Shown here: positions 1 to 64,000 of the stretch, piece after piece
How positions within the stretch are numbered: position 1 is the stretch's first letter
How the letters are laid out: the number at the start of each line of letters is the position of its first letter
From: Opitutales bacterium
GTDB lineage: Bacteria > Verrucomicrobiota > Verrucomicrobiia > Opitutales > Oceanipulchritudinaceae
Reading direction: 5' to 3'
NCBI GenBank assembly: GCA_007133065.1
Contig: SLNJ01000016.1
Span: forward strand, 1 to 64,000
Length of the DNA stretch: 64,000 bases
Position numbers and translations under genes: made by a program
The notes under the pieces: generated by a model
Databases searched by the model: none
Seen by the model: the letters and a program-made list of their open reading frames with translations, nothing else
Told to the model about the DNA's origin: nothing

Positions 1-1553
1 GGGCGCTCGTAGTAACGTTCAAACTGCTCCCAGGACGGAACCCTCACTTGCCGGCTATCGACCTTCAGGTTCTCAAGCATGTCCCATTGAAGATTCCGTG
101 CGAGGTACAGGTTCTTCTCCTCTCCCATGTAGGTCGGACGGAACGCGTCGCCCGGAGGCACTTCATCGAGGCTCGTGAGGACTGCGGCAGTCCGCATGAC
201 CCGGGCTCTCTCTTGCTCGGAGCCCCACATGATCCCGCGGTGCATCACCTGGCTGGGGTATCCGTCATCCGGCGTGCGGCTGATCGAGGAGATCAAAGAA
301 CGGTTCGCCGCCAGGTCGTAGGGGAAGTGAATCCGCATGTCGGCACTGTAATTGCTGTTTCGCGAATCGTACGCCTGGCCACCGCCCGGGGTCATGACCA
401 CCATCGAGCCGTTGCCCCACTCATTGTTGTCGCGCAAACTCGTGTCGCCCCAATGGTTGAGCGAGATCCGGTCCGCGATCGAGTCGTCGTGCGGCCCCGG
501 GGCGGGATCGACCTCGACGACCTGCACCGGCCCGACGACCCACCAGTCGCCGTTGGCGAACCGACCGACCGGGTACTCATCATCAAACGTCCAAGTAATG
601 CCGAACTGGCTCACCTGGGAGGCCATTTGCACCGGATTTGTGCTGAATGTCCGGACCTCGCTGGTCACCGGGTCACCGCCTTCGGGAGTCGCGGCCACGC
701 GATAGTAATAGGTGGAGTCGACGTCCAGGTCGTAGATCCCGATCGAGTGGAACGTACCGCCAGCATCGAGCGAATCGGCGCTCAGGGAAAGGTCGTTCTC
801 GGAGGGCCCGTATTCGACCGTCACCGATGCCGGCCCCGATGTCGACCAGGTCAGGTCGGCGGTGTCGTGGGTCGAGCGGGTTTCAATGGCGCTGAGAACC
901 AGATCCGGGTTGACATGCAGCGCAAAGAGCTGGTCGGGGGCACGGCCCCAGTCGTCGTCCATCGGACCCAAATCGAACGTCAGATCCTGCCGAATCGGCG
1001 TCGTTCCGGTATCGCCCCGGCTGTTGCGCACGATCCAGGCTTCAGCCTCGGCGGAATCCCCCGCGCCGAGTGAATCCTGCACATACAGGAAAAAAGTCGA
1101 AAACGGCCCGGATCCGGGATACTCAACTGTGGCGTGGAGCGTGCCGTCATCAACTTCCCAGTCGAGGATGTTGACGGGATCGCTCGCCGGCCGATCATCC
1201 ATCGGGTGTGCGATCGCCTGATTGCGGACCGCGCGCACGATGGTCGGCTTCAGAGTCCATTGCGGCTGCACGAATCCCCAGCTGAATACCCAGCCACCGT
1301 AGTCGGGCTGATGCCATATCCAGCCGATATCGAATGAGTAGAGATACTCGCTTCCGCCACCGGCATCGAAGGCGAATAGCCATCCGATGTCCTGCTCGTA
1401 TTTCCAGTCGCCGGTTTCGTAAATATAATTGAAAGCGCCGTGCTCGCCAGCGGTGAGGGCCGGCGCTGCAAACAGCGCGAGGCAGAGGGATGTGATTGCA
1501 AGCAGTCGCGAGAAGGGAGAGGCGCCTGCGCGTGAGGTGTTTCTGAGATTCAT
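1..1553 (-). CDS. Secreted protein with aromatic GW-rich N-terminus and FnIII-like domain (3' end cut off by window)
   Basis: Reading from ATG at 1553 the frame stays open for 517 codons to the window edge, so the C-terminus is missing. The product begins with a basic n-region and a hydrophobic core ending near AAPALTAG (about residues 15-36), a typical signal peptide, so it is exported. Residues about 48-85 are rich in Trp/Tyr/Gly (GWLFAFDAGGGS, then FDIGWIW), a style I associate with secreted Opitutae proteins. A stretch around residues 205-265 (VTVEYG, then STYYYRV) resembles a fibronectin-III/purple-acid-phosphatase N-terminal domain. The segment after it, starting FGITWTF, is not recognised. 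No catalytic motif is visible. Other frames here lack these features and are shadows. Function unknown; export is the firm part of the call. Confidence 0.75.
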   Translation of the reverse strand, partial: MNLRNTSRAGASPFSRLLAITSLCLALFAAPALTAGEHGAFNYIYETGDWKYEQDIGWLFAFDAGGGSEYLYSFDIGWIWHQPDYGGWVFSWGFVQPQWTLKPTIVRAVRNQAIAHPMDDRPASDPVNILDWEVDDGTLHATVEYPGSGPFSTFFLYVQDSLGAGDSAEAEAWIVRNSRGDTGTTPIRQDLTFDLGPMDDDWGRAPDQLFALHVNPDLVLSAIETRSTHDTADLTWSTSGPASVTVEYGPSENDLSLSADSLDAGGTFHSIGIYDLDVDSTYYYRVAATPEGGDPVTSEVRTFSTNPVQMASQVSQFGITWTFDDEYPVGRFANGDWWVVGPVQVVEVDPAPGPHDDSIADRISLNHWGDTSLRDNNEWGNGSMVVMTPGGGQAYDSRNSNYSADMRIHFPYDLAANRSLISSISRTPDDGYPSQVMHRGIMWGSEQERARVMRTAAVLTSLDEVPPGDAFRPTYMGEEKNLYLARNLQWDMLENLKVDSRQVRVPSWEQFERYYER

Positions 1554-1971
1554 AAGGCTCTGAATTTGTCGTGTTGGATCGGTCCACTTCTACGCAATGC
1601 CGCTCCATTCGCCGCATCATTCTGCACAGGCAATCGCGGATTCTCCTTCGAGGCCGGGGCTGCTGGCGTGGGATCGGGGGATAGACGGACACAACCGTAG
1701 TCGTATAGTCGGTCATAGTAAGCCGGACGTTTCCGAAGCGTCAAGAAGAATTGGTACATGGGGGAATTGGTGATCAAAAACGGGTTGCATTGCCCAAGCG
1801 GCCTTCCGCCTTCAAATAGGAAAAAGCCCTGGAGGCCGAACGGATTACGCATGCCAAGGATTGACACGGATCGAATGGTGGCGTAATCCCGCTTCCTGTC
1901 CCGTCACAGGCAGAATCGCAACGGACGACGGGCTCGTATTCTACAGAAAATCACCGCTCATTGTTTAAATC
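1554..1971. other. Divergent intergenic region (418 bp)
   Basis: This gap separates the minus-strand secreted-protein gene from the plus-strand oxidoreductase. It contains the minus-strand promoter candidate at 1715-1744 and, on the plus strand, a TTGACA at 1861-1866 with a poor -10 (TAATCC) 17 bp later. A 105-codon minus-strand frame crosses it but resembles nothing and overlaps the next gene's start, so I do not call it. No RNA gene was recognised. Confidence 0.5.
1715..1744 (-). promoter_or_regulatory. Candidate sigma-70 promoter for the secreted-protein gene
   Basis: On the minus strand TTGACG (1744-1739), an 18-bp spacer and TACTAT (1720-1715) give a good -35/-10 pair. It lies about 160 nt upstream of the ATG at 1553, leaving a long untranslated leader. 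No experimental support. Confidence 0.4.
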
Positions 1972-3132
1972 ATGAAACACGTCCGCATTGGAGTTATTGG
2001 AATCGGCAACATGGGAACATCTCACGCGACTCGCCTGCACCAGGGCGAGGTCAAGCGGTGCGAACTCACGGCCGTCTGCGACACGAACCCCGCGAAAATG
2101 GCTGGCTTCGAGGGAAAGGTGAAGACCTTCGAGTCCAGCGAGGAACTGATCCGCTCGGGAGAGGTCGACGCCGTCATCATCGCCACACCACACTATTCCC
2201 ACACCACCATCGGCATCGACGCCCTCGAGAACGGCCTGCACGTCCTCGTCGAGAAGCCGATCTCGGTGCACAAGGCAGACTGCGAGCGCCTCATCGCCGC
2301 CCATGCCAATACCAAACAGGTTTTCTCCGCCATGTTCCAGATGCGCACCTACCCGCTCTACAAAAAGGTGAAGCAACTGATTGACTCGGGCGAACTGGGA
2401 GCCATCCACCGAATCAACTGGATCATCACGGCGTGGTTTCGTTCCGAAATGTATTATGCCTCGGGCGGATGGCGTGCCACGTGGAAAGGCGAAGGTGGAG
2501 GCGTGCTCCTGAACCAGTGCCCGCACAACCTCGACCTCTTCCAGTGGTATTTCGGGATGCCTTCCCGCGTCCATGGCTTCTGCAGGTTTGGGCACTTCCA
2601 CAACATCGAGGTCGAAGACGATGTCACAGCGTATCTCGAATACGAAGACGGCAAGACCGCGATCCTCGTCGCGACGACCGGGGAGACTCCCGGAACCAAC
2701 CGGTTGGAGATCGCCGCCGAACGAGGACGCCTGGTCGTCGAGGACGACCGAATCTCATTCCTGCGCAACGAGACCCCCACCACCGAATTCAGCCAGACCA
2801 CCCAATCAGCCTTTGGACGCCCCGGCGTCTGGAAGGTCGAGATTCCGACCGCCCCCCAACGGGGCGCTCCTCACATGACGATCGTCGCGAACTTCGTCGA
2901 AGCCATTCTCGACGGCGCACCGCTTATTGCGCCGGCGGAGGACGGCATCCACTCGGTCGAGCTGGCGAACGCGATCCTCCACGCCACTTTCACCGGCAAA
3001 CCGGCCGAAATGCCGCTCGACGCGGCGGCCTACGAGAAGGCTCTGATGAAGCGCATTGAAGGTTCCACGTTCCAGAAAAAGGAGCCCGCCCAGGACGTCG
3101 CCCCCAGCGACTTCAGCAAGTCGTTCCAATGA
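1972..3132 (+). CDS. Gfo/Idh/MocA-family NAD(P)-dependent oxidoreductase
   Basis: 386 aa, a usual length for this family of cytoplasmic sugar, inositol or polyol dehydrogenases. The N-terminal Rossmann fold has GIGNMG at residues 10-15. The family EKP motif is at 94-96, where the lysine lies at the nicotinamide/substrate site. GGGVLLNQCPHNLDL (about 176-190) matches the GG-x-x-x-D/N-x-x-x-H active-site region. The C-terminal half is the alpha/beta substrate domain. A second, diverged paralogue follows 54 bp downstream, and a third family member plus a TIM-barrel isomerase lie convergently beyond it, suggesting a small carbohydrate-derivative catabolic cluster. The exact substrate cannot be read from sequence. 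The ATG at 1972 has no clear Shine-Dalgarno. Confidence 0.9.
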   Translation: MKHVRIGVIGIGNMGTSHATRLHQGEVKRCELTAVCDTNPAKMAGFEGKVKTFESSEELIRSGEVDAVIIATPHYSHTTIGIDALENGLHVLVEKPISVHKADCERLIAAHANTKQVFSAMFQMRTYPLYKKVKQLIDSGELGAIHRINWIITAWFRSEMYYASGGWRATWKGEGGGVLLNQCPHNLDLFQWYFGMPSRVHGFCRFGHFHNIEVEDDVTAYLEYEDGKTAILVATTGETPGTNRLEIAAERGRLVVEDDRISFLRNETPTTEFSQTTQSAFGRPGVWKVEIPTAPQRGAPHMTIVANFVEAILDGAPLIAPAEDGIHSVELANAILHATFTGKPAEMPLDAAAYEKALMKRIEGSTFQKKEPAQDVAPSDFSKSFQ

Positions 3133-3186
3133 GCCGGTGCGGACCGGCGCAGAGAGCTGCAACCCATCTCACCCATTAAAATCCCA

Positions 3187-4260
3187 ATGTCTAAGAACGA
3201 TGGAATGACGTATGCCCCGAAGGGGAAGCCTCGTCCGGTCTGCAAACCGGGCGAGTTCCCGTTCGCCGCTGTAGCACTCGATCACGGACACATTCTCGGC
3301 CAGTGCCGGGGGCTGACCGAAGCCGGCGGTGACCTGCGCTGGATCTACGATCCGGACCCGGCGAAAGTCGAAGGCCTTAAAAAGGAGTTCCCCGACGCGA
3401 AAGTCGCGCGGGCGATCGACGAAGCCCTCGACGACCCCGAGGTGAAAATGGTCGCCGCCGCGGCCGTTCCCTCTGAGCGGGGACCGCTCGGCTGCCGCGT
3501 AATGGAGGCCGGGAAGGATTACTTCACGGACAAGACGCCCTTCACATCGCTCGCGCAACTGGAAGAGGCGCGGGCGACCGCCCGGCGCACCGGCCGGCGC
3601 TACATGGTGTACTTCAGCGAACGCCTGCACACGGAATCGGGCGTATACGCCGGCTACCTTGTCCGTGACGGCGTTATCGGGGAGGTCTTACAGGTCATCG
3701 GACTCGGCCCCCACCGCCTCTCCGCTCCGAGCCGACCGGACTGGTTTTTCGAACGCGCGAAGTACGGCGGGATCCTGACCGACATCGGCAGCCACCAGGT
3801 CGAGCAGTTTCTCTTCTATTCCGGGGCCGCCGACGCACGAGTTCTCCACGCCTCCGTCGCCAACTACGCCAACCCGGATTACCCCGAGCTGGAGGATTTC
3901 GGCGAGGCAAACCTCGCCGCCGACAACGGCGCCGCAAATTACTTCCGGGTCGACTGGTTCACTCCCGACGGCCTGAAAACCTGGGGCGACGGAAGGACGA
4001 TCATTCTCGGCACGAAGGGGTATATCGAGCTGCGCAAGTACATCGACGTGGCGCGTGACGACGCCCCCGACCACGTTTACGTGGTCAACGGCGAGAAGAT
4101 GGAACACCATCACGTCGCCGGAAAGGTCGGCTACCCGTTCTTCGGCGAACTGATCCTCGATTGCCTCAATCGCACCGAGAAGGCGATGACCCAGGACCAT
4201 GCGTTCAAGGCCGCCGAGCTCTGCATGAAGGCCCAGGAGGCGGCCGTGCGCCTGCGGTGA
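3187..4260 (+). CDS. Divergent Gfo/Idh/MocA-family oxidoreductase
   Basis: 357 aa, on the same strand 54 bp after the previous oxidoreductase and probably co-transcribed. The overall layout is Gfo/Idh/MocA: an N-terminal nucleotide-binding half, then a motif YGGILTDIGSHQVEQFL (193-209) equivalent to the GG-x-x-x-D-x-x-x-H region. Two features depart from the family norm. The first strand reads VALDHGHI rather than GxGxxG, and the EKP motif is replaced by DKTPF (115-119), which still keeps the lysine. Members like this may have altered cofactor binding. Substrate unknown; the neighbours suggest carbohydrate or polyol oxidation. Confidence 0.8.
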   Translation: MSKNDGMTYAPKGKPRPVCKPGEFPFAAVALDHGHILGQCRGLTEAGGDLRWIYDPDPAKVEGLKKEFPDAKVARAIDEALDDPEVKMVAAAAVPSERGPLGCRVMEAGKDYFTDKTPFTSLAQLEEARATARRTGRRYMVYFSERLHTESGVYAGYLVRDGVIGEVLQVIGLGPHRLSAPSRPDWFFERAKYGGILTDIGSHQVEQFLFYSGAADARVLHASVANYANPDYPELEDFGEANLAADNGAANYFRVDWFTPDGLKTWGDGRTIILGTKGYIELRKYIDVARDDAPDHVYVVNGEKMEHHHVAGKVGYPFFGELILDCLNRTEKAMTQDHAFKAAELCMKAQEAAVRLR

Positions 4261-4311
4261 TGGGGACGGTAAATGTGAGTCCGATGGTACCCGCGGGAGA
4301 CCCATGGGGAC

Positions 4312-5052
4312 TTATCCCAGACCCCGCCGCAAAAAGGTAGCGCACGCGCGCATGCCGCCGGCAAGATCGCCGCCGCTCTCCTCGTCGGCGGCCACCCATC
4401 CGCCGTAGCCGATTTCACGCACCGCGGTGAAGACCGGACCGAAATCAACCGCGCCCTCCCCGAGGACGCGGAACTCCCCGTCGGCGTAGTCCTTCATGTG
4501 GAAGTTGTCGATGAACTCGCGAAACGTTCGGATGACCTCCGCCACATCGACAACACCGCTTTTGACCAGGTGCGCGGTGTCAACCGTCAAGCCGTACGCC
4601 GGCTCGCCGTCGAAAAAGATGTCCAGGTCCTCCCGGTGCATGCACGGCTGATTGTAGTGCTGGTGCAACGACAGCTTGGTTCCGTGTTCGCGTGCCTCGC
4701 GGCCCAGAGCATCGAGCTGCTGCGCGAATCCGCGCAGTTCGGCGGCGCCCAATCCCTCGCGCGCGGCGCTGTGACAGAAAATCACCAGATCGGCCCCGAC
4801 GGCGCCCCCGAACCGGAAGATCCGTCGCAACTGCTCGCACCCGGAGTCATCGAGAGCGCAACCGATAATCAAGCCGGACACCGCTCCACTCAATTGCGGC
4901 CAGTCGCCGAGTAAACGCTGCGGGTCGTCCAGGTAGTCGCGATACTGCGCGGTCTTCAACTGCAGCCCCTCATAACCGGCGCCGCGGAATCCATCAATCA
5001 GTTCGCGAGCTTGATCGGTATCGCGGGTTGGTGCGGAGAATGCGAGTTTCAC
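4312..5052 (-). CDS. Sugar phosphate isomerase/epimerase-like TIM barrel protein
   Basis: 246 aa. It shows the pattern of the xylose-isomerase-like/AP-endonuclease-2 superfamily: metal-site-like segments LSLHQHYNQ, LTVDTAHL, NFHMKDY and a late WVAADEES. These supply the Glu/Asp/His ligands expected in sugar isomerases and epimerases. Its start overlaps the stop of the upstream oxidoreductase by 4 bp (ATGA at 5049-5052), so the two are translationally coupled and probably act on the same substrate. The gene converges on the oxidoreductase ending at 4260. Whether it is an IolE/IolH-type enzyme or another isomerase cannot be told. Confidence 0.8.
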   Translation of the reverse strand: MKLAFSAPTRDTDQARELIDGFRGAGYEGLQLKTAQYRDYLDDPQRLLGDWPQLSGAVSGLIIGCALDDSGCEQLRRIFRFGGAVGADLVIFCHSAAREGLGAAELRGFAQQLDALGREAREHGTKLSLHQHYNQPCMHREDLDIFFDGEPAYGLTVDTAHLVKSGVVDVAEVIRTFREFIDNFHMKDYADGEFRVLGEGAVDFGPVFTAVREIGYGGWVAADEESGGDLAGGMRACATFLRRGLG

Positions 5053-6038
5053 AGGGCATCCACCTTCGTGAGTTGTCCGCCGGATTCGGCCGACGACTGT
5101 ATCGCCTCATAGACCGCCATCGTGTGCGCACCGTGCTCCATGTTGGCCTCGGGTTGGGATCCCTCGCGGATCGCATCCACAAACGCCTGCAGCTCGCCGG
5201 AGTATCCCTGTTCAACCCCGCCGAGCGAGCTGCCGCTCACCCAGTCGGGCTTGTGCGCGGCAAAGGGCTGATTGTGCTGCGCGGCAACCATCTCCGTCGA
5301 ATTCTCAAGCTGAACGCTCACTCCGTTGCTGCCGACGAGCGAGACACTCTCCCAGTTGCGTCCTTTCATGCGATCGGTAACCGCGAAGGTTCCGATCGCT
5401 CCATTGGCAAATCGAAAGCTCACCGCATAAGCATGCGGCGAGTCCCCCGTCTTCATCGCAGCGACCTCCGCAACCGGTCCGAAGAGATAGCAGACCAGAT
5501 CGACCACGTGACACCCCCATTGCAATAGATAGGCATCGATGGGGTTGTCCGTCGGCGTATGCGGTCCACGCGTGCGCAACAGCGTCAGGAGCGCCGGATC
5601 TCCGAAGTCGCTCCCGTCGATGATCGCCTTCGCCTTGGTGTAGGCCGTGGCGAATCGCTTCTTGTAGGCGGTCATGCAAATCCGCTTGCTCTTTCGGCTC
5701 GCCTCGAGCATCGCCCGGGCTTCAGCGAGGGTGTTGCAGCTCGGCTTCTCGAGGTAGACGTGATACCCCTGTTCCAGCAGCTCAACCGCGACTTCCGCGT
5801 GAAACGTCGAGTTGACACAGACCAGCACGCCGACCGGATGCTCCTCCTTGAGCATCTCGCGATAATCCGTGTAGGACCGCTGGATCCCGAATTTCGACGC
5901 AACGCGTTCGGCGCGCTCGCGATCGAGATCCGCGTTTGCGACGACACCGGCGCTGCGAAGCTGCCAGAAATACGGATACATGTTGCGGGAGGAATGCCCT
6001 CCGGCACCGATCATACAAAGTTTCAGGTCTTCGGGCAT
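5049..6038 (-). CDS. Gfo/Idh/MocA-family oxidoreductase
   Basis: 329 aa from ATG 6038. The open frame continues upstream to 6458, but that extension runs antisense to the PEBP-like gene and has no family similarity, so the start MPEDLKLCMIGAGGHS is preferred. The glycine motif GAGGHS is at residues 11-16, EKP at 97-99, and WGCHVVDLVCYLFGPV supplies the His/Asp of the active-site helix. It forms an ATGA-overlapping pair with the TIM-barrel isomerase downstream. This is the third oxidoreductase of this fold in 4 kb, consistent with stepwise oxidation and epimerisation of a sugar or cyclitol. Confidence 0.87.
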   Translation of the reverse strand: MPEDLKLCMIGAGGHSSRNMYPYFWQLRSAGVVANADLDRERAERVASKFGIQRSYTDYREMLKEEHPVGVLVCVNSTFHAEVAVELLEQGYHVYLEKPSCNTLAEARAMLEASRKSKRICMTAYKKRFATAYTKAKAIIDGSDFGDPALLTLLRTRGPHTPTDNPIDAYLLQWGCHVVDLVCYLFGPVAEVAAMKTGDSPHAYAVSFRFANGAIGTFAVTDRMKGRNWESVSLVGSNGVSVQLENSTEMVAAQHNQPFAAHKPDWVSGSSLGGVEQGYSGELQAFVDAIREGSQPEANMEHGAHTMAVYEAIQSSAESGGQLTKVDAL

Positions 6039-6192
6039 AACCGGATGATTGGAAGCACTCGATCTGCGTTCAAGCCTAAATTTCCTTCCCGGTAATCCAA
6101 CGCAGTTTTCCCTTGCGTTGGCCGGAAGCTCGTCCTGAATAATCCCTTTCGGCCATACGCTACGGCCGCTGAACCACGATGAAACACACCTG

Positions 6193-6636
6193 ATGCAATT
6201 CACAAGCCCGGCATTTGAAGAAAAAGCGAAGATTCCCGAAAAGTATACCTTCGGCGGCGCGAATGTGAGCCCGCCGCTACGAATCGGCGATGTGCCCGAT
6301 GGCGCCAGGAGCCTTGTCATACTCGCCGAGGACATCGATTCGCCGATCGGAGTGTTCACCCATTGGGTGGTCTGGAACATTTCACCCGACACAACCGAAA
6401 TACCGGAAGGCGCAACGCCGCAGGGGGCGCAGATCGGCTGCAACGGCTTCGGCGACACACGCTACGCCGGCCCGTGCCCGCCCTCCGGCCACCACAGGTA
6501 CCGATTCCGGTTACTCGCCCTCGACAAAGAGCTGGATGCCACCACGCCTGACAGGAAAGACCAGATCGCTTCAGAAATGAAGGGCCATGTCATCGCCGAA
6601 GCTGCGCTTACCGGGTCGTATCAAGCCAAGCCCTGA
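6193..6636 (+). CDS. YbhB/YbcL family Raf-kinase-inhibitor-like (PEBP) protein
   Basis: 147 aa, matching the bacterial YbhB/YbcL family, homologues of phosphatidylethanolamine-binding protein. The ligand-site signatures are visible: DIDSP in the N-terminal half, THWVVWN, and GPCPPSGHHRYRF toward the middle. It has no signal peptide, so it is probably cytoplasmic. The cellular role of bacterial members is not well established. It is divergent from the oxidoreductase pair and lies 88 bp before the BCCT transporter. Confidence 0.9.
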   Translation: MQFTSPAFEEKAKIPEKYTFGGANVSPPLRIGDVPDGARSLVILAEDIDSPIGVFTHWVVWNISPDTTEIPEGATPQGAQIGCNGFGDTRYAGPCPPSGHHRYRFRLLALDKELDATTPDRKDQIASEMKGHVIAEAALTGSYQAKP

Positions 6637-6724
6637 GTCATGGGAGTCTATCGCCGAGCAAATCCCGAAAGATTCCCCGTTCTGAATCACCATCGGCAAC
6701 GGTGAGCCAAAAAGTCCATTGATC

Positions 6725-8293
6725 ATGTACGAACAATTGCGAATCAAAATGCGACGCTTCTTCAAGACGGTGCACTTCACCGTCGCCTGGATCTCGATGA
6801 GCGTCGTGCTCCTCTTCGTTCTCTTCGGGAGCATCTTTCCCGCGGCAGCGCAGGACCTGTTCAACTCCATCCATGGGTTCATCACCGAGTATTTTGGGTG
6901 GTACTACCTGCTCGCGGCGAGCTTCTTTCTGCTTTTCGCACTGTGGCTGCTGTTCAGCCGCTACGGAAGCATTCGCCTCGGTGGAGCTCACGAACGACCC
7001 GAGTTCGGCTACTTCACCTGGTTCTCGATGATGTTCAGCGCGGGGATGGGCATCGGCCTGGTTTTCTACAGCATCGCCGAGCCGCTCGCCTACTTCGCCA
7101 ATCCGCCGATCGGCGAAGGGGGCACAGCAGAGGCGGCCAACACCGCGATGCTGTTCACGTATTTCCATTGGGGCCTGCACGCATGGGCGATCTACGTCGT
7201 GCTCGCACTCTCCCTCGCCTATTTCAGCTATCGGTTTCGGATGCCGCTGACGATTCGGTCGATGTTCTACCCGATTTTCGGCGACCGCATCTACGGGCCG
7301 ATCGGAAACACGATCGATATCCTGGCGATCTTTGCGACCCTGTTCGGCCTGGCGACCTCTCTCGGGCTCGGCGTGATGCAGCTCAACTCCGGCCTCAACA
7401 TCATCGCGGGGATCGAGGAGTCCACATTCAACCAGGTGATTCTAATCGCCGCGGTGACATTCATAGCCGTACTGTCAGTCGTATCGGGTCTCCATCGCGG
7501 CCTGAAATGGCTCAGCGTTTTCAACCTCATCGTAGCGATCCTCTTTCTTACGTTTGTATTTCTCGCGGGCCCAACATTGTTCAATCTCCGCTTCCTCGTG
7601 GACAGTACCGGCGGTTACCTTCAGAATCTCATCCAGATGAGCTTCTGGAACGACGCCGTCGGCGCCTCGGGGTACGGGGACGAGCCCTCGGCGTTCCAGA
7701 AGGATTGGACCATCTTCTACTGGGCCTGGTGGATTGCCTGGTCCCCGTTTGTCGGGATCTTTATAGCACGGGTATCCCGCGGCCGAACCGTACGGGAGTT
7801 CGTCACCGGCGCTCTGTTGCTTCCAACCGCGTTCGTCTTCGTGTGGCTCACCGTGTTCGGCGGAACGGCATTGCATCTCGAAATCGCCGCGGGAGAATCG
7901 GGAGCCGGGATCGCGGACGCCGACCTGACAGCCGCACTGTTTGTGACGCTCGGCCACCTTCCCTGGAGCTTCCTCGCATCGCTCGTTGCATGTCTCCTGA
8001 TCGCCACCTATTTTATCACATCCTCGGACTCCGCCACGCACGTCGTTGATGCGCTCATCACCCGCGGGAGCAAGCGCTCACCGACACGCCAGCGGGTCAT
8101 CTGGGGAGTCACCGAGGGCGCGGTGGCCGCCGTCCTCCTGATTGTCGGAGGGGACGCCGCCCTGCGCAGCCTTCAAACCGGATCGATCACAACCGGATTG
8201 CCGTTCTCAATCATCCTGATCTTCGTCTGCGTCAACCTGTTCCGCGCACTGCGCCAGGAATTCAAGGTCAAGGGAGTCGATCCCGACCCCTGA
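6725..8293 (+). CDS. BCCT family transporter (betaine/carnitine/choline type)
   Basis: About 522 aa, an inner-membrane secondary transporter with about 12 hydrophobic segments. Family hallmarks are GMGIGLVFYSIAEP (the glycine-rich TM segment) and the aromatic box YWAWWIAWSPFVGIFIARVSRGR in TM8, which binds quaternary ammonium substrates. Substrates are probably glycine betaine or related osmolytes, driven by Na+ or H+; the glycine at GMGIG rather than GMDI would fit Na+ coupling, but this is inference. The start is ambiguous: a TTG at 6719 or this ATG at 6725. There is no long cytoplasmic C-terminal osmosensory tail. Confidence 0.9.
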   Translation: MYEQLRIKMRRFFKTVHFTVAWISMSVVLLFVLFGSIFPAAAQDLFNSIHGFITEYFGWYYLLAASFFLLFALWLLFSRYGSIRLGGAHERPEFGYFTWFSMMFSAGMGIGLVFYSIAEPLAYFANPPIGEGGTAEAANTAMLFTYFHWGLHAWAIYVVLALSLAYFSYRFRMPLTIRSMFYPIFGDRIYGPIGNTIDILAIFATLFGLATSLGLGVMQLNSGLNIIAGIEESTFNQVILIAAVTFIAVLSVVSGLHRGLKWLSVFNLIVAILFLTFVFLAGPTLFNLRFLVDSTGGYLQNLIQMSFWNDAVGASGYGDEPSAFQKDWTIFYWAWWIAWSPFVGIFIARVSRGRTVREFVTGALLLPTAFVFVWLTVFGGTALHLEIAAGESGAGIADADLTAALFVTLGHLPWSFLASLVACLLIATYFITSSDSATHVVDALITRGSKRSPTRQRVIWGVTEGAVAAVLLIVGGDAALRSLQTGSITTGLPFSIILIFVCVNLFRALRQEFKVKGVDPDP

Positions 8294-8308
8294 TCCCTTG
8301 CGCCTGCG

Positions 8309-9097
8309 TCAGGGCGCTACGGTAACCCGATAGTAACCCCGGCGCAATTCTGCGGCGAAAAAAGGCCGGTACAAATATGTCCGAATCGCTGTATCGTATT
8401 CCTCGATACCGGTGGATTGCGCCAGCAATGGTTCGCCGGTGATCCGCCCGCCCTCGACAAGAATCTGGAACACCGCGGGGCGCCACAGGGCATGGTCAAA
8501 CAACGCGAGCACTGAATCGGGCAGCGGTTCCCTGTGGACCGCGCGCCCGGTTTCCAGAGAGTGCACGACCAGCGTCGCACCGGCGACCAGCGGACCTGCA
8601 CCGTCCGATAGATCTCTCCGTCCAAAGCTTGAAAAGACCGCCCAACGCGGTTCGGTGAGCGTGTCCTCGGGTTCGATCTTCCGATCCGCGTCCGAAGCGG
8701 GCACGAAACTGTCCACCGCCTCACCGAGCAGACGGAGCGACTCCGGGAAATCGCCGAAGAGACGCTGTTCCGGATAGTCGACGGGATTCTGCAACGCCCC
8801 GGCTGCATTCCACTGGCTGGGAAGGAAGAGTGGCGCGGAATCGAAGAGCAGCGCCTGCTCCCTGAAGAGGCGATCCCGTGCGTTCTCGCCGTCGCCGAAA
8901 AACTGCACGAACGCGCGTGGTTGCGGGACCGCAGATTCCTCGGGAAACTCGATCCGAATAAAGAAGAAAAAGAACGCATGTAGTGCGACACCCGCGACAA
9001 TGGCGCACAGAGCGAGCGGGGTCGGCCAGATCGTCCGCATGCGGCCCCAGGCGGGTGTCACGGCATCGACGCGGTCCCTGGTGCCGGTATTTCTCAT
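8309..9097 (-). CDS. TonB-like membrane-anchored periplasmic protein
   Basis: 262 aa. One hydrophobic helix near residues 26-47 (PLALCAIVAGVALHAFFFFF) anchors it, with the rest in the periplasm. The last 65 residues have the shape of a TonB C-terminal domain: QILVEGGRITGEPLL, then STGIEEYDTAIRTYLYRPFF and a final YYRVTVAP strand. Unlike classical TonB it has no proline-rich linker; a globular stretch of about 120 residues takes its place. It overlaps exbD by 4 bp and is the last gene of the TPR-ExbB-ExbD operon. It is likely the energy-transducing partner of that ExbBD pair; this is inferred from position and C-terminal pattern. Confidence 0.6.
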   Translation of the reverse strand: MRNTGTRDRVDAVTPAWGRMRTIWPTPLALCAIVAGVALHAFFFFFIRIEFPEESAVPQPRAFVQFFGDGENARDRLFREQALLFDSAPLFLPSQWNAAGALQNPVDYPEQRLFGDFPESLRLLGEAVDSFVPASDADRKIEPEDTLTEPRWAVFSSFGRRDLSDGAGPLVAGATLVVHSLETGRAVHREPLPDSVLALFDHALWRPAVFQILVEGGRITGEPLLAQSTGIEEYDTAIRTYLYRPFFAAELRRGYYRVTVAP

Positions 9098-9600
9098 GGG
9101 CCGCCGCCTGAGGGGAATGCAAAACCGGGGGGACGTGCCTCCTGCGCGGCGAGTTGCACACTGACAAACCCGGCCCTGCGAGCCAACTCGCAGATCGTGA
9201 GAATTTCCTGAATATCGACATTGCGATCTGCCTGGACCAGGAGCACCGGATCCGCCACGACATGCCCGGACACGAACCGGCGCAACCGCTCAGCGAGCGC
9301 GTTGATCGGAACGATCTGTCCCTCGAAAAGGATGAGTTCACTCTCCTGTACCGTTAACACCGCCGTGGGAGGAAGGCCCGACATAGGCCCGCTGCCGGAA
9401 TGGGGCAGATCGATTGCAAGTCCAGGCGCGAAAATGAACCGGGATCCGGCGAGGACGAAAAAGAGTCCGATCAACAACAAGTCGAGGAACGGAACCACAT
9501 CGACGTGATCGCCGGCCCGCGCAAGGTGGCGCTGCAGGTCCAGCGGCCGCACAATCGATGACGGACGCGGCGTCTCGAGCGTTGCGGCGGCGTCGCTCAT
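9094..9600 (-). CDS. ExbD/TolR-type biopolymer transport protein
   Basis: 168 aa, single-pass inner-membrane protein. The transmembrane helix VVPFLDLLLIGLFFVL (about residues 35-50) carries the conserved Asp that takes part in proton flow in ExbD/TolR. The periplasmic domain follows (LAIDLPHSG, then LTVQESELILFEGQIV and DPVLLVQADRNVDIQEIL, the TolR-type fold). ATGA overlaps with both neighbours (9597-9600 and 9094-9097) show it belongs to a coupled operon. It should form the proton-driven motor with the ExbB-like product upstream. Confidence 0.87.
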   Translation of the reverse strand: MSDAAATLETPRPSSIVRPLDLQRHLARAGDHVDVVPFLDLLLIGLFFVLAGSRFIFAPGLAIDLPHSGSGPMSGLPPTAVLTVQESELILFEGQIVPINALAERLRRFVSGHVVADPVLLVQADRNVDIQEILTICELARRAGFVSVQLAAQEARPPGFAFPSGGGP

Positions 9601-10277
9601 CCTGATGAAGCTCCTTTCGGCGGCGCCGAGGCATCGGATTCCTCCTCCGGCATATCCCGGAGGATGAACTGCATGATATCGTGCGCCGCGTATTCCATAT
9701 CGTGTACCAGCGCCCGTACCCGACCGGAGAGGAAGTGCTGTGAGAGATAGGCCACAACGGCGATGAACAAACCGACCGCGGTTGTTATCAGCGCCTCTCC
9801 GAAACCTTCTGCGAGCACTCCGAAGTGCGCATAGGAACCCGCTTCATGGATCGCGGTGAATGCACCGATCAATCCCAACACCGTACCGAGCAGCCCGACC
9901 AGGGGCGCAACGCGTCCGATCGCGACGATGGCTCCGATCCGGCGTTCCAGGCTCGGAATCTCCACCAGCGCGGCGGACTGAGCGGCGCGACGCATCCCCT
10001 CCTCGCCTTCGCCGTGGTGCAGCAGCGTCGCCTTCACCACCCCGGGAACCGGCCCCGGGGTCTCTTCGCACACCGTCAATGCTTCCACGAGGCGCCGTTT
10101 ACGCAGGAGGTTCTTGATGCCGGAAAGGAAATCATTCGAACGGATCTGCCCCTTGTGGAGGAACAGCGTCCGTTCGACAAAGATCACGAATCCAATCAGG
10201 CTCAACAGGAGCAGCGGCCACATAAGCAAGCCGCCTTCCTCCAGGAGCGAGAAGTCGATATAGGGAATCTGATTCAT
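9597..10277 (-). CDS. MotA/TolQ/ExbB proton channel family protein
   Basis: 226 aa with three hydrophobic helices, as in ExbB/TolQ: one near the N-terminus (WPLLLLSLIGFVIFVERTLFL), then VAPLVGLLGTVLGLIGAF and FGEALITTAVGLFIAVVAYL, the two family-signature helices containing the channel-lining Thr residues. It sits between the TPR protein and ExbD with ATGA overlaps on both sides. It forms the pentameric stator of the proton-powered complex with ExbD. Confidence 0.9.
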   Translation of the reverse strand: MNQIPYIDFSLLEEGGLLMWPLLLLSLIGFVIFVERTLFLHKGQIRSNDFLSGIKNLLRKRRLVEALTVCEETPGPVPGVVKATLLHHGEGEEGMRRAAQSAALVEIPSLERRIGAIVAIGRVAPLVGLLGTVLGLIGAFTAIHEAGSYAHFGVLAEGFGEALITTAVGLFIAVVAYLSQHFLSGRVRALVHDMEYAAHDIMQFILRDMPEEESDASAPPKGASSG

Positions 10278-12919
10278 TGGGAACGCGATTCATGAAAACG
10301 CGCCAACCGCGCCTGGGCCAGGTTCCGGCCGGGTAAACCATATTGCAGTACCAGTTCGAACAACCGGTGGGCTTCGTCGTAGCGATGCTCCTCTTCGAGG
10401 AGCGTCCCGAGCTCGAAGATCGCACGCGCCAACCAGTACGCCCCCTGCGGGGAGGTCTCACCCGGCGTGTGCTCAGTGTTCCGCAGCAGGCGCTGCACCA
10501 CCATCCAATAGACATCGCGCGCCCGCTCCTGTGCTCCGGTCTGGAACAGGGCGAATCCCCACTTGTAGCCGGCTTCCGCACGGAGATCCCGCGGCAGCTG
10601 GGATAAGTCAAACAGTCGCTCGTAGATCGCAACGGCGTCTTCAAGCCGGGCCTCCAGGTGGCCGCTCTCGGCGAGAAACACGTCCGCACGGCTCAACTCC
10701 GTCCGGTAGTGCTCCGGGTGATCCGGATATCGACTCAAGAGCCCTTCGTAGATGAGCTGGGCCGCGGCGAAGTCGTTGAGCATACGGGAGAGATCCGCCT
10801 GCTTGAGGCGCGCGTAGTAGGCGAGAGAATGATCCGAGTACTCGATCACCAATCGCTCGAGGATCGCGATGGCTTCCTGGTAGGAGGCGTTGAGGCCACG
10901 GCGTTCCGCCAATTGGGCCGCCTCCCAGAGCGCGATCGGGGCATAATCGCTGAGGTCGCCCGGAAGCTCTGTCAGCGCCATCAGCCGTTGTTGCGCATCG
11001 ACCAACCTGCCATGGGCGGCGTGATAACGCGCTTCGATCAGGAATGACAGCGCGGCGGCTGTGGTGTCCGCATACCGCTCGCGCAACACTCCGAAAACAT
11101 CCAACCCTGTTTCGGGATTCTCCTGGTGAAAATAAGCCTCCCCACGCAAGAGCAGGCTTCGCGCGCGGATCTGGCGGCGTTGCTCGACATCCATTTCCTC
11201 CGGCCCGACATCGTCAAGAATACGGAGTATTGTCGCGACACGCTCCGAGGTGCCCTCCGGCCTGCCGGCTTCCAGCGCCAGCTGGGCATCAAGCCAATAC
11301 AGGCGCACGCGCAGGGCTGAAGGCAGGACGGCAACACCCTCCTCGGCGAGAAGATAGCGTATCCGCGCGAACGCCTGCTCGATCTCCCCGCGTTCTTTCA
11401 TCGAGCGGATCAAATTCCATTCCGCACGCCATCGGCTGAGCGGATCCGCACGCGTGATGGCTTCCGCTTCATCCAGAATGCGCTGGGCCAACTCGTGACG
11501 GCCGGCGCGAATCTCGGCCAGGACGCGCTGGAACAGAATCGCGCCGCGTTCGGCTTCGGGGGCATGCTCCAGTGCCGTCCCGTACGCCCCCGACGCATCG
11601 TCGAAATCCCCGTTGAGAAAATAGCAGTCCCCCATCAGCACGCCAAGCCGCGCGCGTTCCGGACCATCGGGTAGCTCCGTGCGCAGGTTGTTGAGGTAGT
11701 TTGCCGCGGTCCGGTATTGAGGCGGACGACGACTCCATGAGATATACGCCAGCAGACGGGTCGCATCACGGGTCATCGGAGATCCGGGAAACTGATCGAG
11801 CAGCCTCAGCGAATCATCTTCCGCAGCATCCAGGTCCCCGGCATCCAGCCTCAACCGCGCCCGCAACATGAGCACCGCATCAAGGAGCGGATGTACCTGG
11901 GCTGCCGCTTCGTCGGTCTCGATTACCTGACCAAGGAAGCTCAGAAATTCGGCGCGCCCCTCTCCCCGAAGGGGATCGCGGGCGAGCAGCTGCAAGGCCA
12001 TGCGCTGCACTTCACGATCCGAAGGTCGGCGCAGGATCTCCTGAAGGGCGAGCCGACCGCGGCCCGTGTCCTCCCCGGCGATTAACGCCATGAGTAGCAG
12101 GAACTGTTGCCGCAGGTCCCGTTCATCGACGCCCATCAATCGCAGCTGATCGTCAATGACCTCGATGGCATCCCCGGGACGGTCCAACCGGTACAACGCG
12201 ATGACGAGCAGGCGCGCGCTTTCAAACCCGCCGCGTTGACCCTCCATCGCACGCAAGCTGCGCCGCAGATCCGCGACCATAGATTCATCGGCCCGACCCG
12301 CCAACAACCGATGCCGGCGCGCGATCAACTCAAAACTGGAACGCAGCGCGTCGGTCGTCGCGCGCTCGCGCGCGGTATCGAAGTGCAATTGGGCACTGCG
12401 CATTTGCCCTTCGGCCTCGCGGACGAGTCCGAGCACCAACGAAAGCCATGCGAGATCGTCCGGCGGCAACACATCCCCGTCAATCCGCCGCAAGAGGCGA
12501 TCGGCGGCGCGTAATTCTCCACGCTGGTACGCCATCATTGCGCGCCGCAGGTTCCAACGCGGGCCGGATGACGCGCTGAACCGATCGAGCGTGGCCGCAA
12601 CCGTCGCATCATCGCCGTCCTGGATTGCCGCCGTCACCAGGTCCAGGGCGATCTCATCGCGGGCGGACCCGGCGATGTCGACTTGTTCCAGCAGCGACTG
12701 GTACAGGCGGACCGCAATCGCGGGAAACCCTGAAACGAGGGCCTCGTCCGCGGCGTCGCGGCGCCACTGCAAATCAGCCGCTTCACGCAACGGAAGCAAC
12801 TCGCCCCGGGGCATCAGGGGAGGCGGTTCGGCAGCGGCCGCCGGCACCGCTCCGACGGCGAGCGACACGGCGCACAAAACCGTTCTTACGATCCCTGCGG
12901 AGAAATTTGTTACGACCAT
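10274..12919 (-). CDS. Large exported TPR-repeat protein of an ExbBD operon
   Basis: 881 aa. Residues 1-29 look like a signal peptide (hydrophobic VRTVLCAVSLAVGAVPAAAA). Nearly all the rest is helical with TPR-like spacing, for example LARAIFELGTLLEEEHRYDEAHRLFELVL near the C-terminus and many A-x-x-x-A/Y-x-x-x-G-x-x-x-x-A pairs. It is therefore probably a periplasmic scaffold. It is the first gene of a four-gene minus-strand operon and overlaps exbB by 4 bp. Its role is probably to connect the ExbB/ExbD/TonB-like machine to an envelope partner. No enzymatic motif is visible. The ATG at 12919 has no Shine-Dalgarno. Confidence 0.7.
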   Translation of the reverse strand: MVVTNFSAGIVRTVLCAVSLAVGAVPAAAAEPPPLMPRGELLPLREAADLQWRRDAADEALVSGFPAIAVRLYQSLLEQVDIAGSARDEIALDLVTAAIQDGDDATVAATLDRFSASSGPRWNLRRAMMAYQRGELRAADRLLRRIDGDVLPPDDLAWLSLVLGLVREAEGQMRSAQLHFDTARERATTDALRSSFELIARRHRLLAGRADESMVADLRRSLRAMEGQRGGFESARLLVIALYRLDRPGDAIEVIDDQLRLMGVDERDLRQQFLLLMALIAGEDTGRGRLALQEILRRPSDREVQRMALQLLARDPLRGEGRAEFLSFLGQVIETDEAAAQVHPLLDAVLMLRARLRLDAGDLDAAEDDSLRLLDQFPGSPMTRDATRLLAYISWSRRPPQYRTAANYLNNLRTELPDGPERARLGVLMGDCYFLNGDFDDASGAYGTALEHAPEAERGAILFQRVLAEIRAGRHELAQRILDEAEAITRADPLSRWRAEWNLIRSMKERGEIEQAFARIRYLLAEEGVAVLPSALRVRLYWLDAQLALEAGRPEGTSERVATILRILDDVGPEEMDVEQRRQIRARSLLLRGEAYFHQENPETGLDVFGVLRERYADTTAAALSFLIEARYHAAHGRLVDAQQRLMALTELPGDLSDYAPIALWEAAQLAERRGLNASYQEAIAILERLVIEYSDHSLAYYARLKQADLSRMLNDFAAAQLIYEGLLSRYPDHPEHYRTELSRADVFLAESGHLEARLEDAVAIYERLFDLSQLPRDLRAEAGYKWGFALFQTGAQERARDVYWMVVQRLLRNTEHTPGETSPQGAYWLARAIFELGTLLEEEHRYDEAHRLFELVLQYGLPGRNLAQARLARFHESRSQ

Positions 12920-13101
12920 AGAGCAATCGGGCTTACATCAGTGACGCCGATCAGCCAATACTAGTTCCAGACCGGAGACAAATCGGAAATCCGGCAATCC
13001 GGAGCGCAGGGCCGCCGTGACATGCGCCGGTTGATCCATGCGCGGACACGTCGGCATGATAGAGGAAGCCGCACAGGGCCCGATGTCCGGTGCGTGGCGG
13101 G

Positions 13102-14436
13102 TCAGGCGACCCGCTCGACGACGAGCTGGGGCGGATTCGGCCGCTTCGGCGCCAACCGGTACGCGGAGCACAGGTAGTCCAACGCCGTTTCGAGCTTGGT
13201 CTCGTCGTTGTAATGAATCATCATGAGCGGCTCGCCCTGTTTGACCTGGGTGCCCACCTTCTTGATCTCAGAAACGCCAACCGCAGGATCGAGCACGCCT
13301 TTCTTGTTCGCACCGAGCAATTGCACGCCTCGGGCGATCATGCCCGCGTTGATGGTGTGCACGTAGCCGCGCTTGGGCGCGGGCAACTTGCGCACGTACT
13401 TCGCTTCGGGAAACTTCGACGGATCGTCGATGAACGAGGTGTCGCCGCCCTGCGCCGCAATCATCTCCTTGAACCGCTCCAAAGCGCTTCCATCCTTCAA
13501 ATGTCTTTGAACGGTCTGTTTCGCGGAAAGCGTCGAGCCGGCGACCCCCGCAAGCCGAACGATTTCCATGCCGAGCTTGAGCACGAGTTCCTTCAAGTCA
13601 TCCGGTCCCCCGCCTTTCAATAACTCGATCGCTTCTTTCACTTCGAGTGACGTTCCGGCGGTATCGCCGAGGGGCTGGTTCATATCGGTCACAAGCGCAA
13701 CGCACCGGCGCTTCATCGAGCGGCCGACACGCGTGATCGAACGAGCCAGCTGGCGCGCCTGTTCCACATCCTTGATATATGCGCCATTCCCCCATTTGAC
13801 ATCCACGACGAGTCCCTCTGCACCCTGTGCCAATTTCCGCGCCAACACGCTGCCGGTGATCAACGGAAGGCTCGGCACGGTGGCTGTATATTGCCGCATC
13901 TCGTAGAGGAGATTGTCGACCGGGGCGATCTCCTTTGACTGGGCCGCGATGACACAGCCCGTTTCGCGGAGTTGATCGACGAAAGCGTCAAGCGACATCT
14001 CTGCATTGAAGCCCTTGATCGACCCCAGCTTATCGATTAGCGAGATGACGAAATCTTCGTCCACGCCGTTCATATTCGGCATCACAACGCCGCATGCCGC
14101 GGCGAGGGGCACCAGGACCATGGTCGTCTTGTCGCCCACCCCGCCGGTCGAATACTTGTCGATCTTCGGCATGGTGATACGCGACAGATCCACAACCTCG
14201 CCGGAGAGCATCATCTCCTCGGCCAGCGTCGCGGTCTCCTGAGCGGACATTCCCTGGAAGTAGATCGCCACGGCCAGCGCTGCGAGCTGAAAGTCAGGCA
14301 ACTCCTTGTCGTAGATCGAATCGACAATGTACCGGACCTCGTCGTGGGTGAACTCGCCACCATCCCGCTTCTTCTCTATAAGATAGGTAAAGGTCGGTTT
14401 GATGAATTTTCGCGTGGAAACAATCTTCTTTCTCAT
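13102..14436 (-). CDS. Pyrimidine-nucleoside (thymidine) phosphorylase-like protein with altered signature
   Basis: 444 aa, colinear with DeoA/Pdp: N-terminal helical domain, phosphate-binding KYSTGGVGDK (94-103), LLYEMRQYTATV and PLITGSVLARKLA (about 177-203), VDVKWGNGAY, and a C-terminal barrel-sandwich domain. Such enzymes cleave thymidine/uridine with phosphate to base and pentose-1-phosphate. Departures from the family are Tyr95 for the usual His in KHSTGG, loss of the SGRGLGHTGGTxDK signature (here MNGVDEDFVISLIDK, 122-136), and Arg200 at the usual substrate-binding Lys after ITxS. R181 and S196 remain. Activity or specificity may differ. A minus-strand TATAAT lies about 65 nt upstream. 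Confidence 0.75.
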   Translation of the reverse strand: MRKKIVSTRKFIKPTFTYLIEKKRDGGEFTHDEVRYIVDSIYDKELPDFQLAALAVAIYFQGMSAQETATLAEEMMLSGEVVDLSRITMPKIDKYSTGGVGDKTTMVLVPLAAACGVVMPNMNGVDEDFVISLIDKLGSIKGFNAEMSLDAFVDQLRETGCVIAAQSKEIAPVDNLLYEMRQYTATVPSLPLITGSVLARKLAQGAEGLVVDVKWGNGAYIKDVEQARQLARSITRVGRSMKRRCVALVTDMNQPLGDTAGTSLEVKEAIELLKGGGPDDLKELVLKLGMEIVRLAGVAGSTLSAKQTVQRHLKDGSALERFKEMIAAQGGDTSFIDDPSKFPEAKYVRKLPAPKRGYVHTINAGMIARGVQLLGANKKGVLDPAVGVSEIKKVGTQVKQGEPLMMIHYNDETKLETALDYLCSAYRLAPKRPNPPQLVVERVA

Positions 14437-14498
14437 GCTCGGCAGTCTTCCCGTGGTTAGGCTTGCGCCTCAATCCGTAAACCTTTTAGCATTAGGTT

Positions 14499-14504
14499 AT
14501 TATA
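14499..14504 (-). promoter_or_regulatory. Perfect -10 hexamer upstream of the phosphorylase gene
   Basis: The minus strand reads TATAAT here in an unusually AT-rich stretch of this GC-rich window, about 65 nt before the ATG at 14436. The -35 position is A-rich without a consensus hexamer, so an UP-element-like or extended promoter is possible. Confidence 0.35.
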
Positions 14505-14703
14505 TATGCGGATGTCGAGTCTTTTTTTTGCTTCTCCCATTTACCGGACCGACACGCGCTCCACCGCCTGGCGACCCACAATATAGGGCATTGACTGACA
14601 GGGTCTTATCATACTCCGATACGGGCCGAACCCCCGGGCGCCCCGAGCGGGTTTGATTCCGCACTTGCTCCCTCGTGGAACATGCCTTTGCTCAGAATTC
14701 GAA

Positions 14704-16464
14704 ATGCCACAGACTCCATTCTACATTGCACACTACTTGGATCGTGCCATCACCGAACCAGCCTCCCGGTTATTTCCGGATGGCTTCGCAGCGGACGTCA
14801 AACCCGCCGATCCACGTTTCGGCGACTTTCAGGCCAACGGCATTCTCCCTTACGCGCGCCGACATCGAGTGAACCCCCGCGAAGCCGCGCATACCCTTCT
14901 CGAGGCCGCGGACGAGTCGGCGAGTTGGGATCCCGCATGGGTTACGGCGGAAATCGCTGGTCCGGGGTTCATCAATTTCCGATTCTCCAACGCATTTCTG
15001 CTCGCGTGGTTGCAGCAGTACCGCACCGAGTCGGATCTTCGAAGCGCCGCCGTATCCCTGCAAGCCGGCCGTCGAGCCGTCGTTGACTACAGCGCGCCGA
15101 ATACCGCCAAGCAGATGCATGTGGGCCATATCCGCTCGACCGTGATCGGCGAAGCCGTTGCGCGCATGCTCGCGTTCTCCGGAGCGACGGTGATCCGGGA
15201 CAATCACATTGGCGACTGGGGAACCCAGTTCGGGATCCTGATCATGGCCATCAAGGAGACGGGCGCCGATCCGGCCAATCTCGGACCGGACCCGCTCCAG
15301 GCCCTTGAGGACCTCTACCGGAAAGGAAGTGCGCTCGCCACGGCAGATCCCAACCTGCAGGAGCGCGCACGCCACGAACTGGTTCTCCTGCAGCAGGGAG
15401 ACCCAGGGAACACGGCGCTGTGGGAACAAATCCGCACCGTGAGCTATGAAGGAGCCCAGGAGATTTACGATCTTCTCGGTATCACCTTCGATCACGTGCA
15501 CGGTGAGAGCTTCTACCGCGACCGCCTCGACACCGTCTACGACGAGTTGGTCCGGCACGGGATCGCACAGGAGGACGACGGCGCCCTGGTCGTCTTTCAT
15601 CCCGAACATCCTCGCTTCGCGCGTCAGCCGTTCATCATACGCAAACGCGACGGAGCGAGCAATTACGCAACCACAGATCTCGCTACCGTGCTCTACCGGG
15701 TCGAGGAGCTGGCCGCCGATGCGATCTTTTACGTCGTTGGCGCCCCGCAAAGCGACCACTTCGAGCAGCTGTTTCTGACTGTCGGGAAGTGGTTCGAAGC
15801 CACCGGAAGGCCCCAACCGGAAATGCGCCACCTTAGTTTCGGGACCATCCTTGGAGAGGACGGCAAGTCGATTCGCACGCGCAGCGGCGAGCCGCCTCAA
15901 CTCAAGGCCCTTCTTGCGGAAGCGGTCGATCGCGCCTACGCCCTCGTCTCCGATAAGAACCCGTCGCTCACCGAGCCGGAGCGCCGGGAGATCGCCCGGG
16001 TTGTGGGAATCGGCGCGGTACGATACGCCGATCTCGCGCAGAACCGGACGAGCGATTACCTCTTCTCATGGGAGCGCATGCTCAGCCTTGAGGGGAACAC
16101 AGCCCCTTACCTCCTCTACGCAGTGGCCCGCATCCACAGTATCTTCCGCAAGTCGGGAATCGCCCCGGGCGAACAGGAGGCTGCGGCGACGCCGTTTGAG
16201 TCCGAAGGCGAGATCGCGCTCGCCCGCAAGCTTGTACAGTTCCCCGCCGCCCTCGAGCAGTCCCTCGCCGACCTTCGGCCCCACCTCCTCTGCACCTACC
16301 TCTTCGAGCTCTCGGGAACGTTCAGCAGCTTCTACAACAGCGACCGTGTGATCGGTGCGGAGACGGCGGTGGAGTCGCGCCGTCTCCTCCTCTGCGCCCG
16401 CACGCTCTGCATCCTTGAAACCGGCCTCCACATGCTCGGACTCGAGACCCTCGAACGGATGTGA
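14704..16464 (+). CDS. argS: Arginyl-tRNA synthetase
   Basis: 586 aa, a class I aminoacyl-tRNA synthetase that charges tRNA-Arg in the cytoplasm. An N-terminal Arg-S additional domain is followed by the catalytic signature SAPNTAKQMHVGHIRST, where HVGH is the HIGH motif. The KMSKS-equivalent region reads GEDGKSIRTRSG, and the C-terminal DALR anticodon-binding domain ends the protein. The open frame extends to 14653, but the ArgS-like sequence begins at MPQTPFYIAHYLD, so ATG 14704 is chosen. The gene is divergent from the phosphorylase gene. Confidence 0.96.
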   Translation: MPQTPFYIAHYLDRAITEPASRLFPDGFAADVKPADPRFGDFQANGILPYARRHRVNPREAAHTLLEAADESASWDPAWVTAEIAGPGFINFRFSNAFLLAWLQQYRTESDLRSAAVSLQAGRRAVVDYSAPNTAKQMHVGHIRSTVIGEAVARMLAFSGATVIRDNHIGDWGTQFGILIMAIKETGADPANLGPDPLQALEDLYRKGSALATADPNLQERARHELVLLQQGDPGNTALWEQIRTVSYEGAQEIYDLLGITFDHVHGESFYRDRLDTVYDELVRHGIAQEDDGALVVFHPEHPRFARQPFIIRKRDGASNYATTDLATVLYRVEELAADAIFYVVGAPQSDHFEQLFLTVGKWFEATGRPQPEMRHLSFGTILGEDGKSIRTRSGEPPQLKALLAEAVDRAYALVSDKNPSLTEPERREIARVVGIGAVRYADLAQNRTSDYLFSWERMLSLEGNTAPYLLYAVARIHSIFRKSGIAPGEQEAAATPFESEGEIALARKLVQFPAALEQSLADLRPHLLCTYLFELSGTFSSFYNSDRVIGAETAVESRRLLLCARTLCILETGLHMLGLETLERM

Positions 16465-16545
16465 GGCGCCCCTTGCTCGCGGTTCCGCATCCCGGCGGTC
16501 CGGCTGGGTGCCGGGCCGGAGGCCGAGACATCCTGCAGGGTTCGC

Positions 16546-16571
16546 AAGCCGGACTCTCCGCGGACCGGCTT
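16546..16571. terminator. Hairpin between convergent argS and M24 peptidase genes
   Basis: AAGCCGG (16546-16552) pairs perfectly with CCGGCTT (16565-16571) around a 12-nt loop that is itself partly self-complementary (TCCGCGGA). It lies between two converging stop codons, so a bidirectional terminator is plausible, but there is no T-tract. Confidence 0.3.
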
Positions 16572-16586
16572 GGGCGCGCAGTCGCG

Positions 16587-17759
16587 CTACGCGTAGCACC
16601 AGCGGTAGGGATGCCGCGACAGGCGCTCGCACCCGGTGGCGCCACCCACGCGGACAACATCCTCGATCCGGCAGCCGCCCAGCCCGGGGTAGTACAAACC
16701 CGGCTCCACAGTTACGACATGACCGCGTTTCAGCGGCGCTGCGTTCGGCGCAAGCCGGGGCGCCTCGTGGACCTCGAGTCCCAATCCGTGGCCGAGTCCA
16801 TGAAAGAAGCCGCAATGTGCCCCGTCACGCCGTTCGGTTGGATACCCTGCCTCCTCGAAATATCGCACCGTGTCGCGGTGGATCGCGTCCGCGCTCCGGC
16901 CCGGAGCGATCCGGTCGATAGCGCGCCGATGCGCCTCCCGAACGGTGGCGACTAATTTCCGTTGGGCGGCGGTGGGACGGCCCTTCAAATAGGTGCGGGT
17001 CATATCCCCGTGGTAGCCGCTTCCGTCAAGGCGCGGGAAAATGTCGACGATGATCAGCTCGTTCGGGCGCAACGGGCCGCTTCCCCGGCAATGCGGATCG
17101 CACGCCTGATCGCCCCCCGCCACGATCGTGCCGGAAGCGAGCGCGTTCCGCTCCAGGCACACCTTCCCGATCTCCTCGCGGGCGCGCTCCGACGTCAACG
17201 CTGCTTCGCACCAGTACAGCCGGCCCCGCCGAGCGACAGACTCCGCCAGGATCTGCTCGACCCGGCGAAATCCAGCCGCCGCAACCCGGTTCGCTTTCCG
17301 GATCTCGGCGGCTTCGGAATCGGACTTATGAGCCCGTTCGGGGAAGAGAGCCCCCGCCGCGACCTCCAGGCGTACGCCGGCTTTGCGCAATGCAAAGGCC
17401 AGGCCGGCCGGAAACGCATACGGAATCCGGAAACAGGTTATGCCATAGCGCGCCGCCAGCACGCGAATGACGCCGGCCGGACCGCCGTCACTCCTTGGAA
17501 ACCGCCGGCGCGCCTCCGCCCGCAGCGTCTCGAGCGGCAAGACAACCTCGAAATCGGATTCCTTCACGACGCGCGAGTACTCCAGCGCGCTGACCACGGC
17601 GATCTTCCGCCCGGCCGGGCCGATCGCCACAAACGGATCGGGCACCGAGACGTTTCCAAAATACAGCTGGTCCGCCGAGTGCTGCGTATCCGCGTAGAGG
17701 AGCGGCGTCGCCTCCTGCGTTCGCGCTTTCTTCCGACTCCGTATCATCCGTGCCAGCAT
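16587..17759 (-). CDS. M24 family metallopeptidase (Xaa-Pro aminopeptidase/dipeptidase-like)
   Basis: 390 aa with the two-domain layout of aminopeptidase P/prolidase: a creatinase-like N-terminal domain (about 20-140) and a C-terminal pita-bread domain. All five metal ligands are visible: D239 and D252 (VDIF and GDMTRT), H324 (HGLGHGLG), E352 (TVEPG) and E366 (RIEDVV). The enzyme should cleave X-Pro bonds in the cytoplasm using two metal ions; substrate preference is not determined. Met5 is an alternative start. Confidence 0.88.
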   Translation of the reverse strand: MLARMIRSRKKARTQEATPLLYADTQHSADQLYFGNVSVPDPFVAIGPAGRKIAVVSALEYSRVVKESDFEVVLPLETLRAEARRRFPRSDGGPAGVIRVLAARYGITCFRIPYAFPAGLAFALRKAGVRLEVAAGALFPERAHKSDSEAAEIRKANRVAAAGFRRVEQILAESVARRGRLYWCEAALTSERAREEIGKVCLERNALASGTIVAGGDQACDPHCRGSGPLRPNELIIVDIFPRLDGSGYHGDMTRTYLKGRPTAAQRKLVATVREAHRRAIDRIAPGRSADAIHRDTVRYFEEAGYPTERRDGAHCGFFHGLGHGLGLEVHEAPRLAPNAAPLKRGHVVTVEPGLYYPGLGGCRIEDVVRVGGATGCERLSRHPYRWCYA

Positions 17760-18047
17760 CCAGATACCGAACCGTTTGTCCAGTTCCGTCCGCCCTTCGA
17801 ATTCCCGGAATGGGTTGCCCGTCTGTCGCTTGAATTCTGACTCGCCGGGGGAGTCAGCGACGGCGCCCGCTGCGCTGTCGTGTGGCCGAGTAGCCCGAGG
17901 CCACGGCGACGCAGGGGCCTTTCACCCGGCCGAGTTGTGCGCCGTTGCACGCCGCCCCGGGATGGCGCAGCGCCATGGGAAGAAGCTTGCTGCGATCGAC
18001 TCGGAAGATCGCTGGACAAATCCGTGCGATGGAATCAGCCTCGCACC

Positions 18048-18617
18048 ATGTCTCGACGTCACACGATCTCGCCCGCGCGTGCCGGCATCGCCGGCGCGCT
18101 CGCGCTCGCTGTGCTCATCTCGGGTTGCGGGGCCGACCCAAACGCCGGAGCGCAGTCAACCGCCGATTCGATCACCGACGCCGCGACCTGGTTTCCCCTC
18201 GAAATCGGGGGCGTCGCGTTTCGCGCGCAACTGGCAATCCGCCCATCCGAACAACGGCGTGGATTGATGTTCCGCGAGGAACTGGGCGAGGATGACGGCA
18301 TGCTCTTCGTCTACAGCGAACCGCAACCGATGGGGTTTTGGATGCGCGACACCCCCCTTCCGATCGATCTCGGATTCCTCAGCCCTGACGGCGTACTCGA
18401 CGAGGTCCACGGCCTCATCCCATTCGACGAGACCGTCGTCCGCTCCCGCAGCGACCGTGTGCAGTTCGCCCTCGAGATGAATCGCGGATGGTTCGCTCGC
18501 AACGGGGTGCGACGGGGCGATCGACTCGATCTCGATCGGCTCGCCGAAGCCATTCGTCTACGGGGATTCAATCCGGCTGTCTATCTGGACGACTCCGACC
18601 CGGGGCTCACGGATTAG
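18048..18617 (+). CDS. DUF192 family lipoprotein
   Basis: 189 aa from ATG 18048. The N-terminus MSRRHTISPARAG plus a hydrophobic core ending at ISGC is a lipoprotein signal, so the protein is predicted to be lipid-anchored in the envelope. The rest is a full DUF192 domain: RRGLMFREEL, DGMLFVYSEPQPMGFWMRDTPLPIDLGFL and a C-terminal FALEMNRGWF segment. The function of DUF192 is not firmly known. The open frame begins at 17880, but that extension has no signal peptide and is arginine-rich shadow sequence. The stop overlaps the converging psd stop by 4 bp. Confidence 0.85.
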   Translation: MSRRHTISPARAGIAGALALAVLISGCGADPNAGAQSTADSITDAATWFPLEIGGVAFRAQLAIRPSEQRRGLMFREELGEDDGMLFVYSEPQPMGFWMRDTPLPIDLGFLSPDGVLDEVHGLIPFDETVVRSRSDRVQFALEMNRGWFARNGVRRGDRLDLDRLAEAIRLRGFNPAVYLDDSDPGLTD

Positions 18618-19576
18618 CCGGATCGCCTCGTGGTTGCGACGATCGTTCCCATGCGGTCCCCCATGCGTGCGTAGAGCTCGCGTCCCAACTCCGTCTGGCG
18701 GCACAGGTCGTCGGCCAGCGTGACCGCCCCCTCCCGGAACAGGGTGATGACGGTCGACCCGCCGAATGCAAACCAGCCCTTCTCAACCCCCTTCGCCGTT
18801 GCCTGATGCGGCGCATAGCTTTGGCAAATGGTCCCCACGCAGGTCGCCCCGACTTCGACGAGCAGCACCCGACCCATGCGCTCCGTTTCGAGCGGTGTGA
18901 GCATCCGCTTGTTCCGCGTCAGGATATGGATATTCCGGCGCAGCGCGATCGGGTTCACCGAATAGAGGGGTCCCGGGATGAGTTCCGCGCCTCCCGGGGT
19001 CCCGGCTATCGGAAAGTGGAACCGGTGGTAATCGGTCGGGCAGAGGCGGGAGATCACGACGCTTCCCCTGCGATATGGCGCGACGTCGACGTGCGGGCCG
19101 AGCAGCGCCTGGAGCGAGAAGACCTCCCCCTTCACGAAAATCCCGCCAACCCTTCCGAAGTCCTGGAAGCCGAGATGCCGCCCGTCCGCCGGGAATACGA
19201 CCGACTCGGGGTCCGAATCGATCGGCCGGGCATCCGGACGCAATGCCCGCGTGAAGAAATCATTGAAGCACTGAAACCGCTCGACCGGGTCCGCGAATTC
19301 ACGTGAATCAACTCCGTAGCGCGCCATGAACGGACGAATCTTTCGGCTGCTGGCACGCCGCCGCATCCGCCATCCATACCAGCGGGAAAACCAGCCGAAA
19401 CGTGCAAGAGGCCACAGAACACACCGTCCAACCGGCGAGCCGTAGGCCCACCGCAGCCAACTCTCGCCGTACACCGCCTCCTCCTCAATCCTATCGGTGT
19501 AACGGTTGAAATAGGTGACAAGACGGTTCGAGAGACGGCTCGCAGCCGCGGCGTGCGCATTCATGGTGCGAGACAT
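18614..19576 (-). CDS. psd: Phosphatidylserine decarboxylase
   Basis: 320 aa, close to the classical large Psd length. It converts phosphatidylserine to phosphatidylethanolamine at the inner membrane. It shows DYHRFHFP in the middle, the conserved NPIALRRNIHILTRNKR segment, and the self-cleavage site FGGST (271-275), where Ser274 becomes the pyruvoyl group; the usual form is LGST. The gene converges on the DUF192 gene with a 4-bp overlap and lies about 100 bp downstream of clpB on the same strand. Met5 (ATG 19564) is an alternative start placed just after a small hairpin. Confidence 0.93.
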   Translation of the reverse strand: MSRTMNAHAAAASRLSNRLVTYFNRYTDRIEEEAVYGESWLRWAYGSPVGRCVLWPLARFGWFSRWYGWRMRRRASSRKIRPFMARYGVDSREFADPVERFQCFNDFFTRALRPDARPIDSDPESVVFPADGRHLGFQDFGRVGGIFVKGEVFSLQALLGPHVDVAPYRRGSVVISRLCPTDYHRFHFPIAGTPGGAELIPGPLYSVNPIALRRNIHILTRNKRMLTPLETERMGRVLLVEVGATCVGTICQSYAPHQATAKGVEKGWFAFGGSTVITLFREGAVTLADDLCRQTELGRELYARMGDRMGTIVATTRRSG

Positions 19577-19588
19577 CTACGTCGCACC
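19565..19588 (-). promoter_or_regulatory. Hairpin enclosing the first psd start codon
   Basis: On the minus strand GGTGCGA (19588-19582) pairs with TCGCACC (19571-19565) around a 10-nt loop that contains the ATG at 19576. The alternative in-frame ATG at 19564 follows directly. The fold could limit initiation at the first AUG; effect unproven. Confidence 0.25.
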
Positions 19589-19616
19589 CCCGCCCTGCCG
19601 TCAATCGGGAATTCCA

Positions 19617-19633
19617 TGGCGTAGGCCACGCCA
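19617..19633 (-). terminator. Weak hairpin after clpB
   Basis: TGGCGT/ACGCCA with a 5-nt loop, about 50 nt past the clpB stop and upstream of psd. There is no T-tract, so it is only a candidate for transcript end or attenuation between the two genes. Confidence 0.25.
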
Positions 19634-19679
19634 GGGAACCCGTTTCTCGCGGCACGAGCCATCGGAGCGTGGCACCAGG

Positions 19680-22283
19680 TTACGCGGCCTGCAGTTCCAG
19701 CCCCTCGCCCTCGCGCCGGAATGCGATGTTCGCGCCGTCGACGATGTCGCCCGCGATAATCGCTCGGGCGATCCGGTTCTCGATCTGCTTCTGCAAAAAC
19801 CGCTTCAGCGGACGGGCGCCGTAAACCGGGTCATATCCGTGGCGCGCGACCCACTCGCGGGCGTCGCCGTCGAGCGAGACCCGGATCTGCCGATCGGCCA
19901 GACGGCGGTTGAGATCCGTCAGAAGCAAGTCGACAATCTGCGTAATCTCGGCGAGCGTCAAAGGCTTGAACAACACGATGTCGTCGACCCGGTTGAGAAA
20001 CTCGGGCCGGAACCCCCGGCGCAGCTCCGACATCACCGCGTCGCGAACCTCAGAGGGGATCTCGTCTCCGCTCACTCCTTCCATCAGCTGGCGGCTCCCG
20101 ATGTTCGACGTCATAATGATCACGGTGTTCTTGAAATCGACCGTGTGCCCCTGCGCGTCGGTGATGCGCCCGTCGTCCATGATCTGGAGCAGGACGTTGA
20201 ACACATCGGGATGCGCTTTTTCTATCTCATCGAACAAAACGACACTGTACGGTTTCCGGCGGATTGCCTCCGTCAGCTGGCCACCCTCGTCGTATCCGAC
20301 GTAGCCGGGGGGCGCCCCGATGAGGCGCGAGACCGCATGCTTCTCCATATACTCGGACATGTCGACGCGTACGATGCTCTCTTCCGTGTCGAAGAGGGTC
20401 TCCGCAAGCGTCTTCGCCAGCTCCGTCTTCCCGACCCCGGTCGGCCCCAGGAAAATGAACGAACCAACCGGCCGGCGCGGATCCTTGATGTCGGCCCGGG
20501 CGCGGAGAATCGCCTCCGATACAACGGTCACCGCTTCATCCTGCCCGACAACGCGCTCGTGCAACACCTCCTCCATGCGTAGAAGCTTCTCCCGTTCCCC
20601 TTCCAGCAGGCGGGCAACCGGAATCCCGGTCCACTTCGAGATGATCTCCGCGATCTCGTCTGCCGTGACCTCTTCGCTCAGCAGCCGGGGTCCCTCGTTC
20701 TCGCCGTGCGCTTCCTCGAGTCGCTTCCGTTCCGCCTCGAGTTGCGGAATCCGCCCGTGGCGCAACTCGGCGACCTTGTTCAGGTCGTAGGCGCGCTCGG
20801 CCCGTTCCATATCCTGACGCGCACGCTCGATCTCCTCCATGGTCTGCCGAAGCCGCGAAACGCCCGCTTTCTCCCCCTCCCATTGCCCTTTCAGGGCATC
20901 TAAACGCTCGCGCAGATCGCGCAACTCCTGGCGCAGTTCCTCCAGACGCCGCCGCGAGGCATCATCTTTCTCCTTCGTCAACGCGGCTTCTTCAATCTCA
21001 AGCTGCATGACACGGCGGGAGAGCTCATCGAGTTCCGTGGGCATCGAGTCCATCTCGGTCCGGATCTTTGCACAGGCCTCGTCGACGAGGTCGATCGCCT
21101 TATCCGGAAGAAATCGGTCGGTGATGTAGCGGTTGGAAAGCATCGCGGCGTTGACCAGGGCGTTGTCCTGTATGCGGACTCCGTGATGGACCTCGTATCG
21201 CTCGCGCAAGCCGCGCAGGATGGAAATCGTATCCTCTACGGTCGGCTGGTCGACCAGGACGGTCTGGAACCGGCGCTCCAGAGCGGCATCCTTCTCAATG
21301 TGCTTGCGATATTCATCGAGCGTGGTGGCCCCGATGCAGTGCAACTCGCCCCGTGCCAGCATCGGCTTGAGCAGGTTGCCCGCATCCATCGAACCCTCCG
21401 TGCGACCGGCCCCGACGATGTTGTGCAATTCGTCGATAAAGAGCAGAATCCGCCCCTCGGAGTTTTTCACCTCCGCAAGAACTGCCTTGAGGCGCTCCTC
21501 GAACTCCCCGCGGTACTTGGCGCCCGCGATCAGCGCACCCATATCGAGGGCGAAGATCGTCTTCTCTTTCAACCCTTCGGGAACATCCCCGCGGACGATT
21601 CGCTGCGCCAATCCTTCCACGATCGCCGTCTTTCCTACCCCGGGATCACCGATCAGAACCGGATTGTTTTTCGTCTTTCGCGAAAGAATCCGAATCACAC
21701 GCCGAATCTCGCTGTCCCGTCCGATCACCGGATCCAGGGTTCCCTTTCGGCACTGCTGGACGAGGTCGATTCCATACTTTTCCAGCGCCTGATACGTGCC
21801 CTCGGGGTTCTCCGACGTCACCCGCTGGTTTCCCCGAATCGCTTTCAGAGCTTGGAGCACGCCGTTCTCATCGATTCCAAAGCTCTCGAAGAACTGCTTC
21901 AGCTCACGGTGTCCGGTCGCTCGTACCAGCCCGAGGAACAGGTGCTCCACACTCACGTACTCATCCTGCAACTGCTCTGCCGCACGCTCCGCTTCGGTGA
22001 TCGTCTCCCCGACAGCCTGCGTCACGTACACACGCCCCGCCTCCACATCGCCGGTGACCGCCGGCAGCTTGTCCAGCTCGCGGTCCACCGCCAACTCCAC
22101 CGCGCTCGGTTGGACCTCCATCTTCTCCAGCAACGCCCGAACCGTACCCTGTTCCTGATGCAGCAACGCGGACAACACGTGCCAGCCGTCAATCTGCTGA
22201 TGATTGTGGCGCCGTGCCTCGGCCTGCGATTCCATCACCGCCTGCCGCGCCCGTTCAGTAAATCGGTTCAAGTCGATATTCAT
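19680..22283 (-). CDS. clpB: ATP-dependent disaggregase ClpB (Hsp104 family)
   Basis: 867 aa, the standard ClpB length. The N-terminal Clp-N repeat domain begins [15 protein letters not shown]. The first AAA+ module has Walker [10 protein letters not shown] and Walker [11 protein letters not shown] coiled-coil middle domain (about 405-525, rich in E/R/L), diagnostic of ClpB rather than ClpA/C, follows. The second AAA+ module has GPTGVGKTE and [12 protein letters not shown]. It works with DnaK to resolubilise aggregates. ATG 22283 is chosen because the Clp-N domain starts there; the frame continues 15 codons further without similarity. No CIRCE element or clear heat-shock promoter was seen upstream. 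Confidence 0.97.
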
Positions 22284-22457
22284 GCTTCCCCAACTGCAGG
22301 AACCGTTCCAAGCAGCGATGGACAGCATCGACCTTAGAAAAGTATCGATCTTATTGAAACGAAGTTACTTACGAATCAGCATGAATTCGTTTAACGCCGA
22401 TCGCCGGAGACGAATCGTCCCGAACGGGAAGCTTTGGAGACATTCTGGCTCACGCGT

Positions 22458-22913
22458 TCAGAAACCCGACTTCTGCAACACGCGCTGCAACTCCTCCTGG
22501 AACTTCGCGACTTCCTCCTGCCCGGGCTGGAAGCCTTCCTGCTCCGGATTCAACCCCAATCGTCCCATGGAATCGATGTGCCACTGCGCACGCTGACCGC
22601 CACTGAAGGTGACCGATCCGCTGACCACGGCGCCCGCACGAACCACTTTATCCAGCGACACCGAAACGCCCCCGCTCCCGGAATCGTCCCCTCCGGCGGG
22701 CTCGGTGCCGGCCAGTGCATCGGCTGCATCACGATGGTTCGCCTTGGGATCCTCCTTCAGGCTGAGATCGAGGTCGTCGACCAGAAACCGCACCTCCATG
22801 TAGGTCAGGTTAACGTCGTGTTCTTCGCGCAGACGCTTCTGCACATCCGAAAGGGAAGCCCCTTCGCGCACCCACTGTGCAACTGCATTCTTCTGTTCGG
22901 GATTCAGATCCAT
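22458..22913 (-). CDS. Small acidic protein of unknown function, between dnaA and clpB
   Basis: 151 aa, not assigned to a named family. The first 55 residues are helical and look like a small HTH-like domain (ALSxxQKRLREE pattern: GASLSDVQKRLREEHDVNLTY, split by a turn). A low-complexity Gly/Ser/Asp linker (about 70-83) leads to a C-terminal beta-rich part (SLDKVVRAGAVVSGSVTFSGG, then WHIDSMGRLGL). There is no signal peptide. It lies 54 bp downstream of dnaA on the same strand and has its own candidate promoter very close to the ATG. I have the impression of similar proteins in other Verrucomicrobiota but cannot check. Confidence 0.7.
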   Translation of the reverse strand: MDLNPEQKNAVAQWVREGASLSDVQKRLREEHDVNLTYMEVRFLVDDLDLSLKEDPKANHRDAADALAGTEPAGGDDSGSGGVSVSLDKVVRAGAVVSGSVTFSGGQRAQWHIDSMGRLGLNPEQEGFQPGQEEVAKFQEELQRVLQKSGF

Positions 22914-22920
22914 AGTTGGA

Positions 22921-22948
22921 ACTATACACCAAACAGATAACGACGCAA
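22921..22948 (-). promoter_or_regulatory. Candidate promoter giving a near-leaderless transcript
   Basis: On the minus strand TTGCGT (22948-22943), 16 bp, then TATAGT (22926-22921). The -10 ends 7 nt before the ATG at 22913, so transcription would start at or next to the start codon. The -35 is weak. Confidence 0.35.
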
Positions 22949-22967
22949 GGCAAGCGAATTCCAGGCC

Positions 22968-24356
22968 TCACCCCTGAGTCGAGAGCTTCTGGGAGAGGTA
23001 CTCCACGCTGCGCCGGACGGATTCATCCTGCTCCATAATGTTCTCAACCGTTTTACACGCGTGAATCACCGTGCCGTGATCACGCCCACCGAAAGCATCC
23101 CCGATCTCTTTCAACGGCTGATGGGTGAGCAAACGGGCAAGATACATCGCGACCTGCCGCGGAAATGCAATGTGGCTCGGGCGGCGCCTGGACACCATGT
23201 CGCTCATGTGCAACTCGTAGTAGTCGACGATCATTTTCTGGATCTTCTCGATATTGACCTGGTTGGCCGCTTCCTCCTGGAGAATATCGTGAATCAACCG
23301 CTCGGTTGTTTCGATCGTCAACTCGGATTTGAGGAGCGACGTGGTGGTCGCCACCTTGATCAACGCCCCCTCCATGCGGCGCACATTCCGGGTGATCTTC
23401 TGCGCCAGGAATTCGAGAATATCCTGCGGAATCTCAAAGTTGATCGCGTTGGCTTTCTTGCGCAGAATCGCCATGCGGGTCTCCAGGTCGGGCGCTTGGA
23501 TATCCGTGACCATGCCCCACTGGAAACGCGAAATCAGGCGCGCCTCCAGTTTGGAGATCTCGCTCGCGGCCCGATCGCTGGAGAGACAGATCTGCCGCCC
23601 GGACTCGAACAGCTCGTTAAAGGTATGAAAGAACTCCTCCTGAGTCCGCTCCTTTCCCTCCAGGAACTGAATATCGTCGATCAACAGAATATCGACCCCA
23701 CGATAGAATTTGCGAAAGCGCGGAAGCGAGTTTTCCTGGATCGCCCGCATGAACTCGTTCGTGAATTTCTCGCACGAGGCGTACACGATATGGTTGTCTT
23801 TCGCCTCTCCGCCCATCGCGTGCGCGATCGCGTGCATCAAGTGGGTCTTTCCCAACCCCGTCTCGCCGTATAGAAAGAGTGGGTTGTACGCCCTTCCCGG
23901 TGTCTTCGCAATGGCGAGACTCGCAGCGTGTGCCAATTGGTTGCTCGAGCCGACAATGAAGTTCTCAAAGGTGTTGCGCGGGTTGATCAACAACCGTTCC
24001 CGGGTTCGAGTGCGCCGCTCGGTGACCCGGCCGGCAGATTCCGTCACTCGCGGCTGACCCGAGACAGACGCCTCCGCACGCTCCGGCGAATCCGCCTCTT
24101 CCCCCTGACCTTCCATGACAATCGCCAGCGGACGGTTCGCCATCCGGCACACATGGTTCCGGATCACGTCCATGTAGTTGTCCTGAAGCCAGATGGCGGC
24201 AAAGTCGTTGGGCGCACGTAGGATTAGCGTATCTTGACCCTCGGAAACACAATAGATGCGCGAAAACCAAGTCTCAAATATATCGCGCGGAAGCAGTTTC
24301 AGCAACTCGGAGCGAACCGCCTCCCAAAGATTCTCAGTTACAGTAGGTTGTGACAT
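22968..24356 (-). CDS. dnaA: Chromosomal replication initiator protein DnaA
   Basis: 462 aa from ATG 24356; a TTG two codons earlier is possible. Domain I (about 1-80) is the helicase-loading/oligomerisation domain, domain II is the variable acidic linker (80-125), and domain III is AAA+ with Walker A GETGLGKT (164-171) and Walker B ILLIDDIQFL (223-232). Domain IV carries the DNA-binding signature GGRDHGTVIHACKTVE. DnaA-ATP binds boxes at oriC and melts the origin. A converging pair of DnaA boxes lies about 20-45 bp upstream, suggesting autoregulation and a nearby origin. Confidence 0.98.
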   Translation of the reverse strand: MSQPTVTENLWEAVRSELLKLLPRDIFETWFSRIYCVSEGQDTLILRAPNDFAAIWLQDNYMDVIRNHVCRMANRPLAIVMEGQGEEADSPERAEASVSGQPRVTESAGRVTERRTRTRERLLINPRNTFENFIVGSSNQLAHAASLAIAKTPGRAYNPLFLYGETGLGKTHLMHAIAHAMGGEAKDNHIVYASCEKFTNEFMRAIQENSLPRFRKFYRGVDILLIDDIQFLEGKERTQEEFFHTFNELFESGRQICLSSDRAASEISKLEARLISRFQWGMVTDIQAPDLETRMAILRKKANAINFEIPQDILEFLAQKITRNVRRMEGALIKVATTTSLLKSELTIETTERLIHDILQEEAANQVNIEKIQKMIVDYYELHMSDMVSRRRPSHIAFPRQVAMYLARLLTHQPLKEIGDAFGGRDHGTVIHACKTVENIMEQDESVRRSVEYLSQKLSTQG

Positions 24357-24362
24357 GAACAA

Positions 24363-24950
24363 GGAGATTTGGAGCGTTATTCACAGATGGATGTGGATAG
24401 ATCGAAAACACCCGCCCGCCCGCAATTCAGCCGGCAAAACAGATATTGGCATTCCCGCGCGAGCAGGTGCCGGGGTAACGGTATCCATGTGGAGATAAAA
24501 CGGCATTTTAGTAGTTAAGCAGTTGAATTGCAGCATGTTGAGCCAATGCTTCAAATCGCGATTCCAATTCCCCTCCGTCCTTGTAGCGCAAGACCCAACA
24601 ACAGTGCAGCCGATGATTCCCCCATGAGGAGGGAAAGTAATCCTCAAACGTGCACGCTTTTCAAGCCCAACTTTCTCACATCTTGTTCACATCACCTCCG
24701 GGGCGACCCTCATTACAATAATATCAATTTCCATGGGGGAGGAACGCTTTGAAATACGCCCGGTATCGCGGGGTTGGCGGGCCCCGGATATTCTTGTCTT
24801 AGAATCTCCGAACCACAACGTGTGGCGCGGATCAAATGCTTGCGCAGCATTAGGAAGGCTTATCCTTAAAGCGATCCAGCCCGGTGCTTCATTCGCGTCT
24901 GGAAGGCCTGAAACCGCCTCTGTTTCGAAGGCGAAATGCTGCCGGGAGCG
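24363..24950. other. Candidate replication origin (oriC) region, 588 bp non-coding
   Basis: This is the longest gene-free stretch in the window and it borders dnaA. It contains a perfect DnaA box TTATTCACA (24377-24385), a one-mismatch box in opposite orientation (TGTGGATAG, 24392-24400), another one-mismatch box TTGTTCACA (24683-24691), and AT-rich patches near 24497-24545 and 24710-24735 that could serve as the unwinding element. A short frame at 24733-24984 is not convincing as a gene. Two to three boxes are few for an origin, so dnaA autoregulation alone is an alternative. Confidence 0.5.
24377..24400. promoter_or_regulatory. Inverted pair of DnaA boxes upstream of dnaA
   Basis: TTATTCACA on the plus strand, a 6-bp spacer, then TGTGGATAG (the reverse complement of a DnaA box with one mismatch). 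The pair starts about 20 bp upstream of the dnaA ATG, a place where bound DnaA would control its own gene. Confidence 0.6.
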
Positions 24951-25931
24951 TCAGGCGTCCACCGCCTTGTTCCGCGCAATATAAGAAATCAAACGGTCGT
25001 TGAACTCTTTGGCCGAATCGTGCCCCATGAGTCGTAACGCCTCCACCATCGCGGCGACCTCCGCGAGTCGGGCCATGTCGCGGCCGGGGCGGACCGGCAG
25101 TACGATATGCGAAACCTGTACGCCGAGCACTTCAAAATAATCGCGCTCGAGGCCCGTGCGTTCCTCCTCCATGCCATGCTCCCAGACCTGGAAGGTGACG
25201 ATCAGGTCGATCCGCTTTTCCCGTCGCACGGAACGAATTCCGAAGAGTTCCGCGATGTTGAGAATTCCGATCCCCCGGCACTCCATGTATCCGCGGTTCA
25301 GTTCCGCGCCCGCCCCGATCAGTTCGCGCTCGTCGAGCAGGCGGATGTGCACCAGATCGTCGGCGACCAGGCTGTGTCCCCGTTCGATCAATGCCAGAGC
25401 GCACTCGCTCTTGCCGACGCCACTCTCTCCCCGTATGAGTGTGCCGATTCCCTTGATATCAAGAAGCGTGCCGTGCTCCGTGACCCGGGGGGCGAACCTT
25501 TCCTCGAGCAGGATGGTGGCAGTGGCGAGAAAATCCCGGGTCGTCAGGGAGGACCGAAGCAACGGAGTGTGCGTCTCCTCGGCCACTTTGACCATCGCCC
25601 GGGTCGGGGAGAGCCGGCGGCTGACGATGAAACACGGGCAGTGAAGCTCCGCAATCCTCCGCAGGATGGAATATTGCGCATCCTCGTTCATATCACGCAG
25701 ATAGGCCATCTCACCCGCTCCGTAGAGCTGGATACGCTTGGTCGCGAAATTCTTGAAATAGCCGGTGAGAACCAGTGCGGGGCGATTGATGCTCTTGTCT
25801 CGAATCAGGTTCCGGGTGCCTTCCTCTCCTGCGACCAAGCGCATCTTCAGTTTGGATGCCCCGATATCGAGGAAATCCTGCACCGATATGTGCTCCACGA
25901 TGCGCGGTTGTGAACGAAGCGGGGACATCAT
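24951..25931 (-). CDS. hprK: HPr kinase/phosphorylase
   Basis: 326 aa, the normal HprK/P length. The N-terminal domain is followed by the kinase domain with the catalytic His region [11 protein letters not shown], Walker [10 protein letters not shown], the ADD acidic motif (SLVADD), and the family signature RGIGILNI. It phosphorylates and dephosphorylates Ser-46 of HPr or an NPr-type protein, linking carbon status to regulation. It is downstream of lptB on the same strand, a linkage also found in proteobacterial lpt-rpoN-ptsN-hprK clusters. No HPr gene is in the window. Confidence 0.95.
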
Positions 25932-26009
25932 GCGTCGAATGATTCTGGCGGGAAGAGGTTCCAGCGGGAGACTGGGAGGGTCAATTCTGGTGCGATCTGC
26001 ACGAAACGG

Positions 26010-26792
26010 TCAAAGCTTAAAACCCTCTCCCAGGTAGAATTTCCTGCTGCTTGGATCGTTGATCAGCGTCTCACTGGATCCCTGGGAGAGGATCCGCCCC
26101 TCGTGAAGCAGGTAGGCGCGGTCGACGATGCGCAGCGTCTCACGCACGTTGTGGTCGGTGATGAGCACGCCGATCCCCTTGCCCTTGAGCGCCAGGACCA
26201 TCTCCTGAACCTCCGCGACGCTGATCGGATCGACGCCACTGAACGGTTCATCCATGAGAAGGAACCGCGGCCGTGTGATGAGCGCCCGAGATATCTCGAG
26301 ACGCCGGCGCTCTCCCCCGCTCAAGGTGTAGGCTTTCTGCCGGGCCAGATGGGTCAACCCGAGCTCCTCCAGGTGCTCGGCGACCACGACGCGACGCGCC
26401 TTGCGGGATATCGGCAGGATCTCGGCGATCGCCCGAATGTTCTCCTCGACGGTAAGGCGCCGGAAAACGCTCGGCTCCTGCGGCAGATAGCCGATTCCCC
26501 GCCTTGCCCGCCGGTGCATCGGCATATGGGTAATCGACTCCTCTCCGAAAAATACTTCGCCCGAAGTGACCCGGATCAGTCCGACGATCATATAGAAAGA
26601 TGTCGTCTTTCCGGCCCCGTTCGGGCCCAGCAATCCGACGATCTCACCCGGGGCCACCGCCAAATCAACGCCATCAACGACGCGACGTTTTCCGAACTCG
26701 CGCACGAGAGCCCGGGTCCGAATCCCTCCCGTGTGAGTCGGAGGAGTCCATTTCGCCACGGACGAAGCAGCGGCCTGGGGTTCCGAAGTCAT
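26010..26792 (-). CDS. lptB: LPS export ABC transporter ATP-binding protein LptB
   Basis: 260 aa from ATG 26792, whose first bases overlap the lptA stop (ATGA at 26789-26792). The frame is open to 27032, but that extension is arginine/glycine-rich shadow of lptA. Walker A GPNGAGKT (56-63), signature LSGGERRRLEISRAL, and Walker B FLLMDEPFSGVDP are all present. GYLPQEPSVFRRLTVEENI is typical of LptB. It powers extraction of LPS from the inner membrane with LptFG, which are not in the window. It is part of the elbB-lptC-lptA-lptB operon, with hprK 78 bp further on. Confidence 0.95.
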   Translation of the reverse strand: MTSEPQAAASSVAKWTPPTHTGGIRTRALVREFGKRRVVDGVDLAVAPGEIVGLLGPNGAGKTTSFYMIVGLIRVTSGEVFFGEESITHMPMHRRARRGIGYLPQEPSVFRRLTVEENIRAIAEILPISRKARRVVVAEHLEELGLTHLARQKAYTLSGGERRRLEISRALITRPRFLLMDEPFSGVDPISVAEVQEMVLALKGKGIGVLITDHNVRETLRIVDRAYLLHEGRILSQGSSETLINDPSSRKFYLGEGFKL

Positions 26793-27475
26793 CGGTCCGG
26801 CGAATCCGCGCCCTCCTTCGCTTCGGAGTCCTCCGTGTCCGGCGGCAGAGAAGAATCGAACCGATCGCCTTCCGCCCCCTCGGCGAAAGCATCCTCGGCG
26901 CGATCGAACCGAAGGTCGGGGAGTTGGCCGCCCAGAATCACCGTTGCACGTCGGCGCTCGCTCCCGGGCGCGGGATCCTCGGGGTCCTGGAGCACGCGGA
27001 TGGAGCGATCGCGCGCGAGCACGATCTGCCATCCCGTGACCTCGGTCTCCCCATCGATAATCCGGGGATCCTCGCTTAGCACAACCGAGCCCTCACGGGG
27101 ATTCATGACCGCTTTTCCGGCGCGTGCCTCGCGCCCGGCCTGGTGGATGCGCACAGCTCCGGTTGCGACGATTCGCTCGATCGCACCGATCTCGCCGATC
27201 GTGGCATCCGCATCCCCCTCGCGAGCGCTCACGACCTCGAGCTCATCGCAATGGATTTCCACATCTTCTCCGCGCACATGCACCGTTCCTTGGAAGTAGA
27301 AGAAATTGCGCTGCTCGGTTCCCCGCATTTCCAGGGTCTCGCTGTTGATCACGGTGGCAGGGCCGGACTGACCGCCGACCGGAACCATGGCGGCGAACAG
27401 AATCCCAGCGGCGACCCAACACGCCCGGCCTGAGCCGGTTCGTATGAACAATCGATACATGAAGTCCGCTTTCAT
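26789..27475 (-). CDS. lptA: LptA/OstA-like periplasmic LPS transport protein
   Basis: 228 aa. A signal peptide-like N-terminus (ACWVAAGILFAAMVPVGG) is followed by an OstA-type beta-jellyroll: SETLEMRGTEQRNFFYFQGTV, split by turns, then VHCDELEVVS-like and IERIVATGAVRI segments and TGWQIVLARDRSIRVLQD. The C-terminal 45 residues are acidic and probably disordered. LptA forms the periplasmic bridge that carries LPS. Start and stop both overlap neighbours by 4 bp (lptC, lptB), supporting the assignment. Confidence 0.88.
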   Translation of the reverse strand: MKADFMYRLFIRTGSGRACWVAAGILFAAMVPVGGQSGPATVINSETLEMRGTEQRNFFYFQGTVHVRGEDVEIHCDELEVVSAREGDADATIGEIGAIERIVATGAVRIHQAGREARAGKAVMNPREGSVVLSEDPRIIDGETEVTGWQIVLARDRSIRVLQDPEDPAPGSERRRATVILGGQLPDLRFDRAEDAFAEGAEGDRFDSSLPPDTEDSEAKEGADSPDR

Positions 27476-27969
27476 CGCAGCAAACTGTCAACCGGTTCGT
27501 GAAAGACCACCCGCACGGCTCGATTCAACCGGATCGAGGATCCTGAACCGCCGCCGTCCCACACCCAATCCTCACCCTCGATCGTGTAGGCAGGGGCTTC
27601 AACGCGAATCGCTCCACCCCCGAAAGCTCTGCGCGCCGCGGGGAAAATGTGGGCGAAAGGACTGGATACGGTGCTCTCCACATGCACCCCGTCGCGAAAT
27701 ACCCGCAGCTCCATATCGGTCACCTCGACCTCGAACTCGCTCTTGAATTGCGCCTCCTCGCCCCGAATCTCCCACACCCGATATCCGGTCTCCTCGTCGA
27801 ACACCGGAAGGCGGAATTTACCGGCCGGGGCATCGGGCAGCAGCTGGGCCGCAACAACACCCGGAATAAGCAGGGCGAGGGCCGTCAGGAGCGTGCACCG
27901 AATCCTGCCGCCCACGCCGACACGCGCCTTCCTCGTTTCCGTTCTGTGTATGATCATCGATGCACTCAA
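27472..27969 (-). CDS. lptC: LptC-like protein
   Basis: 165 aa with an N-terminal hydrophobic segment (TLLTALALLIPGVVAAQ, about 26-42) that may be an anchor or a cleaved signal peptide. A beta-rich periplasmic domain follows: GYRVWEIRGEEAQFKSEF and VEVTDMELRVFRDG match the start of LptC/OstA folds, and later segments read IRVEAPAYTIEGEDWVWDGG. Sequence similarity to LptC is modest; position directly before lptA with ATGA overlap carries much of the call. The start codon also overlaps the elbB stop (27966-27969). Confidence 0.7.
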   Translation of the reverse strand: MSASMIIHRTETRKARVGVGGRIRCTLLTALALLIPGVVAAQLLPDAPAGKFRLPVFDEETGYRVWEIRGEEAQFKSEFEVEVTDMELRVFRDGVHVESTVSSPFAHIFPAARRAFGGGAIRVEAPAYTIEGEDWVWDGGGSGSSIRLNRAVRVVFHEPVDSLLR

Positions 27970-28622
27970 ACCATCGAAAGGAGCGCACGAACGGCCTTGT
28001 CAATACCTTCCGCAACCTCGGAAACCCGCTGCCCCAGCATGTAGGCCGGTGTCGAAACCACGCGGCGGACCGTATCCTCGTGAATCTCCGTAACCGACTT
28101 CTCCACGTGCACTCCGCCGCATGCCCTGATCCCCTCCACCGTGTCCGGGTCGTTTCCGATGGTGAGTTCCACGCCCTCTCCACCGAGAACCTTCGCGGCG
28201 ATGACCGGCGAGATACAGAGAAATGCGGTCGGCTTGCCGGCCGTGCGCATCTCCCGCACCAGGCGCTCGACCTCGGGATTCAGGCTTGATTCCGGACCCT
28301 TGATTGCGAAATCGCAGAGGTTTTTGGCCGCCCCGTAACCGCCCGGAAATATCAGTGCATCCAGATCTGCCGCGCCCACAGCGGCAACGTCCGTAACCGC
28401 GCCGCGCGCGATGCGGGCGGATTCCACAAGCACGTTGCGCCGTTCCCCCTCCATCTCCCGTCCGCTCATATGGTTGATGACGTGCATTTGCTCGATGTCG
28501 GGGGCCATACAGACCGCCTCGGCCCCCTGCTGGTCGAGACTCAACAGCGTGAGGACCGATTCGTGAATCTCGGACCCGTCAAAGACGCCGCATCCGGATA
28601 AGACAACTCCAACTTTCACCAT
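27966..28622 (-). CDS. elbB: ElbB-type DJ-1/PfpI family protein (isoprenoid biosynthesis glyoxalase family)
   Basis: 218 aa. The ATG at 28622 is fixed by a strong Shine-Dalgarno (GGGAGGA) 5 nt upstream; the frame runs 12 codons further without similarity. KVGVVLSGCGVFDGSEIHE, split at the glycines, is the ElbB signature. PGGYGAAKNLCDFA and AFLCISPVIAAKVLG (nucleophile elbow with Cys) follow the DJ-1/PfpI fold. The family has been linked to glyoxalase activity and isoprenoid metabolism, but its in vivo role is not settled. It is the first gene of the lpt operon here. Confidence 0.93.
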   Translation of the reverse strand: MVKVGVVLSGCGVFDGSEIHESVLTLLSLDQQGAEAVCMAPDIEQMHVINHMSGREMEGERRNVLVESARIARGAVTDVAAVGAADLDALIFPGGYGAAKNLCDFAIKGPESSLNPEVERLVREMRTAGKPTAFLCISPVIAAKVLGGEGVELTIGNDPDTVEGIRACGGVHVEKSVTEIHEDTVRRVVSTPAYMLGQRVSEVAEGIDKAVRALLSMV

Positions 28623-28776
28623 GATTCCTCCCAGTTGTATAACGATTTGCTGTCGCACGGATTGCCGCGGTTGGCGACAACACCATATTGCTCCTACACT
28701 ACCCCAGACCCGACTGCAACCGTTTTGTGCCTTCGCCCCCCGCGAGCTTGCTTGCCGGACCTGTTTTAATCCTAGA

Positions 28777-28815
28777 CGAACGCCCGCAAAGGCGCTAGCG
28801 TTCGGCTCCTTTTTT
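28777..28815 (+). terminator. Hairpin with T-tract in the HIT gene leader (attenuator-like)
   Basis: CGAACGC (28777-28783) pairs perfectly with GCGTTCG (28798-28804), and a run of six T follows at 28810-28815. This is the shape of an intrinsic terminator on the plus strand. It lies in the divergent region between elbB and the HIT gene, with no gene upstream on that strand to end, so it may be an attenuator for the long plus-strand run or a boundary element. Confidence 0.4.
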
Positions 28816-28909
28816 GAACAATTCAGTCCCTCAGCAACTCAAAGGCATCACACCGGTCGACCGGTCCGGACAGCACGGACCCGACGGGCCGCATCCTGAA
28901 AATCACCGC

Positions 28910-29395
28910 ATGGATTTGCTTCATTCCTACTGGCGCATGGAATACGTCACAGCTCCGGAGCGAGGCGGACAGGGCCACGAAAACCCCTTCCTCCACCTCC
29001 CGGGGATGAACGACGACAAAGCCGCTCTGATCCTCTATCGCGGAGACCACAACTACCTGGTTTTGAATAAATTCCCATATAATCCAGGGCACATCCTGGT
29101 CGTTCCCTTCCGCGAGGTCGCGGAGCTGGAGAACCTCGCAGACGAGGAACGAAACGAACACATGGCGCTCATTGTCAAAGCGAAGTGTATTCTCAAAGAA
29201 GCGCTGCATCCGGACGGATTCAATATCGGATTTAACTTCGGGTCCGCGGCCGGTGCGGGGATTCCCACCCACCTGCACGCGCACGTCGTACCCAGGTGGA
29301 ACGGCGACACCAATTTCATGCCGGTTGTCGGACAGACCCGGGTCCTGCCTCAGGCGCTCTCGGCGACCTGGGAGCACCTGAGGGCGTACTGCTAA
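28910..29395 (+). CDS. HIT family nucleotide hydrolase/transferase
   Basis: 161 aa from ATG 28910, where the family-typical LHSYWRMEYV begins. The frame opens at 28814, but those codons cross a terminator-like hairpin and show no similarity. The histidine triad is HLHAHVVPRW, and the fold segments YPYNPGHILV-like and GFNFGSAAGAGIPTH are as in Ap4A-phosphorylase-like HIT proteins. Predicted to act on nucleoside polyphosphates in the cytoplasm. It is followed 13 bp later by phoH. Confidence 0.92.
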   Translation: MDLLHSYWRMEYVTAPERGGQGHENPFLHLPGMNDDKAALILYRGDHNYLVLNKFPYNPGHILVVPFREVAELENLADEERNEHMALIVKAKCILKEALHPDGFNIGFNFGSAAGAGIPTHLHAHVVPRWNGDTNFMPVVGQTRVLPQALSATWEHLRAYC

Positions 29396-29408
29396 CCCGC
29401 AGTTCGCA

Positions 29409-30419
29409 GTGCTCTCAACCAAGCTCGAAACCGTGGAAAAGAAGCTCTACTTTCAAAGCCCCCGGCTGCTCAGTCAGTTGTACTGCGGACGCGAGGAGAA
29501 CCTCAGCAAAGTTGAGAACGCCTTCTCCGTAAAACTCGTCACGCGCGATGACTGGCTGCAGGTCGAAGGGGCCGACGAGGGAATCCGGCAGGTGGAAAAT
29601 TTCTTCGATGTCCTCAACAAAGGCCGCGGCCAGGGCTTGACAATCCGGGAGACCGATTTCGACAACATGCTGCGTGCGGTCGCCAACGGGGCGGCCACCG
29701 AGATGCGCGAGATCTTTCAGGACGCCTCGATTACGATGCAGTTCAAGCGGCGCAGCGTGGTCCCCAAGACCGTCAACCAGAAACGCTACCTCCAGGCGAT
29801 TCGGGACCGGGAGATCGCGTTCGGAATCGGGCCGGCGGGAACGGGGAAGACCTATCTTGCCGTCGCCTCGGCACTCGACGCCCTGGCCCAGGGCAAGGTC
29901 GAACGGCTCGTCCTCACCCGCCCCGCGGTCGAGGCCGGCGAGGCGCTCGGCTTCCTTCCCGGGGACCTTCAGGAGAAAATCCAGCCCTACCTGAGGCCTC
30001 TCTACGACGCGATATTCGATATGATCGGGCACGAACAGGCCACTCGTCTGATAGAGCGGAAAACCCTTGAAATCGCTCCTCTGGCCTACATGCGAGGACG
30101 AACCCTCTCCAATGCATTCATCATCCTCGACGAGGCCCAGAACGCGACCCCCGAGCAGATGATGATGTTCCTGACCCGGCTGGGCGAGGGAAGCCGGATG
30201 ATCGTCACCGGAGATATCACGCAGATCGATCTTCCCCGGCACAAGTACTCCGGCTTGAAAGAGGCCGTCGATGTACTCGCCGGAGTCAAAGGCATCGCAT
30301 TTTTCTACTTCACGGGTGAGGACGTTGTGCGGCATTCCCTGGTCCGCGACATCATCTCCGCTTACGAGCGATACAACGAGACGACAGGCGCCCACCGGCG
30401 GCGGCGGACCGACGGTTGA
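29409..30419 (+). CDS. PhoH family ATPase
   Basis: 336 aa, GTG start at 29409. N-terminal KH-like segment (about 10-75), then the PhoH ATPase core: Walker A GPAGTGKT, the LTRPAVEAGEALGFLPGDL-type segment, and Walker B FIILDEAQNATPEQ, with VTGDITQIDLPR as the sensor region. PhoH proteins are cytoplasmic NTPases thought to act on RNA. Position in a phoH-pgpH-ybeY cluster is conserved across many bacteria and links it to ribosome/RNA maintenance. Confidence 0.94.
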   Translation: MLSTKLETVEKKLYFQSPRLLSQLYCGREENLSKVENAFSVKLVTRDDWLQVEGADEGIRQVENFFDVLNKGRGQGLTIRETDFDNMLRAVANGAATEMREIFQDASITMQFKRRSVVPKTVNQKRYLQAIRDREIAFGIGPAGTGKTYLAVASALDALAQGKVERLVLTRPAVEAGEALGFLPGDLQEKIQPYLRPLYDAIFDMIGHEQATRLIERKTLEIAPLAYMRGRTLSNAFIILDEAQNATPEQMMMFLTRLGEGSRMIVTGDITQIDLPRHKYSGLKEAVDVLAGVKGIAFFYFTGEDVVRHSLVRDIISAYERYNETTGAHRRRRTDG

Positions 30420-30433
30420 TCCGACAGATCTCC

Positions 30434-32941
30434 ATGGCCAAACAAAGTAAAAAAGGCAGGAAAGAGCTTCCCGCTGCGGTGGCACGCCGGAGGCGGCCCG
30501 GAAGCCCGGAAGCGCCAGAACCGGGATACACCCGAAACCAGTGGTTTGCGGGCGGGATTGCCGTCGCCTTCACCCTTTCCGCAATTCTCATTTGCTTTGT
30601 TGGACTCCCGCCAACCGGCCCTCAGATCTCCCCGGACCAGACGGCCCGGGTCCGGATCATCGCCGAGTTCCCATTCACCTACGAGAGCCGGATTCTCACA
30701 GAACGCCGACGCGAAGAGTTGCGGCAGCGGATTCCCCCCGTGTACCGGATCGATATGGAACCGTTCGCCCGGTTCCGTGAATACCTTGTCGGGCTGCAGG
30801 AAGCGGCCGCGGCGTTTGTCGATGATCCCCGTCTGTGGCAGAGCGATGAGGAGGTCCCGCCCTTCACCCCGGAGGAAGTCGTGCAGGTCCTCCGCGAATA
30901 CGACCCGGACAATACCTACAATCTCTCCTCAAACGACCTCCTCACCATCCTCAACGAACTGAGTCCCGAGAGGCGGGCGAATCTCTTCCGGGAAGGACTC
31001 GCAATCCTCGAAACGCTGTACCGCGAAGGGATCATCCATCCGGACGAGATGGAATTGCGCACCGAAGAGAGCCGCCTGAGATTTTTCAATCTGCACCGGG
31101 AGAGCGGACACGTGAGCGAAGTCGAAGCGCTGACTCATGAAGAGGCTCTGCGGGGATTACGCATCAACCTCTCAGCGCTTGCGGTTCCGCGTTCCGTATC
31201 CATAGCGATGTTCCGCGTCCTGCGAAACGGCCTCAAGCCCAACCTCGTGTTCGACCGTGAGGAGACGGACCGGGCGATCGCACGCGCGATCGAGGGCGTC
31301 ACACCGGTAACCGTGACGGTACGCGAGGGCGACTCGATCATCGAGCCGGGAATGCGCGTGACCTCGCTCCAGCTCGAACAGCTCAACGCCTACCGGGAGG
31401 ACCTTCAGGAAGCGCGGGACACGGGAATACGCGGAGTCAATCCCCTGCTGTTTGAACAGGCCGCCCTGACGCTGTGTCTCGCGCTGATCGCCTTGCTCTT
31501 CGTGCGGATCCACAACGGGAGCTTGCACCGCCATGTGCGCACGCTCGCGGTCTCCGCGCTGGTTCTGCTGGTGAACCTGGCGCTCATTCGCCTCGCGCTC
31601 GAAGCTGCAGGCGAGACCTGGGGCGAGCGAACCTGGACCGCCTCCGTCGCCCTGCCATGGGTCGCGCCCGTCGCGCTCGGCCCGATCGTGCTTGCGATCC
31701 TCGTAGGTTCGGGTCCGGGCATCCTCGCCGCCGCCCTGATCGGCGTCATGAATGCGCTCATGCAAGGGAGCTCAATCGGGATTCTTCTGATCAGCGTTCT
31801 CTCAGGCGTCGCAGGAATCTACGCAACCCGCGGCATCCAGCTTCGCACGCGCGTGGTTCGGGCGGGGATCATCTCCGGTGGGTTTATGGCGATCGGTGCG
31901 GTGGTCATCGGTCTGCGCGACACACTCGAGTTGACCACGATGGGGCTTCAGGCACTGGCGGCGCTCGGGACCGGAGCCCTGACCGGAGTCATCGTCATCG
32001 GTATCCTCCCGGTGCTGGAACAGCTATTCCGGTATACCACCAATATAACCCTGCTGGAACTCACCGATTTCAATCACCCGCTCCTAAGGAAGATGCAGCT
32101 GACAGCCCCCGGAAGCTACCACCACAGCCTTATGGTCGCCAACCTGTCCGAAAACGCGGCTGCTGCGACCGGCGCCAACCCGCTCGTCTGCCGGGTCTGT
32201 TCGCTCTTCCACGACATCGGGAAAATGGTCAAGCCGGAGTACTACAGCGAGAATCAACGGGACGATTACAATCCGCACATCGAGCGCAACCCCTCGATGA
32301 GCGCCCTGATTATCAAGGCGCACGTCAAGGAAGGGATCGTCCTGGCACGCCAGTACAAACTCCCGCGGATCATCCGGGACGTCATTCGCGAGCACCACGG
32401 AACCACCCTGATCCAATATTTCTACTACAAGGCTATCGAGAAACAGCGCAAGGAAACGCCCCCCGTCTTCCCAAACGCTCCGAGCGTGGAACTGGACAAG
32501 GTGAATGAGGACACCTACCGCTACGAGGGCCCTAAGCCGCGATCTCTCGAGAGCGCGATCATCGCATTGGCCGACTCGGTTGAAGCTGCGAGTCGCAGCC
32601 TGCGCAAGATCAACCTTCAGAGCATCGAGGAACTGGTCGACGGAATCTTTCAGGCGCGCGTCGAGGACGCTCAACTTTCCGAGGCGCCCATCACCCTCGA
32701 GGAACTTGAAACGATCAAGCAGAGTTTCAAGTTCAGCCTCCTCAACATGCTGCATGCGCGAACCGAGTACCCCGGGAATCGAGGCCGTGAAGGCAAACTG
32801 CCCGGCGACCCGGATCCATCCGGCGTTTCAAACTCCGAAGCCGCCACCCCACACGAGCCTCCACAATCCGAACCGGGAGCCGCGAAAGCCCCCGAGCCTC
32901 TGCAAACGGAGCCGGGCAAGTCCGACAGCGGTCCGCGATGA
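30434..32941 (+). CDS. 7TMR-HD family cyclic-di-AMP phosphodiesterase (PgpH-like)
   Basis: 835 aa from ATG 30434; a TTG at 30416 overlapping the phoH stop is an alternative. One N-terminal helix, a long extracytoplasmic 7TMR-HDED-type region (about 60-340), a cluster of about seven TM helices (350-530), then a cytoplasmic HD domain with HHSLMVANLSENAA, SLFHDIGKMVKPEYY and the HPHIERNPS-like (NPHIERNPS) segment. In Listeria, PgpH hydrolyses c-di-AMP. The C-terminal 75 residues are Pro/Glu-rich and probably disordered. The stop overlaps the ybeY start by 4 bp. Confidence 0.92.
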   Translation: MAKQSKKGRKELPAAVARRRRPGSPEAPEPGYTRNQWFAGGIAVAFTLSAILICFVGLPPTGPQISPDQTARVRIIAEFPFTYESRILTERRREELRQRIPPVYRIDMEPFARFREYLVGLQEAAAAFVDDPRLWQSDEEVPPFTPEEVVQVLREYDPDNTYNLSSNDLLTILNELSPERRANLFREGLAILETLYREGIIHPDEMELRTEESRLRFFNLHRESGHVSEVEALTHEEALRGLRINLSALAVPRSVSIAMFRVLRNGLKPNLVFDREETDRAIARAIEGVTPVTVTVREGDSIIEPGMRVTSLQLEQLNAYREDLQEARDTGIRGVNPLLFEQAALTLCLALIALLFVRIHNGSLHRHVRTLAVSALVLLVNLALIRLALEAAGETWGERTWTASVALPWVAPVALGPIVLAILVGSGPGILAAALIGVMNALMQGSSIGILLISVLSGVAGIYATRGIQLRTRVVRAGIISGGFMAIGAVVIGLRDTLELTTMGLQALAALGTGALTGVIVIGILPVLEQLFRYTTNITLLELTDFNHPLLRKMQLTAPGSYHHSLMVANLSENAAAATGANPLVCRVCSLFHDIGKMVKPEYYSENQRDDYNPHIERNPSMSALIIKAHVKEGIVLARQYKLPRIIRDVIREHHGTTLIQYFYYKAIEKQRKETPPVFPNAPSVELDKVNEDTYRYEGPKPRSLESAIIALADSVEAASRSLRKINLQSIEELVDGIFQARVEDAQLSEAPITLEELETIKQSFKFSLLNMLHARTEYPGNRGREGKLPGDPDPSGVSNSEAATPHEPPQSEPGAAKAPEPLQTEPGKSDSGPR

Positions 32942-33447
32942 CAACCCCGTCCGTGCGACCCGTGCTCCAATCGAACCGCGTCCGTTCGCTGAAAATTCCA
33001 CGCAACGCCGTCGCGCTTCTAATTCACACACTCGACGCCCGGGTCCGCGAATGGGAGATCCCCCCCGGCGAGCTTTCCATTGCATTCCTTGGACCGCGCG
33101 CGATCGCCCGCCTCCACGGGACATTCCTCTGCGACTCCTCCCCGACCGACGTGATCACCTTCCCCGGATCCGTGGAGGATGACCTCGCCGGGGAAATCTG
33201 CGTCTCGCCCCACATGGCCCGGCAGGCCGCACGCTCGGCCAGGCACGGGTTCGCCGAGGAATTGACGCTCTATATCGTGCACGGTTGGCTCCACCTCGCC
33301 GGCCTCGACGACGGCACCCCCGAAGCACGCCGGACCATGCGCGCCGCCGAAACCCGGTGCCTGGCACTCCTGCGCCACGACAGCGCTGTTCCAGGTTTCC
33401 AATGGAGTACAGGCTGGCAGGCTGTTGAAAAACGCGGACGATCGTGA
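32938..33447 (+). CDS. ybeY: Endoribonuclease YbeY (rRNA maturation factor)
   Basis: 169 aa. The family motifs TDVITFP (70-76) and the metal site HGWLHLAGLDD are present. Ligands are H115, H119 and, in the third position, D125 where E. coli has His124. YbeY acts in 16S rRNA 3' maturation and ribosome quality control. ATGA overlap with pgpH supports co-translation in the phoH-pgpH-ybeY operon. The C-terminal 25 residues extend beyond the usual family end. Confidence 0.93.
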   Translation: MTTPSVRPVLQSNRVRSLKIPRNAVALLIHTLDARVREWEIPPGELSIAFLGPRAIARLHGTFLCDSSPTDVITFPGSVEDDLAGEICVSPHMARQAARSARHGFAEELTLYIVHGWLHLAGLDDGTPEARRTMRAAETRCLALLRHDSAVPGFQWSTGWQAVEKRGRS

Positions 33448-33590
33448 TGACAGCGATACGGACCGCTTTACACTTGTGGTTCAACCCGAATTGATCAGAA
33501 TACTTCCGGTTTCAACGGACGAACCATGAGGGCCGGGGCCCTATGCGGCGGGCCCCTTGGCGCAACCGGACCACCGAACCTGTTCGACAC

Positions 33591-34298
33591 ATGCTCAAAT
33601 CCCTTCGCAATGCGTTTTTCTCCGGCCTGCTGCTGGTTGCCCCGGTCGGCGTAACGATCTTCGTCATCAACTTTCTCGTCGATCTGATCGGGCGGCCGAC
33701 CCGCGAGTTTTTCTTCTTTTTTCTTCCTCGCGAAGTGATTCGTGCCAATCCGTGGATTGGCGGGGTGCTCGACGTTCTTTCCACGTTGCTGGTGCTGGTG
33801 CTCATCACCATCCTCGGCTGGTTCTCCAAGCTGCTGATCGGACGGTTCTTCATCGAAACCTTCGAGCGGATCGTCACCAACGTTCCGTTCGTGAAAACGG
33901 TATATCTGACGGTTAAGCAGATTATCGACACCTTCAGCCAGCAGAAAAAGGCGGTTTTTCAGAAGGCCGTACTCCTTGAATACCCGCGCCACGGCATCTA
34001 TGCGATCGCGTTTCTCACGAGCGAGGGCAAAGGCGAGGTGCAACATCGCACGGATGAAGATGTCGTTTCCGTCTTCCTGCCCACAACACCCAATCCCACC
34101 AGCGGCTTTCTCCTGATGGTTCCCAAGCAAGACATCGTCTCGCTGCAGATGACCATCGGCGACGCAATGAAACTGATTATCTCGGGCGGGGCGGTCGTCC
34201 CTATTTTCCATCCGAAGACCGGCGAGAGCATCAGCGTTTCGACGACCAACCCGGCACTCGGACGGGCGGAGAGCTCCCCCCAAACAACTCAACCCTGA
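33591..34298 (+). CDS. DUF502 family membrane protein
   Basis: 235 aa from ATG 33591, where the typical MLKSLRNAFFSGLLLVAPVGVT begins (split at the membrane helix). The frame is open from 33543 but without similarity. Two TM helices (about 8-28 and 60-82) are followed by a soluble domain with VPFVKTVYLTVKQIID and FLPTTPNPTSGFLLMVP, hallmarks of DUF502. The function of this family is unknown; it is found in many bacteria and plant plastids/ER. No operon partner is evident. Confidence 0.88.
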   Translation: MLKSLRNAFFSGLLLVAPVGVTIFVINFLVDLIGRPTREFFFFFLPREVIRANPWIGGVLDVLSTLLVLVLITILGWFSKLLIGRFFIETFERIVTNVPFVKTVYLTVKQIIDTFSQQKKAVFQKAVLLEYPRHGIYAIAFLTSEGKGEVQHRTDEDVVSVFLPTTPNPTSGFLLMVPKQDIVSLQMTIGDAMKLIISGGAVVPIFHPKTGESISVSTTNPALGRAESSPQTTQP

Positions 34299-34410
34299 GA
34301 CCGCACCACAGCGGAAAACACCGCCCGGCCGGAACCCGATACCGTCAAGCCGCCGCCTTCACCCGCCCCGCGCAAGCCGGTGCCATTCCTCCACACCCGC
34401 CACCTTATCC

Positions 34411-35031
34411 ATGCCGGAGTTTCTCGCCACCGAAGCCATCGTATTGCACAAGGCAGAACGCGGTGAGTCGTTCCTCGAATTCGGCGTGCTCAGCCCGGAA
34501 CACGGTCTGGTCCGCTTTCGGCAACGGCTCATGCACGGGACACCCTCCCGCCGACCCTCGCTCCCCGACTGGCTGGACCACCTCGATCTGAGTCTTCGAC
34601 GCACCAACGAGAAAACCCTCTGGTTCGTCGTCGACGCCCAGATCCACCATCGACACGTGAGAATAGCCCAATCCTACGAAGCGATGGAGAGCGCCGCCGT
34701 ACTCACGCGCCTGCTGCTGCGCAACCTCGACCACCTCGACTCCCGCACCGCTATATTCACCCTGCTGCGCGATGCACTCAACGCATGGGAATCCCGGGGC
34801 CTCCCGAGGGTCACGCTGCTCAAGGCCCTGTATCGATTCGCACGCGAGGAAGGATTTCCCGTCAAGGAGACATGGTGGCGACGGTTGCCGACCACGCTCC
34901 GCACCACAGCAGCACACCTCCTCAACGCCCCCCTGGCTCGAATTGACTCCACGCCGGAGGAGACGGATGCGCTGCTCGCCTCGCTCCAGGAATGGCTCCA
35001 CCGCGATGCCGGATTCCTGCCGGGAAAGTAA
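34411..35031 (+). CDS. recO: Divergent RecO-like recombination mediator
   Basis: 206 aa, somewhat shorter than typical RecO (about 240). The start EFLATEAIVLHKAERGES followed by FGVLSPEHGLVRF fits the RecO OB-fold opening, and the helical middle (LLRNLDHLDS, FTLLRDALNAW) fits the C-terminal helical domain. There is no four-cysteine zinc motif. RecO loads RecA onto SSB-coated gaps with RecR. The call rests on N-terminal pattern and length, and homology should be confirmed. Confidence 0.6.
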   Translation: MPEFLATEAIVLHKAERGESFLEFGVLSPEHGLVRFRQRLMHGTPSRRPSLPDWLDHLDLSLRRTNEKTLWFVVDAQIHHRHVRIAQSYEAMESAAVLTRLLLRNLDHLDSRTAIFTLLRDALNAWESRGLPRVTLLKALYRFAREEGFPVKETWWRRLPTTLRTTAAHLLNAPLARIDSTPEETDALLASLQEWLHRDAGFLPGK

Positions 35032-35189
35032 ACACCGCGGTCGCGCTCGTAATCGGGAAATCGAGACTCCGGCCGTTTCCGGCGTGGACACCGGGCCTGG
35101 AGAACTGCAAGCCGGCGCTCCCGAAACGCGGGACTGCACCTCGCATGTTCTCCATTGCGCACACCGAACCAACCTGCCAAAATCGCCGA

Positions 35190-37559
35190 ATGCAAATCGA
35201 GTGGAGCGGCCGCACGGTGAGACTCAGTGTACGCGAGCTCGCCGAGTTCGATCCGGTGCCGGCGCATCCCGAGCGGCGCGGACAGCGTAACCGTTCCCGC
35301 CTCGCAGCCGGCCAACTCTGGCACAGGGAGATGCAGGCCATCGCGGACGCTGAAACGGACCGGGTGTTGTTCGAGCAGACCATGCGCGGACGTATCCATG
35401 CCCACCGCTGGACGTTTGACCTGCACGGACGGGTCGACCAGGTCGTTCACCGGAAGACGGATCTCCTGTTCCGGGAAGTGAAGAGCACGAGCCACCCACT
35501 GCCCGTGCCCCCGGACGAACTCCAGGCGCGGTATCCACACTACTTCCGGCAATTGGGAATCTACCTGGCGATGGGATCGCTCGACCCGGATTACGGGCGT
35601 CATCCGCTTGCGGGTGAACTCCTCTTCGTCGACATCCGCGATGGCGTGACCCAGATCGTGCCGATCAATCGCAATCAATTCACCGAAACCGATATCTGCC
35701 GGCGAATTGCCGGGTATCTGGAAGCCGGTCGAAGCTTGCGCAGGGCCGCGAGCGGCGCCCGCCCGCGGCCGGCGTTCCCCCGGTGGCGCGAGGGCCAGGA
35801 ACCGGCTCTCGACCGCCTGCGCGCGGCGTTCCAGGACGGCGGGAAGTCGATCCACTTGTTCGAAGCGCCAACCGGATTCGGCAAGACCGGCCTGGTCCTG
35901 CAGGCCGCACTCGAGTCGCTTCAAGCCGGCCGGGTTGAACGCATCCTGTACGCGAGCTCCAAGGGCAGCGGGCAGGACACGGTGCTCCAGCACCTCGACG
36001 GCATGCTCGATCCGGAGAACGGTCCACGGTACTATCGGATGCAGAGCCGACAGGAACACCGGCTCCGTTGCCCGCTCCCGCATTGTGGGCGGCGCGGCGA
36101 CTGTTACGAAGGGTTGACAGAGGCATGGAATCGCAATGATCGATCGCTCTGGGAGCTGATTCACGGCGGCAGCCCGGCGCGCGAGCAGATTTTCGAGTTC
36201 AGCGAACAGACCCGGATCTGCCCCTACGAAATATCCCGGGGCATCCTCGACCTCTCAGAGATCTGGATCGGCGACTACAATTACATCTTCAATCCCGGAA
36301 GCCGGCACGTCTTCGAAGCATGCCCCACATTCGATCCGGGGAAATCCCTGCTCATTCTCGATGAAGCCCATAACCTCGCGGAACGGGTGGCCCAGGCCTG
36401 GTCCTTTGTCTGCTGGCACGAAACATGGGTGAGCCTCAGTGGTGCAGCCCAGTTTGGCGGCTTTCCCGAGCCCCTGCGCGAGGCGATCGACGGCATCGTC
36501 GCATTCCTTGCTCAAGCCGGCGGTCGCGGCACCCTGTCCGGCGCGCGGCGATACGAGTGGATCGACCTCCTCGAGACCCTTGTCCACCGCCTCGACGACG
36601 GTGCGCCCGACCTGATCGAGGAGAACTGGGATCCGCTCTGGGAGTGCTTCCCAATGCTCAACCTCCTCAAGCATCCAGAGATGGATTCCCTCCTTTGGAG
36701 CACGAAACCCGGAGTTCTGCACCTGAGCTGCCTCGACGCAGCACCGGAAATTGCCGAGACGTTGCGCGATTACCGCTGCGTCCTCGCCATGTCCGCAACC
36801 CTCCCCCCATCCGACGACCTCACCCGGCAGTGGGGTACGGCTCGATCCGAATGCACCGTCCTCACCGGCGACGCCCCCTGGCGCGCGCACGCATACGAGG
36901 TGGGAATCGATGTGCGCGCCGATACCCGCTTGCGGTATCGCGATCGGCACTATCCGCTGACCGCCCGGACTGTGCTGAACCTCTCCGAGGCCTCGGCGCA
37001 ACCGATCGTCGTCTTCTTTTCCTCGTACCGCTACGCCGGCGCGGTTGATGAGTATATCCAAGTGATCGCACCCGGGTTCCCAACCGCCCTGCAACCGCGC
37101 GGACTCGAGACCGCCGCCCGCAATGCATTCCTCGATCAGTCCCTGCTCTCCGCGCGCGCCCTCCTGCTCGTTCTCGGAGGGAGTTTTGCCGAAAGCATCG
37201 ACCGGCTCGGGGAGTATGTGGACACCGTCCTGGTGGTCGGTCCCGCTCTCCCCGAAGTCAACCCGGTCCAGGAGTCACGAATGCGGCGCCTCGACGCCGC
37301 GGATCGGGACGCAGCCTTTCGCGAGGTGTTCATCCTGCCCGGCATCACGAAAATCAACCAGGCGCTGGGTCGTTTCGTTCGTGAGCCCGGACAAAAAGCC
37401 CGGGTCGTCCTGCAGGACCGCCGCTTCGCAGAGACTCCCTACCGCGACCTGCTAGCCCCGGAATACCGGAACGCCACCATCATCCGGAACGACGACCAAC
37501 TGACCGCGTGGATCGCGGCCGGCATCACCCGGGCCGAAGAAAACCGATTGCACGACTGA
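35190..37559 (+). CDS. Fusion of RecB/Cas4-type PD-(D/E)XK nuclease domain with XPD/DinG-like Fe-S helicase
   Basis: 789 aa from ATG 35190; upstream in-frame codons overlap recO and look like shadow. Residues 1-185 show the RecB/Cas4 nuclease pattern: H45, D83 (GRVDQ), E96-V-K98, and Q121-x3-Y125. Residues about 195-789 are an SF2 DEAH helicase: Walker A APTGFGKT (226-233), four cysteines C294, C299, C305, C344 placed like the XPD/DinG 4Fe-4S cluster, DEAH (391-394), AMSATLPPS and a motif VI-like QALGRFVREPGQ. It is probably a 5'-3' DNA helicase with linked nuclease for repair. Gene order recO-helicase supports DNA repair. Confidence 0.8.
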   Translation: MQIEWSGRTVRLSVRELAEFDPVPAHPERRGQRNRSRLAAGQLWHREMQAIADAETDRVLFEQTMRGRIHAHRWTFDLHGRVDQVVHRKTDLLFREVKSTSHPLPVPPDELQARYPHYFRQLGIYLAMGSLDPDYGRHPLAGELLFVDIRDGVTQIVPINRNQFTETDICRRIAGYLEAGRSLRRAASGARPRPAFPRWREGQEPALDRLRAAFQDGGKSIHLFEAPTGFGKTGLVLQAALESLQAGRVERILYASSKGSGQDTVLQHLDGMLDPENGPRYYRMQSRQEHRLRCPLPHCGRRGDCYEGLTEAWNRNDRSLWELIHGGSPAREQIFEFSEQTRICPYEISRGILDLSEIWIGDYNYIFNPGSRHVFEACPTFDPGKSLLILDEAHNLAERVAQAWSFVCWHETWVSLSGAAQFGGFPEPLREAIDGIVAFLAQAGGRGTLSGARRYEWIDLLETLVHRLDDGAPDLIEENWDPLWECFPMLNLLKHPEMDSLLWSTKPGVLHLSCLDAAPEIAETLRDYRCVLAMSATLPPSDDLTRQWGTARSECTVLTGDAPWRAHAYEVGIDVRADTRLRYRDRHYPLTARTVLNLSEASAQPIVVFFSSYRYAGAVDEYIQVIAPGFPTALQPRGLETAARNAFLDQSLLSARALLLVLGGSFAESIDRLGEYVDTVLVVGPALPEVNPVQESRMRRLDAADRDAAFREVFILPGITKINQALGRFVREPGQKARVVLQDRRFAETPYRDLLAPEYRNATIIRNDDQLTAWIAAGITRAEENRLHD

Positions 37560-37587
37560 GAGATTTCCTGCACAAACGAGATTCGTT

Positions 37588-38124
37588 ATGCCATCCGAAC
37601 GACGCATCGAAGCCGATGAAGTGCAGAAAGCCATCGAAAAGATGGTCGTGGACATCGCATCCCGGCACAAACATACAGACCCCCTGTATATCGTCGGGAT
37701 CGCCGATGGGGGCCTCACCCTCTCCCGGCGTCTGCAGGCCGGACTGGAGGAACGTCTCGGGCGGGAGATTCCATGCGGGATCGTGAACATCACGTTCCAC
37801 CGCGATGACATCGGACTCAAACCGATCCCGAAGATGTTCATCAAAACGGACCTCCCCTTCTACCTCGATGACTCCGCGGTGATCCTCGTCGACGATGTTC
37901 TGTTCTCCGGACGCTCGGCACGCGCCGCACTCAACGAGCTCTTTGACCAGGGTCGCCCCGATCGCGTCGAGCTCGCCGTCCTCTGCGATCGCGGCAACCG
38001 GAGGCTTCCGATTCAACCCGATTACGTGGGCTTGACCGTCGAGACAACTCCCCGACAGAATGTCCGGGCCTCGCTCTCCAATACCATTTCGACCGCCGAC
38101 CAAATCAGCATCTATTCCGAATGA
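37588..38124 (+). CDS. pyrR: PyrR-type bifunctional pyr regulator/uracil phosphoribosyltransferase
   Basis: 178 aa, normal PyrR length. The PRPP-binding loop VILVDDVLFSGRSARAAL (about 96-113) and VGIADGGLTLSRRL match PyrR, as does ITFHRDDIGL. In Bacillus it binds pyr mRNA with UMP to attenuate transcription, and it also has weak UPRTase activity. It overlaps pyrB by 4 bp. The gap of 28 bp behind the helicase gene leaves no room for a leader attenuator, so regulation here may work differently. Confidence 0.92.
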   Translation: MPSERRIEADEVQKAIEKMVVDIASRHKHTDPLYIVGIADGGLTLSRRLQAGLEERLGREIPCGIVNITFHRDDIGLKPIPKMFIKTDLPFYLDDSAVILVDDVLFSGRSARAALNELFDQGRPDRVELAVLCDRGNRRLPIQPDYVGLTVETTPRQNVRASLSNTISTADQISIYSE

Positions 38125-39080
38125 CAGACCACCAAGCCTGGACGCGCAAGGACCTGATTACCATCGAAGACCTCAGTCGTGAGGAACTGGAGGCAATTTT
38201 CAGCATGGCGGCCGCGTTCAAGGAAACGCTCACCCGCAGCCAGAAGAAACTCCCTTCGCTTCGGGGAAAAACAATCGTGAACCTGTTCCTTGAACCGAGC
38301 ACCCGTACGCGTGTCGCCTTCGAGATCGCGTCCAAACGCCTCAGCGCAGACGTGGTCACCATCACCTCCCAGGCGAGCAGCCTCGTCAAAGGCGAAACGC
38401 TGCGCGATACGGCGTTGAACATCCAGTCCCTCAACGCCGACCTCCTCGTCATCCGGCACAGCGCCCCAGGATCCCCCCTCTACCTCTCGCGCCTGCTCCG
38501 GATCCCGGTTATCAACGCGGGGGACGGCGCCCACGAACACCCGACTCAGGCCCTCCTCGACACCTTCACACTCCGGGAAAAACTCGGCAATCTCCAGGGG
38601 AAAAAGGTGACCATCCTGGGTGACATCCTGTTCAGCCGGGTCGCGCGCAGCAATATCTGGGCTCTGCGCAAACTGGGCGCTGACGTCACGCTCGCCGGAC
38701 CCGCCACCCTCGTACCAAAGACGTTCGAGAGCCTCGGCGTCACCGTGCTGCACGACCTCAAGAGCGCCCTGGCCGACGCCGACGCAATCATGCTCCTGAG
38801 GATACAACACGAACGCCAGAGCGCCATTCATTTTCCTTCGCTCGGCGAGTACACCAGCATGTTCGGGCTGAACAAGCGCCGCGCCGCATGGCTCAAACCC
38901 GATGCCATCATCATGCACCCCGGCCCGATCAACCGAGGCGTCGAAATCGATTCCGATCTCGCCGATTCCGACCGCTCCGTGATCCTGGAGCAGGTGACCA
39001 ACGGAATCGTGTGCCGCATGGCGGTGCTCCTCCTGTGCGCCAGCACACAGGCCATTTCCCAGCAACCCGACACAGCATGA
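38121..39080 (+). CDS. pyrB: Aspartate carbamoyltransferase catalytic subunit
   Basis: 319 aa. Joins carbamoyl phosphate and aspartate, the first committed step of pyrimidine synthesis. The carbamoyl-phosphate loop LEPSTRTRVAFE, the SSLVKGETLRDT loop, DGAHEHPTQALLDT and MHPGPINRGVE are all intact. No pyrI regulatory subunit gene is adjacent. It is joined by ATGA overlaps to pyrR before and pyrC after, so the three form one coupled unit. Confidence 0.96.
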   Translation: MTDHQAWTRKDLITIEDLSREELEAIFSMAAAFKETLTRSQKKLPSLRGKTIVNLFLEPSTRTRVAFEIASKRLSADVVTITSQASSLVKGETLRDTALNIQSLNADLLVIRHSAPGSPLYLSRLLRIPVINAGDGAHEHPTQALLDTFTLREKLGNLQGKKVTILGDILFSRVARSNIWALRKLGADVTLAGPATLVPKTFESLGVTVLHDLKSALADADAIMLLRIQHERQSAIHFPSLGEYTSMFGLNKRRAAWLKPDAIIMHPGPINRGVEIDSDLADSDRSVILEQVTNGIVCRMAVLLLCASTQAISQQPDTA

Positions 39081-40381
39081 GCGATGTACTCTGGATCAGA
39101 AACGGTCGCGTGGTCGACCCCGCGAACCATCGGGACGAACCGGGGGATCTCTTCGCGGTCGACGGCCTCCTCGTTGAAAGCCTGTCGCGCGCACAGAAGA
39201 AATCCGCGCGGGTGATCGATGCCGCGGGGCTCGTGGTCGCACCCGGGTTCGTCGATATCCACGTTCATCTGCGCGAGCCCGGCCAAACCCACAAGGAAAG
39301 CATTGCGACCGGATCCCGAGCCGCCGCTGCAGGCGGATTTACGACCATCGTTTGCATGCCCAACACGGCGCCTCCCGCGGATAACGTCGGAACGATCCAA
39401 CAGATTCAGGATGCGATTCGTCGCGATGCCGTGGTGAACGTCCATCCCACAGGATGCATCACACGCAATATGGCCGGCGAGGCTCTCGCGAATATCGGTT
39501 CGCTCCGCAAGGTGGGAATCGTAGCCATCACCGACGACGGCCGGTGCGTTCAGAACAATGAGATCATGCGACGAGCGCTCGAGTACGCGCACATGTTCAA
39601 CCTGCCCGTCATGGATCACTGCCAGGATGCAAGCCTCACCGAAGAGGCGGTCATGAACGAAGGATGCTGGTCGCTGCGACTCGGACTCAAGGGGTGGCCG
39701 AATGCGGCCGAGGATATCATCGTCAGCCGCAACACGATTCTCGCAGCATACACCCAAGCCAGCATACACATGCAACACATCAGTTCGCGGTACGCTGTCT
39801 CCCTGATACGACGCGCCAAGGCCCGGGGGATCCCCATCTCGGCCGAGGCCAGCCCGCATCATATCGCGTTGACCGACGAATCATGCCGCTTCTATGATAC
39901 CAACTTCAAAATGAACCCGCCGGTACGCGAGGAGATCGACCGCCAGGCTATCATCGAGGGGCTTCTCGATGGCACACTCGATTGCATCGCAACCGATCAC
40001 GCCCCTCACACCGATTACGAAAAGGATATGGAGTTCGACCGCGCACCGTTCGGGGTGATCGGGATGGAGACCGCACTCGCGGTCAGCCTGGAGAATCTCG
40101 TGCACGCCGGGCACTGCGACCTCCCATTCCTCATCTCCCTCATGACCGCGAAGCCCTCGCAGATCCTGAGACTCGGGAAAGGAACCCTCAGCCCGGGCGC
40201 AGAAGCCGACATCTGCGTTTTCGATCCGGACGAGAGTTGGGTCGTCGATTCCGACCGCTTTCAAAGCCGATCCGCGAACTGCCCGTGGAACGGGCAGCGC
40301 CTGCGCGGCCGAGCCCGTTTCACGCTCGTCCGGGGCCGCCTCGTCTGGGACGGACAACAGATCCTCGACCCGGATGGATGA
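39077..40381 (+). CDS. pyrC: Dihydroorotase
   Basis: 434 aa from ATG 39077, which overlaps the pyrB stop by 4 bp; the frame is open upstream but that is pyrB in another frame. A type I/class-II-sized amidohydrolase. Metal motif DIHVHLREPGQTHKE, CMPNTAPPADN, later metal His residues and ATDHAPHT with the catalytic Asp are present. It closes carbamoyl aspartate to dihydroorotate. It overlaps the CPBP gene by 8 bp. Confidence 0.96.
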   Translation: MSDVLWIRNGRVVDPANHRDEPGDLFAVDGLLVESLSRAQKKSARVIDAAGLVVAPGFVDIHVHLREPGQTHKESIATGSRAAAAGGFTTIVCMPNTAPPADNVGTIQQIQDAIRRDAVVNVHPTGCITRNMAGEALANIGSLRKVGIVAITDDGRCVQNNEIMRRALEYAHMFNLPVMDHCQDASLTEEAVMNEGCWSLRLGLKGWPNAAEDIIVSRNTILAAYTQASIHMQHISSRYAVSLIRRAKARGIPISAEASPHHIALTDESCRFYDTNFKMNPPVREEIDRQAIIEGLLDGTLDCIATDHAPHTDYEKDMEFDRAPFGVIGMETALAVSLENLVHAGHCDLPFLISLMTAKPSQILRLGKGTLSPGAEADICVFDPDESWVVDSDRFQSRSANCPWNGQRLRGRARFTLVRGRLVWDGQQILDPDG

Positions 40382-41237
40382 TCGTCCGGTTCAGCCGTTG
40401 AGCCTGGATGACCCGGTGCTTGTGGTATACCTGGGGGCATTGATCCTCTTCTCGCTGCTGTGCTGCGCACGCCTGCTCTCACATTGGTCGCATCCCGCAA
40501 TCCGTCGACTGCGGGTGCACCCATGGAGAATCGGTTGGATCGACTTCGCGATCTTTATCTGGATCGCCTTCTGCTGGACGATTCTTTCGCAAGCGGTGGT
40601 CGACTTCATCCCCGGAGCCGCCCCGGCGCCGGACGAAACAATTTCCCCGACGGTCATTCTGATTACCGGAATGATTATGCAGGGCGGCCTGATCGTTCTC
40701 TTTCTCCTTTATCGGTTGTTCTTCTGGCAGCTGTTCCAGGATCCGATCAACTCCGTCGCCATTCCGCTGCACGCGGCGGCACGCAAGGGAATCTTCTACT
40801 TCCTGGGATTCTTCCCTCTCATCTGGATCGTGGGACTGGCCTGGATGCTCGTTGCCTCACTGCTGGAAGGCCAGGGCATCGGAATTCCCATGGAGTCCCA
40901 GGAGATCGTCGAGTATTTCCAGGAAACCCGTGAAACACTTCAGCTGGTCGGACTGGTTCTGCTCGCAACAATCCTCGCTCCACTCGCCGAAGAGCTGATC
41001 TTTCGTGCCGGGATCTACCGTTTTTTGAAGGGACGGTTGCGTCCGTTTCCGGCTATGCTCGTCAGCTCGATACTGTTCTCGTTCGCCCATATGAACCTCA
41101 TGAGCTTCCCCTCCCTGGTTGCAGTGGGTATTTTCCTCTGCCTGGCCTACGAGTGGAGCGGAGACATCAAGGTGCCGATCTTCTTCCACGCGGTTTTCAA
41201 CCTGAACTCCATCGTCCTGCTCCTCCTGCAAAACTGA
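40374..41237 (+). CDS. CPBP family intramembrane metalloprotease
   Basis: 287 aa with about seven hydrophobic helices. The CPBP (Abi/CAAX-type) motifs are visible: EE-x3-R in APLAEELIFRAGIYR, FxxxH in SSILFSFAHMNL, and the C-terminal HAVFNLNS. These motifs build a metal site inside the membrane. Substrates unknown; related proteins process prenylated proteins or bacteriocins. It begins 8 bp inside the pyrC 3' end, so it is co-transcribed with the pyrimidine genes, though there is no evident functional link. Confidence 0.9.
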   Translation: MDDRPVQPLSLDDPVLVVYLGALILFSLLCCARLLSHWSHPAIRRLRVHPWRIGWIDFAIFIWIAFCWTILSQAVVDFIPGAAPAPDETISPTVILITGMIMQGGLIVLFLLYRLFFWQLFQDPINSVAIPLHAAARKGIFYFLGFFPLIWIVGLAWMLVASLLEGQGIGIPMESQEIVEYFQETRETLQLVGLVLLATILAPLAEELIFRAGIYRFLKGRLRPFPAMLVSSILFSFAHMNLMSFPSLVAVGIFLCLAYEWSGDIKVPIFFHAVFNLNSIVLLLLQN

Positions 41238-41296
41238 TCCGGAGCACTCCCCAGCCGTGAAACGTAACACCGTGTCGCTGTCATCGCGAACGAAAG

Positions 41297-42277
41297 ATGA
41301 ACCCCTTCCACAACGATCCTTCCCGCACGGTCGCCTCGATCCATGAAGGTGCGCTCCTGCACCACATCCGGACGTGGCTCGGGGATTCCGCACCGCCGTC
41401 GCCGCATGGCATGGGGGACGACGTTGCCGTGTTGCCCGCACGCTCCGATCCGGCGAACCTCATCACCGTCGACACCCTGGTGTATCAACGGCATTTCGAT
41501 GAGAGTCTCGCACCTGCGGAGGCCGGCGCCAAGCTCCTCAAACGCAATCTGAGTGATCTCGCCGCCATGGGGGGAACGCCGCTGGACGCCGTAACCGCGC
41601 TCTTTCTTCCATCGAACACCCGCCTGGATTGGCTTGAATGTTTCACGCGCGGCCTCGCCGCTTGCGCCGTCGAGTGGGGTGTCGCCGTCGCCGGCGGCGA
41701 CCTGACGGAAACCGACGACTGCCTCGGCGCCGCCCTCACACTCACCGGCCATGCACCGGATCCTCTCCTGCGCACGGGCTCGGTCCCGGGCGACCGGATC
41801 TGGGTCACCGGCGCGCTCGGTGGCAGCATTTTCGGGGGACACGCCAGATTCACCCCCAGGCTCCGCGAAGGGTGGTTTCTCACGGAATGGCGCCCGTGGC
41901 TGCATGCCGTGATTGATCTCTCCGACGGGTTGGGCAAAGATCTGCCCGCAATTCTCCCATCCGGCGCGGCCGCCCGAATCAACCTCGACGCCATCCCGAT
42001 CTCACCTGATGCACACCGTCGTGCGCGATCGAGCGGACGCCCTCCCCTGCATCACGCATTCACCGACGGCGAAGACTATGAATTGCTTTTCACCACAGAC
42101 CGAGAACTCGATCCAGACACCTTCAAGAAGGCGTGGCGCACACGCTTTCCCGATCTCGCCATCGATTGCATCGGTGAGATCACGGCGGGTGAATCGACGG
42201 GGGCGATGCTGAATGCCGAAACCGGCGAGCCCCTGGAAGGCCTTTCGGGTTATGAGCATTTTCGAGGAACTCCGTAG
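41297..42277 (+). CDS. thiL: Thiamine-monophosphate kinase
   Basis: 326 aa. Phosphorylates thiamine monophosphate to the active cofactor TPP. Family motifs: GMGDDVAVLP near residue 39, VDTLVYQRHF, LLKRNLSDLAAMGGTP (metal/ATP loop), VIDLSDGLGKDLP and DGEDYELLFT. The 3' end overlaps the tsaE start by 26 bp. No TPP riboswitch is visible in the 59-bp gap before it. Confidence 0.95.
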   Translation: MNPFHNDPSRTVASIHEGALLHHIRTWLGDSAPPSPHGMGDDVAVLPARSDPANLITVDTLVYQRHFDESLAPAEAGAKLLKRNLSDLAAMGGTPLDAVTALFLPSNTRLDWLECFTRGLAACAVEWGVAVAGGDLTETDDCLGAALTLTGHAPDPLLRTGSVPGDRIWVTGALGGSIFGGHARFTPRLREGWFLTEWRPWLHAVIDLSDGLGKDLPAILPSGAAARINLDAIPISPDAHRRARSSGRPPLHHAFTDGEDYELLFTTDRELDPDTFKKAWRTRFPDLAIDCIGEITAGESTGAMLNAETGEPLEGLSGYEHFRGTP

Positions 42278-42698
42278 CACCATCGTGAGCCAGGGGCCCG
42301 GGGAGACCGCGGCGACAGCCGAGCGGTTTGCCGCAGCCCTCCCGCCCGACGCGACCGTTTGTCTGCAAGGCGTTCTCGGCAGCGGCAAAACGACCTTCGT
42401 GCGGGGAATGGCCAGAGCGTGGCGGATCGCCGATCCCGTAACGAGTCCTACCTACAACATCTTCAACATCTACCAGGGAACACGACAACTGCTCCATTGC
42501 GACGCGTTCCGCCTGAACGATCCGGGCGAAATGGAGACGCTCATGATTGAGGAATTTCTCCGCTCGCCGTATTGCCTCGTCGTCGAGTGGCCGGAGCATG
42601 CCGCGGCGTTCCTTTCGGAGAAACGCTGGACGCTCCAGCTGTGCTGCAAGAGCGAACAGCTCCGGACCATCACCCTACTCCCCGATCCGGCGACGTAG
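42252..42698 (+). CDS. tsaE: tRNA threonylcarbamoyladenosine biosynthesis ATPase TsaE
   Basis: 148 aa from ATG 42252, chosen because MSIFEELRSTIVSQG starts the family-like region. Walker A GVLGSGKT (40-47), SPTYNIFNIYQG and LLHCDAFRL are typical, and VVEWPEHA is the conserved late motif. TsaE works with TsaB/TsaD to make t6A37 in ANN-decoding tRNAs. Coupled to thiL by overlap; thiL-tsaE neighbours occur elsewhere. The 3' end overlaps a convergent gene by 29 bp. Confidence 0.94.
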   Translation: MSIFEELRSTIVSQGPGETAATAERFAAALPPDATVCLQGVLGSGKTTFVRGMARAWRIADPVTSPTYNIFNIYQGTRQLLHCDAFRLNDPGEMETLMIEEFLRSPYCLVVEWPEHAAAFLSEKRWTLQLCCKSEQLRTITLLPDPAT

Positions 42699-44496
42699 CC
42701 GACGCACCCGGATCCACGCTCTCGGCCTCCTTTTCGAATGAGTCGGCACCCGCTTCCAGCCGATCAACAGTCGAGTCGGCGGCGGCATCCGATTCCGGCG
42801 TATCGGGCGTCTCAGGCGTATCCGCAGCGCAGTCCGCATCCTTCGATTGCGACTCGCCCCCCTCCTGCGCCGGATCACCGGCATTCGACCGCGGGTCCGC
42901 CGGCTGCGGCGCAAACAACCGCCCGTCGCTGTACTCGATCACATACCCTTCCGAGAGCAACCATCGCAGGTCCATACGGAGTTGGTTGAGCCGTTTGGTC
43001 TCGTCCGGCGAAAGCCGTGGCTCGGCTGCCGAAGGCTCCGCAATACGATCCCCGGCGTCCGGGGTTGCCTCCCCGCCGGATCCAGCACCCGAGGGGGCTG
43101 GCGGGTCCGTGCCGCCCGGCGGACCTTCCACTGCTGATTCCGACGAACCCACGGCGGCAGACTCGGCGGACGCGGACGACAAACCGAGGTACCGCTCGGG
43201 CAGGTCCGATGCCGGAATATCCGGATGCTGTTCGATAAACGTGATCAAGGATTGCACGGAATCCGCAAAATCCTGCCCGGAATCACGGAAACGCCGTTTT
43301 ACAGCACAGACGTACGAAACACCCTTTGCCCCCTTCTTATAGATCGCAAAATTCAGGCGCCGCAGGCGCCCGCGCAGGTGATTTGCTGTCTCCAGCGGAA
43401 ACCGCATCTGGTGCTCGTGAGCGGCTACAACCGAGCGACGAATATCCGAGCGTTCGGGAAGGAGCTCCAGGTGCCTGCCAGAGAAACGGGCGGAGTCGGT
43501 CTCGCGCACCATCATGTCCCGATGATGGCGGAGCAGATGAAACTGTGCACTTTCCGGATTGTCGAACACCGTGCCGGCGCCGGAGAGTTCAGCGCGGACC
43601 GTATACCGCGTCTGGCGGGTCATCTTTTCCAGCCAGGCATCGATCTGCTCCTGCTCGCGCAACGACTCCACAGAGGACAGAAAACGCTCGTACGGGACGT
43701 GGGCCACGTTGGCCACGTAATGCTGGTGGAGCAACGCCTGATAACGGTGGTAGTTCGGAGGCCCGAGCAGCTCGCCCGTGAGCCCGCAACGGTTAACCAC
43801 CTGGAAACTCCCCTTCGGGGGCTCCACTTCTGCCGTTTCGATTTCGAAGAAACGATCCATGTAGTGCGCGAAGACGTGCTGACGCGCTTCCTCCTCGGTT
43901 CGAAATGGAAGCCCGTCCGGCTGCGATACAAAGAACGGACGCGCCGCCCCGTCCTCCGCGGGAATCGGCCGCACGAACACAACAAATCGTTCCGGCTTGT
44001 CGAGAATCAGACGAGCAAGCTCGAACAGCTCAAAGGTGCGAAACGATGCCTTGATCGCCCGTGTCAGCACCTTGAATGGGGCTTCCTCCGCGAAAAACTG
44101 AACCGTGCACGTGGGACGAAACGGCACCGATCGCTGTGCCGGCCCCTGCCGGGACTCCCCTCGGGCACCCCGGTCACTGCGCCGTCCGCGCGGACGCGCT
44201 CCCTCCGGATTCCGGGTCTGCTCCCGCCTGCCGGAACCTGGGCGATCGCCTTCGCCCCCGCTCTCGCGCCCCCCCCGCTCCCGGGTGCGCTCGGACGGGC
44301 TCTTTGATAGCGTGCTCCAGCGCGGACCCAGCGACAATCCATCCAGCGCGCTGAGGTCGATTCCGGAATCGGCGGACGATTGTTTCTTGTCTGACGAATC
44401 TTCGCCCATAGGTGAACCATTGAGAAGGAGGTGTGAGAAATCGGGGGAGACTTCTTCGCCAATCAGCCTGAAATCCGCAAGCAGGTCAAGATCCAT
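42670..44496 (-). CDS. 608-aa protein of unknown function with R/G-rich and acidic disordered regions
   Basis: I do not recognise a named family. Start ATG 44496 is supported by GGAG 8 nt upstream. Residues 1-60 form a small N-terminal segment; 65-122 are low complexity, rich in Arg, Gly, Glu, Ser (RGG/RxR style, as in RNA-binding tails). A folded core at 125-432 contains FRTFELFELARLILDKPERF-type and VVNRCGLTGELLGPPNYHRY-type segments, each split by loops, then GVSYVCAVKRRF. A Ser/Pro/Ala linker (438-490) leads to a small winged-helix-like piece (502-530, LRWLLSEGYVIEY...GRLFAP) and an acidic tail. No signal peptide. Possible RNA/ribosome-associated factor, by composition only. Confidence 0.75.
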   Translation of the reverse strand: MDLDLLADFRLIGEEVSPDFSHLLLNGSPMGEDSSDKKQSSADSGIDLSALDGLSLGPRWSTLSKSPSERTRERGGRESGGEGDRPGSGRREQTRNPEGARPRGRRSDRGARGESRQGPAQRSVPFRPTCTVQFFAEEAPFKVLTRAIKASFRTFELFELARLILDKPERFVVFVRPIPAEDGAARPFFVSQPDGLPFRTEEEARQHVFAHYMDRFFEIETAEVEPPKGSFQVVNRCGLTGELLGPPNYHRYQALLHQHYVANVAHVPYERFLSSVESLREQEQIDAWLEKMTRQTRYTVRAELSGAGTVFDNPESAQFHLLRHHRDMMVRETDSARFSGRHLELLPERSDIRRSVVAAHEHQMRFPLETANHLRGRLRRLNFAIYKKGAKGVSYVCAVKRRFRDSGQDFADSVQSLITFIEQHPDIPASDLPERYLGLSSASAESAAVGSSESAVEGPPGGTDPPAPSGAGSGGEATPDAGDRIAEPSAAEPRLSPDETKRLNQLRMDLRWLLSEGYVIEYSDGRLFAPQPADPRSNAGDPAQEGGESQSKDADCAADTPETPDTPESDAAADSTVDRLEAGADSFEKEAESVDPGASATSPDRGVG

Positions 44497-44602
44497 CCCG
44501 ATCTCTCCGGTAGAAAAGATCCGCAGCCTCGCATAATTATGCTTGAAACCGCCGGTGTTTCCTTTTTCGCTGCAGCCTTTCCCCGGAAACTTCGGAATTC
44601 GT

Positions 44603-44687
44603 GCTCAGGTGGTGGAATTGGTAGACACGTACGCTTGAGGGGCGTATGCCGAAAGGCGTAAGGGTTCAAGTCCCTTCCTGAGCACCA
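44603..44687 (+). tRNA. tRNA-Leu (anticodon GAG)
   Basis: The acceptor stem GCTCAGG/CCTGAGC, discriminator A and encoded CCA end at 44687. The anticodon stem TACGC/GCGTA encloses loop TTGAGGG, giving GAG (reads CUC/CUU). The long variable arm (TGCCGAAAGGCG) is typical of a class II tRNA, and the T-arm holds the TTCAAGT loop. Confidence 0.97.
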
Positions 44688-44818
44688 TTTTTCTTCCGGA
44701 TACGAGAACCGCACCGATTGTCCGCAACCTCCGCAGCAGCATTCCCGTTCACCGATTGCATTCCCGCGCTGCAACAAGCAGCAATACTTTTGATTTCGAC
44801 CGCCCCACGCCGCCGCCC

Positions 44819-45274
44819 ATGGAGATTCTCACCGCCGTCCTTTGCGACTCCGCAGCCGATTACAACGGGAAGCTCTGCATACTCGGTGCCTTCGATACAA
44901 TCTGGGCGCGCAAATTCCCGGCCACCCACGCCCATTGCGCCATAGCCCTTAGATTTCTCTTCCGCGATACCGATCTCGGCGAACATCAATTCCAGGTGCG
45001 ATTCGTCGATCCGGATGGCCGCAATGCCCTGCCGAGCGGTCCGATTTCACTCAAGGTCCGGATCGACCGGATTCCCGACGGCGCGTTCTTTCTCTCCAGA
45101 AATGTGATCTTGAACCTGCAGGGGCTTCCGCTCAAAGAGCCCGCGCTCTACAGCTTCGATGTGACCGTCGACGAATCGATCGTCGCGCGGATCCCACTCC
45201 AGGTCGTCACCACCGACCGCTCCCGCGGCCCGGATTCGCAGGGGGGTTCCGGACCCCCTCCACAGTCCCCCTAA
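44819..45274 (+). CDS. DUF6941-like protein of unknown function
   Basis: 151 aa from ATG 44819, where the recognisable MEILTAVLCDSAADYNGKL begins (split by turn); the frame opens 21 codons earlier without similarity. The first part (LCDSAxxYNGKLCILGAFDTIW) resembles the small DUF6941 family, beta-rich cytoplasmic proteins without known function. A Pro/Gly-rich tail ends the protein. It follows tRNA-Leu by 131 bp. Its stop overlaps the converging binding-protein gene by 4 bp. Confidence 0.75.
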   Translation: MEILTAVLCDSAADYNGKLCILGAFDTIWARKFPATHAHCAIALRFLFRDTDLGEHQFQVRFVDPDGRNALPSGPISLKVRIDRIPDGAFFLSRNVILNLQGLPLKEPALYSFDVTVDESIVARIPLQVVTTDRSRGPDSQGGSGPPPQSP

Positions 45275-46311
45275 TCGTCCAGTGACAGGATAAACGCGCG
45301 GTCTCGCCGTTCGTTCTCGGGCGCCGGGAACCATCCCGCGGCCTCCAGACGATTTGAGGCAAAATCGCCCAGGAGCGCCCGCAACACCGCGCCCATTCGC
45401 GCCTGCTCCTCCCGCCGGAAAATCATATAGTACGGGAGGCGCAACGGGTAATCCCCGTAATAGATTCCGTCGACCGACGGCGCATGTGCGAACTCGTCAT
45501 CGGTACCGCGGATCGAAAGTGCGCGCACCCGCGCATCGCCGGGCTGGCCGGGGATGATCCCGATGGCCGACACCTCCCGCGCCACAGCCTCGACCACGCC
45601 CTCTTGCCCCTCCAGCATTCGCATATCCGGATCCAACCGGCCGCCGCCCAGCACCCGCGTGCGAAACAGCTCCAGGCTGAGGTCCGTCCCCCCGCGCCGA
45701 ACCCCGAACCGCGTGACAGCGCGCCGCGCCCAGGCGCCTTCAAGCCCCGCCTGATCCCACAGAATCGGCACGCGGCGCCCGGAATCGCCAAATAGTTCAG
45801 CCAATTCAGCCGTGCTTACCTCGGAGATCGGATTCTCCGCGTTGACCACCACCAGCGCCGCCTGGAAAGCGATTGGAATCGCCTGGAGGTCTCCGGGGAT
45901 CTCCTCCCCGTCCGGAATCGCCACCACGCCCAGCGCAGCGACGCCGTCCCGCACCTCGCGAATTCCGTCACGACTCCCACGCATCGCGACCGCCAGCGGC
46001 GGCGCCTCCTCCACAAGCGACTCCCACACCGGATCCAGGGCGCCGGCGAGCAGGTCGCTGCCCACGATTCGGAGCGGCCGGTCCGCCGCGGCACCGTACG
46101 GGAGAGCCAGCAGAGCGAGGATCCAGATGACGAGGCGCCTCCGGGACGGGACCGATCCGGCTCTCCGTAATCCCGCCCCGCCCGCACCCGGTCGGTGGGA
46201 CCGCGGAGTGACAGCCCGCCCAAGCGTCCCCCATCGTAAGCAGATCGACCCGCCGCAGCGGGTGCTCCGGCGCGGGATCGAATGGAATGCGATTCGCGAG
46301 TCGATGGGCAA
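45271..46311 (-). CDS. PstS-like periplasmic substrate-binding protein, orphan
   Basis: 346 aa as read from ATG 46311. The first 57 residues are arginine-rich, then a hydrophobic segment VIWILALLALPYGAAAD (about 61-77) looks like a signal peptide; the true start may therefore be a non-ATG codon further in, which I cannot fix. The rest follows the phosphate-binding-protein type 2 pattern: LRIVGSDLL, MRGSRDGIREVRDG, IPIAFQAALVVVNAENPI and STAELAELFGD, the last being the PstS-like hinge region. No permease or ATPase gene is nearby. It sits 53 bp downstream of the NtrC-like gene, probably one transcript. Confidence 0.75.
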   Translation of the reverse strand: MPIDSRIAFHSIPRRSTRCGGSICLRWGTLGRAVTPRSHRPGAGGAGLRRAGSVPSRRRLVIWILALLALPYGAAADRPLRIVGSDLLAGALDPVWESLVEEAPPLAVAMRGSRDGIREVRDGVAALGVVAIPDGEEIPGDLQAIPIAFQAALVVVNAENPISEVSTAELAELFGDSGRRVPILWDQAGLEGAWARRAVTRFGVRRGGTDLSLELFRTRVLGGGRLDPDMRMLEGQEGVVEAVAREVSAIGIIPGQPGDARVRALSIRGTDDEFAHAPSVDGIYYGDYPLRLPYYMIFRREEQARMGAVLRALLGDFASNRLEAAGWFPAPENERRDRAFILSLDD

Positions 46312-46364
46312 AACCTCAATTTATGCCTTCCCGATCCGGTTGCAAGCGAAAGTACCGTGCTGGC

Positions 46365-47735
46365 TCACGCGCGGTCAGTAACATCAAGCTCCGGCCAGGT
46401 CTGAAGCTTGCGATGCAACGTGCGCCGACTGATGCCCAACAGTTGCGCGGCCTTCGTGCGGTTCCCCTTGGCCTCAACCAGCGCGCTTCGCATCAGCCGC
46501 TTCTCGTTCTCCTCCACCGACAACGGGTTCCGCGTCAACGCTGCCACCGCGTCGGCAGCGTTCTCCCCACCCAGAAACCGTGCGTCCAGGTCATACTTTG
46601 TGACTCTCCCCCCGCGATGTAAAATGACCGCGTTCTCCGCGAAATTACGCAACTCCCGGATATTCCCGGGCCAGTTGTACGCACACAGTGCCTGCATGGC
46701 CTCCTTGTCGAACTCCGGCGGTGAGAGCTGGTTTTCCCGCGCAAGCCGTTTGATGAAGTGATCGAGCAACACCGGGATGTCGTCGCGTCGCTCGCGCAAC
46801 CCCGGCATCGTGATCCGAACCACGCTCAAACGATAGTAGAGATCCTCCCGGAAGGTTCCCTCGCGCACCATTGCGGCCAGATCCCGGTTGGTCGCCGCCA
46901 GCATCCGCACATCAACCGAAATCGGCTTCACACTCCCCAACCGCTCGAAGGTGCGCGACTCGAGAAACCGAAGCAGTTTCACTTGCGTCGACGCCTCGAC
47001 CTCACCGATCTCATCAAAGAACAGCGTGCCGCCATCTGCGGCCTCGAATCGACCCATCCGCCGCTCCGTCGCACCCGTGAAGGCACCCTTTTCGTACCCG
47101 AACAACTCACTCTCCAGCAAGCTTGTGTGCAGCGAAGCACAATGCACGGCGACAAATGGCGCCCGGTTGCGATCCGAGTTCTGATGAATCGCCTGGGCGA
47201 TCAACTCCTTGCCCGAACCGGTCTCCCCCTCGATCAGCACCGTCGCCCGCGTCGGCGCTACCAGCTTGACGCGCTCGAGAACCTCTTTCAGCCGGGGGGA
47301 ATTGCCCACGATGTTTTCAAAACGGAACTTCTCGTCCAGCCGTTGGTGAAGATCCCGGTTCTCTGTCTCGAGATTACGGCTCTTGAGCGCCCGCTGAATC
47401 AACAGTTCCAGCTTCTCAAGGTTCACCGGCTTCGTGAGAAAGTCATATGCGCCACGCTTCATCGCCTCCACCGCTGTCTCAACACTCCCGTACGCGGTCA
47501 TCATGATAACAATCGGCTTGCGCGGAAGCGACAACGCCTTGTCGATCACCTTCATGCCGCTCTTGCCCGCCATCCGCAGGTCGGTGAGCACCACGTCAAA
47601 CGCCTCGGAGTTCAGCAGGTTGAACGCTTCGTCCGCGTTCTCGGCGAGGTAGATGTCGTAGCTCTCCTCAAACGCCTCCTGCAGACCCTCGCGAGTGTGC
47701 TTCTCGTCGTCAACAATCAACAAGGATGGTAGCAT
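46365..47735 (-). CDS. NtrC-family sigma-54-dependent response regulator
   Basis: 456 aa. Receiver domain with phospho-acceptor D52 (VVLTDLRM) and K at TKPVN. Central AAA+ domain: Walker A GETGSGKE (170-177), GAFTGA (217-222) that contacts sigma-54, and DEIGEV. C-terminal Fis-type helix-turn-helix (NRTKAAQLLGISRRTLHRKL). It activates sigma-54 promoters after phosphorylation. No histidine kinase and no rpoN are in the window. It lies between the Rrf2 gene (19 bp upstream) and the PstS-like gene downstream, so its targets may include those. Confidence 0.96.
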   Translation of the reverse strand: MLPSLLIVDDEKHTREGLQEAFEESYDIYLAENADEAFNLLNSEAFDVVLTDLRMAGKSGMKVIDKALSLPRKPIVIMMTAYGSVETAVEAMKRGAYDFLTKPVNLEKLELLIQRALKSRNLETENRDLHQRLDEKFRFENIVGNSPRLKEVLERVKLVAPTRATVLIEGETGSGKELIAQAIHQNSDRNRAPFVAVHCASLHTSLLESELFGYEKGAFTGATERRMGRFEAADGGTLFFDEIGEVEASTQVKLLRFLESRTFERLGSVKPISVDVRMLAATNRDLAAMVREGTFREDLYYRLSVVRITMPGLRERRDDIPVLLDHFIKRLARENQLSPPEFDKEAMQALCAYNWPGNIRELRNFAENAVILHRGGRVTKYDLDARFLGGENAADAVAALTRNPLSVEENEKRLMRSALVEAKGNRTKAAQLLGISRRTLHRKLQTWPELDVTDRA

Positions 47736-47754
47736 CGATCACAATCCCCATCAT

Positions 47755-48165
47755 TCAGATGTAATACATCGGGCGGGAGTCGGCAACGAAGTTCTCCAGC
47801 GTCACCACCTTTGTATGCTGCTCCAATGCCGCCGCGATCTCCGCCCACGCCCGCGAAACACGATCCCCCGACGCCCCTTTCGAATCCCCGCTGATCGCGA
47901 GGACCTCCCCGTCGATCGCCGTGATGATGTCGTACAGGGTGATCTCCTCCGGCCGCCGGCTCAATGCATACCCGCCCTGCTTCCCGCGACGACTGACGAT
48001 CAATCCCCCGCTGCGTAATTCATTCAGTATCTGAACCAGGTAATTCGACGGAATCTCCTCGGCGCGCGCAAGCTCCTCAACATGCGGCAGTTCGCTTCGC
48101 CCGTAGGTCCCGGCCAGCTGTGCCAGAACCCGACAGGCATACTCGACTTTTAGCGAGATCTTCAC
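47755..48165 (-). CDS. Rrf2 family transcriptional regulator lacking cluster cysteines
   Basis: 136 aa with GTG start at 48165, where the Rrf2-typical KISLKVEYACRVLAQLA begins; the frame is open far upstream but without similarity. The winged-helix segment reads EIPSNYLVQILNELRSGGLIVSRRGKQGGY, broken here only for quoting: it carries the family LxxLxxxGLVxSxRGxxGGY pattern. The C-terminal half has no Cys (one Cys in total, residue 11), so it cannot hold an IscR-type Fe-S cluster by the usual ligands. It is divergent from gyrB and first gene of an apparent rrf2-ntrC-like-pstS-like unit. Confidence 0.9.
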   Translation of the reverse strand: MKISLKVEYACRVLAQLAGTYGRSELPHVEELARAEEIPSNYLVQILNELRSGGLIVSRRGKQGGYALSRRPEEITLYDIITAIDGEVLAISGDSKGASGDRVSRAWAEIAAALEQHTKVVTLENFVADSRPMYYI

Positions 48166-48172
48166 GCCAGAC

Positions 48173-48200
48173 CATATACGACGATATCTTAAGTTGTAAA
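48173..48200 (-). promoter_or_regulatory. Candidate promoter for the rrf2 gene
   Basis: Minus strand TTTACA (48200-48195), 16-bp spacer, TATATG (48178-48173), only 7 nt before the GTG at 48165. If real, the transcript would have almost no leader. The rest of the 161-bp divergent region toward gyrB is AT-rich without a clear plus-strand promoter. Confidence 0.3.
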
Positions 48201-48296
48201 CCCAGAATACTATGCACCCGTCCATTCCCCGATTTTGCAGCGTTTCAATAATATCCTTTTCAATTCCGGCATCCTCCGGCAAAATCTCCTTTTTGA

Positions 48297-50843
<2,547 letters not shown>

Positions 50844-50981
50844 GCCATGATCCAGCTGTAGAGTGTCGCACCCGCAATCCCCGGTGTCGGATCGGGCCCG
50901 GGAGGCGGTCGACAGAACCGTGACCGGCGTCGAAACCGCGGCACCTTCGGGTGGTACTCTTCATTATATTGCCCACAGCCC

Positions 50982-53411
<2,430 letters not shown>

Positions 53412-53578
53412 CCCGGCCGCGATTTCAAATCCATCCCGCATCTGGTCCCGTCCTGGAATAAGCGGAAGTCGCGCGTTCCCATCCAACCGATATCTCACAA
53501 ATACCTGTCGATCTATCAGTACGCGAAATCAGGACGTGACAGGCACAATACAGCCCACCTGAACCGGGAGCCGACACG

Positions 53579-55153
53579 ATGGAATCCAAGCAAGCTAGGC
53601 CCGACCCCCGATCCGCTTCGGACCCGCCAACCGCTTACTATCCGCGCAGAATCCTCGCCGCCGCCGCCGTGGTCGCGTGTGTCGGAATCGGCGCGCTGCT
53701 CGCAGGCCGCTTCCCCCAGATCGATGGTCACTACGGAATCTGGTCCCTGGCGCCACCCGCGGTCGCCATCGTACTGGCATTCGCGACCCGCAACGTCATC
53801 GTCGCTCTGTTCGCCGGCATCTTTGTCGGCGGCGTTGTTTCCGGACAGTTCAACATCGTCCAGGACTACCTGATCCCATCGATCGGATCGCAGGATTACG
53901 CTCTGATCCTGCTCGTTTATCTCTGGGCGCTCGGCGGACTTATCGGCCTGTGGGCGCGCACCGGGGGGGCGGCTCACTTCGCACAATGGGCCAGCCGCAA
54001 GGTGGTCCGCGGACCCCGCAGCGCCAAACTCTTCGCCTGGCTCATGGGTCTCGTCTTCCACCAGGGAGGAACCATCAGCACCGTCCTGACCGGAGCAACG
54101 GTTCGCCCAGTCGCGGATCAGCACCGGGTCTCTCACGAGGAGCTCTCGTACGTGGTCGACTCCACAGCCTCTCCCGCAGCCACCCTGATCCCTTTCAACA
54201 TCTGGCCGATTTACGTGGGCGGCCTCGTCGCCGGCACAATTCCAATCATCCCCACCGCACAGGACGGGATCGAGCTCTTCTTCAAGGCGATTCCGTACAA
54301 CTTCTACGCACTCATCGCCATCGCCTTAACCCTCCTGCTCGCATGGGAGAAGCTTCCGCTGATTCCCAGCAGGAAGATGCAAGCGGCCATGAAGCGCGCG
54401 CGCGACACCGGAAAACTCGACCGCGACGGCGCCGTTCCGCTCACCTCCGGCGAGTTGACCGAGCTCCGCGTCGATGACAAATACCGGCCCGGACTGATCG
54501 ACTTCTTCGGCCCCATCAGCCTCCTCCTCGGGATCGCCATCCTGCCATACCTGATCACCTACTTTGTGCTCGGTTGGCGCGACGATCCGCGCCCGCTCCT
54601 GCTCATCGCGGAGGCTTTCGTGATCTCCGTGCTCGTCGCGATCCTGATCGCAGTCAGCAAGGGAATGCCGCTTCTGAGCGCCATGAAGGGGTTTATCGAA
54701 GGGTGTAAAGGCGTGACCATTGGAGCCATTATCCTCGGCCTCGCCATCACGTTAAAAGGGGTCGCGGAAAGCGTCGGAACTGCCGATTACGTGGTGGGGT
54801 TCGCCGGTGGTTTGCCGGCCGTCGCACTTCCCGCCCTATTCCTCGCGATGTGCATGATCATCGCCTTTTCCACCGGCACCTCCTTCGGTACATTCGCCGT
54901 CTTCTTCCCGGTTGCCATGCCCCTCGCATGGGCGGTTCAACCCGATCCGGGATTCATCACGATCGCGTTCGCAGCCGGAGTCGGAGGCAGCCTGTTCGGC
55001 GACCAGTGCTCCCCGATCTCCGATACCACGATCCTCTCCTCCCTGGGAACCGGCGCCGACCTCATGGACCACGTCTATACACAAATCCCGCTCGCGCTTA
55101 CCGCAGCCGCGATCGCCGGCGTGATCTATACCGTTCTCGTCGCCTTCCTCTGA
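53579..55153 (+). CDS. NhaC-family Na+/H+ antiporter
   Basis: 524 aa with about 11-12 TM helices. The family hallmark GDQCSPISDTTILSS lies in the C-terminal third, with STGTSFGTFAVFFP and VGGSLF nearby. FHQGGTISTVLTGA and STASPAATLIPFNIWP fit the matching half-repeat. Predicted to exchange Na+ for protons at the inner membrane; some family members transport other substrates such as malate/lactate. A strong double hairpin follows the stop, suggesting the transcript ends there. Confidence 0.92.
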   Translation: MESKQARPDPRSASDPPTAYYPRRILAAAAVVACVGIGALLAGRFPQIDGHYGIWSLAPPAVAIVLAFATRNVIVALFAGIFVGGVVSGQFNIVQDYLIPSIGSQDYALILLVYLWALGGLIGLWARTGGAAHFAQWASRKVVRGPRSAKLFAWLMGLVFHQGGTISTVLTGATVRPVADQHRVSHEELSYVVDSTASPAATLIPFNIWPIYVGGLVAGTIPIIPTAQDGIELFFKAIPYNFYALIAIALTLLLAWEKLPLIPSRKMQAAMKRARDTGKLDRDGAVPLTSGELTELRVDDKYRPGLIDFFGPISLLLGIAILPYLITYFVLGWRDDPRPLLLIAEAFVISVLVAILIAVSKGMPLLSAMKGFIEGCKGVTIGAIILGLAITLKGVAESVGTADYVVGFAGGLPAVALPALFLAMCMIIAFSTGTSFGTFAVFFPVAMPLAWAVQPDPGFITIAFAAGVGGSLFGDQCSPISDTTILSSLGTGADLMDHVYTQIPLALTAAAIAGVIYTVLVAFL

Positions 55154-55163
55154 GCGAAAAATA

Positions 55164-55191
55164 GAGAGCCGGGGTCCCCACCCCGGCTCTC
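55164..55191 (+). terminator. Strong hairpin after the NhaC gene
   Basis: GAGAGCCGGGG (55164-55174) pairs perfectly over 11 bp with CCCCGGCTCTC (55181-55191) around a 6-nt loop, 10 nt past the stop codon. There is no T-tract, but stem strength and position argue for transcription termination or 3' end protection. Confidence 0.75.
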
Positions 55192-55197
55192 CAAATG

Positions 55198-55217
55198 CGT
55201 GTTCAATCAAGAACACG
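55198..55217. terminator. Second hairpin downstream of NhaC
   Basis: CGTGTTC and GAACACG form a perfect 7-bp stem with a 6-nt loop, only 6 nt after the first hairpin. Together they may act as a tandem or bidirectional terminator. Confidence 0.4.
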
Positions 55218-55471
55218 TTATCCCCTTAATTGGGTCAATGAATGGACTGATCCAGACGTTGCCCACATTCTCTGATGTCCCCTAAGTCATCAGAACTTGA
55301 CATGCTAGGCGGGCAGATTTGCCATTGCAAGCTTTTTTTTTCGTCCCGAGGTGGCCCAAATAGAAAGACCGTGCGTGGAGGCCGTCGCGGCGCACTTGCA
55401 ATTTGACAGTCCGGCCGATAGCTTCGCGCCCTCAGAATGCCGCTAACACTATACACCGTTGATCCCGTAAC

Positions 55472-56938
55472 GTGAACCGGGCTCCACCTCATACATCCGC
55501 ACGGTGGCTGCAGCTGTGCTGCGCCATAGGTATTTTAACGATCGCTGCCCCTTCGGTAAATGCGGAGGTTTGGAATCTTTGGCCCTTCGCGGTGCGGTTT
55601 TCCGCCGATGATGCGGGACGACCGGACCGCACGACCGCCATCGGCCCGCTCTTCGAGCACCGGGAGGGAGCATCCGACATGGCGTGGTCTATTCGACCGT
55701 TCTTTGTTCGCCTTCAATCGGACGAACCTGACAAGCTCCGCCGGAGTTTTCTGTACCCGTTCGCTAATTACGAGGGCACGCCCTCCGGTCGCCACTTCGA
55801 CCTGTTCAACCTGGTACGTCTTGGTGCAATGGACGCCGGAGCCGACCGGGAGTCGCGCTACACGGAGGTTTGGCCGTTCTACTTCGCCCGCCGCGACCCC
55901 CGGGAGGGCCGGTCATACCGTGCCCTCTTTCCCATTGCAGGCACCATACGCAATCGATTCTTTTATGAGGAAATCAATTTTCTTGCCTTTCCTCTCTACC
56001 TCAGAACCAGCAGTCGTGAAGAGGTGACCACCTCCGCGCCGTGGCCGTTTGTGCGGTGGCGCACCGGTCCCGACACGCGCGGGTTCGCGCTCTGGCCGCT
56101 GTTCGGTGCGTTCGAACGGGAGGAGCGCTACAGGCACCGGTATGCCCTGTGGCCGCTGATCTACGATTACCGGGACTACCCCGCAGGGCCGGACACCGCA
56201 CCCTACCACCGACTCGGCGTCCTCCCCTTTTACGCGCGGGAGACCGCTCCCGGGATGCGAAGTAAAACATTTCTCTGGCCTTTTTTCGGCTACACCCGGG
56301 AGTGGGATCCACGTCCCGAGTACCGGGAACGCCGCCTCTTCTGGCCGTTCGTGGTTCAGGGTCGCGGGGAGGAGCGGCACCTCGAGCGCTGGTGGCCGTT
56401 GTACAGCTATCGCCGGGGCAAGGACTTTGAGCGGCGCTGGTTGCTTTGGCCGCTCTATCGATCGCAACAGACTCACGCCCGCGGGATCACGGCGGACCGC
56501 CGCCAGATTCTTTATTTTCTCTATTGGGATGAACGACAGACGCCGATCGCGCCGGACGCCGCGGATTTCCGCGCGCGCCGGACGCACCTGTGGCCGCTGT
56601 TCAGCTATTGGAACGACGGCCGGGAGTCACGCCAGTTCCAGGCGCTCTCTCCGATGGAGGTCTTTTTCCCGTGGAATGAGCTCGTGCGCGAGAAGTACTC
56701 CCCGCTGTTCGCGCTGTACCGTTACGATGCGCGGCCCGGCGGCGACGTGCACCACAGCATCCTCTTTAATCTCATCACCCTGCAGCGCGGACCGGACAGT
56801 CGGCACACCCAAATAGGCCCGATCATCGAGTTCGGCCGTGAGGGATACAACCGCTACCTCCATGTGCTCAAGGGGCTGGTCGGGTACGAGCGGCGGCGCG
56901 AGGGAACGGAGTGGCGGTTCCTCTGGATGGATCGTTGA
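55472..56938 (+). CDS. Exported protein made of about twenty WP-motif repeats, next to mlaEFD
   Basis: 488 aa, GTG start at 55472. Residues 12-31 look like a signal peptide ending near SVNAE. The whole mature part is repetitive: a unit of about 18-20 residues with core [LVF]-[WYF]-P-[LF]-[FYV]-x-[FYR], e.g. at 37, 57, 74, 94, 133, 152, 172, 191, 208, 227, 250, 268, 290, 308, 326, 373 and 409 (LWPLFGAF, LWPLIYDY, LWPFFGY, WWPLYSYR). Charged RxxxRY residues separate the cores. The alternation of aromatic/hydrophobic strands and polar turns suggests a beta-barrel or beta-solenoid, perhaps in the outer membrane. No family recognised. The MlaE permease gene starts 89 bp downstream. Confidence 0.75.
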   Translation: MNRAPPHTSARWLQLCCAIGILTIAAPSVNAEVWNLWPFAVRFSADDAGRPDRTTAIGPLFEHREGASDMAWSIRPFFVRLQSDEPDKLRRSFLYPFANYEGTPSGRHFDLFNLVRLGAMDAGADRESRYTEVWPFYFARRDPREGRSYRALFPIAGTIRNRFFYEEINFLAFPLYLRTSSREEVTTSAPWPFVRWRTGPDTRGFALWPLFGAFEREERYRHRYALWPLIYDYRDYPAGPDTAPYHRLGVLPFYARETAPGMRSKTFLWPFFGYTREWDPRPEYRERRLFWPFVVQGRGEERHLERWWPLYSYRRGKDFERRWLLWPLYRSQQTHARGITADRRQILYFLYWDERQTPIAPDAADFRARRTHLWPLFSYWNDGRESRQFQALSPMEVFFPWNELVREKYSPLFALYRYDARPGGDVHHSILFNLITLQRGPDSRHTQIGPIIEFGREGYNRYLHVLKGLVGYERRREGTEWRFLWMDR

Positions 56939-56984
56939 ACCCTTCGAACCCCGATATGCGAGTCGTTTTGCATAGCATTTCAGG

Positions 56985-57017
56985 AATTGGGGACTAATAT
57001 TACAACAATTGGGGACT
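56985..57017. repeat. Direct repeat AATTGGGGACT x2 upstream of mlaE
   Basis: Identical 11-bp copies at 56985-56995 and 57007-57017, 22 bp apart start to start (two helical turns), 10 nt before the mlaE ATG. They could be an operator that places protein on one face of DNA. They also resemble remnants of GGGGACT-type intergenic repeats, which is an alternative. Confidence 0.55.
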
Positions 57018-57027
57018 GCCCATTCTA

Positions 57028-57780
57028 ATGAAAATGAACAAACCTCTGTTTGAGTCTATCGGAAGTGGAGTCGTGCTCTTTCTGCGCGCGCTCTACTTCC
57101 TTCCGACGCTTCCCCGGCAGTTCCGCCGTTTCATCGAGCAGTGTTTTCAGATCGGGTATAAGACGCTTCCCCTCGTCGCGATTCTCAGCTTCTGTATCGG
57201 CGCGGTTCTGGCGCTTCAGATCGGATATAGTTTTCGCGACTGGGGAACGCAACAGTTCATTGGGAGCATCGTCGGGCTCTCCATGGTGCGGGAGCTCGGG
57301 CCGGTTATGACGGCAATCATGGTGACGGGGAGGGTCGGATCCGCAATCACAGCAGAGCTCGCTTCAATGCGGGTCTACCAGGAGGTGGATGCCCTGCACA
57401 CGATGAACATCCCGCCCGAGCGAATCCTCGTGATGCCCCGACTGGCCGCGATTGCCGTCACGATGCCGGTGCTCACCATAACTTCCGTACTCTTCGGTTG
57501 GTTCGGGGGCGCAGTGGTGGCCCAAAATGTGGCTTTTATCAGCCTGGACAGCGCGATCTACTTCCGATCGCTCAAGGACTTTGTGGACACCGCGGCGGTC
57601 ATGGACGGCCTGATCAAGGCCGAGGTGTTCGGCATCGCGGTGGTGCTGATCTGCTGCAACGTTGGGCTCCGCACGACGGGAGGACCGCGCGAGATCGGGT
57701 TCTCCGTCACCCGCGCCGTCGTCGCCTCGATCATCTTCATCCTCTTGCTCGACTACTTCATAACCCGAGCCCTCCTCTAG
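57028..57780 (+). CDS. mlaE: MlaE-type phospholipid ABC transporter permease
   Basis: 250 aa with five to six TM helices. The MlaE/YrbE signatures are clear: ELGPVMTAIMVTGRVGSAITAELASM and MRVYQEVDALHTMNI, followed by PRLAAIAVTMPVLT. It is the membrane subunit of the inner-membrane complex moving phospholipids between membranes. mlaF follows after 3 bp and mlaD after that, so the core MlaEFD is complete; mlaA, mlaB and mlaC were not found nearby. Confidence 0.94.
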   Translation: MKMNKPLFESIGSGVVLFLRALYFLPTLPRQFRRFIEQCFQIGYKTLPLVAILSFCIGAVLALQIGYSFRDWGTQQFIGSIVGLSMVRELGPVMTAIMVTGRVGSAITAELASMRVYQEVDALHTMNIPPERILVMPRLAAIAVTMPVLTITSVLFGWFGGAVVAQNVAFISLDSAIYFRSLKDFVDTAAVMDGLIKAEVFGIAVVLICCNVGLRTTGGPREIGFSVTRAVVASIIFILLLDYFITRALL

Positions 57781-57783
57781 CAC

Positions 57784-58578
57784 ATGGCCATCGTTTCCCA
57801 GGAATCCAGTCAGATAACCGTGCACGAACCGGTCGCGGTGGAAGTTCGCAACCTTTGCAGGAGTTACGGCGAAACCCAGGTGCTGAAAGACGTCAGCTTT
57901 CAGGTCGAACCCGGCGAAATCTTCGTCATCATGGGTCCGAGCGGGGCGGGTAAGAGCGTGCTCCTGAAGCATATTATTGGACTGGAGCGCGCCGACTCCG
58001 GAGAAATCCTGATCGCCGGCAAGGACGCCTCCAGCACCAAGACCCACCGCGACATCCGCACCGGCATCGTCTTCCAGGCGGGCGCCCTCTTTAACTCGAT
58101 GACGGTCTATGAGAACCTCGCGCTCTACCCCACAGAGCACCGTCTCTACGATAAAGAAACCATTCGCAGGAAGGTCATGGAGGCGCTCGCCATCGTCTCC
58201 CTCGAGGAAGCGGCCGACAAGATTCCCGCGGAGTTGTCGGGCGGGATGAAGAAGCGGGTCGCCGTGGCCCGCGCGCTCGTCATCGAACCGCAGCTGCTCC
58301 TCTACGACGAACCGACCTCGGAGCTCGACCCGATTCTCGCAGCGACCGTCGCCGAGCTGATCGCAACGGTGCGCAAAGAGACCAACCTCACCAGTATTGT
58401 GGTCACCCACGACACCGTCCTCGCCAAGACGATTGGAAACCGCGTCGCCCTCCTCCTGGACGGGCGGATCCATACGATAGCCACCCCCGACGAATTGACC
58501 CGGAACGACGATCCTGATATTCAGGATTTTCTCCATCCAAAAATCGATCTCGACAACCCCCGTTTTCGCAGAAGCTGA
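57784..58578 (+). CDS. mlaF: MlaF-type phospholipid ABC transporter ATPase
   Basis: 264 aa, starting 3 bp after the mlaE stop. Walker A GPSGAGKS, signature LSGGMKKRVAVARAL and Walker B LLYDEPTSELDP are intact. The region TGIVFQAGALFNSMTVYENL is typical of MlaF/Ttg2A ATPases. It drives the MlaE permease. The mlaD gene starts 13 bp downstream with a Shine-Dalgarno (AAAGGA). Confidence 0.95.
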   Translation: MAIVSQESSQITVHEPVAVEVRNLCRSYGETQVLKDVSFQVEPGEIFVIMGPSGAGKSVLLKHIIGLERADSGEILIAGKDASSTKTHRDIRTGIVFQAGALFNSMTVYENLALYPTEHRLYDKETIRRKVMEALAIVSLEEAADKIPAELSGGMKKRVAVARALVIEPQLLLYDEPTSELDPILAATVAELIATVRKETNLTSIVVTHDTVLAKTIGNRVALLLDGRIHTIATPDELTRNDDPDIQDFLHPKIDLDNPRFRRS

Positions 58579-58591
58579 AAGGACCATCGCC

Positions 58592-59569
58592 ATGAGAGAC
58601 ACACTCAACCTCGCTCGAGTCGGGTTATTCTTCGTTCTCGGAATCGCCCTGATTTACATCACTTACGCCACGCTATCGGATCAGCGCCTTCGCGCGGAGG
58701 AAGGTTACGAGGTCCGGGCGGTCTTCGACAATATCCGTACCGTGACCGTTTCCGCCGAGGTCCGGATGGCCGGGGTTCGAATCGGTACCGTGCAGCGCAC
58801 CTTACTTCAGGACGGCAAAGGCGTCGCCGTCCTGACCATCAACGAGAGCATCGAGATCCCCCGGGACTCGACCGCGAAAATCGCGCTCTCGAGCCTGCTG
58901 GGCACGCACTATATAAGCGTCCAATACGGAAACAAAAACGCCGGATACCTTGAGAGTGGCGATAAGATCGCGACGCTGTACACGCCCGACATGGACGACC
59001 TTTTCTCCGAACTGGCCGATGTCGGCGAGAAGGTCGGCCGCGCCGTGGAGCAGTTCTCCGGAGAGGAGTTCTCGGACCTGATGACGCAGCTCAACGCGAT
59101 GGTAACGGACAACCGCCACCGGGTGGACAGCATACTCGGCGATATCGACGAAGTCACCACACGTATGAATCGAGGTGAAGGTACCCTCGGCAAACTACTC
59201 GCCTCCGAAGAGGCCTACGACGCACTGATGGCGACCGTGCACGAAATGCGGCAAGCCGCGGCCGGTGCCAGCGAGACTCTCGCGGACGTGCGAGAGATGG
59301 TCACCCACGTGAAAGCGGGCAAGGGGACGCTTGGGGAACTGATCTACGGCGAAGGCTACGCACGGGAGTTCGAAGCAATCTTCGCCAACATGACCGAGTT
59401 CACGGAGAAGCTGAATTCCAACGAGGGAACCCTCGGAAAACTGGTCACGGACGACGAACTCTACCGCGATCTGCGCAACCTCATCTCCCAGGCCGAACGC
59501 ACACTCGGAACCATGGGCGATTCCGGACCGATTACCGCCGTCGGGGTCGGGGCGCAGGCGCTCTTCTAG
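58592..59569 (+). CDS. mlaD: MlaD-like MCE-domain lipid-transport protein with C-terminal GTLGKL repeats
   Basis: 325 aa, longer than E. coli MlaD (183). TM anchor at about 10-28, MCE domain at 38-130 (EVRAVFDNIRTVTVSAEV split by turn; VRMAGVRIGTV; GTHYISVQYG), then a helical tail with three similar units: RGEGTLGKLLASEEAYDAL (194-212), AGKGTLGELIYGEGYAREF (242-260) and SNEGTLGKLVTDDELYRDL (276-294). This long tail is usual in MCE proteins that form periplasmic extensions. It forms a hexameric ring that channels lipid. The 3' end overlaps the convergent Ada-like gene by 38 bp. Confidence 0.92.
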   Translation: MRDTLNLARVGLFFVLGIALIYITYATLSDQRLRAEEGYEVRAVFDNIRTVTVSAEVRMAGVRIGTVQRTLLQDGKGVAVLTINESIEIPRDSTAKIALSSLLGTHYISVQYGNKNAGYLESGDKIATLYTPDMDDLFSELADVGEKVGRAVEQFSGEEFSDLMTQLNAMVTDNRHRVDSILGDIDEVTTRMNRGEGTLGKLLASEEAYDALMATVHEMRQAAAGASETLADVREMVTHVKAGKGTLGELIYGEGYAREFEAIFANMTEFTEKLNSNEGTLGKLVTDDELYRDLRNLISQAERTLGTMGDSGPITAVGVGAQALF

Positions 59570-60392
59570 CCTCCCATGCCAGAATAGCGCGTTTTCGCTC
59601 GACGCCCCACCGGTACCCGCCGAGAGCGCCGGTTGCACGGATGACGCGGTGACAGGGAATCAGGAACGCGACCGGATTGTCTCCAACCGCGGTTCCTGCG
59701 GCCCGCGCGGCGCAGGGGGAGCCGGCGGCGCGCGCCAGCGTTCCGTAACTGACGGCCGCGCCCGGCGGCACCCGCAACAACGCCCGCCAAACCCGAACCT
59801 GGAATGCGGTCCCGCGCACCAGCGCGCGCAGGTGGCGGTCGCCCGGCAGTCGACCCCCTCCTTCCACTCGGAATATCGATTGAGCCAGCTGCGCTGCCGC
59901 CTCGTCATTGCGTTCGAATTCCACCATGGGCCACTCGTCTCTCAGCGCTGTCACTGCTGCCCGATGCTCTCCCTCTGCAACAAACGAGAGATGGACAATC
60001 CCGCGCTCGGACCGGGCGAGCATACAGGTCCCAAACGGGGTCTGCGCGAACCCAAACCACATAGCGACCCCGCATCCGCCCGACTTCAGCTGTCCGGGCG
60101 TAATCGCCTCCAGGGCGATACATAAATCGTGCAGCCGGGACGGCCCTGACAATCCGGCCTCCAACGCGGCCTCCAACACGCTCGCGCCCCGTCGCAGCAT
60201 CTCGCGGGCATAGTTGTGCGTGATCCACTGGAGAAAGTCCTTGGGGGTGATTCCCGCCCACTCCGAGAACAAGCGGTGCAGGTGGTAGCGGCTCACCCCC
60301 GCCACGGATGCCAGTTCATCGAGGTCGGGCTGCGTCTGAAACCGCGTGTCGAGATGCCGGATGACCAATGCGATGCGGTCGTAGTGCGTCAT
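59532..60392 (-). CDS. Ada-like AraC-HTH/O6-methylguanine-DNA methyltransferase fusion
   Basis: 286 aa. Residues 1-105 are an AraC-type double HTH (LASVAGVSRYHLHRLFSEW, split at ends; SRLHDLCIALEAITPG). Residues 110-286 are the Ogt/MGMT domain with active-site Cys247 in IPCHRV and SYGTLARAAG. The N-terminal zinc domain that senses methyl phosphotriesters in E. coli Ada is absent, so the regulatory switch must differ. It repairs O6-alkylguanine and may regulate transcription. It overlaps the 3' end of mlaD on the opposite strand. Confidence 0.93.
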   Translation of the reverse strand: MTHYDRIALVIRHLDTRFQTQPDLDELASVAGVSRYHLHRLFSEWAGITPKDFLQWITHNYAREMLRRGASVLEAALEAGLSGPSRLHDLCIALEAITPGQLKSGGCGVAMWFGFAQTPFGTCMLARSERGIVHLSFVAEGEHRAAVTALRDEWPMVEFERNDEAAAQLAQSIFRVEGGGRLPGDRHLRALVRGTAFQVRVWRALLRVPPGAAVSYGTLARAAGSPCAARAAGTAVGDNPVAFLIPCHRVIRATGALGGYRWGVERKRAILAWEARRAPAPRPRRR

Positions 60393-60451
60393 GGCGCCAT
60401 CCTAGCAGCACATGCGAGCGCATTCCCACCCGATTCTTGCCACACCGGTGG

Positions 60452-61342
60452 TCACTCGATGTTCTGAACCTGCTCCCGGATGCGTTCGAGTTCGTTCTTG
60501 CCGTGGAGCACCCACTTGCTCGTCTCGACGTTGTTGGCCTTGGATCCGATCGTGTTGAATTCGCGATGGATCTCCTGCACCAGAAACTCGAGCTTGCGTC
60601 CGACCGGAGGCGCTCCCACACCGCCTTCGGAATCCTCACCCAACAACTCGGCGAGCTGTTCGAGGTGGCTGTCAAGCCGGGTCAACTCTTCGCTGATATC
60701 ACATCGATCAGCGAATATCGCGATCTCCTTGAGCACCCGCTCGTCCTCCAGCTCCAACTCCAGCCCCGCCTGCCTCAGGCGCGCCAAAAGGGTCTCCCGG
60801 TAGTGTTCGACCGTCCCGGCGGAGGTGCTTCGAGTCTGCTGGACCGCGCGGCACAGCTCGCCGTGGCGAGCGAGGAAATCCCTGCGAATCGTCTCGCCCT
60901 CACGTCTGCGCATCGTATTGAGCGACTCCAGCGCGACGGCGACCGCCTCGTCGGCAACCCCCTGGAGCGGACCCGGATCAACCGGGTTCGTATTGCTGTT
61001 CATCGTGGCAAGCTTCAGGAGTATTTCCAGGTTTGGATTGAAGAGGACATGATGCTTGTGGGCCATCTGTCGCAACCGCTGCAGGGCGGCTTCGACCTGA
61101 TCATCATCCCATTCGATGGACTGAGCCGGATCGACCGGTATGACCTGCACCTGCGCATGGAGCCTCCCCCGGCAGATGCCGGAACGCAGCTTCTCCACGA
61201 TCGGCCGCTCGAGCGACTGCCATTCCCGCGGAATCGAGACTCCGACTTCAAGCGTTCTCCGATTGACGGCCGAGAGTTCCACCAGGACGTCGTATCCCTC
61301 CCCCTGGGCCCGCCCGCTTCCATATCCGGTCATGCTGTTCAT
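60452..61342 (-). CDS. yicC: YicC/YloC family endoribonuclease
   Basis: 296 aa, the usual length. MNSMTGYGSG is the diagnostic N-terminus, and the C-terminal EELTRLDSHLEQL and REFNTIGSKANNVE (the conserved NTIxSKA) close the match. E. coli YicC has been shown to act as an endoribonuclease affecting small-RNA decay. Downstream of trpB on the same strand (76-bp gap), with the Ada-like gene beyond. Confidence 0.95.
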   Translation of the reverse strand: MNSMTGYGSGRAQGEGYDVLVELSAVNRRTLEVGVSIPREWQSLERPIVEKLRSGICRGRLHAQVQVIPVDPAQSIEWDDDQVEAALQRLRQMAHKHHVLFNPNLEILLKLATMNSNTNPVDPGPLQGVADEAVAVALESLNTMRRREGETIRRDFLARHGELCRAVQQTRSTSAGTVEHYRETLLARLRQAGLELELEDERVLKEIAIFADRCDISEELTRLDSHLEQLAELLGEDSEGGVGAPPVGRKLEFLVQEIHREFNTIGSKANNVETSKWVLHGKNELERIREQVQNIE

Positions 61343-61418
61343 TTGAGCATCAGCACTTAGACCGGGAACGGGCCGATAACAACCTCAATCCATCGCGCGC
61401 TCGCACCTGGAATGGATC

Positions 61419-62645
61419 CTACCGGGCCGACTCCAGAACCTGGGCGACTTCCTGGACGTCCTTGTCTCCGCGTCCGCTCAGGTTGATGAGCAGAACCTCG
61501 TCGCGCCCCATCTCCGGAGCACGGTCCATCGCGTAGGCGATGGCATGGGTCGATTCGAGGGCGGGGATGATTCCCTCGGTACGGCAGAGCAACTGAAATG
61601 CCTCCATCACGCGGTCGTCGGTCGCGTAGGCGTACTCGATTCGTCCGCGGTCCCGGTAGTAGGCGTGCTCAGGACCCACCGCAGCGTAGTCAAGCCCGGC
61701 GCTGACGGAATGCGTCAGATCGATCTGCCCGTCCTCGTTCTGCAGGATGAACGTCTTGCACCCCTGGAGAACGCCGACCCGCCCGCCGGCAAAACGCGCC
61801 GCGTGATCGCCGGGTGTCATTCCCCGCCCCCCGGCTTCGACACCGACAAGACGGACTCCGGGGTCATCGAGAAAAGCGAAGAAGAGTCCGATCGAATTGC
61901 TTCCCCCGCCAACACATGCGGTGATCTCGTCGGGGAGCCGGCCCTCCAATTCCAAAATCTGGGCGCGCGCCTCATTCCCGATCACACTCTGGAACTCGCG
62001 CACCATCATCGGATACGGGTGAGCGCCGTAAACGGTCCCGAGGACGTAGTGTGTATCGCGGACATGGGTCACCCAATCGCGCATTGCCTCGTTGATGGCT
62101 TCCTTCAACGTCTTTTGCCCGGCCTCCACCCCGCGAACCTCGGCACCGCACAGGCGCATGCGAAAGACATTGAGCGCCTGCCGGCGCATGTCCTCCGCCC
62201 CCATATAAATCACGCACTCCAGTCCGAAGCGCGCGCACGCAGCCGCCGTCGCGGTCCCGTGCTGGCCCGCCCCCGTCTCCGCAATCACACGTTTTTTGCC
62301 CATTCGCCGTGCGAGGAGAACCTGGCCGAGGCAGTTGTTGATCTTGTGGGCGCCGGTGTGGAGCAAATCCTCGCGCTTCAGGTAAATCTTCGCACCGCCG
62401 AGTTCCGCACTCAAGTTGCGGGCGTGGTACAAACCGGTCGGTCGCCCCGCAAATTCGCGCAACTCGGTATCGAGTTCGGCCCGAAATTCCGGATCCGCCA
62501 TCGCCGCGCGATAGGCGCTCTCCAGTTCATACAAAGCCGACATCAACGTCTCCGGAACGTACATCCCGCCGTACGGTCCGAAGCGCCCGCGTTCGTCCGG
62601 CAGATTGAATCGCGGCGCACGGCGGCTTGCATGTGAGGGAATCAT
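61419..62645 (-). CDS. trpB: Tryptophan synthase beta subunit
   Basis: 408 aa. PLP lysine K101 in [31 protein letters not shown] and the phosphate loop [10 protein letters not shown] are intact. It condenses indole and serine to tryptophan, normally with TrpA. No trpA or other trp gene is in the window; trpB starts just 6 bp after the stop of the RsbU-type phosphatase gene, an unusual neighbour. Confidence 0.97.
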
Positions 62646-62651
62646 CTCGCA

Positions 62652-64000
62652 CTAAGAGCTGCCCAAATTCCTGACCGAGACAAGCGTAATATCGTCGGCC
62701 TGTTTCTCCTTGCCCGCGAACCGGTGCATGGTCTCGAGAATGCCCGCGTTCAAGTCGGAGGCGCTGCGGTTTCGCAGCAGCTTGATCGCGTCGGCGAGAC
62801 GGCTGCTCGAAAACTCGGTCCCCTCCTGATTCGCCGATTCAGTGATCCCGTCGGTATACAGGCAGAACAGGTCGCCCGGTCCAAATGGAATACGCTTGTC
62901 CTCAATCACTTCTGAGAAAAGCTGCGTCGGCACCATTCCAAGCGCCATGCCTTCCGAACCGGGCATTGTTGCGCGCATCATCCCGCTCTCTGAATTCGCG
63001 GAAAACAGGATCGGCAGCTCGTGTCCGGCACGGGCCATGAGTATTTCGCCGCGCACAGGATCGATGATGGCGTAGATCATGGTGATGAACATGTCGAGGC
63101 GCATCTCCTCGTTCATCACGGTGTTCATCTCCGACAGCACCTTGGCGGGTGAGCGGAAATCCTGAGCCAGGTGGCGCAGGTTCGACTGGCAGATCGCCAT
63201 CAGGATCGATGCGGGAATTCCCTTCCCGGAGACATCCGCAATCGCGACGCCGAGGCGACCATCATCAAGTTGGAAGAGATCATACAGGTCGCCGCCGACC
63301 TTCTGAGCTGGAAGGTAACGCGCGTCGAGATCGAGACCCGGGGTTGAGGGAAAATCGTGGGGCAGCAGCATCCCCTGGATGCTGCTCGCGAGCGACAGGT
63401 CGACATCGAGTTTGTTTTTCTCGATCTGCATTGCCATCAGATCGAGATTGTGGATCGCCAGTCCCGCCTGCTCCGCAAGCGATTGCGCCAAAGAGAAATC
63501 GGTCTCATTGAAGGCAACCCCGTCGGCGGAGTTCACGATTGCCAGAACTCCGATCGATGTCTCGCGGAAGTTGATCGGCACCACGATACAGGAGCGCACT
63601 TCGAGTGCGGGATCATCGTGTTTCACGATTCTCGGATCCTCGCGGGCATCGGAAATCAACATCCCCTTGCCGGTCTTGGCAACGGATCCGACCAACCCCT
63701 CGCCCACGTCGAAAACCTCCGAGCGAAGAACCTGCTCGATGAACTTCGCGCGGGTCGTGAGCTTCAGCTTGGCGCTGTCCGGAAGGGGACGGTGGGGCGG
63801 GAACAATCCTTCCACAGCAACCCCGCGCAGCTGCTCCTCGGGGGTTCGCTCGAAGACACAGGCGCTGAATGCGCCGGTGCTGAGAATCGCGGAATGGACA
63901 ACGCGCCGGAACAACTCCTCGCGTCCCACTCCCTCGCCGATCGCCTCGACCATGTTGTGCATGAATTCGAGGACAATCTGCTTCTCCTGCGCAAGCATCT
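62652..64000 (-). CDS. GAF domain/PP2C (RsbU-type) serine phosphatase, 5' end cut by window
   Basis: At least 448 residues are visible; an ATG occurs at 63998 but the frame is open to the edge and the gene probably continues beyond it. A GAF domain lies at about 20-190 (VGSVAKTGKGMLISDARED and SCIVVPINFRETSIGVLAIVNS, split at the turn). A SpoIIE/RsbU PP2C domain follows: ASSIQGMLLP, KVGGDLYDLFQLDDGRLGVAIADVSGKGIPAS (split), with the metal aspartates in GGDLYD and ADVSGKG, and ending KEKQADDITLVSVR. It dephosphorylates anti-sigma-antagonist-type proteins, controlling partner-switching. No partner proteins are in view. Confidence 0.9.
   Translation of the reverse strand, partial: MLAQEKQIVLEFMHNMVEAIGEGVGREELFRRVVHSAILSTGAFSACVFERTPEEQLRGVAVEGLFPPHRPLPDSAKLKLTTRAKFIEQVLRSEVFDVGEGLVGSVAKTGKGMLISDAREDPRIVKHDDPALEVRSCIVVPINFRETSIGVLAIVNSADGVAFNETDFSLAQSLAEQAGLAIHNLDLMAMQIEKNKLDVDLSLASSIQGMLLPHDFPSTPGLDLDARYLPAQKVGGDLYDLFQLDDGRLGVAIADVSGKGIPASILMAICQSNLRHLAQDFRSPAKVLSEMNTVMNEEMRLDMFITMIYAIIDPVRGEILMARAGHELPILFSANSESGMMRATMPGSEGMALGMVPTQLFSEVIEDKRIPFGPGDLFCLYTDGITESANQEGTEFSSSRLADAIKLLRNRSASDLNAGILETMHRFAGKEKQADDITLVSVRNLGSS

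Follow-up and report, generated by a model that had tools for sequence, protein, structure and literature searches.

EndoDinG-type nuclease-helicases of the Opitutales: an invariant nuclease site, a variable iron-sulfur cluster and frequent linkage to recO

Introduction

The window analyzed here (the whole stretch of DNA, 64,000 nucleotides, from an Opitutales bacterium) encodes a protein in which a nuclease domain precedes an XPD/DinG-type helicase, and it raises the questions of what such a fused enzyme does in the cell and how far that activity depends on the iron-sulfur (Fe-S) cluster of the motor. The role of the cluster in XPD-family helicases is not settled, with structure, DNA binding and redox sensing all under consideration (PMC12345164). 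E. coli DinG and archaeal XPD no longer work as helicases once the cluster is disrupted (PMC12345164), while S. aureus DinG and CasDinG function without it (PMC12345164; PMC10450177). The domain architecture itself is already known but little studied: a review names it EndoDinG, with Bdellovibrio bacteriovorus HD100 DinG as the example, and proposes a repair role, citing the endonuclease activity of the Bdellovibrio member as unpublished data (Cheng, 2025; PMC11981726).

The gene and its two domains

The features of the locus are collected in Table 1. The open frame of the nuclease-helicase reaches back to an ATG at 34992, which would give a protein of 855 residues. This extension would overlap recO, and the homologues begin at the methionine encoded at 35190 (M in 29/30 aligned sequences), which was therefore taken as the start. 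The full-length predicted model had a pLDDT of 88.4 and a pTM of 0.89.

Table 1. Features of the nuclease-helicase locus (positions in the window; residue numbers refer to the 789-residue protein)
Feature	Position	Strand	Basis or remark
DUF502 protein gene	33543..34298	+	PF04367, 119.7 bits; frequent upstream neighbour
Divergent recO	34411..35031	+	Ends 158 bases before the nuclease-helicase start
EndoDinG-type nuclease-helicase CDS, 789 aa	35190..37559	+	Frame, full-length homologues, full-length fold match to 9kqh
PD-(D/E)XK nuclease domain, residues 1-190	35190..35759	+	PDDEXK_1, conservation, fold
Nuclease residues H45, E62, D83, E96-x-K98, Q121-x3-Y125			
XPD/DinG SF2 helicase core, residues ~196-765	35775..37484	+	Pfam DEAD_2 and Helicase_C_2; folds
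Helicase motifs: Walker A GFGKT 229-233, DEAH 391-394, QxxGRxxR 724-731			
Fe-S domain segment with C294, C299, C305, C344	36069..36221	+	Cysteines lost in 20/65 Opitutales homologues
Phosphoribosyltransferase gene	37588..38124	+	Pribosyltran, 62 bits; downstream, heads pyrimidine genes

Homologues were drawn from two sources. In a related-genome set 40/55 genomes matched, one of which (G032) gave only the weak C-terminal match typical of ordinary DinG, leaving 39 carriers; several of these hold split fragments, and the 29 full-length rows were aligned with the window protein, giving 30. To these were added named loci found by patterns around DEAHNL and PALPE, 79 in number, from which seven fragments (L047, L065, L069-L072, L111) were excluded and five duplicates removed, giving an alignment of 97 rows.

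The C-terminal part matches Helicase_C_2 (3.8e-21) and DEAD_2 (9.7e-12), and XPD/DinG structures match this part only, with Z scores of about 20-26. Pfam and fold thus bear out both the helicase class, XPD/DinG-type SF2, and the nuclease-then-helicase order that a first-pass annotation had proposed. K232, D391, E392, H394, Q724, R728 and R731 are present in 97/97 aligned sequences, an invariance that in the named loci is partly by construction, since motif-II and PALPE stretches served as search patterns.

The nuclease residues were never used in this way. Pfam PDDEXK_1 scores 24.4 bits on residues 1-202 alone and 21.5 bits on the whole protein (cut-off 22), and it is detected at E <= 0.001 in 22/30 aligned members; because the match is weak, the domain was examined by fold and conservation. 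Folded alone with 29 homologues in the input, residues 1-192 gave a pLDDT of 91.6, and comparison of this isolated domain with the PDB (VIA-align) returned 9kqh (Z 16.0) and SSO0001 of Sulfolobus (4ic1; Z 13.7), followed by MGME1, Cas4 (in Cas4-Cas1-Cas2), AddAB, AdnAB, EXO5, RecE, lambda exonuclease and Dna2 at values down to Z 8. These matches settle the assignment to the PD-(D/E)XK fold and the RecB superfamily. E62, D83, E96, K98, Q121 and Y125 are invariant in 97/97 aligned sequences and H45 is kept in 96/97; together with G80, the first six make up the only 7 invariant columns among the 190 of the domain. Judged from the alignment, the conservation of the nuclease residues is far beyond chance.

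Profile, fold and conservation therefore support the earlier proposal of an N-terminal PD-(D/E)XK nuclease, here assigned to residues 1-190, and its motif residues are conserved in homologues. H45, D83, E96, K98, Q121 and Y125 stand where that proposal had placed them, and E62, which belongs to the same set, had been overlooked. The label "Cas4-type" was too strong: a Cas4-like cysteine cluster was looked for in residues 1-195 of the 97 sequences, and no cysteine column is common to most of them (mean 1.3 cysteines per sequence; the window protein has one, C170).

Relation to known nuclease-helicases

Among the PDB entries listed, only 9kqh aligns across both parts of the protein (model 7-760, Z 26.3, 714 residues; Foldseek E 5.8e-44; phmmer E 4.3e-26). 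This entry, released on 2025-12-03, is Finegoldia magna DinG with ssDNA and ADPNP; the likeness in sequence and fold is full-length, at ~20% identity and in a different phylum. A literature search, outside which most subscription papers and preprints lie, found no paper on 9kqh. As described in the review, EndoDinG proteins share an N-terminal PD-(D/E)XK domain whose active-site residues are H, E, D, E and K, followed by MD1, Fe-S, Arch and MD2 (PMC11981726). The window protein agrees with them also in its four Fe-S cysteines and its intact ATPase and helicase motifs, and the full-length match to 9kqh together with the domain plan places it in EndoDinG. Since this is a published subgroup with a solved homologue, the fusion is not new, and the window protein is an ordinary member of its kind. 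The less expected part is a variable Fe-S cluster beside an invariant nuclease, together with frequent linkage to recO.

Other enzymes resemble it in part. Dna2, AddAB, AdnAB and RecBCD likewise join a RecB-superfamily nuclease, with which the N-terminal domain aligns, to a DNA motor, but their motors belong to SF1. Dna2, AddB and EXO5 carry a nuclease Fe-S cluster, for which the window-type domain has no conserved cysteines. The ExoDinG proteins of Firmicutes, such as S. aureus DinG, likewise place a nuclease before a DinG helicase, and some of them lack the Fe-S cluster; their nuclease is of the DnaQ type (DnaQ-DinG), whereas the N-terminal domain of the window protein is PD-(D/E)XK. The ExoDinG nuclease is a 3'-5' exonuclease domain (PMC12345164). 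CasDinG of type IV CRISPR systems is a DinG helicase that has lost the Fe-S cysteines and yet remains active as a helicase (PMC10450177); it differs from the window protein in having no nuclease domain and in being CRISPR-linked.

Distribution in the Opitutales

In a sample of 288 genomes from the phylum, EndoDinG (E <= 1e-60) is carried by 40 of the 44 Opitutales genomes, by none from the other orders of the class, and by 7 elsewhere in the phylum; it is near-universal in the Opitutales. The closest named relatives come from Opitutales/Opitutae and other Verrucomicrobiota MAGs, and distant two-domain homologues are found in Bacillus, Paenibacillus, Clostridia, Spirochaetales, Cyanobacteria, Acidobacteriota, Pseudobdellovibrio and Microbulbifer. 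In the quick tree of 97 rows, the 65 Opitutales sequences group together as a single long-stemmed clade, as expected for descent inside the order. Viral origin or spread was rejected: viral contigs scanned with the window protein yielded no relative, the 5 matches obtained on scanning them with the alignment all run from residue 196 onward and lack the nuclease part, and phage (16) and plasmid (15) records match at 21-31% identity, with no close mobile copy. At one locus the full gene is followed, ~4 kb farther downstream, by a second, short EndoDinG-like stretch with 43% identity (L068:14458-14718).

Variation of the Fe-S cluster

By its cysteines the window protein probably carries an Fe-S cluster, and in this respect the annotation of four Fe-S cysteines holds; for its relatives in the order it does not hold throughout. 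C344 is kept in 32/32 rows from outside the Opitutales, where the segment holds 4-6 cysteines. The 65 Opitutales rows fall into three classes: 35 with 4-5 cysteines, 10 with three including C344, and 20 with at most one. In these 20 rows C344 is replaced by P (19) or D (1), and the segment corresponding to residues 289-343 measures 45-52 residues as against 53-60 in the other 45, without overlap, so that the loss comprises the cysteines and 3-10 residues of the loop. The catalytic residues of nuclease and helicase are intact in 20/20 cluster-less rows. No other cysteine column marks these rows, save positions 126 and 361 (10/20 each), and a replacement cluster is not evident. The three-cysteine rows (L004, L005, L006, L010-L013, L034, L039, L058) have lost the first Fe-S cysteine and kept the rest; this class may represent an intermediate stage or rely on a different ligand.

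The loss is specific to EndoDinG and not genome-wide, given that the ordinary DinG paralogue keeps its four cysteines. This was the case in 7/7 genomes with a cluster-less EndoDinG (of 12 such genomes, the seven with a second match listed were examined) and in 3/3 cluster-plus genomes (that of the window, G008 and G012). The review describes the CCCC motif as conserved in EndoDinG, in contrast to the 20/65 Opitutales members without it, and its main text gives cluster-less forms only for CasDinG, CasDinG-HNH and some ExoDinG and contains neither "Opitutales" nor "Verrucomicro" (PMC11981726). A wider search for an Fe-S-less EndoDinG found none in the literature that it covered, with supplementary tables and most subscription papers and preprints lying outside it.

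To count the losses, two trees were used: a careful tree of 62 rows under a mixture model, which omits the Fe-S columns and eight near-identical rows, and a quick tree of 97 rows. Parsimony requires 6 changes on the careful tree (5-7 in bootstraps, and a single change in 0/200) and 5 on the quick tree. The backbone is poorly resolved, and if well-supported branches alone are counted, the careful tree requires just one change and the quick tree three. A single loss was also tried as a candidate: the 14 cluster-less rows held together are not rejected by the AU test (p = 0.061). With bootstraps calling for 5-7 changes but an AU p of that size, several losses of the cluster are likely, not proved.

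Gene neighbourhood and probable function

The first-pass annotation had noted a recO-like gene directly upstream, and a RecO_N match in that gene confirms it. The match is weak (16.7 bits, under the Pfam cut-off of 27) but is the only one in the genome (E <= 0.1), and RecO_N exceeds the cut-off in just 3/55 related genomes; Opitutales RecO is so divergent that automated annotation will often miss it. Synteny was traced with a profile seeded on the recO of the window, over the 57 distinct loci whose upstream flank reaches at least 2.5 kb. A same-strand recO lies within 3 kb upstream in 33/57 loci and within 300 bases in 26/57, while none is nearby in 24/57. The linkage is thus common without being obligatory, and related loci do not count as independent cases. 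Where recO was found, it stands 0-30 bases from EndoDinG in 20/37 loci. No clear tie between Fe-S loss and recO synteny emerged (recO within 3 kb in 26/42 cluster-plus and 7/15 cluster-minus loci). In the traced loci DUF502, ybeY, 7TM-HD and phoH often lie farther upstream and pyrimidine genes downstream, the first of which in the window is presumably pyrR (the names pyrR, pyrB and pyrC were assigned by us from sequence and context). The gene setting is housekeeping.

Near-universal presence in the order, frequent recO linkage and housekeeping neighbours favour repair as the likelier role, as had been proposed. We consider it likely that the window protein, an EndoDinG joining an XPD/DinG SF2 helicase to a RecB-superfamily nuclease, is a chromosomal repair enzyme working with the RecO pathway of gap repair and recombination. 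In such a scheme the motor would load onto single-stranded DNA, travel presumably 5' to 3', and open flaps, gaps or forks; the nuclease on its N-terminal side would cut the displaced or threaded single strand; and the processed gap or end would be left for RecO, which might anneal strands or help in RecA loading.

Of the alternatives, the one that fares best, though we regard it as unlikely, is that the enzyme acts at replication forks, Okazaki flaps, R-loops or RNA, in the manner of Dna2 or ExoDinG, and that linkage to recO reflects shared regulation only. By fold, the N-terminal domain resembles those of Dna2, EXO5 and MGME1, and in Listeria a DinG exonuclease targets ribosomal RNA (PMC12774634). 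Against this, no gene stands close upstream more often than recO, at spacings that resemble those of a shared transcript, and among the genes traced none of RNA metabolism regularly lies close by.

Less probable still is a defence enzyme that degrades invading phage DNA, a role that had earlier been thought possible and to which the neighbour survey, with its housekeeping genes, lends no support. The model for it would be the anti-phage system Hna, which likewise combines a DinG-like SF2 helicase with a PD-(D/E)XK nuclease (PMC13381803) and whose structure 9yhn was also matched by fold (Z 15.3, 452 residues aligned). Hna differs, however, in the reversed domain order, with a C-terminal nuclease, in its defence role and in having no Fe-S cluster (PMC13381803), and an order-wide presence with conserved housekeeping neighbours is unlike a defence island. 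The PADLOC typeIV_DinG model (PDLC01439) matches the window protein at 6.2e-56, but it is a general DinG profile: it matches 30/30 EndoDinG members, and the ordinary DinG of the same genome (L001:1438-3471) scores higher still, at 368 bits vs 188 for the window protein. The match is thus no evidence of a type IV CRISPR system, and a type IV CRISPR reading is unsupported.

A further reading makes the protein a helicase only, its nuclease domain being a relic that binds DNA or has a structural role without catalysis. The whole-protein Pfam score slightly under the cut-off and the existence of a pseudo-nuclease DinG subgroup, pExoDinG (PMC11981726), could suggest this, but it is very improbable in the face of motif residues that occupy six of the domain's only seven invariant columns.

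Returning to the RecO-linked repair enzyme, the cluster is gone in about one third of the sampled Opitutales homologues while the catalytic sites are kept, and it therefore seems not to be indispensable to the selected function. By analogy with S. aureus DinG and CasDinG, which work without a cluster, cluster-less EndoDinG proteins, whose Walker A and DEAH motifs are intact, would be expected to work as motors. Orthologues with and without the cluster but with both active sites unchanged are natural matched pairs for the study of Fe-S function, and linkage to recO offers a first point of entry for a genetic study of EndoDinG function. More tentatively, and with somewhat more doubt than belief, we suggest that EndoDinG may be the dedicated helicase-nuclease of the RecO pathway in the Opitutales, from which the Fe-S cluster was lost several times independently by loop shortening while the active sites stayed under strict selection. 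If so, the cluster would serve a regulatory or redox purpose that the nuclease-helicase can dispense with, and would not be required for catalysis, which is testable with cluster-plus and cluster-minus orthologues.

EndoDinG is not the sole nuclease-helicase of its genome, which also encodes an AddB-like protein (a 983-residue frame with PDDEXK_1 at G000:C79, called AddB by length and domain); a reading of EndoDinG as a replacement for AddAB is unsupported. In one other genome (L146, G036:C1) PDDEXK_1 matches five frames of 315-332 residues about equally well, and these may be copies of a multicopy mobile gene.

Follow-up and report, generated by a model that had tools for sequence, protein, structure and literature searches.

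The window analysed here is the whole stretch of 64,000 nucleotides from an Opitutales bacterium; the four genes considered follow one another on its forward strand. The first of them (55472–56938, +) is an open reading frame with a GTG start, encoding an exported protein of 488 aa that we call the WP protein after its repeated Trp-Pro motif and that belongs to a conserved, undescribed family. It is separated from mlaE by a gap of 89 bp (56939–57027, +), exactly the spacing given in the original prediction, in which a scan found no terminator-like site. The mlaE gene (57028–57780, +) encodes an ABC permease of 250 aa (PF02405, E=7.6e-70; TIGR00056, 217 bits vs a cut-off of 212.2). It is adjoined by mlaF (57784–58578, +), whose product is an ABC ATPase of 264 aa (PF00005, ABC_tran, E=1.1e-35) that the E. 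coli MlaF equivalog model also matches, with a score below the model cut-off. Finally, mlaD (58592–59569, +) encodes a long MCE protein of 325 aa, composed of a TM helix, the MCE domain and a helical extension (PF02470, E=2.9e-14, 53.5 bits vs a cut-off of 25.1). The core of an Mla/MCE lipid transporter is hence complete at this locus, with MlaE, MlaF and MlaD each profile-matched or adjacent.

The source genome assembly (3.68 Mb, 94% complete) carries one copy of MlaE. That this MlaEFD set lacks visible mlaA and mlaC had been noted before; we can confirm this and extend it beyond the window, as neither MlaA (PF04333) nor MlaC (PF05494) gave a match anywhere in the assembly. A PqiC-family protein (PF03886) had no match in the genome either. 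Omp85 is matched twice, and we therefore conclude that an outer membrane is present. LptD (PF04453) had no match in the source genome (G000) despite Omp85, and is maybe divergent or missing from the assembly.

The WP protein opens with a predicted Sec-type signal peptide (residues 1–31; 55472–55564, +), which was read from the sequence by eye. It shows a positive charge at the start, a hydrophobic stretch and a VNA/E site, and cleavage, likewise judged by eye, would fall between ILTIAAPSVNA and EVWN. A comparable signal-peptide-like stretch is found at the start of other family members. The protein contains 10 exact WP dipeptides, a number that 20,000 residue shuffles never approached more closely than 8, and 15 copies of the looser motif [aromatic/aliphatic]-P-[LFIMY]-x with a spacing of mostly 17–24 residues. 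Across the family about 19 X-P corners are conserved, roughly one every 20 residues, and only about half of them are W-P. The original description as a signal peptide followed by about twenty units thus stands if the 19 X-P corners are counted, while the W-P core assigned to every unit does not.

No named family had been recognised for this protein, and this was borne out by our searches. A single-sequence look-up in Pfam, NCBIfam, PHROGs and the PDB sequences gave no match, and a set of 35 members gave no relevant match against Pfam (E<=0.1) and the PDB sequences. The Pfam MORN motif is absent from the protein and from the 35-member set, no homologue was matched on plasmids, and the open-licence literature yielded no description of the family. 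Within the order Opitutales, a single copy with 32–46% identity is present in 37 of the 89 genomes of relatives. Records of WP loci in GTDB come from Opitutales, Puniceicoccaceae and Opitutaceae, and in a sample across the phylum the WP profile matches 191 of 388 genomes, 171 of them at E <= 1e-14. For the locus searches the profile was made from a closer subset of the family, the full alignment being too diverse.

The position of the gene is strongly conserved. It lies directly 5' of mlaE on the same strand in 32 of the 36 loci of the order; among the other four, mlaE is 1.6 kb off in one, unlinked in two and lost to a contig end in one. The same arrangement is found at 79/80 GTDB loci, where the gap is mostly about −3 to +2 nt, often with an overlap of 1–4 nt. 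Genes that touch or overlap in this way suggest translational coupling. Within Opitutaceae, further neighbours besides mlaEFD are conserved, and the linkage argument therefore rests on the distant set of 80 loci from other classes, with about 25% identity. Here, the WP gene is directly upstream of mlaE at 64 loci, a count that includes four judged by eye where stop-to-stop frames overlapped. The remaining 16 comprise three at a contig edge and 13 unlinked; all 12 genomes with an unlinked WP gene that were first checked, together with the genome of L194, carry mlaE elsewhere. Counting neighbours in these 80 loci, while disregarding antisense frames of these genes, gave mlaE at 64, mlaF at 66 and mlaD at 59, followed by the next commonest family at 21. 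The order, GTDB and distant sets share some genomes, so that their counts are not additive. The check proposed earlier, to count homologues beside mlaEFD across Verrucomicrobiota, turned out positive. In two genomes, G028 and G024, the WP-type mlaEFD and the WP gene are on different contigs and both are kept (L057, L058 with L214, L215); the WP protein of G024 is shorter (386 aa).

We found that the WP protein and the MlaA/MlaC pair avoid each other. In the 89 Opitutales genomes WP is present in 37, MlaA in 18 and MlaC in 17, and in none of the 89 does WP occur together with MlaA or MlaC (Fisher p=2e-5 for WP vs MlaA, in a test that ignores relatedness). One family even holds both states, with 12 WP genomes, 4 MlaA/C genomes and 1 incomplete genome with neither. 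Across the phylum sample, WP and MlaA are both present in 17/388 genomes (odds ratio 0.07, relatedness again ignored). In the genomes of the order that were checked, every WP-type mlaE detected was accompanied by WP, and where genomes have neither WP nor MlaA/C, the MlaE, if any, is a separate longer type of ~380 aa. In the MlaC-MlaA genomes, the mlaC and mlaA genes are usually neighbours of mlaE, mlaF and mlaD. The MlaE tree resolves separate groups for the WP-type of the order, the WP-type of other classes, the MlaC-MlaA-type and the long-type. As the tree splits the WP and the MlaC-MlaA operons, we conclude that a whole operon type was replaced by the other; a gene swap from MlaCA to WP inside one operon was set aside for the same reason.

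The two operon types also differ in MlaD. Its median length in WP operons is 327 aa in the order and 323 aa in the phylum, vs 147 aa in 14 MlaC-MlaA operons; shorter values in the WP set of the order are contig ends, except for L064 (249 aa). The additional length corresponds to a helical extension (residues 134–306; 58991–59509, +) that is absent from MlaD of MlaC-MlaA operons. It is modelled as helices, with low confidence in that part, including the presumed WP-contact region. A C-terminal beta-barrel is not seen in the MlaD model, which has no strands after residue 128, again at low confidence. The protein ends with a hydrophobic tail, GDSGPITAVGVGAQALF-COOH (59516–59566, +), which is conserved in the alignment and which we propose as a docking tip. 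P313, A316, L324 and F325 are invariant in 46 sequences. The tail reads GDxGPITAVGVVAxALF-COOH in Opitutales, and a comparable one, RExxP[IV][TV]xF...GA[FL]-COOH, is found in WP operons of other classes. Long MlaD proteins are reported to be widespread, those of PVC bacteria lacking the C-terminal barrel altogether; for the latter it has been suggested that the hexamer builds a tip of six strands, or that unidentified proteins may be needed (Grasekamp et al. 2023, PMC10665443).

The AlphaFold model of the WP protein is all-beta and of high confidence (pLDDT 94.8, pTM 0.84). In this model, and in agreement with covariation, the mature domain (55565–56938, +) meanders through some 45 strands of 4–8 residues, mostly 5–6, and turns at a W-P or X-P corner roughly once per 20 residues. 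Foldseek searches of the model against PDB and BFVD gave nothing above a TM of ~0.2 (best PDB 0.17), and a weak local likeness was seen to propellers, MORN sheets and OspA (TM ~0.2 or less). Throughout the family, hydrophobicity is limited to about 5 residues, −2 to +2 around the proline (L-W-P-[LF]-[FY]), with polar flanks. Unit-averaged covariation from 168 WP sequences, a thin alignment with an effective number of 135, shows pairing across the WP corners and the polar turns, with means of 1.12 and 1.50 vs 0.52 at mid-strand centres. This suggests that the protein is a continuous up-and-down meander with hairpins at both places, rather than the beta-solenoid that had been considered. A long strand kinked at W-P was set aside, as covariation pairs residues across the corner. 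No clear pairing of the first with the last strand is seen in the same thin set of 168 sequences.

From these data we consider it likely that a transenvelope MlaEFD lipid transporter has the WP protein as its dedicated envelope component, which works in place of MlaC and MlaA. The earlier idea of a non-homologous stand-in linked to MlaEFD is indeed strongly supported by the linkage, the mutual exclusion and the MlaD length. The WP protein is probably the part that joins MlaEFD to the outer membrane. In the mechanism that we propose, MlaE and MlaF would form the inner-membrane ABC transporter, and six long MlaD subunits would build an MCE ring and a helical tube that spans the periplasm. The hydrophobic MlaD C-termini could then contact the WP protein on the inner surface of the outer membrane, where its Trp-Pro/Leu/Phe hairpin tips, arranged as a ring or a ribbon, may sit in the lipid head-group layer, or may line a hydrophobic lipid path to or from the tube. 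Such a direct path from the MlaD tube to the WP protein would make the MlaC shuttle unnecessary. We infer here the WP–MlaD contact, the outer-membrane location, the lipid substrate and the transport direction alike. Going further, it is conceivable, if somewhat doubtful, that the WP protein is a new fold, a closed ring or long ribbon of about 45 six-residue strands with a lipid-facing rim of Trp-Pro hairpin tips. It would then provide a one-tube lipid transporter with its port in the outer membrane, would do so in much of Verrucomicrobiota, and would have arisen independently of MlaA, PqiC and TGD4. The WP protein has neither a lipobox, nor a canonical C-terminal OMP signal, nor beta strands of TM length, and these absences count against a reading at the outer-membrane side. 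The 17 phylum genomes that have WP as well as MlaA, and the 13 unlinked loci of the distant set, also speak against the preferred reading.

In another possibility, the WP protein would be a periplasmic bridge or a lipid-binding trough instead of an end piece in the outer membrane, comparable to LptA or to a shuttle that takes over from MlaC alone, with the W/L/F tips holding acyl chains. Its strands look soluble, its hydrophobic residues are concentrated in one line of hairpin tips, and the single-layer-like meander, which locally bears a weak resemblance to the sheets of MORN proteins and OspA, and the lack of a lipobox would suit such a role. However, the long MlaD is itself of sufficient length to cross the periplasm, which makes a second bridge unnecessary, and WP excludes the outer-membrane part MlaA too and not MlaC alone. 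We therefore regard a bridge or trough as unlikely.

Even less probable, in our judgement, is a classical transmembrane beta-barrel that acts as a lipid pore in the outer membrane, like TGD4 or the C-terminal barrel of Veillonella MlaD. The original prediction had raised an outer-membrane barrel, and an exported, aromatic-rich, all-beta protein encoded in an operon with a long, barrel-less MlaD would fit it. A classical barrel is nevertheless not supported, because the strands measure just 5–7 residues and lie in a continuous meander with hairpins at the WP corner instead of long strands. Moreover, the hydrophobic core covers just the five or so residues at that corner, and no known outer-membrane or other PDB barrel matches the model above a TM of 0.2.

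That the WP protein carries no lipid and instead helps to assemble MlaEFD or regulates it, perhaps as a chaperone of MlaD, seems to us just as improbable as the barrel. From gene order alone such a helper could not be distinguished from a component of the transport path; yet the proteins that WP excludes, MlaA and MlaC, take part in transport and are no chaperones, and WP is also tied to the length of MlaD. That the linkage is mere inherited gene order without a shared function, for which the further conserved neighbours within Opitutaceae could be quoted, is hardly credible, since across classes at this low identity only mlaEFD stays (64/80 vs 21/80) and WP and mlaE are co-retained where they are split.

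The preferred reading, the WP protein as the envelope partner of a transenvelope MlaEFD, can be compared with known systems. The chloroplast transporter TGD1-2-3 works with TGD4, an outer-envelope beta-barrel and thus a non-MlaA partner of an MlaEFD-type transporter. TGD4 resembles the WP protein by its proposed role, and the Pfam scan shows no relation between it and the WP family. The six-component Mla system of E. coli (MlaA-MlaC-MlaBDEF) shares the MlaE/MlaF/MlaD core; in contrast to it, the source genome has no MlaA or MlaC, its MlaD is far longer, and WP is unrelated to MlaA and MlaC by Pfam profile. MORN-repeat proteins and the single-layer sheets of OspA are alike in being short-strand meander sheets with weak local Foldseek likeness, but they have another repeat motif, the TM is ~0.2 or less and WP has no Pfam MORN match. 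The three-component transenvelope MlaEFD of Veillonella parvula (PMC10665443) likewise consists of MlaE, MlaF and a long MlaD with a helical extension and lacks MlaA and MlaC. There, MlaD bears its own C-terminal beta-barrel, whereas here MlaD has no barrel and a separate upstream gene encodes an exported all-beta protein. PqiC of PqiABC is a PF03886 lipoprotein that forms an octameric toroid (Cooper et al. 2024, PMC10897342). It anchors an MCE tube at the outer membrane, the role that we propose for WP as well; WP differs by having no lipobox and no PF03886 match. In sequence and in fold, the WP protein corresponds neither to PqiC nor to TGD4.

These results bear on how MCE transporters without MlaA and MlaC pass lipids to or from the outer membrane. 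They offer a specific, widespread and undescribed family as a candidate for the missing part, with the MlaD C-terminal tail as a testable contact site and with a confident model that has no fold match in the PDB. Close relatives with MlaC-MlaA and a short MlaD on the one side, and WP and a long MlaD on the other, provide a natural comparison.

Several further observations were made along these lines of genomes. Some Opitutales (L198–L210, L212) have mlaE-mlaF-mlaD beside mlaC and mlaA, with a short MlaD, although earlier descriptions confine MlaABC largely to Proteobacteria. A second type of MlaE, ~380–466 aa long, is common in the order (L217:5385-6524 (−), L280:4689-6086) and absent from the source genome. 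Many genomes have it in addition to the WP operon, and the copy of L217, the sole example scanned, carries an N-terminal STAS domain. In other classes of the phylum, MlaA often makes up the N-terminal portion of a protein of 700–800 aa (L304:2550-4763, L305:2801-4984, L307:2747-4873). The C-terminal portion resembles an alpha/beta hydrolase and carries the motif G-x-S-x-G (PF12697, 6.6e-6 in L307), which gives an MlaA-lipase-like fusion. Finally, weak matches to the WP profile (E 1e-4 to 1e-12) were obtained in G053, G067, G089, G164 and about 16 more genomes, which mostly bear MlaA; these proteins may represent remote paralogues of the WP-repeat protein that serve a different role.
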